Assembly: GCA_025361365.1 (NCBI GenBank)
Contig: JANYAM010000005.1
Location: 1 to 34,289 of the forward strand
Reading direction: 5' to 3'
DNA: 34,289 nt
Source of the DNA: Opitutus sp.
GTDB taxonomy: Bacteria > Verrucomicrobiota > Verrucomicrobiia > Opitutales > Opitutaceae
Made by a program: the position numbers and the translations under genes. Positions 1 through 34,289 of this stretch are shown piece by piece. Every line of letters begins with the position of its first letter. Position 1 is the first letter of the stretch. The notes beneath the pieces are model-generated. The model was not told where the DNA came from and ran no database searches. It was given only the letters and a program-made list of their open reading frames with translations.

Positions 1-774
1 CAGCTTCGCCACCATCGCCGGATTACCCGCGGCGTATTGGATGCGCTTCGCTTTGAGCGTGAACTCCGTCATCGGGAACGGCGGGTTCTCGAGGTAGTGA
101 ATCGCGACGCCGGCTTCCTGCAGCAGCGCGCAGGCGGCGGCGATGTCCCACACCTTGTTGTTGTGGTCCACTACCCCGTCGAGCAGGCCGATGGCCGCAT
201 AGGCCAGGTGCAGCGTGCTGCTGCCGAGGCCGCGGATCTTGAAATTCTCGATGAGCTTCTTGCCCTCCATCGCGTAGACTTTCTCCACCGGCGAGTGAAA
301 GCCGACCAAACTGTGGCCATTCGGGGCGTCGCTCCGCGCCGCGGCGCGCTTCTCGCCGTCCCAGACGCCACGCCCGGGGCCACCCTGGATAAGGACGCGC
401 CGCGCCATGTCGTAGATGACACCATAAACCGGCGTGCCGTTCTCGAGCAGCGCGAGCGAGATGGCGCAGTAGATGATGCCGTTGGCGTAATTGTTCGTGC
501 CATCAATCGGGTCGCACACCCAGCAGAAGCGGGACGTCACCGGCACCGGTGTCGCCGTGGGAGTCAGCTCCTCGCTGAAAAACTGGTCGGCGGGAAACGC
601 CTTCGTGATCGCATCCTGCAGGTGCTGCGAGATGGCAATGTCCACCGGCGTCACCTTGGTGCCGTCGTGCTTGATGACCGGCTTGGCGTGGCCGAATTCC
701 CGGTGCATCAGCTCTGTCTCAGCCATGACGGCCTGCTTGGCGACGATGATACGTTGGTCGATCTCAGAGGACAT
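1..774 (-). CDS. suhB: Inositol monophosphatase family protein (SuhB-like), 3' end cut by window edge
   Basis: Mg-dependent sugar/inositol phosphate monophosphatase; the family hydrolyses inositol-1-phosphate and related substrates in the cytoplasm. Translating from ATG at 774 gives 258 codons open to base 1, so the C-terminus is missing. Metal-site motifs are intact: EE at residues 68-69, DPIDGTNNY from residue 88, and WDIAAACALLQEAG from residue 209 (W209, D210). It is a continuous reading frame closed only by the window edge. The start is fixed by the inverted repeat that ends directly before the ATG. It is the last gene of the minus-strand run after dinB. The SuhB name is by family only; a 3'(2'),5'-bisphosphate nucleotidase or histidinol phosphatase of the same fold cannot be excluded. 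Confidence 0.88.
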   Translation of the reverse strand, partial: MSSEIDQRIIVAKQAVMAETELMHREFGHAKPVIKHDGTKVTPVDIAISQHLQDAITKAFPADQFFSEELTPTATPVPVTSRFCWVCDPIDGTNNYANGIIYCAISLALLENGTPVYGVIYDMARRVLIQGGPGRGVWDGEKRAAARSDAPNGHSLVGFHSPVEKVYAMEGKKLIENFKIRGLGSSTLHLAYAAIGLLDGVVDHNNKVWDIAAACALLQEAGVAIHYLENPPFPMTEFTLKAKRIQYAAGNPAMVAKL

Positions 775-856
775 TTAACCACGAAGAACACGAAGCGCAC
801 GAAGACCAAGACAAAGTTTTCCAAAACTTCGTGAGCTTCGTGTTCTTCGTGGTTAA
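775..856. repeat. TTAACCACGAAG-type inverted repeat filling the whole suhB-dinB gap
   Basis: Perfect 22-bp inverted repeat: the left arm 775-796 begins TTAACCACGAAGAACACG and the right arm 835-856 is its exact reverse complement, with a 38-nt loop that holds further degenerate CGAAG units. The dinB stop codon (TAA, 853-855) lies inside the right arm, and the left arm ends one base before the suhB ATG, so the element is the entire intergenic region. A diverged copy lies at 18222-18299 and a half copy near 16905-16924. It may form a terminator or processing hairpin. Confidence 0.9.
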
Positions 857-2046
857 TCCTTCAATTGATGCCCGTGGCGGACCGCGCCCGCCACGCCCTT
901 GGCGTTCAGTTTATCCATGACCGCCGCCAACCGGCGCTTCTTCTCGTCGGTCTGGGTGAACATTTCCAACTGGCTGCCTTTCTCTTCGACGCTGGAAAAC
1001 CGCACGCTGACCAGCCGCAAAGGCCGGCGCTGCGTCCACGCCACTTTCAGCAAAGATTGCACCAGTGGATAAAACGGCGCCTCCAGGTCGGTGGCCTCGG
1101 TCAGGCTCCGGCCGGCCGTGCTGTTTTCCATGCCGGGATAGCGCACCTTCACCGTCATCGTCTTGACGCGCTTCCCGTCGCCCCGGATGGTCGGCATCAG
1201 TTCGTCGATCATCCGCTTGGCGATGCGCTCGATCTCGGCAAAGTCGCTGATGTCCTCGCCGAAGGTCTCCTGCACCGAATAGGACTTGGCGTCCTCGTGG
1301 TCGATGTGCACCGGCCGGTCGTCCTCGCCGCGAGCCGTCCGCAACATTTCCTCCCAGCCGCTGCCGAAGTGGTTCTTCAGGTCACGCTCGCTCAGCGTGA
1401 GCACATCGCTGACGAGCTTGATGCCGGCGGCCGCCAGCCGTTCCTCGCTCTTCTTGCCGACGCCGGGAATGACGCTGATCTTCATCGGCGCCAGGAACGC
1501 CGCTTCCTCCCCCGGTGGCACGATGGTGAAGCCGCGCGGTTTGCGGGCCTTGCTGGCGATAGCCGACACGAGCTTGTTGCTCGCAATGCCGAAGGAAGTC
1601 GGGATCTGCAGGTCGTCCCAGATGCGCTGCTGCAGGGCGCGCACGCGGCGCTCGATCTCAGGCAACGTCTTGAAACCGCAGGGGCCGATGTCGAGATAGC
1701 CCTCGTCCACGGAATTGCGCTGCACGATGGGCGTGAGGGTTTCGCACAGGTCGAACATCTCGCGCGACTTCTTGCTGTAGATGCCGGCGGTGTGGGGGAG
1801 CAGGATCAGGTCGGGACAGACCTTCAGCGCCAGCTTGGTGGGCATCGGCGTGTAGACCCCGCAGGCCCGCGCCTCATAGCTGGCCGAGGAGATGATGCCC
1901 CGCTCGCGGCCGCCCACGGCGCACTTGGTGCCGCGCAACTCCGGCTTCATCGACAGCTCGCACGACACGAAGAACGCGTCGGCGTCGAGGTGAACGATCG
2001 TAGGCAAAGCCGGGGTCGTGACGATGGTGGGGAGGGCGGCGGACAC
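853..2046 (-). CDS. dinB: DNA polymerase IV (Y-family translesion polymerase)
   Basis: Error-prone Y-family DNA polymerase for translesion synthesis, 397 aa from a GTG at 2046. The first catalytic motif is DADAFFVSCE (D21, with Phe25/Phe26 at the steric-gate position). The nucleotide-binding SYEARACGVYTPMP follows near residue 57, then SVDEGYLDI near 112 (D114, E115; Gly replaces the usual Ala after DE). Then come SFGIASNKLVSAIASK, a helix-hairpin-helix VIPGVGKKSEERLAAAGI, and a little-finger domain to the C-terminus. No obvious beta-clamp pentapeptide was confirmed, although LEMF lies near the end. Alternative start: TTG at 2007, which would give MPTIVHLDADAFF, closer to usual family N-termini. 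The stop codon lies within the repeat at 775-856. No LexA-like operator was recognised upstream. Confidence 0.95.
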   Translation of the reverse strand: MSAALPTIVTTPALPTIVHLDADAFFVSCELSMKPELRGTKCAVGGRERGIISSASYEARACGVYTPMPTKLALKVCPDLILLPHTAGIYSKKSREMFDLCETLTPIVQRNSVDEGYLDIGPCGFKTLPEIERRVRALQQRIWDDLQIPTSFGIASNKLVSAIASKARKPRGFTIVPPGEEAAFLAPMKISVIPGVGKKSEERLAAAGIKLVSDVLTLSERDLKNHFGSGWEEMLRTARGEDDRPVHIDHEDAKSYSVQETFGEDISDFAEIERIAKRMIDELMPTIRGDGKRVKTMTVKVRYPGMENSTAGRSLTEATDLEAPFYPLVQSLLKVAWTQRRPLRLVSVRFSSVEEKGSQLEMFTQTDEKKRRLAAVMDKLNAKGVAGAVRHGHQLKD

Positions 2047-2050
2047 GCGC

Positions 2051-2136
2051 CACGGATGGCACGGATGCTCACGGATATCAAGGTAGGGCGAGTCGTCCCC
2101 GCCGAGCCGCGGCTCATCCTGAGGATTCGCCCTACC
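2051..2136. repeat. CACGGAT repeats plus a GTAG-headed palindrome
   Basis: Between dinB and the next gene upstream lie three CACGGAT units (2051-2077) and a GTAG-type inverted pair whose ends are GGTAGGGCG (2082-2090) and CGCCCTACC (2128-2136). Inside, GAGCCGCGGCTC forms a central palindrome. The CACGGAT units also occur at 32858-33043. The GTAG-plus-hairpin architecture matches the other REP-like pairs in the window. Confidence 0.75.
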
Positions 2137-2139
2137 CGC

Positions 2140-2769
2140 TTAAAATCTGAGCTGCGCGAAGCGAAGGTGACCCTTGATATCATCCCCGGCGTGCCGCGCC
2201 ACGAGTTCGCCCAAGACTTCCGGATCCACCGTAGTGGAGGCTACGACCATTTCCTTGCTGTTGACGACGGCCACGCAGATGTCGATCGGCGCGTCCTCGT
2301 CCAAGTCCTTCTGGATATAGACCAGCACGGTTTCCTTGTTATCGGAGACGCCGACCAGGCGGACCCAGCCGCGCTTTTGCATGGCGCGGTCGGTCTCAAC
2401 GAACAATTGCTCCTGGGACCAATTGGCGGCGCCCGCCGAGCTGCGCTCGTAGACCCCGACGCTCGCGTGCCGGACGGCGCGCAGGGCCAGCCGGGCGTCG
2501 GCCACGTCCTTGTCATGGACAAAGCGCAGCCCCTGCCCGATCGCACCCAGTGTGGTCCGGCCGATGCTCATCTGGACCTTGGTGTGCCAGTTGGCGTCGG
2601 TGGCCGCCATGACGTGCTGGCGCAGCACCCGCACGTCACTGTCCAAGGTCAGGTAGCTGAGTGCCACGGCGCCGAGCACCAGGAAGGGCGTGAGGCAGAT
2701 GCCGACACCGAGCAGCACCCACCGCCAGACCTGGCGGCGGGGGGCGGGAGCGGACGGGGCGGGGTTCAT
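2140..2769 (-). CDS. Small membrane-anchored protein, DUF4252-like
   Basis: 209 aa from ATG at 2769. The N-terminus is a Pro/Ala-rich, basic cytoplasmic segment followed by one hydrophobic segment (about residues 17-42, WVLLGVGICLTPFLVLGAVA). The remainder should be periplasmic or exported. The distal half (RGWVRLVGVSDNKETVLVYI, then DICVAVVNSKEMVVASTTVD, then LGELVARHA) has the spacing and hydrophobic pattern of DUF4252 proteins: a W-centred strand, a variable loop, a beta hairpin ending in V/I-x-G/D, and a helix. The next gene upstream, in the same direction, is a clear DUF4252 protein, so this looks like a diverged tandem partner. Function unknown. The stop codon precedes a GTAG repeat by 4 bp. 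Confidence 0.75.
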   Translation of the reverse strand: MNPAPSAPAPRRQVWRWVLLGVGICLTPFLVLGAVALSYLTLDSDVRVLRQHVMAATDANWHTKVQMSIGRTTLGAIGQGLRFVHDKDVADARLALRAVRHASVGVYERSSAGAANWSQEQLFVETDRAMQKRGWVRLVGVSDNKETVLVYIQKDLDEDAPIDICVAVVNSKEMVVASTTVDPEVLGELVARHAGDDIKGHLRFAQLRF

Positions 2770-2783
2770 GGTATTGGGGAGAG

Positions 2784-2870
2784 ACCTGAAACTTGAAACC
2801 TGAGACCTGAGGATGGCTTTAAGCGCGTCGCTCGGATGTTCGGGAATTCAGGTTTCAGCTCTCAGGTTTC
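2784..2870. repeat. Inverted repeat of the TGAAACCTGAG type between two DUF4252-like genes
   Basis: GAAACCTGAG at 2795-2804 pairs with CTCAGGTTTC at 2861-2870, and TGAAACCTGA (2794-2803) also matches TCAGGTTTCA at 2848-2857. Short degenerate CCTGA units recur around both arms, so it is a cluster of small repeats rather than one simple hairpin. It fills most of the gap between 2769 and 2879. Confidence 0.65.
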
Positions 2871-2878
2871 TGAATTGG

Positions 2879-3460
2879 TTAGACTTCCTTCGCCTTCTTC
2901 TTGGCGTCCATCTTCGTGTGAATCTTGCGCAGGGGCTCGATGTCGAACTTGTCGGCGATCGTCGCGAGCTGGTCGGCGTTGATGTTGCCGACGATGTTCA
3001 CGAAAACGGCCTCACCATTGCGGTCGATCACGGTGACGACCAGGCCGTCAATGGACTCCTCGCCGTGCTGCTTGACGTGGATGTCGACGTTGTCGCCGCC
3101 GGCCCCTTCGCGCACGGTGACCATTTTGGTCCAGCCCTGCGTCTCCAGCTTGCGGCGGACGCCCTCGATCTGCTCGGTGGTGGCGGCGCGGTTGGAGTCG
3201 TCGAGGCCGACGACATTGACGCGGATGCTCTTGAGGCCGCGGATGAGCTCGGCGGTTTCGGGCTCCTGCTTGGCCGCGATGCGGGCGGCGAACTTGAGCA
3301 GGGCCGGGGAAAGATTGACCTCGACGAACTTACCCTTGGCGGAGGGCATCAGCTGGCCGATGTCGATGGCGCCGGTTTCAACCTCGGCGGCGGAAGCAAA
3401 CGTGGTCAAAGCCAGCGACAGGGTCGCGGCGACGAAGGCGGAACGGATCAGGTTTTTCAT
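2879..3460 (-). CDS. Exported DUF4252 domain protein
   Basis: 193 aa, ATG at 3460. A Sec signal peptide is clear: MKNLIRSAFVAATLSLALTT followed by FASAAEVE, with probable cleavage after ASA. No lipobox Cys is present, unlike many DUF4252 proteins. The mature part shows the family pattern: an N-terminal amphipathic segment, IRVNVVGLDDSN, EGVRRKLETQGWTKMVTVRE, a beta hairpin (DGLVVTVIDRNGEAVFVNI), VGNINADQLATIADKF, and a Lys-rich tail. The family function is not established; it is a small periplasmic/envelope domain. The gene is the first of the minus run and is divergent from the tgt fusion across a 134-bp gap. Confidence 0.85.
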   Translation of the reverse strand: MKNLIRSAFVAATLSLALTTFASAAEVETGAIDIGQLMPSAKGKFVEVNLSPALLKFAARIAAKQEPETAELIRGLKSIRVNVVGLDDSNRAATTEQIEGVRRKLETQGWTKMVTVREGAGGDNVDIHVKQHGEESIDGLVVTVIDRNGEAVFVNIVGNINADQLATIADKFDIEPLRKIHTKMDAKKKAKEV

Positions 3461-3498
3461 GGCGGATTGGGTTGGGGAGAACGTGACGACTCCCCTAG

Positions 3499-5631
<2,133 letters not shown>

Positions 5632-5635
5632 AATG

Positions 5636-5708
5636 AGTGGGAGGGGCTTTATGCCCCGATGGACTAGCCGCTCCGCGGGCTCCGTCGGGGCATAAAGCCC
5701 CTCCCACT
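5636..5708. repeat. GTGG-headed REP-like pair (bidirectional terminator candidate)
   Basis: Perfect 24-bp inverted repeat: 5636-5659 (AGTGGGAGGGGCTTTATGCC...) and 5685-5708. Each arm has GTGG followed by a small hairpin GGGGC-TTTAT-GCCCC. It lies between the convergent ends of tgt and the beta-propeller gene and could terminate both. A relative with GTAG heads is at 6710-6774. Confidence 0.88.
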
Positions 5709-5725
5709 TACCTCCTCGCTGACGC

Positions 5726-6622
5726 CTATCGGAAGATCTCGCCGTGACTCGGGTCGCCCGGCACATCGAGCACCTGGATCTGGTTGACGGTCTTGAAGTG
5801 CGCGTGGTCGGCGAAGGCCCAGACCAGCTTGCCCGTCGCATCCAGTTCGAAGAATTGCGGCTGTTCCCCGATATGGCCGTGTCCAAGATAATTGCAGTAG
5901 ATCGTGCTGCCGCCGGGCAGGCGCTGGAAGCCCGTCATCAGCCGCAGCGGATTGCCGGGCAGATCATTCTCACCCAGTTCCCAGACCACCTTGAGATCGG
6001 CGTCGAGTTCCTGGACCTTGTGTCCCTCGCCGAGCGCGAGCAGCAGGTGGCCGTTGGGCAGGCGCAACGCCATGTGCACGTCGCCCGGCACGGGAATGCG
6101 GCGCAGCGTTTTGCCGTCGCCGGCGAGCTCCTCAACCACGTGCTCGCCCTTGCGTGAAACGAAATAGTGCCCGTCCATCGTCTTGCGCACGCCGCGGAAC
6201 TGGTCGTGCACCTTCACCGTGGCCGGCGGCGGCGTCAGCTTGATCTCCTTCGCGATGTTGCCCATCCGGTCGACCTCGATGAGCCGGCACGGGCCGTTCT
6301 CCACGATCAGGACGTTGCCGTCGGGGAGCGGCTGGCAGGAATGCACCTCGGTGTCTGGCGCCGCCGTGTATTCCCAGATGGTCCGCCCCTCCCGGGTTTT
6401 CTCCATCGCGCCGTGGGTGTGGCAGAACAACAGGTGCCCGTCGCGCAGCACCCAGCAGTCCTGCGGATGCTGGCAGGCGAACTCCCACTCAATTTTACCG
6501 TCAGCGGAAACAACGGCCACTTTGTTGCCGGCGGAATCGGTGCAGAAAAACGGATGCGCCGCAAAGGCCGGGGACAACCCAGCCAGCAAGAATCCTGACC
6601 AAACAAAAAAGCGTTTGCTCAT
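5726..6622 (-). CDS. Exported PQQ-like beta-propeller protein
   Basis: 298 aa from ATG at 6622 (MSKRFFVWSGFLLAGLSPAFA, then AHPFFCTD), a typical Sec signal peptide. A longer in-frame ORF upstream to 6745 runs through the REP-like element and is rejected as the coding start. The mature protein is built of repeated blade-like units with G-x-x-x-W-E and D-G-x-x-L/F motifs: ADGKIEWEF, DGHLLFCHTHG, REGRTIWEYTA, PDGNVLIVENG, MDGHYFVSRKG, PNGHLLLALGEG, DLKVVWELGEN and TGKLVWAFAD. This resembles PQQ-repeat/arylsulfotransferase-like propellers common in Verrucomicrobia and Planctomycetes. No catalytic residues could be assigned; a binding or scaffold role is possible. It is followed on the same strand by the convergent junction with tgt. 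Confidence 0.8.
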   Translation of the reverse strand: MSKRFFVWSGFLLAGLSPAFAAHPFFCTDSAGNKVAVVSADGKIEWEFACQHPQDCWVLRDGHLLFCHTHGAMEKTREGRTIWEYTAAPDTEVHSCQPLPDGNVLIVENGPCRLIEVDRMGNIAKEIKLTPPPATVKVHDQFRGVRKTMDGHYFVSRKGEHVVEELAGDGKTLRRIPVPGDVHMALRLPNGHLLLALGEGHKVQELDADLKVVWELGENDLPGNPLRLMTGFQRLPGGSTIYCNYLGHGHIGEQPQFFELDATGKLVWAFADHAHFKTVNQIQVLDVPGDPSHGEIFR

Positions 6623-6709
6623 GGGGAACGTGGGGTTGAATGGCAGCCTGTGCCCTGCCCCGTCCGCGACAACATCAGGAAATTCTTCCAGTCCTAAAAC
6701 TGTAGGAAG

Positions 6710-6774
6710 GGCTTTACGCCCCCATTCTCTCGCCGAGCATACCATCCCATCGGGGCATAAAGCCCCTCCTACAG
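6710..6774. repeat. GTAG-headed REP-like pair of the GGGGCTTTATGCCCC family
   Basis: The left unit begins CTGTAGGAAGGGCTTTACG at 6710, and the right unit, inverted, ends AAAGCCCCTCCTACAG at 6774. Its right half is close to the perfect pair at 5636-5708, the left half has diverged. It lies between uvrA (whose stop is at 6796) and the start of the downstream beta-propeller gene. Confidence 0.85.
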
Positions 6775-6795
6775 CTGAACCAAGCGCCTTTGTCT

Positions 6796-9630
6796 TTACT
6801 CCAACGCCTTCCCCGTCAGCGACCGCGGCGTCTTCACCAAACCTTCCACCGGCCCGGCATACACGACCTCGCCGCCGTCCGGCCCGCCGCCCGGACCGAG
6901 GTCGATGACCCAGTCGGCCAGCCGGATGACGTCGAGGTTATGCTCGATGACGACCAGCGTGTTGCCGGCATCGCGCAACTTGAAGAGCAGGTCCATCAAG
7001 CGCTGGATGTCGGTCCAGTGCAGGCCTGTGGTCGGTTCGTCGAGAATGTAGAGCGTGGTGCCCTGCTCGCGCTTGCTGAGCTCGAGCGAGAGCTTGATGC
7101 GCTGGGCCTCGCCACCGGACAGCGTCGTGGCCGACTGACCCAGCTGCAGGTAACCGAGGCCGACCGCGTCGAGCGTCGCCAGCTTCTCCATGATGCGCGG
7201 CACCAAACGGAACAGCGTCATCGCCTCCGCCACCGTCATCGCCAGCACGTCGGCGATGCTCTTGCCATGGAAGCGCACCTCCAGCGTCTCGCGGTTGAAG
7301 CGCCGGCCGTCGCAGCTCGGGCATGGGGCGTAGGCGTCAGCCATGAACTGCATGTCCAACTTGATCTGGCCGTCGCCCTGGCAGCGCTCGCAGCGGCCGC
7401 CGCGGACATTGAAGCTGAAACGGTTCGCCTTGTAGCCGCGCACCTTGGCCAGCGGCAGCTTCGCAAAGAGATCGCGCAACAGGTCGAGCAGGCCGACATA
7501 GCTCGCCGGGTTGGAGCGCGGGCTGCGACCGATGGGCTCCTGGTCCACCACCACGGCTTTTTCAAAGTGCTCGAGCCCGGTCAGGCCGCGATGGCGGCCG
7601 GGCAGCATCTTCGCGCCGTTGAGCTTCCGCGCGGCGGCGGTGGCGAGAATATCGTTCACGAGGGAACTCTTGCCGGAGCCGGACACGCCCGTGACGCATG
7701 TCAATAGGCCGACGGGAAACTTCGCCTCGACGTTCTTCAGGTTGTGCTCCGTCGCGCCCTTGACCGTCAGCCAGCGATCGTCGGGCGGCTTGGTCTTGCC
7801 GTCCTTCACGACGCCGAGCTGGCCGGCCAGATAGGCTCCGGTGCGCGAGGCCGACGCGGGCAGCTTCGCGCAATCCGCCGGAGAACCTTGGAAAAGAATC
7901 TGCCCGCCCTCGGTGCCCGCGCCGGGTCCGAGTTCGATCAACTCGTCGGCGATGCGGATCGTGTCGGCATCGTGCTCGACGACCAGCACCGTGTTACCAC
8001 GATCGCGCAGTTCGCGCAGCGTGGCCAGCAACCTCCGGTTGTCGTGGGCGTGCAGACCGATGCTCGGCTCGTCCAGCACGTAGATGACGCCCACCAGCCC
8101 CATGCCGAGCTGCGTCGCCAGCCGGACGCGTTGCGCCTCGCCACCGGACAGCGTGGGATATTCGCGATCGAGCGTCAGGTAGCCAAGGCCGGTTTCGTTC
8201 AGGAAATGCAACCGCTGCGTCACGCCGTCTAGCACCTCGCGCACCGCGTCGGTCACCGGCAGCACGGATCGCAGGCCCGCCGCGAACTCCAGCGCGTGGC
8301 GGATATCCGATGCGGTGAACTCCGCGAAATTCTTTTCGCTCACTTTCACCGCGAGACTGCGCGGGTTGAGCCGCAGGCCGTGGCAGGTCGGACATTCGCC
8401 ACTCGTCATGAAAGTCGCAAGGCGCGCGCGGTAGCCGTCGCTGCGCGATTCGCGGCGCCCGGCTTCGAGCAGCGCGATCACACCCGGGAACGGCTTGGAC
8501 TCGGCTTTCTGCGTGCGCCGTATCCGGAAACTGAACAGCCGCTCGCCGGCGCCGTGCAGCAACGTGTGCCGGATTTCCGTGGGCAGATCCTGCCACGGTG
8601 TCTCGGGGTCGTAGGGCAGCTGTTCGGCGAGCTGCTTCAGGATGGAGCTGTGGCGGATGATCAGGTTCCGGCCGCCGATCCGCCAGGGCTTGATGGCGCC
8701 CTCGCGCACGGATTTCTCCGGCTTCGGCACGATCAGCTCCTCGCTGAATGTCATCTGCCGGCCGAGCCCGCCGCAGGTCTCGCAGGCGCCCTCGGCGTGG
8801 TTGAAGGAGAAATGCCGCGGCGTGAGCGGCTCGAAGACGTCGCCGCAAATGGCGCAGCTCAGGCTCTGGCTGAGGTTGATCTCGCGCCACGGCGCGTCGG
8901 GGCCCTTTTGCGCCAGCACGAGGGCGCGGTTGCCGCCCTCGCGGAAAGCCAGCTCGAGCGAGTCGGCCAGCCGGCTGCGCTGCTCGGCGGTGACCTGCAC
9001 GCGGTCGATGACGATCTCGACCACCAGCTCGTCCGCGCCGTTGGGCACGAGGCGCGGTTCGTCGAGGGACTTGATTTCGCCGGCGAGGCGCACGCGCTGG
9101 AAGCCCCGCTGGCGGAGCCGCGGCAGTTCGTCGCGCAGGACGGACGGCTTAGCCGTCATCCACGGCGCGAGGATGATGGCGCGTTCGCCGGGGGCGTCGC
9201 GGAAAAGCTGGTTGAGGCAGTCGTCGAGCGAGCGTTTCTCGACGCGGCCGCCGTCCTTCGGGCAGCGCTGCTCGCCGCAGAGCGCCCAGAGCAGCCGCGC
9301 GTAATCGGCCACCTCGGTCACGGTGGCCACGGTGCTGCGGGGCGAACCGCCGCCAGTGCGCTGCTCGATGGCGAGCACGGGCGACAGGCCGTGGATGAAA
9401 TCGACATCGGGCCGCTTGAGTTGCTCGAGGACCTGGCGCGCCGAGGCGGAGAGGCTCTCCATGTATTTGCGGTAGCCCTCGGCGTAGATCGTGTCGAAGG
9501 CCAGCGACGACTTGCCCGAGCCGCTCGGCCCGGTGAGCACGACGAGTTTGCCCCGCGGGATGCGCAGCTCCAGGTTCCGGAGGTTGTGTTCCCGGGCTCC
9601 CTTGATGTGGAGATGTGACGCGGCGTCCAT
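6796..9630 (-). CDS. uvrA: Excinuclease ABC subunit A
   Basis: Damage-recognition ATPase of nucleotide excision repair, forming UvrA2UvrB. 944 aa from ATG 9630; a TTG at 9666 would extend it by 12 residues, but family N-termini match the ATG ([20 protein letters not shown]). Two ABC ATPase halves are present. The first has Walker [10 protein letters not shown] near 34 and signature [15 protein letters not shown] with Walker [14 protein letters not shown]. The second has GVSGSGKSS near 648 and [15 protein letters not shown] with [13 protein letters not shown]. The UvrB-binding region is present ([18 protein letters not shown]...SLDEP), so this is a UvrA1-type protein. Zinc modules CAICGD...CETCGG (about 257-290) and CERCQGDG...CPSCDGRRF (about 746-780) are intact. 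The segment that often reads CPxCG near residue 105 is CPKDGG here. Divergent from the DUF1302 gene. Confidence 0.97.
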
Positions 9631-9793
9631 GACCACCCAAGGTTGCCGCTTTAGGGCGGGCGTCAAAAGGCTAATGCGAAAAGAAAGCCGCTGCCTGACT
9701 GCGGTTTAGCACTTGAAGTTGCCGGGGAAACCCAGCTTCATGGCCGCCAGTAAATCCCCAAGCCACCGGGCTTGTTCCCTACCCCACTAACCC

Positions 9794-9809
9794 CGCCTCT
9801 TGTGAGGCG
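9794..9809 (+). promoter_or_regulatory. Short leader hairpin upstream of the envelope cluster
   Basis: CGCCTC-TTGT-GAGGCG forms a 6-bp stem with a 4-nt loop, ending 17 nt before the ATG at 9827. There is no T-tract, so it is not a classical terminator. It could stabilise the mRNA 5' end or be incidental. The 196-bp divergent gap between uvrA and this gene must hold both promoters, but I could not identify convincing -35/-10 pairs. Confidence 0.35.
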
Positions 9810-9826
9810 TATTGCGCCATCCGTCT

Positions 9827-11812
9827 ATGAACCTACGCAAAGCCATCCCCCGTTGTCTGCGTCTTCCGCTCGCTGCCAGCCTGATCCTCGCTCTCGGCAT
9901 CGCGCCCACCGCCCGGGCGTTCCTCTTTGAGCTCGGCGAGGCCAAGGGCAGCTTCGACACGACCATCTCGGTCGGCAGCCTCTACCGCCTGAACGATCCG
10001 GACCCGGCCTTCTACGGCCTCACCAACGGCGGCCTCCAACGGTCGGTCAACTCCGACGACGGCGACCTGAACTACCGCCACGGCTTCAATTCCTTTCTGG
10101 TGAAAGCCAACCACGACCTGCTCATCAAATACCAGCAGGCCGGCCTGTTCGTGCGGGGTTTCTATTTCAACGACTTCATGAACTCCAACGGCGTCCGCCC
10201 GCATCTCGCGCTGAGCGACGAGGCCCAGAAGGTCGTCGGTTCAGGCGCTGAGCTGCTCGACGCCTACGTCTACTTCAACGAGAACATCAGCGGCATGCCG
10301 GTAAGCTTCCGCGTCGGCCGCCAGGTCCTGAGTTGGGGCGAGAGCACTTTCATCCCCAACGGCGTCAACTCCATCAATCCGGTCGACGTCGGCAAGCTCC
10401 GCACCCCCGGCTCCGAGCTCAAGGAGGCGCTGCGGCCCCTCATGATGGCGTCCGGTTCGATCAACTTCACCGAGTCGCTCAGCGCCGAGGCCTTCTACCT
10501 CTTCGGCTGGGAGCGCACCCGCATCGACCCGCCCGGCACCTATTTCAGCACGAATGACTTCGTGGGCAAGGGCGGCCGGAAGATCTACCTCGGCTTCGGG
10601 GCCATCAACGACACTTCCGGCCTGGGCGCCATCCCTCGCGGCACGGACCGCGAGCCCGGCTCCAGCGGCCAGTATGGTGTCAACCTCAAGTGGCTCGCCC
10701 ACGGGCTCAAAGACACGGAGTTCGGCCTTTACTACATGACTTACCACAGCCGGCTCCCGGTCATCTCGGCCACGACGCCGACCGAGGGCATCGTCGTTAC
10801 CAATATCACCGGCAACACCGCCGCTGCCCTGCAGGGCAACGCCGCCTTCCTCGGCGCGCTGGTGCCATCCGCCGCAGCGGCCGGCTTACCCACGAGCACC
10901 GCCCTCACGGTCCTGATCGGCGCCTCCCTCGGCGATCCGACCGCCACCGCGACGCTCAACGCTTTCCCGGCGCTCCAGCCGTTACTGCCGACCGTCGCCG
11001 GCGTCAGCGGCCAGTTCTCCCAGCTCGAACTGCTCACGCGGGCCGCCACCGGCCGCTATATCATCGAGTTCCCGTCGGACATCCACCTCTGGGGCGCCAG
11101 CTTCAACACCAGCGTCAAGGGCATCGCGATCCAGGGCGAGCTCAGTTACCGCAACAACCAGCCGCTCCAGGTGGATGACGTCGAGCTGCTCTTCGCCGCG
11201 CTCTCCCCGCTCAGCTCGCGCTTCGCCCCCAACAACCAGCTCGGGGCCTTCGCGCTCAACACCTACGTCCCGGGCTTCCGCCGGGTGAAGGTGACCACCG
11301 GCCAGATGACCGCGACCAAGGTGACCCGCGGCTTCTTTGGCGCCGACCAGAGCACCTTCATCGGCGAGGCCGGCTTCGTGAACGCCGACCTGCCCGACAA
11401 GAGCACCCTGCGCTTCGACGGCCCCGGCACCTTCGTCGGCGGCAACCTCAACTACATGAATCTGTCCGGCAGCAACGCCTCCGGCGTCCAGCCGGCCTCC
11501 GAGCCGGCCTCGGCCTTCGCCGACAGCTTCTCCTGGGGTTACCAGCTGGTGGGCCGCCTCGACTACAACAACGCCTTCAAGGGCGTGAACGTCTCCCCAC
11601 TCCTCGTCTTCTCGCACGACGTCGGCGGCAACACGCCGCTGCCGATGGGCAACTTCATCCACGGTCGCAAGTCCCTCACAATCGGCGCGGACTTCACCTT
11701 CCAGAACGCGTGGGCCGTCGAGCTCCGCTACGTGAGCTTCTTCGGTGGCGGCCGCTACAACCTGATCGCTGACCGCGATTATATCTCCTGCAACCTGAAG
11801 TATTCGTTCTAA
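9827..11812 (+). CDS. DUF1302 family outer-membrane beta-barrel protein
   Basis: 661 aa from ATG 9827; a TTG at 9812 is upstream in frame but adds nothing recognisable. Signal peptide MNLRKAIPRCLRLPLAASLI...PTARA with the mature end FLFELGEAKGSFDTTISVGS. That start, with SLYRLNDPDP, RHGFNSFLVKANHDLL, RVGRQVLSWGESTFIPNGVN and NPVDVGKLRTPGSELKEALR, is characteristic of DUF1302 proteins. The protein ends in ...NLKYSF; the terminal Phe and alternating strand pattern fit an outer-membrane barrel. The central region (about 320-400) is Ala/Thr-rich and less conserved. In other bacteria, mainly Proteobacteria, DUF1302 genes neighbour DUF1329 genes and RND pumps as here. Probable outer-membrane channel or receptor of the four-gene cluster; cargo unknown. 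Confidence 0.9.
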   Translation: MNLRKAIPRCLRLPLAASLILALGIAPTARAFLFELGEAKGSFDTTISVGSLYRLNDPDPAFYGLTNGGLQRSVNSDDGDLNYRHGFNSFLVKANHDLLIKYQQAGLFVRGFYFNDFMNSNGVRPHLALSDEAQKVVGSGAELLDAYVYFNENISGMPVSFRVGRQVLSWGESTFIPNGVNSINPVDVGKLRTPGSELKEALRPLMMASGSINFTESLSAEAFYLFGWERTRIDPPGTYFSTNDFVGKGGRKIYLGFGAINDTSGLGAIPRGTDREPGSSGQYGVNLKWLAHGLKDTEFGLYYMTYHSRLPVISATTPTEGIVVTNITGNTAAALQGNAAFLGALVPSAAAAGLPTSTALTVLIGASLGDPTATATLNAFPALQPLLPTVAGVSGQFSQLELLTRAATGRYIIEFPSDIHLWGASFNTSVKGIAIQGELSYRNNQPLQVDDVELLFAALSPLSSRFAPNNQLGAFALNTYVPGFRRVKVTTGQMTATKVTRGFFGADQSTFIGEAGFVNADLPDKSTLRFDGPGTFVGGNLNYMNLSGSNASGVQPASEPASAFADSFSWGYQLVGRLDYNNAFKGVNVSPLLVFSHDVGGNTPLPMGNFIHGRKSLTIGADFTFQNAWAVELRYVSFFGGGRYNLIADRDYISCNLKYSF

Positions 11813-11831
11813 CCCGACGCCACCCCACTAT

Positions 11832-13187
11832 ATGAAAACGAAAATTCTTCTGCTCTCCGTCATCTGTCTTCTGACTTCCGTCCTCGGCGCCCGGGCCGGC
11901 ATCTCCGCCGCCGACGCCAGCCGCCTCGGCAACGACCTCACGCCGCTCGGCGGCGAAAAGGCCGGCAATGCCGACGGCTCCATCCCCGCGTGGGACGGCG
12001 GCATCACCAAGGCCCCCGCTGGCTACACCCCGGGCATGCACCATCCTGATCCGTTCGCCGGCGACACGGTGAAGTTCACCATCACCGCCGCCAACGCGGA
12101 CCAGTATGCCGGCAAGCTCAGCGCCGGTCACCTCGCGCTACTCAAGGCCTACCCGGATTACGTGATGCCGGTCTACACGACCCACCGCAGCGCCTCGAAC
12201 CCGCAGCGCATCTACGACGCCACCAAGCAGTATGCCACCACCGCGTCCCTCACCGAGGGCGGGAACGGCATCACTGGCGCCGTCATCGGCACGCCGTTCC
12301 CCATCCCGCAGAACGGCCTCGAGGTCATCTGGAATCACCTCACCCGCTACCGCGGCGTCGCGGCCAGCCGCCACATCAGCCAGGCGGCCCCGCAGCGCAA
12401 CGGCAGCTACACCCTCGTGGATTTCGACGACGAGTTCCTCTTCAACTACGTCCGCGACGGCATCCAGGAGAAGGACCTCGACAACATCCTCATCTACTTC
12501 AAACAGGCCGTCACGGCGCCCGCCCGCCTCGCCGGCTCCATCCTCATCGTGCACGAGACGATGGACCAGGTGAAGGAGCCCCGCACCGCCTGGCTTTACA
12601 ACACCGGTCAGCGCCGGGTCCGCCGCGCGCCGAATGTGGCCTACGACAATCCCGGCACGGCCGCCGACAACATGCGCACGTCGGACCAGTTTGACATGTT
12701 CAACGGCGCGCCCGACCGCTACGACTGGAAGCTCGTCGGCAAAAAGGAAATGTTCGTCCCCTACAATTCCTACAAGCTCCACAGCGACTCGCTCAAATAC
12801 AGTGACATCCTGAAGCCGCTCCACATCAACCAGGACCTCACCCGCTACGAACTCCACCGCGTGTGGGTTGTGGATGCCACCCTCAAGGCCGGCACCAACC
12901 ACGTCTACAGCCGGCGCACCTTCTACTTCGATGAGGACAGCTGGCAGATCCTCGCCGTCGACCAATACGACAGTCGCGGCCAGCTCTGGCGTGTCTCCGA
13001 GGCCCACTGCATCAACTACTATGATGCCCAGACCTTCTGGAGCACGCTGGAGGTTCACACCGACCTGCTGGCCGGCCGTTACCTCGCCATCGGCTTGGAC
13101 AACGAGACCAAGATGTATGACTTCACCCTGGTGCGCACCCCGGCGGATTACACCCCGGCCACCCTGCGCCAGGAAGGCGTCCGCTGA
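11832..13187 (+). CDS. DUF1329 family periplasmic/outer-membrane-associated protein
   Basis: 451 aa, ATG 11832, 19 bp after the DUF1302 stop. Signal peptide MKTKILLLSVICLLTSVLGA then RAGISAADASRLGNDLTPLG. DUF1329 hallmarks follow: GGEKAGNADGSIPAWDGGIT, YTPGMHHPDPFAGD, an internal RRVRRAPNVAYDNPGTA, YELHRVWVVDATLK and YSRRTFYFDEDSWQILAVDQ near the C-terminal third. By family knowledge these proteins resemble the LolA/LolB lipoprotein-carrier fold and are thought to sit in the periplasm or on the inner face of the outer membrane. A role as a lipid/hydrophobe carrier between the RND pump and the DUF1302 barrel is inference. The DNA of its signal peptide resembles the TCTGTC/TCCGTC repeats before the AI-2E gene (see findings). 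Confidence 0.92.
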   Translation: MKTKILLLSVICLLTSVLGARAGISAADASRLGNDLTPLGGEKAGNADGSIPAWDGGITKAPAGYTPGMHHPDPFAGDTVKFTITAANADQYAGKLSAGHLALLKAYPDYVMPVYTTHRSASNPQRIYDATKQYATTASLTEGGNGITGAVIGTPFPIPQNGLEVIWNHLTRYRGVAASRHISQAAPQRNGSYTLVDFDDEFLFNYVRDGIQEKDLDNILIYFKQAVTAPARLAGSILIVHETMDQVKEPRTAWLYNTGQRRVRRAPNVAYDNPGTAADNMRTSDQFDMFNGAPDRYDWKLVGKKEMFVPYNSYKLHSDSLKYSDILKPLHINQDLTRYELHRVWVVDATLKAGTNHVYSRRTFYFDEDSWQILAVDQYDSRGQLWRVSEAHCINYYDAQTFWSTLEVHTDLLAGRYLAIGLDNETKMYDFTLVRTPADYTPATLRQEGVR

Positions 13188-13202
13188 TCAAGTTTAAGCC
13201 CA

Positions 13203-13231
13203 AGGGCGGCCCTCACCCGGCCGCCCTTTTT
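13203..13231 (+). terminator. Rho-independent terminator inside the envelope cluster
   Basis: AGGGCGGCC (13203-13211) pairs with GGCCGCCCT (13219-13227) around a 7-nt loop, followed by a T-run (13227-13231). It lies 16 bp after the DUF1329 stop and before the YCF48-like gene on the same strand. It should reduce or stop read-through, so the two halves of the cluster may be expressed at different levels or from separate promoters. Confidence 0.85.
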
Positions 13232-13267
13232 CTTGTGTGTCATTCGACACCCAGCGAAAAATCACTC

Positions 13268-14272
13268 ATGCCGAGCCAGTCGAATCCTGTAGCGGCGGTC
13301 TATGACCGCCGTTCCCATTCGCCGGCGGTCACAGACCGCCGCTACAGGGTATGGCTTCTTCTCTGCCTCACTCTCACCGTCACTCTCAGTCCGGCCTCCG
13401 CCGCCGAGACCTCGGAGCTGGCTCCGCTGGCTTCCAAGTCCCTCCTCCTCGCCGTCGCCCGCGCCGGAGACCGGCTAGTCGCCGTGGGTGATCGCGGGCA
13501 TGTGCTGCTCTCGAGCGACCAAGGCCGCAGCTGGACGCAGAGCCTCACTCCGACCCGCGCCCTCCTGACCAGCGTCTCCTTCGCCGATGCCCAGCACGGC
13601 TGGGCTGTGGGCCATGATGGTGTCATCCTCGCCACGAGCGACGGCGGGGCGACCTGGACGCGACAGGACAATGGCAAGGATCTCGAGACCGTCTATCTCT
13701 CCGTGCTTTTCCGCGACGCAACCCACGGGTTTGCCGCCGGCGCCTACGGCAAGTTTGTCGCCACGGTGGACGGCGGGAAAACCTGGACCGCCGCCAAGCC
13801 CTCGCCCGATGAGGTGCACTACAACCGCCTCACCGCGGGCCTCGATGGCTATCTCTATCTGGCCGGTGAAGGCGGCCTGCTGCTGGTGTCAAATGATGGT
13901 GGCAAGCAGTGGATCAAGTCCGAGGTGCCTTATGAAGGCTCACTCTTCGGCGCACTGCCCATCGAGAACGGCCGGGTAATCGTCTACGGCCTGCGCGGCC
14001 ACATCCTGCGCTCGGAGGACCGTGGCGCCAACTGGACGCAGGCAAACAGCGCGGTGTTGATCCTCATCATGGGCGGCGTGCGGCTGCCCGCCGGCCCGAT
14101 CGTGCTCGCCGGCCAGGGCGGCAATTTCTTCGTGAGCCGCGACGGCGGCCGCTTGTTCAGTCCCTGGAAACCGGCCGATTTCGGCACCAGCATCGCTGAC
14201 GTCATTGACGCCGGCGATGGCACCCTGCTCACCGTCGGCGAGGCCGGCGCGGTTCGCGTCACCCTGCCATGA
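13268..14272 (+). CDS. YCF48/HCF136-like exported beta-propeller protein
   Basis: 334 aa from ATG 13268; a GTG at 13235 is in frame but lies in the terminator tail. A basic N-region precedes a hydrophobic stretch (VWLLLCLTLTVTL) and a SPASAA cleavage region, so it is exported. Six or seven BNR/YCF48-type blades follow: GDRGHVLLSSDQGRSWTQ, GHDGVILATSDGGATWTRQ, GAYGKFVATVDGGKTWTA, GEGGLLLVSNDGGKQWIKS, GLRGHILRSEDRGANWTQ and GQGGNFFVSRDGGRLF. Its N-region (residues about 7-27) is encoded by a complete REP-like palindrome; no in-frame ATG/GTG/TTG exists between that element and the hydrophobic core. The four-gene context suggests an assembly or adaptor role for the RND system; YCF48 is known for photosystem II assembly, which is not expected here. 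Confidence 0.88.
   Translation: MPSQSNPVAAVYDRRSHSPAVTDRRYRVWLLLCLTLTVTLSPASAAETSELAPLASKSLLLAVARAGDRLVAVGDRGHVLLSSDQGRSWTQSLTPTRALLTSVSFADAQHGWAVGHDGVILATSDGGATWTRQDNGKDLETVYLSVLFRDATHGFAAGAYGKFVATVDGGKTWTAAKPSPDEVHYNRLTAGLDGYLYLAGEGGLLLVSNDGGKQWIKSEVPYEGSLFGALPIENGRVIVYGLRGHILRSEDRGANWTQANSAVLILIMGGVRLPAGPIVLAGQGGNFFVSRDGGRLFSPWKPADFGTSIADVIDAGDGTLLTVGEAGAVRVTLP
13287..13347. repeat. GTAG-headed REP-like pair inside the YCF48-like reading frame
   Basis: The left unit 13287-13311 starts CTGTAGCGGCGGTCTATG and folds as CGGCGGTC-TAT-GACCGCCG. The right unit 13323-13347 is inverted and folds as CGGCGGTC-ACA-GACCGCCG, ending CTACAG. It is translated as residues about 7-27 of the YCF48-like precursor. 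Same family as 20230-20277 and 30790-30841. Confidence 0.9.
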
Positions 14273-14296
14273 GATCCACGATGATCCCTGCCTTAA

Positions 14297-14352
14297 GGTG
14301 GAACGCGTTGCCCTCAACGCGTTCGAGCGGCTTGAGGGCAAGCCGCTCCACC
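14297..14352. repeat. GTGG-headed REP-like pair upstream of the RND gene
   Basis: The left unit GTGG-AACGCGTT-GCCCTC-AACGCGTT starts at 14298. The right unit, read on the minus strand, is GTGG-AGCGGCTTG-CCCT-CAAGCCGCT. The outer arms are 14297-14317 and 14332-14352. It fills most of the gap between the YCF48-like stop (14272) and the RND start (14364). The stems differ between halves but each half pairs with itself, which supports selection for hairpins. Confidence 0.85.
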
Positions 14353-14363
14353 GCGATTATCCC

Positions 14364-16700
14364 ATGATCGCCCGTCTCGAGGAACTCGTCTTCCGGCACC
14401 GCCCGGTCACCCTCGCGATCTTCGTGCTGATCACCGGCGTGCTCGGGTTCTTCGCGGCGCGCACGCGGATCGACGCCAGCTTCGACAAGCAGCTGCCGAC
14501 CGGGCACGAATACATCGAGACCTTCAAGAAGCACCGCACCCAGTTCGGTGGCGCCAACCGCGTGGTCATCGCCCTCGTGGCGAAGCAGGGCGACATCTTC
14601 ACGTCGGAATTCTTCAAGACCCTCAAGGCCGTCACGGACGAGACCTACTACCTGCCCGGCGTCGACCGGGCCCAGGTCACCTCCATCTACACGCCGAATG
14701 TCCGCTACATTGAGGTTATCGAGGACGGCTTGGCGGGCGGCAATGTCATCCCGGCGGATTTTGCCCCCGACGCGGCCGGCCTGGAGAAAGTCCGCCAGAA
14801 CGTCATCAAGTCCGGCCGCGTCGGCATGCTCGTGGCCAACGATTTCACCGGCGCCGCCGTCATCGCCTCGTTGCTCGAGGTCGATCCGTCCACCGGCCAG
14901 AAGCTCGATTACGCCCAGGTCGCGGCAGCGTTGGAGAAAAACATCCGCGCCAAATACCAGAGCGACCAGATCAGCATTCACATCATCGGTTTCGCCAAGG
15001 TCATCGGCGACATCACCGACGGCGCCAAGGGTGTGCTGGTATTCTTCGGCATCGCGCTCGTGATCTCCGCGGTGCTGCTTTTCTATTTCTCCCAGTCGCT
15101 GATGCTCACGGTGCTGCCGCTGCTGACCTCCTTCTGCGCCGTCATCTGGCAGTTCGGCATCCTCAACCTGCTCGGCTTCGGCATCGATCCGCTCTCGATC
15201 CTTGTGCCGTTCCTGGTGTTCGCCATCGCGCTGAGCCACGCCACGCAGATGCTGCGGTCCTTCCGCTATGAGATCAACATGGGCAAGGACGAACTCGCCG
15301 CGGCCCGCGCCTCGTTCAGCAATCTCTTCGTCCCCGGCTGCGTCGCGATCCTGACCGGTACCGTCGGCTTCAGCACCATCTACCTGGTGACCGTCCCAAC
15401 CATCCAGGAGCTCGCCATCACCGCCAGCCTCGGCGTGTTCCTGATCATCTTCACCGACCGCTTTCTGCTGCCGGTGCTCATCTCCTACCTCCGGGTGACC
15501 CCGGAATTCCGGAAGCGCGTCAACTTCCGGCGCTTTGCCCTGCAGCCCTACTGGCGCCGCCTGGTGAACTTCACCACCGGCCCGCGCAGCTCCATCGTCA
15601 TAATCGTCATCTCGGCCATCCTCCTCGTCTACGGCTGGGTCGAGTCGCACGAGGTCAAGATCGGCGACCTCTACGCCGGCGTGCCCGAGTTGCGCCAGGA
15701 TTCCCGCTATAATAAGGACAGCGCGGTCATCACGCGCGAGTTCAGCATCGGCGTCGACGTCATCACTGTGCTCGTGGAGACTGTGCCCAACGCTGTGATC
15801 GACCACGACATCATGGCGCTGGTGGATCAGTTCGGCTGGCACATGCGCAACGTCGAGGGCGTGCAATCCACTCTCTCGCTGGCCGACCTGGCGAAAACCA
15901 TCAATGCAGGTTGGAACGAAGGCAGCCTCAAGTGGCGCGTCATCGCCCGCAACCCCGCCGCGCTGGCCCAATCCGTGTCGCCGGTCGAGACAGCCAGCGG
16001 CCTGCTCAACAACGATGGCAGCGTCATCCCGGTGATGATCTATCTCAAGGACCACAAGGCCGAGACCATCAAGCGCGTCGTCGCCGCCGTGAAGGAATTC
16101 CGCGCGATCCACGACACCGGCCGGTCCAAGTTCAAGCTGGCCACGGGCAACGTCGGCGTCATGGCCGCCACCAACGAGGTCGTGGCCGCCGCGCAGACGC
16201 CGATGGTCATGTGGGTTTACGCCGCCGTCATCGTGCTCTGCCTGCTCTCCTTCCGCTCCTGGCGCGGCGCGGTGTGCGTCATCGCGCCGCTGATCGTCGT
16301 CTCCTATCTCGGCTACGCGATGAAGTATCACCTGCACATCGGCTTGAAAACCTCGACGCTGCCGGTGATCGCCCTCGGCGTCGGCATCGGCGTGGACTAT
16401 GGCATCTACCTCTTCTCCGCCATCCGCGAGCGGCTGCGGAACGGCGACACCTTCGAGGACGCGCTCTGCTTCGCTTTCGCCACCATGGGCACCTCGGTGA
16501 TGTTCACCGGCAGCGCGCTGGCGGCGGGCGTCGGCACGTGGGCATTCTCGGCCCTGAAGTTCCAGGCCGATATGGGCATCCTGCTGAGCTTCCTGTTTTT
16601 CTTCAACATGCTCGGCGCGATGCTGCTCATGCCCGCGCTCGGCCGCTGGCTCTTTCGCGACAAGCTCGCCTGCCGATTCAAGCCGACGACGAAACCTTAA
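14364..16700 (+). CDS. RND/MMPL-type efflux transporter (HAE3-like)
   Basis: 778 aa from ATG 14364 (MIARLEELVFRHRPVTLAIF). The ORF stays open to 14205, but that extension crosses the preceding stop and a REP-like element and is not credible. Topology: TM1 about 12-34, a large periplasmic loop to about 220, a TM bundle about 222-375, TM7 about 408-427, a second periplasmic loop, and a second bundle about 610-770, giving roughly 12 TMs in two repeats. Family motifs include GFGIDPLSILVPFLVFAIAL SHATQMLRSF in the first half and GVGIGVDYGIYLFSAIRERL in the second. Driven by proton motive force in the family. No membrane-fusion-protein gene is adjacent; the DUF1329 and YCF48 proteins may take that place. 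Substrate unknown, likely hydrophobic. Confidence 0.92.
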   Translation: MIARLEELVFRHRPVTLAIFVLITGVLGFFAARTRIDASFDKQLPTGHEYIETFKKHRTQFGGANRVVIALVAKQGDIFTSEFFKTLKAVTDETYYLPGVDRAQVTSIYTPNVRYIEVIEDGLAGGNVIPADFAPDAAGLEKVRQNVIKSGRVGMLVANDFTGAAVIASLLEVDPSTGQKLDYAQVAAALEKNIRAKYQSDQISIHIIGFAKVIGDITDGAKGVLVFFGIALVISAVLLFYFSQSLMLTVLPLLTSFCAVIWQFGILNLLGFGIDPLSILVPFLVFAIALSHATQMLRSFRYEINMGKDELAAARASFSNLFVPGCVAILTGTVGFSTIYLVTVPTIQELAITASLGVFLIIFTDRFLLPVLISYLRVTPEFRKRVNFRRFALQPYWRRLVNFTTGPRSSIVIIVISAILLVYGWVESHEVKIGDLYAGVPELRQDSRYNKDSAVITREFSIGVDVITVLVETVPNAVIDHDIMALVDQFGWHMRNVEGVQSTLSLADLAKTINAGWNEGSLKWRVIARNPAALAQSVSPVETASGLLNNDGSVIPVMIYLKDHKAETIKRVVAAVKEFRAIHDTGRSKFKLATGNVGVMAATNEVVAAAQTPMVMWVYAAVIVLCLLSFRSWRGAVCVIAPLIVVSYLGYAMKYHLHIGLKTSTLPVIALGVGIGVDYGIYLFSAIRERLRNGDTFEDALCFAFATMGTSVMFTGSALAAGVGTWAFSALKFQADMGILLSFLFFFNMLGAMLLMPALGRWLFRDKLACRFKPTTKP

Positions 16701-16703
16701 GCG

Positions 16704-16770
16704 GTAGGGTCGCCGCTCGCCGGCGGACCTTCCAAGGCCAACGCGGTCCGGCGACTAGCGCCGACCCTAC
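16704..16770. repeat. GTAG-headed REP-like pair (GTAGGGTCGCCG family)
   Basis: Starts GTAGGGTCGCCGCTCGCCGG at 16704 and ends inverted as AGCGCCGACCCTAC at 16770, 4 bp after the RND stop. Same family as 21702-21766, 22151-22206 and 34219-34271. It may act as the cluster's 3' terminator although it lacks a T-run. Confidence 0.88.
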
Positions 16771-17062
16771 ATTAAGAACTTAATGCCCAGCCTCGACGCC
16801 CCCGCTGGCCGTGAACGTGAACGACACATCCAGCTTGGTCTCGACCTTGGTCCGGCGTCCTACCCGCTGGTAGGTGAAATCGCCGGACTGTTTATCGTGA
16901 ATCTTTGTGCCTTCTTGTGGCTAAAATCCCGGGTGCATTGATCCGGCTCCAAATCCAGCCGGGTTGATCGGTGCAATCCGGGGTTAAAAAAACCGGCCGC
17001 CTTTCCACCATCACCGGGCTTGCCGCCTGTTCCGTCCTCTGTTCTCTGTCATCCGTCCTCCG
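16771..17062. other. Repeat-rich intergenic region before the AI-2E gene
   Basis: With the REP pair at 16704-16770 this makes a 362-bp gap without an intact gene. It holds the possible gene remnant, a half copy of the CCACAAGAAGGCACAAAG repeat (16905-16924), an imperfect inverted repeat around CCGGCT/AGCCGG (about 16929-16982), and degenerate TCCTCTG/TCTGTC/TCCGTCC units (17030-17062) that end directly at the next ATG. No clear promoter was identified. Confidence 0.6.
16783..16920 (-). pseudogene. Possible 3' remnant of a lost gene
   Basis: A 46-codon stop-free frame with no good start runs from 16920 to a TAA at 16780-16782 and reads ...GDFTYQRVGRRTKVETKLDV, then SFTFTASGGVEAGH. Third positions are mostly G/C, as in neighbouring genes, from about codon 9 onward. 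Its 5' side runs into a TTAGCCACAAG repeat (16905-16924), so a gene may have been truncated there. No family recognised; a chance open frame in GC-rich DNA is equally possible. Confidence 0.3.
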
Positions 17063-18202
17063 ATGTCCGCCGACTCCACTCCGCTCCTCTCGCCCGCTCA
17101 GCGCAAGCTCGTCGGCTTCGCCATCGGGTTCGCGGCGTTCTGCACCATCGGCTGGTTGCTCTACGTGATGCTGGCCGGCGTCGCCGGTTTCATCGGCGCC
17201 TTCTCCGGCGTCATCTGGCCGCTGGCGGTCGCGGGCATCCTGGCGCTGCTGATGCGCCCGGTGGTCACGTTCTTCGAGCACCGGTTGAAGCTCTCGCGGC
17301 CCGTCGCCGTCGTCCTGCTCTATCTGGTCTTCCTGCTGCTGGTCGCCGGCCTGCTGGTCACCTTCCTCCCGGCGCTGATCTCCCAACTCCTCGAGTTCAT
17401 CGCCTACCTGCCGACCCTCTGGCAGAAGACCGTCGCGTGGAGCGAGCAGCATTTCCCGGAGTGGCTGGCGATCATCCGGCCCTATCTCGACAACCCCACG
17501 GTCAAGGCCGCGCTCGACAGCGTGACCCACCAGGCGCAGAATCTGCTCGGCAATGTCGCCCCCACGCTCCTGTCGGCCGGCGCGGGTGTCTTCGGGTTGT
17601 TCGGCTTCGCGGCGTCGGTCGCGGTCATTCCCGTCTACCTGTTCTTCTTCCTGCTCTCGAACAACGACCCGACGCACGCCCTGCCCGAGCACCTGCCGTT
17701 TCTTAAGAAGGAGCATCGGGACGATGTAGTGTTCCTCGTCCGCGAGTTCCTCGGCATCCTGGTGGCCTTCTTCCGCGGCCAGCTGCTCATCGGCCTGATC
17801 ATGGGCGTCCTCTTCGCGACCGGCTTCTCGGTTGCCGGCCTCAAGTTTGGCCTGGCGATCGGCCTGCTCACCGGCCTGCTCAATGTCGTGCCCTACCTCG
17901 GCAGCATCCTCGGCCTGAGCGTGGCCCTGCCCCTGGCCTATTTGCAGCCGGACGGCGGCGGGCTGGCCCTGGTGTGCATCTGCGTGGCGGTCTTTGCTGC
18001 GGTGCAATTGCTCGACGGCTGGTTGCTCACCCCGCGCATCATGGGCAAGCAGACCGGCCTCCATCCGGTGGCCATCATCATGGCCGTGTTTTTCTGGGGC
18101 AAGGCACTCGGCGGCATCCTCGGCATGATGCTGGCCGTGCCGCTTACGGCGTTCTTCGTGACGGCCTGGCGCTTCGTCCGGCGCAAATATTTCGCCGCTT
18201 AG
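17063..18202 (+). CDS. AI-2E family (UPF0118) membrane transporter
   Basis: 379 aa from ATG 17063. Polytopic membrane protein with the family layout: two N-terminal TM pairs (about 16-95), a soluble segment (about 110-175, LPTLWQKTVAWSEQHFPEWL...), and then further TMs to the end. Conserved features include VIPVYLFFFLLSNNDPTHAL, FFRGQLLIGLIMGVLFATGF, LKFGLAIGLLTGLLNVVPYL G, and TPRIMGKQTGLHPVAIIMAV F near residue 330. Family members include TqsA (AI-2 export) and Na+/H+ antiporters, so the substrate cannot be inferred. It follows the RND gene on the same strand after a 362-bp repeat-filled gap, so it is probably transcribed separately. Confidence 0.92.
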   Translation: MSADSTPLLSPAQRKLVGFAIGFAAFCTIGWLLYVMLAGVAGFIGAFSGVIWPLAVAGILALLMRPVVTFFEHRLKLSRPVAVVLLYLVFLLLVAGLLVTFLPALISQLLEFIAYLPTLWQKTVAWSEQHFPEWLAIIRPYLDNPTVKAALDSVTHQAQNLLGNVAPTLLSAGAGVFGLFGFAASVAVIPVYLFFFLLSNNDPTHALPEHLPFLKKEHRDDVVFLVREFLGILVAFFRGQLLIGLIMGVLFATGFSVAGLKFGLAIGLLTGLLNVVPYLGSILGLSVALPLAYLQPDGGGLALVCICVAVFAAVQLLDGWLLTPRIMGKQTGLHPVAIIMAVFFWGKALGGILGMMLAVPLTAFFVTAWRFVRRKYFAA

Positions 18203-18221
18203 CAGGGTTAACTCGGAAATC

Positions 18222-18299
18222 TAGCCACAAAGGAACGCAAAGAGCACAAAGACAGTTCATCCAGCTCTTCTTTGCGATCTATGTGTTCTTTCGTGGCTA
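18222..18299. repeat. Diverged CCACAAAG/CCACGAAAG inverted repeat
   Basis: The left arm 18222-18251 (TAGCCACAAAGGAACGCAAA...) and right arm 18270-18299 (...TGTTCTTTCGTGGCTA) are imperfect inverted copies, related to the perfect element at 775-856. A small hairpin CTGACA-CAGGGT-TGTCAG follows at 18323-18340. Located between the AI-2E and beta-CASP genes. Confidence 0.75.
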
Positions 18300-18375
18300 A
18301 ACTTCATATTAACCGCTGACTCCTGACACAGGGTTGTCAGCAGAAGCCGGCCGCGGCTTTGACTTCACTCGTCTT

Positions 18376-18396
18376 GCCTCCTTGCTGGAGGCTTCA
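18376..18396 (+). promoter_or_regulatory. Hairpin sequestering the Shine-Dalgarno of the beta-CASP gene
   Basis: GCCTCC (18376-18381) can pair with GGAGGC (18387-18392) around a TTGCT loop. The right strand contains the ribosome-binding GGAGG (18387-18391) spaced 4 nt from the ATG at 18396. Formation of the stem would hide the site, suggesting translational control or a requirement for coupled unfolding. Confidence 0.5.
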
Positions 18397-19379
18397 TGCC
18401 GTGGGAGGTCAAATTCAAGCAAGGCGTCAACCTGCCGCAGATCGGCTGGTGGCTGGACGCCCAGAAATCCCAGGCGCGCTCCTTTGTTTCCCACGCGCAC
18501 TCCGACCACATCGCGGCACACCGGGAGATCCTCGCCACGCGCGAGACCGCCAGCCTCATGCGGCTGCGGGTCGGCGGGAAGCGCCAGGAGAACATCCTGA
18601 AGTTCGGCGAGCCCTGGACCGCGGACTTCGGCTGCGAGGTGAAGCTCTACCCGGCGGGCCACATCCTCGGCTCCGCCATGTTTCACGCGACCACGGAGCA
18701 CGGCAGCCTGCTCTATACCGGCGACTTCAAACTCCGCCCGAGCCCCGGCGCCGAAACCTGCGTCGTGCCGCGCGCCGATGTGTTGATCATGGAAACAACT
18801 TTCGGCCTGCCCCGCTATGTGTTTCCGCCACAGGAGAAGATCGAGGCGGATATCGTCGCCTTCTGCCGGCAGGCGCTGGCGGACCAGGTGACACCCGTGC
18901 TCTATGCCTACAGCCTCGGCAAGACCCAGGAACTGCTGCAAATCGTCGGCGGCGCCGGCCTGCCGGTGATGTTGCACCAGAACAGCCACCAGATGACGAA
19001 GCGCTATTCCGAGCTGGGCATGAAGCTCCCACCCTATGCGCTGCTCGATCCCAAGGCTTACGCCGGCCACGTCGTCATCGCCCCGCCGATGATGAACCAC
19101 CTCGAGCCGCTGACGTGGGTTCACCCGAAGCGCACCGCGGTCGCCACCGGGTGGGCCATGGACCAAGGCGCCATCTACCGGAACAAGTGCGATGCCGCCT
19201 TCCCCTTGTCCGATCACGCCGATTTTCCGGACCTGCTGGCGCTCGTGGACCGGGTCCGGCCGAAAGTCGTCTACACGTTGCACGGCTTCGCCAAGGAGTT
19301 CGCGGCCACCCTGCGGGCCCGCGGCACCGAGGCCTGGGCCATCGGGCAGCAGAACCAAATGGACCTGACGCTGGGGTGA
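18396..19379 (+). CDS. Metallo-beta-lactamase fold beta-CASP exonuclease-like protein
   Basis: 327 aa, ATG 18396 with a good GGAGG site. Zinc-dependent nuclease fold. Motif 2 is H33-A-H35-S-D37-H38, motif 3 is AGHILGSAMF, and motif 4 is LLYTGDFK. A beta-CASP-type C-terminal half has TPVLYAYSLGKTQELLQI and the late FPLSDHADFPDLLALVD and YTLHGFAKEF segments. It resembles the 'DNA ligase-associated exonuclease' family, usually found beside an ATP-dependent ligase and a helicase. None of those partners is in this window, so a DNA-repair role is inference; RNA 3'-processing relatives share the fold. No signal peptide, so cytoplasmic. A perfect hairpin follows the stop codon. Confidence 0.85.
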   Translation: MPWEVKFKQGVNLPQIGWWLDAQKSQARSFVSHAHSDHIAAHREILATRETASLMRLRVGGKRQENILKFGEPWTADFGCEVKLYPAGHILGSAMFHATTEHGSLLYTGDFKLRPSPGAETCVVPRADVLIMETTFGLPRYVFPPQEKIEADIVAFCRQALADQVTPVLYAYSLGKTQELLQIVGGAGLPVMLHQNSHQMTKRYSELGMKLPPYALLDPKAYAGHVVIAPPMMNHLEPLTWVHPKRTAVATGWAMDQGAIYRNKCDAAFPLSDHADFPDLLALVDRVRPKVVYTLHGFAKEFAATLRARGTEAWAIGQQNQMDLTLG

Positions 19380-19413
19380 GAGTTAATGGTGGCGTGCGCG
19401 CCACCATTAACTC
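19380..19413. terminator. Perfect 15-bp hairpin after the beta-CASP gene
   Basis: GAGTTAATGGTGGCG (19380-19394), loop TGCG, and its exact complement at 19399-19413. It begins directly after the TGA stop (19377-19379). No T-run follows, so it may act as an mRNA-stability or processing hairpin rather than a classical terminator. Its sequence family differs from the REP-like pairs. Confidence 0.7.
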
Positions 19414-19456
19414 GACGCCGGCCGCACTTTCTCTCATTCGTGCTGTCGCTCTCCCC

Positions 19457-20224
19457 GTGAAACTCTCCTGGTCCCTCCTCCTCTGCCTACCGGCGCTCGC
19501 CGGCGCTGCGCCGTTCACCGCCTTCCATGACGGTGAAACCTTCACCTATAAGGTCGGCTTCGCCATCTTCGGCCATGCGGGCGACCTCGTCATCACCGCC
19601 CGCGACCAGCAGCGGGACGGTGCGGCGGTGGTAAGCGTCACCACCGACACCAAGTCGCACGGCATCGTGCGCGGGTTCTACGCCTTCGACAACAAGGCCG
19701 AGGTCGTGATCAACAAGGCCAGCGGCCAGATGCTGCTGGTCAAGGAGAGCGGCGGCACCAAGGACCGCCCCACAGACACCGAGACGGTTTTCAACTACCA
19801 GACCCGGATCGCCTCGCACATCGACCACATCCGCACGGGCCGCTCGGCCGAGATACCCATTCCGGCGGGCGAGCCGGTCGACCTCCTTAGTGCGCTCGTG
19901 CAGACCCGCGACTGGCACCTCAAGCCCGGCGAGAAGCGCGATCTGCTCGTGCAGTTCGGCCCCGACTTCTACCCGATCAGCATCCGGGCCGAAGGCTACG
20001 AGGAGGTGTATACGCCGCGTGGCACCTACAAGACACTCGTGCTGGTGCCACGCATGGAGAAGGACCCCCAGGGCGTTTTCAAGAAGGGCGGCGAAATCAA
20101 GGTGTGGATTTCCCAAGACGCCGCCAACCTGCCGGTGAAGATGCAGCTCAAGTTGAACTACGGCACCGCGACCTTGATGCTGACTGACTACAAGAGCGCC
20201 GCCCCGGCCGTCGCCACGAAATGA
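19457..20224 (+). CDS. Exported DUF3108 domain protein
   Basis: 255 aa from a GTG at 19457 (MKLSWSLLLCLPALAGAAPF when read as Met). The frame is open far upstream over the beta-CASP gene, but that part is out-of-frame shadow. Sec signal peptide, cleavage after AGA. The mature protein starts FTAFHDGETFTYKVGFAIFG, then DLVITARD, VSVTTDTKSHGIVRGFYAFD, a DRPTDTETVFNYQT segment, and the C-terminal GGEIKVWISQDAANLPVKMQ, which is the hallmark end of DUF3108 (LptD/LolA-like beta-sheet carriers). Function unknown. It is convergent with the mpg gene across a REP-like pair. Confidence 0.85.
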   Translation: MKLSWSLLLCLPALAGAAPFTAFHDGETFTYKVGFAIFGHAGDLVITARDQQRDGAAVVSVTTDTKSHGIVRGFYAFDNKAEVVINKASGQMLLVKESGGTKDRPTDTETVFNYQTRIASHIDHIRTGRSAEIPIPAGEPVDLLSALVQTRDWHLKPGEKRDLLVQFGPDFYPISIRAEGYEEVYTPRGTYKTLVLVPRMEKDPQGVFKKGGEIKVWISQDAANLPVKMQLKLNYGTATLMLTDYKSAAPAVATK

Positions 20225-20229
20225 AGCTT

Positions 20230-20277
20230 TAGCGGCGCCCGATGGGCGCCGTCCGGCGGCCACAGACCGCCACTACA
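20230..20277. repeat. REP-like pair (TAGCGGCG family) at a convergent junction
   Basis: The left unit is TAGCGGCGCCC-GAT-GGGCGCCG (its head GTAG decayed to TTAG) and the right unit, inverted, is CGGCGG...CCGCCACTACA. The mpg stop codon (TAG, 20273-20275) is formed by the right unit's head. Lies between the DUF3108 and mpg 3' ends. Confidence 0.85.
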
Positions 20278-20800
20278 TTTCGAGCCAGAATCGCCACGGC
20301 TTCCGGGACCACACGGGCCCGGCGTAATCCACGCCGATGCGCGCGCTGACTCGCAACGCCCGGCGCGGCACCTTGAAGCCGTCATCCTCGATCCACAAGC
20401 CCGACGCCCGGGTGGCGGCGGCGCCATTCAACGCGCGGCCAATTTGCAGCCGCTTGGTCAGGCGGCCGGGACCACTGATGCTCTCGACGCCCCGGATCAA
20501 CACGGCGGCCGGATAATCCGCCGGCCCCGTGACCAAGTTCAGCATCTCGTGCATGCCGTAGCAGAGGTAGACATACCAGACGCCGCCCGGGCCATACATC
20601 ACCTCGGTGCGTTTGGTGCGGCCCTTCGCCGCATGGCACGCGAGATCCTTTTCCCCGTCATACGCCTCAACCTCCGTGATCCGATGCCGGGTGACCGTGC
20701 CGTCGGCATGGCGCCGGGCGAGCAGCTTGCCCACCAGGCCGCGCGCCAGCGCCACGGTCCGCTTGGCCTGCACAGATTTCGCTTTCACGGTGGCCGGCAT
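20273..20800 (-). CDS. DNA-3-methyladenine glycosylase (AAG/MPG family)
   Basis: Excises 3-methyladenine and other alkylated purines as the first step of base-excision repair. 175 aa from ATG 20800; an in-frame extension to 20884 (MPSNKIQPDSG...) adds 28 residues with no family similarity. Conserved blocks: LARGLVGKLLARR, RITEVEAYDGEKDLACHAAK (catalytic Glu in the EAY context), KRTEVMYGPGGVWYVYLCYG, MHEMLNLVTG and SGPGRLTKRLQI. At 175 aa it is at the short end for the family, with a trimmed C-terminus. Its stop codon comes from the adjacent REP-like element. Divergent from rplU. Confidence 0.9.
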   Translation of the reverse strand: MPATVKAKSVQAKRTVALARGLVGKLLARRHADGTVTRHRITEVEAYDGEKDLACHAAKGRTKRTEVMYGPGGVWYVYLCYGMHEMLNLVTGPADYPAAVLIRGVESISGPGRLTKRLQIGRALNGAAATRASGLWIEDDGFKVPRRALRVSARIGVDYAGPVWSRKPWRFWLEM

Positions 20801-21081
20801 GGTCTGATATCTGCGAACGAACCGCCTGAACGCAACTCCCGCCCAACCAGTTCCGCTGTCCGGTTGTATCTTGTTGCTGGGCATAGAGGAGCCCGCTTAC
20901 ACCCCGTTCATCGATACCGTCGACGCCAGGAGGAATGCCCACGCACCGGGCGGGGTGCGGGGCTTGAATTTTTCCCTCAACTATCCCTTGGTGGAGCCGC
21001 CGGATGGGGATTCCCGCTGTGGCTGAAAATAAAGCCTTGATTACCCTCCACCGACTCCCCTTATTTCGCCCCTTTGAACTT
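20801..21081. other. Divergent mpg/rplU intergenic region
   Basis: 281 bp that must hold promoters for both directions. On the plus strand TTGATT (21037-21042), an 18-bp spacer and TTATTT (21061-21066) is the best sigma70-like candidate for rplU, giving a very short leader; this is weak. No tRNA, riboswitch or REP-like element was recognised here, which makes it one of the few larger gaps without a palindrome. Confidence 0.35.
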
Positions 21082-21396
21082 ATGAAAGCCACTATCAAAA
21101 CACAGGGGAAGCAGTTCTCGGTCAGCGAGGGCGATATCCTTATCGTGGACCGCTATCCCAAGACGGAAGCCGGTTCCACGGTCGAAATCAACGAAGTCCT
21201 CGCCGCGGGCGAAGGCGACAATTTCAAGGTCGGCACCCCCTTCCTCACCGGCGCCTCAGTCAAGGCCAAGGTCCTCGAGAACAAGCGCGGCAAGAAGGTC
21301 ATCGTTTTCAAGATGCGCAAGCGCAAGGGCTCGAAGCGCAAGCGGGGCCACCGCCAGGAACTCTCCGTCATCAAGATCGAGTCGATCACCGCTTAA
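21082..21396 (+). CDS. rplU: 50S ribosomal protein L21
   Basis: 104 aa from ATG 21082 ([20 protein letters not shown]). Large-subunit protein that binds 23S rRNA domain VI. Family features: KTQGKQFSV at the start, [20 protein letters not shown], an internal [20 protein letters not shown] and the basic [20 protein letters not shown] near the C-terminus. An upstream in-frame extension to 21004 is rejected. It is followed after 12 bp by rpmA, the standard rplU-rpmA operon. Confidence 0.97.
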
Positions 21397-21408
21397 GGCA
21401 CACCCGTC

Positions 21409-21648
21409 ATGGCACATAAAACAGGTCAGAAATCCTCCAGCAACGGCCGCGACAGCGCTTCCAAGCGCCTTGGCGTCAAAATTTTTGGCGGCCAGAAGGT
21501 CCTCGCCGGCGGCATCATCATCCGCCAGCGCGGCTCCAAGCACCACGCCGGCAAGGGCGTCGGCACCGGCCGCGATTGGACGCTCTTCGCGCTCCGCGAC
21601 GGTACCGTCGAGTTCGACAAGGCCCACCGCAAGGTGAACGTAGTCTGA
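21409..21648 (+). CDS. rpmA: 50S ribosomal protein L27
   Basis: 79 aa, ATG 21409. [20 protein letters not shown] then [28 protein letters not shown] and [18 protein letters not shown] are canonical. The N-terminus begins MAHK directly, so there is no Firmicutes-type cleavable leader. The usual MAHKKGGGS tail reads MAHKTGQKS here. L27 reaches into the peptidyl-transferase centre. The last gene of the ribosomal pair, it is followed by a strong terminator. Confidence 0.97.
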
Positions 21649-21671
21649 GGCAATCTTCGCCTCGTCATTCC

Positions 21672-21697
21672 AAGCGCACCTTCCGGTGCGCTTTTTT
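21672..21697 (+). terminator. Rho-independent terminator after rplU-rpmA
   Basis: AAGCGCACC (21672-21680), loop TTCC, GGTGCGCTT (21685-21693), then a T-run to 21697. Classical stem plus U-tract, 24 bp after the rpmA stop. Confidence 0.93.
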
Positions 21698-21701
21698 ATT
21701 C

Positions 21702-21766
21702 GTAGGGTCGCCGCTCGCCGGCGGACCGCGCCCGGCGAAAGGTCCGGCGACTAGCGCCAACCCTAC
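21702..21766. repeat. GTAG-headed REP-like pair (GTAGGGTCGCCG family)
   Basis: Starts GTAGGGTCGCCGCTCGCCGG, directly after the rpmA terminator, and ends inverted AGCGCCAACCCTAC. Its first 24 bases are the same as those of the copy at 16704, showing recent spread. It was inserted a few bases past a terminator. Confidence 0.88.
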
Positions 21767-21812
21767 AACCCAAACCTTGCGCGCTGCCGCGCTTAGGCCT
21801 TTCCTCTTCCCC

Positions 21813-22148
21813 GTGTCCGACCGCCTCTCCGAACTCCAACGCCAGCGCGAAATCGCCCAGGAGCAGCTCGCCTGGCTGGACCGCGAGATCGCCCGGGAAT
21901 CCGGCCAGGCGCCGTCTGCTCCAGCTTCGGTCCCCGCGCCGCCCGCCGCTCCCGTGGTGTCGCCGCCCAAGGAAATGTCCGCGGCCGCGGCCCGCGCTGC
22001 CGACGACATCATCGCCCAGTATCAAACGCCGCCAGGCAGCACGACGAAGGACGTCAAACGCGGCTGCTACGCCTATTTCTTCGTGGCGCTGGGCACCGTG
22101 CTGCTAACCGTCGGGGTAATTTATCTGTTCTATCTCCGCCGGAAGTAG
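21813..22148 (+). CDS. Small coiled-coil protein with a C-terminal membrane anchor
   Basis: 111 aa from a GTG at 21813 (MSDRLSELQRQREIAQEQLA when read as Met). The frame is open to 21576, but the upstream part overlaps rpmA, a terminator and a REP-like pair. The first ~35 residues form a charged heptad-like helix (SELQRQREIAQEQLAWLDRE), followed by a Pro/Ala linker (about 37-58), a second short helix (AAAARAADDIIAQYQTP) and one C-terminal TM (about 86-107, YAYFFVALGTVLLTVGVIYL F) ending YLRRK. This is tail-anchored topology with the helix in the cytoplasm. No family recognised. High G/C third positions support coding. Confidence 0.7.
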   Translation: MSDRLSELQRQREIAQEQLAWLDREIARESGQAPSAPASVPAPPAAPVVSPPKEMSAAAARAADDIIAQYQTPPGSTTKDVKRGCYAYFFVALGTVLLTVGVIYLFYLRRK

Positions 22149-22150
22149 TC

Positions 22151-22206
22151 GTGGAGGGCTGCCGCTTGCCGGCAGGCCACGGTCCGGCGACGAGCGCCGA
22201 CCCTAC
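22151..22206. repeat. GTGG/GTAG-headed REP-like pair at a convergent junction
   Basis: The left unit begins GTGGAGGGCTGCCGCTTGCC at 22151 and the right unit ends GAGCGCCGACCCTAC at 22206. The right head contributes the TAG stop codon (22203-22205) of the Gfo/Idh/MocA gene. It is 2 bp from the stop of the preceding plus-strand gene, so the element fills the gap. Confidence 0.87.
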
Positions 22207-23291
22207 AGCGTGACGCGCCAGCGGCCGTTGCTCCAGGACTCCCAGACGGCCTCGGTGAACTGCATATATTTCACGCCGGTCGCAAAATCCGTCAACCGGA
22301 CCGGCTTCCCGTCACGGATGCTGTCGATGAAATCCGCCTCGACGCGCCAGGCCCCGCGCTTCTCCGGGGCGATCGCTACCGGCTTTTCCGCCTCGCCGCG
22401 CAGACGGAGCCAAAGCTCGCCCTTCGCGAGGTCCAGCCGCAGGCCGGCCTTGCTGCCATTAAGCCGGATCTCCGCGCGCGGTGCGGAGGTCTCCACGCCG
22501 CTGAAATGCGCCACCAACCGCGCCCCGGTGGGCTGCCAATTGACGGCCCAAGGCGTGTTGGTGTTCGCCGCGGTCGTGGCCGGGTCGTAGCTGCCCAGGA
22601 CCGTCACGCTTTCAGGAATCGTCGTCGCTTGCGGCATATCTTCCTCGTCTTTTCTTTCTTTGGAGAAAATCGCCGCGTCGGCCACCAGTGAGGTGACGCC
22701 CCGGCCCAGCCAGCGCAGAACCATTTCGTAATAAATGCCGAGATAGAGGGTGTTTTTGCCGCTCAGGGTCAGATTCTGCCGCCAGTTCAGCGGCAACGAG
22801 CTGTCCGCCAGCCCGTCGGTCGTCGCCGTCAGGACAACTTCCCGCAGCGTGCCGAGCGTGCCGGCCTGGAGCAAATCGATGATCGTGGCATCAAAGGGCA
22901 GCGACATCGGCGCCGGCACGATCTGCGCCACCAGCTTCGGCTGCTGCCGGGACTCCGCCAGCATCAGCTCGGCCTCGGCCAGGTTACGGGCCATCCGTGC
23001 CTCGGTCAGCACGTGCTTGCCGGCGCGCAACGCCGCCACCGTCAGCTTGCCGTGCAGGTTCGGCCAAGTGCCGATGCAAATGGCGTCGATGTCGGGGGAC
23101 TCGATGATCTCCTTCCAATTGTCCGTGACCTTGGGGATGCCGAATTCCTTGGCGACCTTTTCGCCGGAGGCCAGCGTCCGGTTGCACACCGCCGCCACCG
23201 TGACACCGGGGATGGCCTGGAAACCGGGAATGTGCCGCGTCCGCGTGTTGCCCCCGGCGCCGATGACTCCGATGCGGACGGGCTGGCTCAT
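22203..23291 (-). CDS. Gfo/Idh/MocA family oxidoreductase
   Basis: NAD(P)-dependent sugar/inositol dehydrogenase family, 362 aa from ATG 23291. N-terminal Rossmann fold: VRIGVIGAGGNTRTRHIPGF, with AAVCNRTLASGEKVAKEFGI and IDAICIGTWPNLHGKLTVAA. The place normally occupied by the catalytic EKP reads TEARMARN (K replaced by A-R), so activity or chemistry may differ from classical members. The C-terminal alpha/beta domain includes LNWRQNLTLSGKNTLYLGIY and the late DFIDSIRDGKPVRLTDFATG. The start overlaps the scpB stop by ATGA, implying translational coupling. The stop comes from a REP-like element. No substrate can be named. Confidence 0.88.
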   Translation of the reverse strand: MSQPVRIGVIGAGGNTRTRHIPGFQAIPGVTVAAVCNRTLASGEKVAKEFGIPKVTDNWKEIIESPDIDAICIGTWPNLHGKLTVAALRAGKHVLTEARMARNLAEAELMLAESRQQPKLVAQIVPAPMSLPFDATIIDLLQAGTLGTLREVVLTATTDGLADSSLPLNWRQNLTLSGKNTLYLGIYYEMVLRWLGRGVTSLVADAAIFSKERKDEEDMPQATTIPESVTVLGSYDPATTAANTNTPWAVNWQPTGARLVAHFSGVETSAPRAEIRLNGSKAGLRLDLAKGELWLRLRGEAEKPVAIAPEKRGAWRVEADFIDSIRDGKPVRLTDFATGVKYMQFTEAVWESWSNGRWRVTL

Positions 23292-24103
23292 GAGGCGGGT
23301 TGCTCGGGCGCCGCCGCCTGCTCGAGCGACATCTGCTGCTCCTCGGTCTCGTCGAGGCCCATGTCGGCGTCGCCGGCCGCGCGCGGGTTGTTCGAGGTCT
23401 GGAGCCACGCGTCGATCTGCCGCGGCGAGAGCACGTCGGAAGACGGCAGCTCGTCGAGGGATTTGATGCCGACAAATTCGAGGAAACCGTCGGTCGTGCC
23501 GTATTGGATCGGCCGGCCTGGCAAGTCGGCGCGCCCGACGATGTAGACGAGATCGCGCTCGAGCAATTTGCTGAGGCCGGCCTCGGCGGACACGCCGCGG
23601 ATCTGCTCGATCTCGGCGCGCGTCACCGGCTGGCGGTAGGCGATCACGGCCATGGTCTCGAGGGACGACGGGCTCAGCTTGACCGGTGGCGGCTCATTGC
23701 GCAGCAGGCGCACCCAGCGGGCGAAGCGCGGATGCGTGACCAGGCGCCAGCCGTTGTGCCCCTCGACCAGCACGATCTCGCTAGCTGCGGCCTGCAACTC
23801 CAGTGAGATCGAATCGATGGCCTCACGGATCTGCACGGTCGTGACCAGGGCCGGCACGTCGCGGTAGAATTCATCGTCCTCGACCGGCGCGGGCAACACG
23901 GGCTCCTCCGGCTCGGCGGGAGCCGGGGCGGCTGCTTCGGGGTTGTCTCCCTGCTCCCCGCTCCCTGCTCCCTGCTCGACCAGCGGCAGCGTGGTCGCCT
24001 GCTCGTGGAAACGGCTGACCGCCGTCTGGATATCCTTCACCGAAAGCGGGCCGTTCGAGGCGAACAGCATCACTTTCAAGACACGTTTGAGATCAAAGGC
24101 CAT
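23288..24103 (-). CDS. scpB: Segregation and condensation protein B
   Basis: Kleisin-interacting winged-helix subunit of the SMC-ScpAB condensin. 271 aa from ATG 24103. N-terminal MAFDLKRVLKVMLFASNGPL SVKDIQ is followed by an unusual low-complexity insertion (about residues 40-75, VEQGAGSGEQGDNPEAAAPA), then REAIDSISLELQAAASEIVL, WRLVTHPRFARWVRLL and the second winged helix LSPSSLETMAVIAYRQPVTR, RGVSAEAGLSKLLERDLVYI and a GRPIQYGTTDGFLEFVGI strand. The C-terminal ~55 residues are acidic and Gln/Ala-rich. The insertion contains a heptanucleotide tandem repeat at DNA level. No scpA is in the window. Divergent from pgi. Confidence 0.94.
   Translation of the reverse strand: MAFDLKRVLKVMLFASNGPLSVKDIQTAVSRFHEQATTLPLVEQGAGSGEQGDNPEAAAPAPAEPEEPVLPAPVEDDEFYRDVPALVTTVQIREAIDSISLELQAAASEIVLVEGHNGWRLVTHPRFARWVRLLRNEPPPVKLSPSSLETMAVIAYRQPVTRAEIEQIRGVSAEAGLSKLLERDLVYIVGRADLPGRPIQYGTTDGFLEFVGIKSLDELPSSDVLSPRQIDAWLQTSNNPRAAGDADMGLDETEEQQMSLEQAAAPEQPAS
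23947..23977. repeat. Heptanucleotide tandem repeat inside scpB
   Basis: CTCCCTG, CTCCCCG, CTCCCTG, CTCCCTG, CTC in a row: 4.4 copies of a 7-bp unit with one mismatch. It encodes part of the linker EQGAGSGEQG in scpB. Gain or loss of a single unit would shift the frame. Confidence 0.85.
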
Positions 24104-24147
24104 GCGTTAAGCCCTTAGTGATTGAGTGCCCGCCCCGCCCTAGCAAT

Positions 24148-24186
24148 CCCGAAAAATCCTACCCTGCGTTTAGGCCATTTTTCGGG
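24148..24186. promoter_or_regulatory. Inverted repeat in the scpB/pgi divergent region
   Basis: CCCGAAAAAT (24148-24157) and ATTTTTCGGG (24177-24186) form a 10-bp inverted repeat with a 19-nt loop, flanked by CTAG on the outer sides. Located between divergent starts (24103 and 24226), it could be an operator or an RNA hairpin in the pgi leader. TATAGC at 24205 is a possible -10, without a good -35. Confidence 0.45.
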
Positions 24187-24225
24187 CTAGCTCCCACCCC
24201 ATTCTATAGCTACTTCTAATCATCT

Positions 24226-25818
24226 ATGACCTGGGACCGCTTCAAGTCGCTCTATTATACCCACCCGAAGCTCGGCCTGTCGCTCGACGTCAGCCGCATG
24301 CCTTTTCCGGATGATTTCCTGGGCTCGATGGAGCCCAAGCTCAAGCAGGCCTTGACCGACATGGCCGCCCTCGAGGCCGGCGCCATCGCCAACCCCGACG
24401 AGAAACGCATGGTCGGCCACTACTGGCTGCGCGCGCCCGAGCTCGCCCCGACCGTGGAGCTGCGCACCGCCATCACCTCGACGCTCGACGCCATCAAGGA
24501 CTTCACCACCAAGGTGCACAAAGGCACCCTCACCGCGCCGGGCGGCGCCAAGTTCAAGGAAGTCCTCGTTATCGGCATCGGCGGCTCCGCCCTCGGGCCG
24601 CAGTTCGTCAGCCACGCGCTGGGCCGGCTCAAGGGCAACCGCGACAAGATGGGCATCTCCTTTTTCGACAACACCGACCCGGACGGCATCGACTACGTCC
24701 TGAAGACGCTCGGCAACCGCCTGAAGCAGACGTTGGTCATCGTCATCTCGAAATCCGGCGGCACCGCCGAGACGCGCAACGGCATGCTCGAGGCGCAGGT
24801 GGCCTTCAAGGCCGCCGGGCTCGACTTCGCGAAACATTTCGTCGCCGTCACCGGCGAGGGCTCGAAGCTCGACCTGGTCGCCGTCAAGGAAGGCTGGCTC
24901 GCCCGTTTCCCGATGTGGGACTGGGTCGGTGGCCGCACCTCGGAGCTCTGCGTGGTGGGCTTGCTGCCCGCCGCACTGCAGGGCATCAAGATCGACCAGA
25001 TGCTCGCCGGCGCCGCCGCGATGGACGCCGTCACCCGCAAGAAATCCTATCGCGACAACCCCGCGGCGCTGCTGGCGCTCATGTGGTATTGGGCCACCGA
25101 CGGCCGCGGCACGAAGGACATGGTCGTCCTCCCCTACAAGGACCGCCTGCTGCTTTTCTCGCGCTACCTGCAGCAGCTCGTCATGGAGTCGCTCGGCAAG
25201 GAAACCGACCTCGCCGGCCACGTGGTCAACCAGGGCATCGCCGTCTACGGCAACAAAGGCTCGACCGACCAGCACGCCTACGTGCAGCAGCTCCGCGAGG
25301 GCGTGAACAATTTCTTCATCACCTTCATCGAGGTCCTGAAGGACCGCAACGCCGACACCTCGCTCGAGGTCGAGCCGGGCGTCACGAGCGGGGACTTCCT
25401 GCAAGGCTTCCTCCTCGGCACCCGTGATGCGCTCAGCGAGAAGAACCGCCATTCCATCACGATCACCGTCAACGAGGTTTCGCCGAAGACCATCGGCATG
25501 CTGATCGCACTCTATGAGCGCGCCGTGGGCCTCTACGCCTCGCTCGTCAACATCAACGCCTACCACCAGCCCGGCGTCGAGGCCGGCAAGAAGGCCGCCG
25601 GCGGCGTCATCACCCTCAAGCTCAAGATCGACGCGGCGCTCAAGGCCGCCCCGGGCACCGGCTTCACCGCCGAGTCGCTCGCGGCCAAGCTCGGTGCGCC
25701 GGACAAGACCGAACTCGTCTTCAAGGTGCTGGAGCATCTCGCGGCCAACCCGGGCAGCAAGGTGGTCAAGACCGCCCAAAAGCCCTGGTCCGACTCGACC
25801 TACGCCTGGCAGACCTGA
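24226..25818 (+). CDS. pgi: Glucose-6-phosphate isomerase
   Basis: Interconverts glucose-6-phosphate and fructose-6-phosphate in glycolysis/gluconeogenesis. 530 aa, ATG 24226. Two SIS domains: [20 protein letters not shown] near residue 111, sugar-phosphate loop [20 protein letters not shown] near 175, the [20 protein letters not shown] segment, [15 protein letters not shown] (catalytic His region, about 345-360) and the C-terminal [20 protein letters not shown] (conserved Lys). Length is close to the family's usual ~540. First gene of a compact plus-strand run; the next gene starts 15 bp after the stop. Confidence 0.97.
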
Positions 25819-25833
25819 GTCCCGGCCGGTGCG

Positions 25834-26631
25834 ATGAAACCGGGAATCCTCATTGGCGCGCTCTCCTTCGGGCTGGCCGCCGTCGCCGTGACGCTGTTCC
25901 TCGCCCGGCGCGACAACACCGAGCTCGCCGCGCAGGTCACCCGCTTGACGCGCCAGAACGCCGGCCTGCGCTACGATCTGAAGCAGGCCAGCCAGCAGGC
26001 CACCGATGTCGGCCAGCGCGCGGTCGAACTCGATTCCCAACTCGGCACGACCAAGGCCCGCACGACGGCCACCGAGGCCAAGAGCGTCCAACTCACCCGC
26101 GAGCTTACGGAGACCAAGAGCCGGCTCACCGAGCGCGAGCAGCGCGAAGCCACGCTCATGGCCGAGTTGGCCGAGCTGCGGCAGAAAGTCGCCACCGGCA
26201 GCCGCCCCGACGAGCCCGCCGTGCTGCCCACGCTCATGCTGGCCGCCAGCCCTACGCCGCCTCCGGCTCCGGCGGTCGATGTCAGTCCCTACCGGCAACG
26301 CATCGCTCAACTGGAAGAACAGCTGACACAGCTCTTGACCCGCGCCCTGGCTGAGCCGGCGGCCCCCGCCGAGCCTGAGCCCGCCCCGGCACCGGCCCCG
26401 GTGCAACACCAGGTCGTCCGGGTGGGAGCGGCCAGCACATTCGTGGTCGTGGACTACGGCGCGGAACAGGGCGCCCGGCCGCAGGCCATTATCCGTTTGC
26501 AGCGCGGAACTTCCGAACTGGCGCAGGTTCAAATCAGCGATGTTCGCCCCCGTTTCTCCCTCGCCCAGGTGTTGCCCGGCACCCTGAAAGGACAGTTGCA
26601 GACCGGCGATTTAGTCGTATTCAACCCCTAA
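25834..26631 (+). CDS. Membrane-anchored coiled-coil protein with C-terminal beta domain
   Basis: 265 aa, ATG 25834. One N-terminal TM/signal anchor (about 4-24, GILIGALSFGLAAVAVTLFL) followed by a long predicted coiled coil (about 28-125) with repeated Glu/Gln/Leu heptads (ELAAQVTRLTRQNAGLRYDL; AELAELRQKV). Then comes a Pro/Ala linker (about 130-150), a second short coil (YRQRIAQLEEQLTQLLTRAL), another Pro-rich linker (AEPEPAPAPAPVQ) and a final ~70-residue beta-rich domain (RVGAASTFVVVDYGAEQGAR ... QTGDLVVFNP) that looks like a small barrel. No family recognised. It sits in a run with pgi and a small lipoprotein 2 bp downstream, suggesting a cell-envelope role. Confidence 0.8.
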   Translation: MKPGILIGALSFGLAAVAVTLFLARRDNTELAAQVTRLTRQNAGLRYDLKQASQQATDVGQRAVELDSQLGTTKARTTATEAKSVQLTRELTETKSRLTEREQREATLMAELAELRQKVATGSRPDEPAVLPTLMLAASPTPPPAPAVDVSPYRQRIAQLEEQLTQLLTRALAEPAAPAEPEPAPAPAPVQHQVVRVGAASTFVVVDYGAEQGARPQAIIRLQRGTSELAQVQISDVRPRFSLAQVLPGTLKGQLQTGDLVVFNP

Positions 26632-26633
26632 GC

Positions 26634-26786
26634 ATGCCCTCTCCTCGCAAAGCCTTTTTCGTGTTCTTGCTGACCCTCCTGGCGCTCGCCGGCCTGACCG
26701 GCTGCGGGCCCTCCAAGCAGGACTCCTCGATTCCGTGGAGTCGCCCGGCCGACTGGGAAGGCCGCATCCCCGGCATGGGCAAGTAA
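26634..26786 (+). CDS. 50-aa lipoprotein with W/P-rich tail
   Basis: ATG 26634, 2 bp after the preceding stop, TAA 26784-26786. MPSPRKAFFVFLLTLLALAG LTGCG has a basic N-region, hydrophobic core and a lipobox LTGC, so Cys24 would be lipidated. The 26-residue mature tail GPSKQDSSIPWSRPADWEGR IPGMGK is polar with two Trp and several Pro. It is too short to be called by length-limited gene finders. Similar tiny lipoproteins with a PW-x-x-P-x-x-WE-G-x-x-PGM tail are, as I recall, recurrent in Verrucomicrobia; function unknown. Translationally close to the coiled-coil membrane gene, which may be its partner. Confidence 0.82.
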   Translation: MPSPRKAFFVFLLTLLALAGLTGCGPSKQDSSIPWSRPADWEGRIPGMGK

Positions 26787-26816
26787 GGCCGCCTCCGCGG
26801 TTCTTCCGGCGACGTC

Positions 26817-27539
26817 ATGACCACGCCTGCCGCCAACCCTTCTCTGGTGCCCCTGCCCGGCCACCTCTACGTCGTGGCCACGCCCATCGGCAATCTCGCC
26901 GACCTGACCGATCGGGCCCGCGCCATTCTCGGCGCCGTCGACGTGGTGGCCTGTGAGGACACCCGCACCACCGGCGCCATGCTCACGCGTCTCGGCCTAC
27001 ACCGGGAGCTCACACCGTATCACGAGCACAACGAGACCGAGGCCGCCGAACGCCTGGCCGAACAAATCTCACTCGGCAAATCCGTCGCCGTCGTGAGCGA
27101 CGCCGGCACGCCGGGTCTGAGCGATCCGGGTTTTCGCATTGTCCGCGCCTGCCGCCGCCGCGGCCTGCCGGTCGTGCCAGTGCCCGGCCCGAGCGCCCTC
27201 GTGGCTGTGCTCAGCGCCAGCGGCCTGCCGACCAACGGTTTTCTCTTCGCCGGATTCCTGCCGCCCAAGTCGACCGCGCGCATCACCTTTCTGCAGAAGC
27301 ACCGCGACTTCGAGTATACGCTCGCTCTCTATGAGAGCTGCCACCGCATCGACAAGTTCGCGACGGAGATCGTCGAGGTGCTCGGCGCCGACCGCGTGAT
27401 CTGCATCGCCAAGGAAGTCACCAAACTCCACGAAACCTTCCTTGTCGGTCTCGCCGGCGACGTCCTGGCCCGGTTGCAAAAGATGAGCCTCAAGGGCGAA
27501 TTCGTCGTGCTGATCGCGCCGAAGGACTTCGTGCCATGA
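26817..27539 (+). CDS. rsmI: 16S rRNA (cytidine(1402)-2'-O)-methyltransferase
   Basis: SAM-dependent tetrapyrrole-methylase-fold enzyme that 2'-O-methylates C1402 of 16S rRNA in the decoding centre. 240 aa, ATG 26817. Diagnostic blocks: GHLYVVATPIGNLADLTDRA at the start, VDVVACEDTRTTGAMLTRLG, YHEHNETEAAERLAEQISLG, VAVVSDAGTPGLSDPGFRIV, PVPGPSALVAVLSASGLPTN and FAGFLPPK. The C-terminal HETFLVGLAGDVLARLQ and KGEFVVLIAP are also typical. The length is somewhat shorter than the E. coli protein. The stop overlaps the next start by ATGA. Confidence 0.96.
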   Translation: MTTPAANPSLVPLPGHLYVVATPIGNLADLTDRARAILGAVDVVACEDTRTTGAMLTRLGLHRELTPYHEHNETEAAERLAEQISLGKSVAVVSDAGTPGLSDPGFRIVRACRRRGLPVVPVPGPSALVAVLSASGLPTNGFLFAGFLPPKSTARITFLQKHRDFEYTLALYESCHRIDKFATEIVEVLGADRVICIAKEVTKLHETFLVGLAGDVLARLQKMSLKGEFVVLIAPKDFVP

Positions 27540-28474
27540 GCCCCGCGGTCGCGGTCATCGACATCGGCAGCAACTCGATCAAGGTGCTGGTCGCCGCGCG
27601 CGACAAGTCCGGTGTCGTCACCGCGCTCAAGTCGAAAACTATCGACGCACGCATCAGCGCAGGCATCAGCCAGGCCAAGCCGCTGCTCCGTGAGGAAGGC
27701 ATGACCCGCGGTCTCGCCGCGATTCAGGAACTCCTGGCCGATGCCGTGCCATTTTCCCCGGCCAAGATCGTCCTCGTCGCCACCAGCGCCGTGCGCGATG
27801 CCGGCAACGGCGGTGACTTCCGCGCCCAGGTCAAGGCCGCCACCGGCCACGACATCCGGATTCTTTCCGGTGACGAGGAAGCCAATCTCATCGGCCGCGG
27901 CCTGACCTGCGATCCCGCACTCGCCGACCTGAAAGACTTCTATGTGTTCGATCTCGGCGGCGGCAGCCTGGAGTGCCTCTTCTTTCGCGACCGCCAGATC
28001 CAGCAAGCCATGAGCCTGCAACTCGGGTGCGTCCGGCTCACCGAGCGTTTCATCCAGGACCCGGCCGGTCCATTGCAGTCCCATGAAGCCCAGGCGCTCG
28101 CCCGGCATGTGCGCGACGAACTCAAGCGCAGTGCTTTTCGTTTCCCGATCATCGCCCCCGCCGCCGTCTTCGCCGGGGGCAGCATGACCACGGTGCGCGC
28201 CATCAAGGGCGCCCGGCACGGCCTGGAACTAGAGGATACGCCGCCGCTCATCGGCACCGACACGCTGAGCCAGTTGCTCGACGAAGTGGCGCCCATGAAC
28301 CTGGAGGAGCGCAAAGTCATCCCGGGCCTGCCCGCCGCGCGCGCCGACGTTTTTCCCGCGGCCCTGATCACGATCGTCACAGTGGCCGACTACGCGCACA
28401 TTGAGCGCTTTCACCATTCGCTCCACAATCTCCGCTGGGGCCTCGCCGCCGAGGCCCTGGCCTCCCTCGCCTAA
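27536..28474 (+). CDS. Ppx/GppA family exopolyphosphatase/pppGpp phosphatase
   Basis: 312 aa, ATG 27536 overlapping the rsmI stop by 4 nt. Actin-like ATPase fold with the family's two phosphate loops: AVIDIGSNSIKVLVAARDKS at the N-terminus and FYVFDLGGGSLECLFFRDRQ near 145. VLVATSAVRDAGNGGDF and LSGDEEANLIGRGLT are also typical, as is the later AVFAGGSMTTVRAIKG. It is a single-module protein without the C-terminal HD domain of long Ppx proteins. Hydrolyses polyphosphate or pppGpp in the family; which of the two cannot be told. Coupled to rsmI, followed 11 bp later by the peptidase gene. Confidence 0.92.
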   Translation: MSPAVAVIDIGSNSIKVLVAARDKSGVVTALKSKTIDARISAGISQAKPLLREEGMTRGLAAIQELLADAVPFSPAKIVLVATSAVRDAGNGGDFRAQVKAATGHDIRILSGDEEANLIGRGLTCDPALADLKDFYVFDLGGGSLECLFFRDRQIQQAMSLQLGCVRLTERFIQDPAGPLQSHEAQALARHVRDELKRSAFRFPIIAPAAVFAGGSMTTVRAIKGARHGLELEDTPPLIGTDTLSQLLDEVAPMNLEERKVIPGLPAARADVFPAALITIVTVADYAHIERFHHSLHNLRWGLAAEALASLA

Positions 28475-28485
28475 CCCTTCCTCCC

Positions 28486-30780
28486 ATGACATCCCCCCGC
28501 CTGTTGGTTCTCATCGCCTGCGCCGCCGCTCCAATGCTTGCGGCCGACAATCCGCCGGGCTTGCTCGGCTTCCTGCCGGAGCATGCCACCGCCCAAGTCG
28601 CCCTGGAGAAAAAATTTGACGCCCAACTCAACCCGGCCGATCTCCGCGCCTGGCTGCAAGTCATGGCAGCCGAGCCCAATCACGTCGGCACCCCGCACGA
28701 CAAGGCCAACGCCGAGCTGACCCTGGCGAAATTTCAGGAATGGGGCTGGGACGCGCATATCGAGGTCTTTGACGTGCTCTACCCGACACCGTTGACGCAG
28801 AAGCTTGAGCTCGTGGCGCCCGTGGCTTTCACCGCCAAGCTGCACGAGCCCGAGATTGCCGGTGACTCGACTTCCGCGAAGACCAAGGGCGCGTTGCCGC
28901 CCTATCACGCCTATGGGGCCGACGGCGATGTCACCGCGGAACTGGTCTACGTCAACCGCGGCATGCCCGACGATTACAAGGAACTGGAGACGCACGGCGT
29001 CAGCGTAAAGGGCCGTATCGTCATTGCCCGCTACGGTGGCGGCTGGCGCGGCCTCAAGCCCAAGCTCGCCTACGAGCACGGCGCCATTGGCTGCCTGATT
29101 TATTCCGACCCGGCTGACGATGGCTATGGCGCCGGCGATGTTTACCCGAAGGGCGGCTACCGCCCCGCCGACAGCGTGCAGCGCGGCTCCGTCGCCGACA
29201 TGCCGGTTTATCCGGGCGATCCCCTGACCCCCGGCGTCGGCGCGACGAAGGACGCGAAGCGCCTGCCGCTTTCCGAGGCCAAGACCGTGCTCAAGATTCC
29301 GGTCATGCCGATTTCCTACGCGGACGCACAGCCGCTGCTCGCCGCCCTCGGCGGCGCCGTGGTGCCGCCGGCTTGGCGCGGCGGGCTGCCGATCACTTAC
29401 CACATCGGCCCCGGTCCCGCGAAGGTCCACCTCGCCATCACCTCTGACTGGAGCCTCAAGCCCGTCTATGACGTCATCGCGACCATCAAGGGCGGCGAGC
29501 TGCCCGACGCCTGGGTGATCCGCGGCAACCACCGCGACGGTTGGGTGTTTGGCGCGTGGGATCCGCTCTCCGGTCATGTGGCGATGATGGCCGAGGCCAA
29601 GGCCATCGGTGCCCTTGTGAAGTCCGGGTGGAAGCCGAAGCGCACGCTCGTCTATTGCAGCTGGGACGGCGAGGAGCCGGGCCTGCTTGGTTCCACCGAG
29701 TGGGCCGAAACGCACGCCGATGAGCTGCAGAAGAAGGCCGTGCTTTATCTTAACTCCGACACGAACACGCGCGGCTTCCTCCAGGTCGCCGGCAGCCATG
29801 CGCTGCAGGGCTTCGTCAACCAGGTCGCCGGCAGCGTGCGCGACCCGGAGATGAAGGTCAGCGTGCTGGAACGCCTCCGCGCCAGCCTGCTCGTCGAAGG
29901 CAGCAAGGCTAGCGCCTCTGCATCCGACCGCGCCATCGCCAAGCAGTTGGCGGCCGGCCAGGAAGTGCCGATCGAGGCGCTCGGCTCGGGCTCGGACTTC
30001 ACCCCGTTCCTGCAGCACCTCGGCATCGGCACCCTGAGCATCGAGTTCGGCGGCGAGGACCAGCAGGCCGGCGTCTATCATTCTATCTATGACTCGTTCG
30101 ACCACTACGACCGCTTCGGCGATCCCGGCTACCATTACGGCATCGCGCTCGCGCAGACGGTCGGCCGCGTCATGCTGCGGATGGCCGATGCCGACGTGCT
30201 CCCGGTCCGGGAGACGGGCTTCAGCGACACCGTCGGCCACTACCTCGAGGAGATCCACACCCTCGCCGACAACCTGCGCGCCGGCACCGAGCAGAAGAAC
30301 AAGCTCATCGACGCGAACGCCTTCATCCTCGCCTCCGACCCGACCGAGACCTACGTGCAGCCGGCCAAGGAAGGCGCCGTGCCATTCCTCAACCTGGCCG
30401 CCCTCGACAATGCCGTGCTGCGCCTGAAGCAGAGCGCCCAGGCCTGCGACGACGCCGGCGCGCAGTCCCTGGCCGCCGGTCTGCCGCTGACCGGCGCGCA
30501 ACGGGCCGAGATCGAGTCGCTCCTGCAGGGCATGGAACAGTCGCTCACGGACAGCACCGGCCTGCCCGGCCGCGACTGGTTCCGTCACATGATCTACGCG
30601 CCCGGCCTGCTCACCGGTTACGGCGTGAAGACCCTGCCCGGCGTGCGCGAGGCCCTCGAGGGTCGCCGTTGGGCGGAGGCGGAGAAATATTCCGTCATCA
30701 CCGGCCACACGCTGGACGCCTACAGCGACCGGCTCGACAAGCTCAGCGCCTTGCTCAAGCCCGTGCCGCCGAAGAACTGA
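28486..30780 (+). CDS. Exported M28 family peptidase, glutamate carboxypeptidase II type
   Basis: 764 aa from ATG 28486, with signal peptide MTSPRLLVLIACAAAPMLAA. The PA-domain insertion (about 150-260) carries LVYVNRGMPDDYKELETHGV and GRIVIARYGGGWRGLKPKLA. The di-zinc peptidase domain has H349 and D359 (GNHRDGWVFGAWDPLSG), E396/E397 (YCSWDGEEPGLLGSTEW), D425 (LNSDTNT) and H532 (GVYHSIYDSFDHYDRFGDPG), matching the GCPII/PSMA pattern. A C-terminal transferrin-receptor-like dimerisation domain follows (about 640-760). All metal ligands are present, so it is probably an active periplasmic or secreted carboxypeptidase acting on acidic peptides. Convergent with rluD across a REP-like pair. Confidence 0.93.
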   Translation: MTSPRLLVLIACAAAPMLAADNPPGLLGFLPEHATAQVALEKKFDAQLNPADLRAWLQVMAAEPNHVGTPHDKANAELTLAKFQEWGWDAHIEVFDVLYPTPLTQKLELVAPVAFTAKLHEPEIAGDSTSAKTKGALPPYHAYGADGDVTAELVYVNRGMPDDYKELETHGVSVKGRIVIARYGGGWRGLKPKLAYEHGAIGCLIYSDPADDGYGAGDVYPKGGYRPADSVQRGSVADMPVYPGDPLTPGVGATKDAKRLPLSEAKTVLKIPVMPISYADAQPLLAALGGAVVPPAWRGGLPITYHIGPGPAKVHLAITSDWSLKPVYDVIATIKGGELPDAWVIRGNHRDGWVFGAWDPLSGHVAMMAEAKAIGALVKSGWKPKRTLVYCSWDGEEPGLLGSTEWAETHADELQKKAVLYLNSDTNTRGFLQVAGSHALQGFVNQVAGSVRDPEMKVSVLERLRASLLVEGSKASASASDRAIAKQLAAGQEVPIEALGSGSDFTPFLQHLGIGTLSIEFGGEDQQAGVYHSIYDSFDHYDRFGDPGYHYGIALAQTVGRVMLRMADADVLPVRETGFSDTVGHYLEEIHTLADNLRAGTEQKNKLIDANAFILASDPTETYVQPAKEGAVPFLNLAALDNAVLRLKQSAQACDDAGAQSLAAGLPLTGAQRAEIESLLQGMEQSLTDSTGLPGRDWFRHMIYAPGLLTGYGVKTLPGVREALEGRRWAEAEKYSVITGHTLDAYSDRLDKLSALLKPVPPKN

Positions 30781-30789
30781 CGGATCAAG

Positions 30790-30841
30790 CTGTAGCGGCG
30801 CTCTATGAGCGCCGTCCGGCGGTCACAGACCGCCGCTACAG
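30790..30841. repeat. GTAG-headed REP-like pair (TAGCGGCG family)
   Basis: The left unit 30790-30814 folds CGGCGCTC-TAT-GAGCGCCG, and the inverted right unit 30817-30841 folds CGGCGGTC-ACA-GACCGCCG. The outer heads are CTGTAG and CTACAG. Three differences between the halves leave each hairpin's pairing intact (the stem pair changed on both sides). The rluD stop TAG (30836-30838) is made by the right head. Confidence 0.9.
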
Positions 30842-31759
30842 TTTCCGCAACGCCGTCAGCATCTTCTTGAAGTCGGCCGGCAGCGGCGCGTTCAGGTCCA
30901 GCGCCTTGCCGCTGACCGGGTGCGTGAACACCAGATGCTCGGCATGCAGCATCACGCGCGGCGGCGTGGGCAACTTGGGATTCTGTTTCCAGCCGTAGGT
31001 GGCGTCGCCCAGGATCGGGTGGCCAAGGGATTTGAGGTGCACGCGGATCTGGTGCGTCCGGCCGGTGTGGATGAGGCAGCGCAACAGCGCGGCCTGCGTG
31101 CTGAATTTCTTCTCCACCGTCCAATCGGTGCGCGACGGCCGGCCGCCCTCGCCCGTCGTCATCCGGTGGCGATGCACTGGATGCCGGGCGATGCTCCGGT
31201 CAATGCTGCCGCTGTCGTCCTTCGGCACGCCGGACACTAGCGCCACATACTCCTTGGTCAGCGTGCGTGAAGCAAACTGGTCCGCCAGGGCACGGTGCGC
31301 GGTGTCGTTCTTGGCTACGACGAGCAGGCCTGACGTGTCCTTGTCCAGCCGGTGCACGATCCCCGGTCGCTCCACGCCGCCGATGCCGCTGAGTTCGCCG
31401 GCGCAATGCGACAACAGCGCGTGCACCATCGTGTCCTCGCCCGTGCCGGTGCCGGGATGCACCACCATGCCGGCGGCCTTGTTGAGCACGATGAGGTGCT
31501 TGTCCTCGAAAATCACCTTGAGCGGAATGTCCACCGCCCGCAGCTCGGCCGCGACCGTCTCTGGCAAGGAGAACTCCAAGGTCTGCCCGGGCAGCACTTC
31601 CTGGCTCTGGTCGATGACCTTGCCGTCCGCCTTGACCAAGCCGGCTTCCATGGCGCGCTGGATGGCCGCGCGGCTGTGCTCGGGAAAGGCGTGGGCCAGC
31701 ACTTTGTCGGCGCGTTCACGGCGGCTGCCTTCGGGAACGGTGTAGGAGCTTGCTTGCAA
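30836..31759 (-). CDS. rluD: RluD-family 23S rRNA pseudouridine synthase
   Basis: 307 aa. The only plausible start is TTG at 31759, inside a REP-like arm; the frame closes with a TGA 21 bp upstream (31778-31780) and no ATG precedes the S4 domain. Domains: N-terminal S4-like RNA-binding (about 7-65, YTVPEGSRRERADKVLAHAF ... LVKADGKVI), then the pseudouridine synthase domain. Motifs: LNKAAGMVVHPGTGTGEDT, GIVHRLDKDTSGLLVVAKND with catalytic D139, VALVSGVPKDDSGSIDRSIA RHPVHRHRM and HTGRTHQIRVHLKSLGHPIL GD. It isomerises uridines of 23S rRNA; RluD itself makes positions in helix 69, and the exact target here is by family. Both ends are formed by REP-like elements. Confidence 0.93.
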   Translation of the reverse strand: MQASSYTVPEGSRRERADKVLAHAFPEHSRAAIQRAMEAGLVKADGKVIDQSQEVLPGQTLEFSLPETVAAELRAVDIPLKVIFEDKHLIVLNKAAGMVVHPGTGTGEDTMVHALLSHCAGELSGIGGVERPGIVHRLDKDTSGLLVVAKNDTAHRALADQFASRTLTKEYVALVSGVPKDDSGSIDRSIARHPVHRHRMTTGEGGRPSRTDWTVEKKFSTQAALLRCLIHTGRTHQIRVHLKSLGHPILGDATYGWKQNPKLPTPPRVMLHAEHLVFTHPVSGKALDLNAPLPADFKKMLTALRKL

Positions 31760-31807
31760 GCGACCAGATGTTGCAGGTCAACCCATCGCCTGCAAGCAGG
31801 CTCCTAC
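31742..31807. repeat. GTAG-headed REP-like pair at the rluD start
   Basis: The left unit starts GTAGGAGCTTGCTTGCAAGC at 31742 and the right unit, inverted, ends TGCAAGCAGGCTCCTAC at 31807. The sequence strongly recalls Pseudomonas-type REPs (GTAGGAGC plus a GC-rich hairpin). The rluD TTG start and first six codons lie in the left unit. Confidence 0.88.
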
Positions 31808-31816
31808 AATAATAAG

Positions 31817-31870
31817 GTAGGGCGGTGACTGCGCTCACCGCCGCGGCGCGGAGCGGGGTCCGCGCCCTAC
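31817..31870. repeat. GTAG-headed REP-like pair (GTAGGGCGGTGA family)
   Basis: The left unit is GTAG then GGCGGTGA-CTGCGC-TCACCGCC. The right unit ends GGTCCGCGCCCTAC at 31870. The head of the right unit makes the TAG stop (31867-31869) of the adenosine-deaminase family gene. It is 9 bp from the neighbouring REP-like pair, so two families abut. Confidence 0.88.
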
Positions 31871-32865
31871 CGCAAGGCCGCGTCCAGCTGGTCGAGCCAA
31901 GGTTTCTTCTGCGCAGCGGACATCAGCGCCACTTCGAAACCATTACGAGCCAGCTGAACCAGTTCCTTGCGGCTGAAGCCAGCCCGCTCGGCCAGGGCGA
32001 CGTATTCGTCAGTGACCGTGTTGCCGAAACAGATGGGGTCGTCGGTGCTCACCGTCACTTTCACGCCGGCGTCGAGAAGGCGACGGATCGGATGATTGCC
32101 GAGGCTGATCCCGGGCATGAGCTTGTGATTGCTGATCGGGCACATGTCCAAGGCGATGCCGCGCCGCTTGATCTCAGCCACGACGCCCGCGTCTTCGACC
32201 GACCGCGTGCCGTGCTCAATCCGCTGCGGCTCGAGCTCGTCGAGAATGCGCCGGACAAAATCCGCCCCCATGAACTCTCCGGCGTGCGCTTTGGTGTATT
32301 TGCCAGCCCGTCTGGCCGCTTGCCAATACGGCGCGGTCCACGCTTCTACGGGCGCATCCTCGAACCCGTGCAGGTCGACGCCGGCCAGCTCATTCCAAGT
32401 GAGAGCCTCGTCCAGCACCGCCTGCATCTTCCCGCCGGCCCCGTTGTGATGGATGCCGAAGAAAACGCGCACCCCCAGTCCGGCCGGCACGGCGGCGCGG
32501 ATGGCCGCCAGCACCTCGCGGCCGTTCAGCCCGAGAAACTCAATCCCGCCGGAGGCGAAACTGGTCTCCACATATTTAACGTTCTGCGCGACGTGCTTCG
32601 CGAAGATGAGCTTGGCCGCCTCGTGGTAGCGTTCCGGCGAGGTGAACCACGAGAACGCCATGTCGAGCAGCTCCTTCTCGAAATGGCCGAAGTCGCGGAA
32701 CTTGAAATTATGCGCCCACGAGGCGGGCGGTTGCTTAAACTCCGGCCGGACGCGCTGGAGCAGTTCGAACGGCAGCGCCCCTTCGAGATGAAGATGGGTC
32801 TCCGTCTTCGGGAGGGATTGGACGAAATCGGGGAGAGAGGGATTGGTGGATATATTTTTGACCAC
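31867..32865 (-). CDS. Adenosine/adenine deaminase family protein
   Basis: TIM-barrel zinc hydrolase, 332 aa from GTG 32865, which lies inside a CACGGAT repeat; no ATG precedes the metal motif. Metal and catalytic motifs are complete: H24-L-H26 in KTETHLHLEGALP, AHAGEFMG (His and catalytic Glu), RIEHGTR, CPISNHKLMPG and VTVSTDDPICFG (Asp-Asp). The motif mix lies between adenosine deaminase (STDDP) and adenine deaminase (SNxKL), so the substrate could be adenosine, adenine or another 6-aminopurine such as aminodeoxyfutalosine. No signal peptide. The stop is provided by a REP-like head. On the same strand as rluD but separated by two repeats. Confidence 0.9.
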   Translation of the reverse strand: MVKNISTNPSLPDFVQSLPKTETHLHLEGALPFELLQRVRPEFKQPPASWAHNFKFRDFGHFEKELLDMAFSWFTSPERYHEAAKLIFAKHVAQNVKYVETSFASGGIEFLGLNGREVLAAIRAAVPAGLGVRVFFGIHHNGAGGKMQAVLDEALTWNELAGVDLHGFEDAPVEAWTAPYWQAARRAGKYTKAHAGEFMGADFVRRILDELEPQRIEHGTRSVEDAGVVAEIKRRGIALDMCPISNHKLMPGISLGNHPIRRLLDAGVKVTVSTDDPICFGNTVTDEYVALAERAGFSRKELVQLARNGFEVALMSAAQKKPWLDQLDAALR

Positions 32866-33043
32866 GGATTACACGAATGAGCACGGATAAATGCCAAGAC
32901 TCCCGGCACCTGTCATCCTGAACGAAGTGAAGGATCCAGTCATACGATGATCACGGGAGAACCGAGCGACTGGATTCTTCGCTTCGCTCAGAATGACAAG
33001 TCTACTATTTGAACCAGTGACCATCCGTGAGATCCGTGGTCAA
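32858..33043. repeat. Nested repeats: CACGGAT pair enclosing a TGTCATCCTGA inverted repeat
   Basis: The outer arms TTGACCACGGAT (32858-32869) and ATCCGTGGTCAA (33032-33043) are a perfect 12-bp inverted repeat. Inside, TGTCATCCTGAACGAAGTGA... (32911-32940) and its imperfect complement (32969-32998, ending CAGAATGACA) form a second pair of 30-nt arms. The outer arms contain the GTG start of the deaminase (32863-32865) and the TGA stop of the M29 gene (33040-33042), so the element spans the entire intergenic gap. The TGTCATYCTGA type is a widespread bacterial repeat. Confidence 0.85.
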
Positions 33044-34158
33044 CCCTGCTTGAGCAGTTGGTCGGGATTGAGCTTTTTCAGCGCCGGCACGGTGAACAGG
33101 CCATCCTTGCGGATGAGCTTCCCGTCGAACCAGATTTCACCGCCGCCGTATTCGGGGCGCTGGATGTTGACCATGTCCCAGTGGACGGCCGACTTGTTGC
33201 CGTTGCCGCCCTCCTCGTAGGCCTGGCCGGGCGTGAAGTGGAACGAGCCGGAGATCTTCTCGTCGAACAGAATGTCGCGCATCGGCTCCTTGATGTGCGG
33301 GTTGAAGCCGATGGCGAACTCCCCGATGTAGCGCGAGCCGGCGTCGGTATCGAGAATCTCGTTCAGGCGCTTCGTGTTGTTGCTCGTGGCCTCGACGATC
33401 CAGCCCTTCTTGAAGACGAGGCGGATGTTGTCGAACGAGGTGCCGAGGTAGACCGTCGGGGCGTTGTATTGGATGACGCCCTCGACGCTGTCCTTCACCG
33501 GGCAGGAGAACACCTCGCCGTCGGGAATGTTGCGCAGGCCGCCGCACGGCACGGCGCCGATGCCCTTGATGGTGAACTTGAGGTCCGTGCCCGGGCCTTT
33601 CAGGTGGACGCGGTCGGTCTTGTTCATCAGGTCGGCCAGCGCCTTCATGCCCGGGCCGTAGCGCCGGTAGTCGAAGGTGCAGACGCGGAAATAGAAATCC
33701 TCGAAGGCCTGCGTGCTCATGCCGGCCTGCTGCGCCATGGCGGACGAGGGCCAGCGGAGCACGACCCATTTCGTCTTGTTCACGCGGTGGTCGAGCACCG
33801 GTTTCATGACCTTCGCCATCGCCTGCACCCGGTCGGCCGGCACGTCGGAGGTCTCGAAGATGTTATCCGAGCCGCGCACGGCGATGTAGGCCTGCATGTG
33901 TTTCATGCGGGCGAGCTCGACCTCGGCGGTCGTGCTGTATTGTTCGACCGTGGCACCCTTGAGCAGCTCGCGGGTGATCCGGGCCCGCTGCACGTTCACG
34001 TAAGGCAGCGCTCCGCGCTCCTGGGCGGCGCGCACGAGGGCGATCGTGAAGGCGTCGGGCACGTCGAAGGCGTCGATGAGCACGCGCTCGCCCTTCTTCA
34101 GTTCGGTGGAGAAACCGGTCAGCACCTCGGCCAGCCGGGTAAAACGGGGATCACTCAT
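33040..34158 (-). CDS. M29 family aminopeptidase
   Basis: 372 aa from ATG 34158; an in-frame extension to 34245 runs through a REP-like element and is rejected. Metallo-aminopeptidase of the AmpS/aminopeptidase T family, with broad specificity for N-terminal residues. Metal ligands are placed by analogy: E215 in [11 protein letters not shown]280 in [12 protein letters not shown]307 in [11 protein letters not shown], and H326 and D328 in [11 protein letters not shown]. Spacing follows the family order. [10 protein letters not shown] and [18 protein letters not shown] at the C-terminus are also typical. Cytoplasmic, no signal peptide. First gene of the right-hand minus-strand run. Confidence 0.93.
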
Positions 34159-34200
34159 GCGGCTAAGCTCAGGGTTGTCGGGGAGGCGTTCAATCCCAAA

Positions 34201-34289
34201 GGCGTCGCCTGTTTGAATGTAGGGTCGTCGCTCGTCGGCAAACACGGTCCGCCGACGAGCGACGACCCTACATTCAAACAGGCGACGCC
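34201..34289. repeat. 39-bp perfect inverted repeat ending at the window edge (REP-like pair plus flanks)
   Basis: Left arm 34201-34239 and right arm 34251-34289 are exact reverse complements with an 11-nt loop. The inner part (34219-34271) is a GTAG-headed REP-like pair of the GTAGGGTCG family. The outer 18 bp (GGCGTCGCCTGTTTGAAT) do not belong to that family, and the perfect symmetry of these flanks up to the very last base is suspicious of an assembly fold-back. Confidence 0.85.

Follow-up and report, generated by a model that had tools for sequence, protein, structure and literature searches.

A Probable AmeABCD-Type DUF1302-DUF1329-YCF48-RND Cassette in Opitutus with a Recurrent Terminator-Like Hairpin after the DUF1329 Gene

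Introduction

The transfer of greasy molecules across the two membranes of Gram-negative bacteria without an adaptor tunnel is poorly known. The closest described system is AmeABCD of Castellaniella defragrans, published in 2018. In the parts of that report drawn on here, a deletion strain is less tolerant of non-functionalised monoterpenes and, once uncoupled, accumulates slightly more Nile Red; real-time Nile Red efflux is almost identical with and without the genes, and a tetrapartite exporter is proposed as the model (PMC6394551). In Pseudomonas putida, PP_0765/PP_0766 and PP_2018/PP_2019 are described as needed for growth on Tween 20, with a strong predicted contact between PP_2019 and PP_2018 and weak ones for PP_0766-PP_2019 and PP_0766-PP_0765 (excerpts of PMC10866462).

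Related proteins have also been placed in vesicle and hydrocarbon contexts, as far as the cited sections of those sources go. The benzene degrader ORM2a has a 'nanopod' cluster, proposed to transport hydrocarbons, with total spectrum counts (not length-corrected) of 106 for the porin-like protein, 158 for DUF1329, 65 for YCF48 and 60 for MMPL (PMC13101534). Delftia nanopod proteins include DUF1302 and DUF1329 proteins (PMC3110197), and disruption of the YCF48 gene phnL, which greatly diminished vesicle production (PMC3958437), concerns a gene that carries the next locus tag after the nanopod DUF1329 gene (PMC3958437, PMC3110197). A phenol-hydroxylase cluster of Zoogloea contains DUF1302 and DUF1329 genes as well (PMC7012976).

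An initial annotation of the Opitutus locus had called the mechanism of such clusters largely undescribed. That statement is overtaken by the AmeABCD deletion phenotype and exporter model, the P. putida contacts and the ORM2a cluster, as far as the cited portions of these reports extend. The AmeABCD phenotype, as given in those portions, also assigns in part a known function to the set, which the same annotation had counted as evidence against its own candidate system. The literature searched, mostly open-access, gave no account of the set in Verrucomicrobiota or of a terminator within it, and the text of PMC6394551 (its figure 7 tree aside) contains none of the words 'terminator', 'Verruco' and 'Opitut'.

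Results and Discussion

The four genes and their proteins

The window, the whole stretch of 34,289 nucleotides that was analyzed, carries the DUF1302-DUF1329-YCF48-MMPL/RND set as four open, intact and collinear plus-strand genes at 9827-16700 (Table 1). The cluster is therefore as initially annotated, with each gene named by Pfam and in the same order, and the families of all four fit the parts of a trans-envelope hydrophobe transport system. The genome (3.56 Mb in 297 contigs, 99.7% complete) has one DUF1302 match and one DUF1329 match. No MFP or TolC gene was found among the ORFs scanned around the cassette, as had been noted from the sequence, and the HAE1 tripartite hallmark, an MFP and a TolC-type channel in the operon, is absent from the four cassette genes. 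We consider it very probable that the set is an AmeABCD-type RND system for hydrophobic molecules.

Table 1. Features of the cassette and its surroundings (window positions)
Feature	Position	Strand	Evidence
uvrA, head-to-head neighbor, outside the transporter set	6796..9666	-	TIGR00630, NF001503 over cut-off
Gene A, DUF1302, AmeA-type exported outer-membrane barrel	9827..11812 (ATG 9827)	+	Pfam 8.7e-164
Gene B, DUF1329, exported LolA-type periplasmic carrier, AmeB-type	11832..13187	+	Pfam 2e-162
Intrinsic-terminator-like hairpin with T tail, directly 3' of B, splitting AB / CD	13202..13228	+	10 pairs
Gene C, YCF48/BNR propeller, AmeC-type	GTG 13235 or ATG 13268 to 14272	+	PSII_BNR/YCF48 3.9e-24
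Palindromic REP-like repeat, B-C region, overlapping the N-terminal reading of C	13292..13342		core 13292, inverted copy 13323
Gene D, MMPL/RND inner-membrane pump, HAE3-like, AmeD-type	14364..16700	+	Pfam MMPL 2e-27

The model of gene A (mean pLDDT 90.5) is a barrel of 18 long strands by manual count with a helical insert at residues 324-406. Its nearest solved folds are those of the OprD/Occ proteins (OpdQ/OccK; Z 18.6, rmsd 3.2, 307 aligned), and it matches OpdQ as an 18-stranded OprD/Occ barrel fold at 8% identity. A PDB sequence search gave no matches at E up to 1; the likeness is thus one of fold only, and gene A is not filed as a member of OprD. At least 50 residues of the helical insert are present in 19 of 68 aligned sequences, and among the printed rows it is filled in eight of Opitutaceae type and in loci L138 and L140, and not in L129 or L137.

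Gene B encodes 451 aa and was modeled with a pLDDT of 89.3. Foldseek placed the model nearest to LolA3 (9tp6, 1.4e-15), a DUF1329-family crystal structure (4z48, 1.5e-13) and 3bk5 (1.9e-13). TM scores were 0.74-0.84 by target length and 0.42-0.47 by query length, from which the LolA/LolB-type fold (E at most 1.9e-13) covers approximately half of the protein. The Pfam LolA_like family also matches (2.5e-7), and a PDB sequence search returned nothing at E up to 0.1.

The N-terminus of gene C is signal-peptide-like, although which of its two possible starts is used is uncertain. The protein matches Ycf48 structures, best 2xbg (1.3e-20). The REP-like repeats may have reshaped its N-terminus. The palindromes at 13292-13342 and 30795-30836 of the window have one core in common, and this core was also seen at the C-D junction of loci L079 and L080 and, in L079, close to the start of C as well.

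The start of gene D is likewise uncertain; its frame is open from 14205, and the tabulated ATG, just before TM1, is preferred. The best NCBIfam match is the HAE3 model TIGR00921 (6.2e-46), at 156.8 bits below the 351.9 cut-off. Its distant relatives of solved structure are MmpL pumps and the RND transporter 5khn (3.1e-7), which we take to be HpnN. Scores against the HpnN models themselves fell short of their cut-offs (TIGR03480, 65 bits vs 751.85; NF052374, 18 vs 1100). Across 137 distinct aligned pumps of over 700 residues, a Ser-His pair in the first half is found in 137/137 and an Asp-Tyr pair in the second half in 136/137, with one gap. The Asp-Tyr pair is presumably the proton relay, as in work on MmpL and HpnN.

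Distribution and inheritance of the cassette

DUF1329 was matched in 86 of 150 sampled Opitutaceae genomes at E at most 1e-3, 79 of them strong and full-length and 7 weak; a full-length copy was not found in the other 71 by that count, some of which are incomplete. A sample of 337 genomes from the phylum gave 20 strong matches, 18 inside the family. Outside it, strong matches occurred in 2 of about 308 sampled genomes, a count that holds if the phylum listing follows kinship, as it seems to: G257, from the same order, and G417, from another family. The Verrucomicrobiota host suggested from the sequence agrees with this concentration in Opitutaceae (79/150 vs 2/~308 elsewhere in the phylum). 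The four-family set is found in several phyla.

Eighty loci were fetched by place, 78 from the family plus those of G257 and G417; the 78 come from 77 of the 79 strong genomes, the window's own genome and G014 not being included. Another 80 named loci are the best of at least 591 confirmed candidates, a selection of the nearest relatives rather than a random draw; six more loci lie on plasmids. Six named loci (L125, L126, L128, L132, L133 and L158), which duplicate contigs of family members under labels of Opitutaceae, Cephaloticoccus, Candidatus Didemnitutus, Opitutae and Opitutia, were excluded from counts of distinct loci. All four genes are present in 74 of the 78 family loci; the others (L070, L073, L087 and L088) end at contig ends. 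Among the 86 loci that are named or plasmid-borne, the stretch contains all of A, B, C and D in 68, AB only in 12, no A in four, no D in one and B alone in one. Complete sets were defined by the presence of all four genes within a single fetched stretch; the order A-B-C-D holds in 130 of 132 distinct ones, AB and CD being apart in L120 and L167. From this collinearity, the grouping of the genes exceeds chance.

A tree of each protein, the check first proposed for co-transfer, was built from 63 hand-chosen rows (quick ML, LG+G4, SH-aLRT only, unrooted), plasmid-borne sets of Pseudomonas, Massilia, Azospirillum and Indioceanicola included. All 29 family members group with L077 and L137, both Opitutales, in each tree (support of 95 for A, 92 for B, 99 for C and 100 for D), and the window stands beside G071 in all four. 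The trees are broadly congruent and the cassette is inherited as one block in Opitutaceae, with one discordance: L115 is on the window's side in the D tree but not in those of A, B or C. Being unrooted, the trees speak to grouping and not to the donor or direction of any transfer.

The Opitutaceae genome G006 has two cassettes, L066 and L115, the latter amid beta-oxidation genes. B genes were also seen in MAGs labelled Acidiferrobacteraceae (L129), Desulfuromonadales (L135) and Flavobacterium (L184, B alone), with 69%, 68% and 58% identity to the window's B, the first two matching it as closely as some Opitutales B genes. These off-lineage genes are possibly mis-binned contigs or recent transfers.

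A fixed chromosomal place

Among the family loci having at least 1 kb of upstream sequence, a divergent uvrA lies directly upstream in 64 of 71, further away in one, and is absent in six. It also adjoins eight named loci labelled Opitutaceae, Opitutae, Cephaloticoccus or Didemnitutus, four of which repeat family contigs. It was not found at L077, L078 or 69 other named or plasmid loci with long upstream sequence; loci without an adjoining uvrA include L136, from Opitutaceae, and L137. On the 3' side of the window's cassette are an AI-2E family transporter gene and an exonuclease-like gene that scores below its model cut-off. With TGT and PGI, these neighbors and uvrA are all housekeeping genes. 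No catabolic genes were seen alongside among the named neighbors, which matches the first description of the locus. A single entry of the cassette beside uvrA early in Opitutaceae, with later losses, would fit the distribution. Alteromonadales cassettes have a site of their own between the pepN and glutamate dehydrogenase (gdh) genes (31 and 33 loci), with none of the tested fatty-acid-type genes nearby.

Fixed sites of this kind, without metabolic genes there, and the joint inheritance of the four genes would suit a housekeeping role, in which the cassette would maintain one of the cell's own lipids in its outer membrane, comparable to what HpnN does for hopanoids, and would have no link to nutrients or toxins. 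However, the 71 family genomes in which full-length DUF1329 was not found, incomplete ones among them, make the set look dispensable, and hopanoids are disfavored as its cargo (see below). We regard a housekeeping role as improbable.

A terminator-like hairpin between AB and CD

The hairpin directly after gene B has a fold z of -3.65, with 1 of 200 shuffles equally good. Since shuffles of the scanned region yield 4.7 (sd 2.5) terminator-like sites and the region itself has eight, a single site proves little; the case is its recurrence. When one detector was applied to the distinct loci, a hairpin was found in 60 of 146 B-C gaps and in none of the 269 other internal gaps (A-B 0/135, C-D 0/134). 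By group, the B-C hairpin occurs in 30/78 family loci (window included), 1/7 other Opitutales and 29/61 non-Opitutales loci. In dinucleotide shuffling, done on a locus set with the six repeats still in, the expectation never exceeded 0.8 in any combination of group and gap. The B-C gaps are longer (medians of 203-236 vs 23-49 for the other gaps), and the shuffles allow for length.

The B-C hairpin may mean that AB and CD are simply two transcription units, or that there is partial read-through between them. Its direction agrees with the spectrum counts of the ORM2a cluster and with the separation of AB from CD in some lineages. A hairpin after D was also seen in 1/66 family, 0/7 other Opitutales and 18/56 non-Opitutales loci. 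Over the scanned region, no promoter was found (vs 1.0 in shuffles), and there were no Rfam matches at gathering thresholds and no tRNA genes.

Neighbors in relatives and the candidate cargo

Genes for fatty-acid-type functions were sought by similarity to seven query proteins that represent five kinds (FadD, FadB, FadA, VolA and GPAT). Within 3.5 kb, at least one such gene was found at 18/82 other loci, 1/6 plasmid loci and 1/78 family loci. The 82 include 13 from Opitutales, none positive, so that the nearest loci outside that order give 18/69. The counts are raw, uncorrected for background, and are biased upward because the queries were drawn from loci first seen with such genes. The cases are not independent, nine of the 18 positives being AB-only loci (seven Pseudomonas, one Marinobacter and one Oleispira), and those of L143 and L160 rest on approximately 30% identity to the ligase.

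Genes for a FadD-like ligase, a FadB-like protein and a FadA-like thiolase are located 3' of D in L138, L140 and L144, and the same three kinds surround L115, the second cassette of G006. A FadD-like gene lies 5' of AB in the Pseudomonas loci and on plasmid L119. A VolA/Pla-1-type phospholipase gene is found 5' of A in L200, where it passes the model cut-off, in L148, where it narrowly misses it, and in L201, at 35% identity. A GPAT gene has that position in L159 and L197. From these neighbors, an acyl lipid is the best guess at the cargo, and acyl lipids or similar hydrophobes are probably the cargo of the Opitutaceae cassette. Of the cargoes first suggested for this locus, lipid thus draws on the fatty-acid, lipase and GPAT neighbors of related loci, but 77 of the 78 family loci have none of the tested genes within 3.5 kb (some stretches end at contig ends).

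A hopanoid, also suggested, is disfavored. None of the 150 family genomes has a hopene cyclase over the TIGR01507 cut-off, and of the 11 with weak matches none is the window's genome.

Two dependencies on fatty-acid metabolism were considered and rejected. Genomes were scored for the cassette by DUF1329 (E at most 1e-100) and for beta-oxidation by ACAD (at most 1e-15) and 3HCDH (at most 1e-20); for FadL, every listed genome was counted. ACAD was found in 36/79 genomes with the cassette vs 13/71 without, and 3HCDH in 44/79 vs 18/71, a genome-level odds ratio of approximately 3.7. The association is weaker by genus (3HCDH p 0.045, ACAD p 0.14) and was not seen within genera (CMH z 0.7-1.0). Given this nil within-genus signal and the 32 of 79 cassette-bearing genomes with neither marker, dependence on beta-oxidation was rejected. 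In the window's genome the 3HCDH value is 2.1e-5, with 21 of 40 candidates scored, which is weak evidence of absence. That the cassette replaces FadL was rejected as well, FadL being found in 31/79 genomes with the cassette vs 29/71 without it.

Export of long-chain olefins or beta-lactones of the Ole pathway was suggested by a gene in the window's genome that passes the NF006720 (PRK09258) cut-off and is followed by an alpha/beta hydrolase (L207:5326-7405, G000:C32). We take this model to be OleA. Such a gene lies approximately 25-32 kb from DUF1329 in five of the six other sampled genomes of the genus (G071, G093, G130, G037 and G147), but approximately 180 kb away in G113. Moreover, it passes in 136 of 150 family genomes, 75/79 with the cassette and 61/71 without; being near-universal, its presence hardly tracks the cassette. 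The Ole reading is rejected as highly improbable.

Proposed mechanism and direction of transport

The following scheme starts from what the analysis shows, namely the genes and their order, the modeled folds of A and B, the joint inheritance of the set and the recurrent hairpin; its energy source, contacts, direction, cargo and stoichiometry are inferred. The HAE3-like pump D would use the proton gradient to extract a hydrophobic molecule from either the inner membrane or the periplasm, with the YCF48 propeller C seated on its periplasmic part. An abundant LolA-type shuttle, B, would ferry the cargo across the periplasm in place of a fixed adaptor tunnel, and the OprD-like barrel A would hand it to the outer leaflet or to the outside. 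In the Opitutaceae branch the most likely candidate cargo would be a free fatty acid or other acyl lipid, moving outward. The terminator-like hairpin between B and C would keep barrel and carrier in excess over propeller and pump. That an AmeABCD-type system moves a fatty acid or other acyl lipid outward in just this manner has, in our estimate, even chances, with a wide error. Against it stand the near-identical real-time Nile Red efflux of the two AmeABCD strains, a pump score below the HAE3 cut-off, and the lack of fatty-acid-type neighbors at nearly all family loci and at the Alteromonadales site. The broader proposal of a cross-phylum RND-powered acyl-lipid machine, with an excess soluble shuttle and a terminator after the carrier that sets two modules at unequal dose, is more tentative.

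The main rival of the outward model is inward transport. Here barrel A would be the entry, carrier B the shuttle, and pump D an energized sink or flippase for fatty acids or hydrophobic nutrients. Such an importer would account for the requirement for the P. putida homologues during growth on Tween 20, as reported in the cited part of PMC10866462; FadD, FadB, FadA and the VolA/Pla-1-type phospholipase are uptake-and-use genes, and no FadL-family match was found in the window's genome. Nevertheless, FadL shows no relation to the cassette across the family and both beta-oxidation markers are missing from many carriers, as counted above. An inward-working RND pump was not met in the portions of the literature on these sets that were consulted, and the AmeABCD data are interpreted as export by their authors in the sections cited (PMC6394551). 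An importer is, on this evidence, rather unlikely. Growth on Tween 20 and the link to lipases are equally compatible with import and export, and the outward direction is unproven.

The outward model may be approached from a simple starting point, since the Opitutus copy is the only cassette in its genome, has a site that is fixed in the family and has no catabolic genes in view. The telling neighbors in its relatives make the cargo, the direction and the carrier-to-pump ratio directly testable.

Comparison with known systems

The Opitutus set and AmeABCD, as the latter is described in the cited parts of its report, have the same four families in the identical order A-B-C-D, with a B protein of 451 aa in both. 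Each has a pump described as HAE3-like, in Opitutus by a best match that stays below the model cut-off, and no classical MFP or TolC. This likeness is one of family content, order and published description, and not of sequence alignment. The settings differ: AmeABCD belongs to a monoterpene metabolic island and is monoterpene-induced, whereas the Opitutus set lies beside uvrA with no catabolic genes seen.

The P. putida set, from the excerpts cited, also resembles the Opitutus set, since its DUF1302 and DUF1329 proteins come with a periplasmic protein and an efflux transporter. Its two halves are apart in the genome, as judged by locus tags, while the four Opitutus genes are adjacent. The ORM2a cluster, as far as its published description was drawn on, has two extra genes inside it and a hydrocarbon-degradation context that the Opitutus set is without.

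HpnN, the hopanoid RND transporter, is an HAE3-type lipid pump to which gene D is weakly similar (through 5khn). Unlike the Opitutus set, it works without partners of the A, B and C types, according to the cited part of PMC6394551. A further difference is that no hopene cyclase passes the cut-off in the sampled Opitutaceae genomes. Compared with all of these, the kind of system is already known from AmeABCD, and the new detail is the terminator-like hairpin after the DUF1329 gene and its recurrence.
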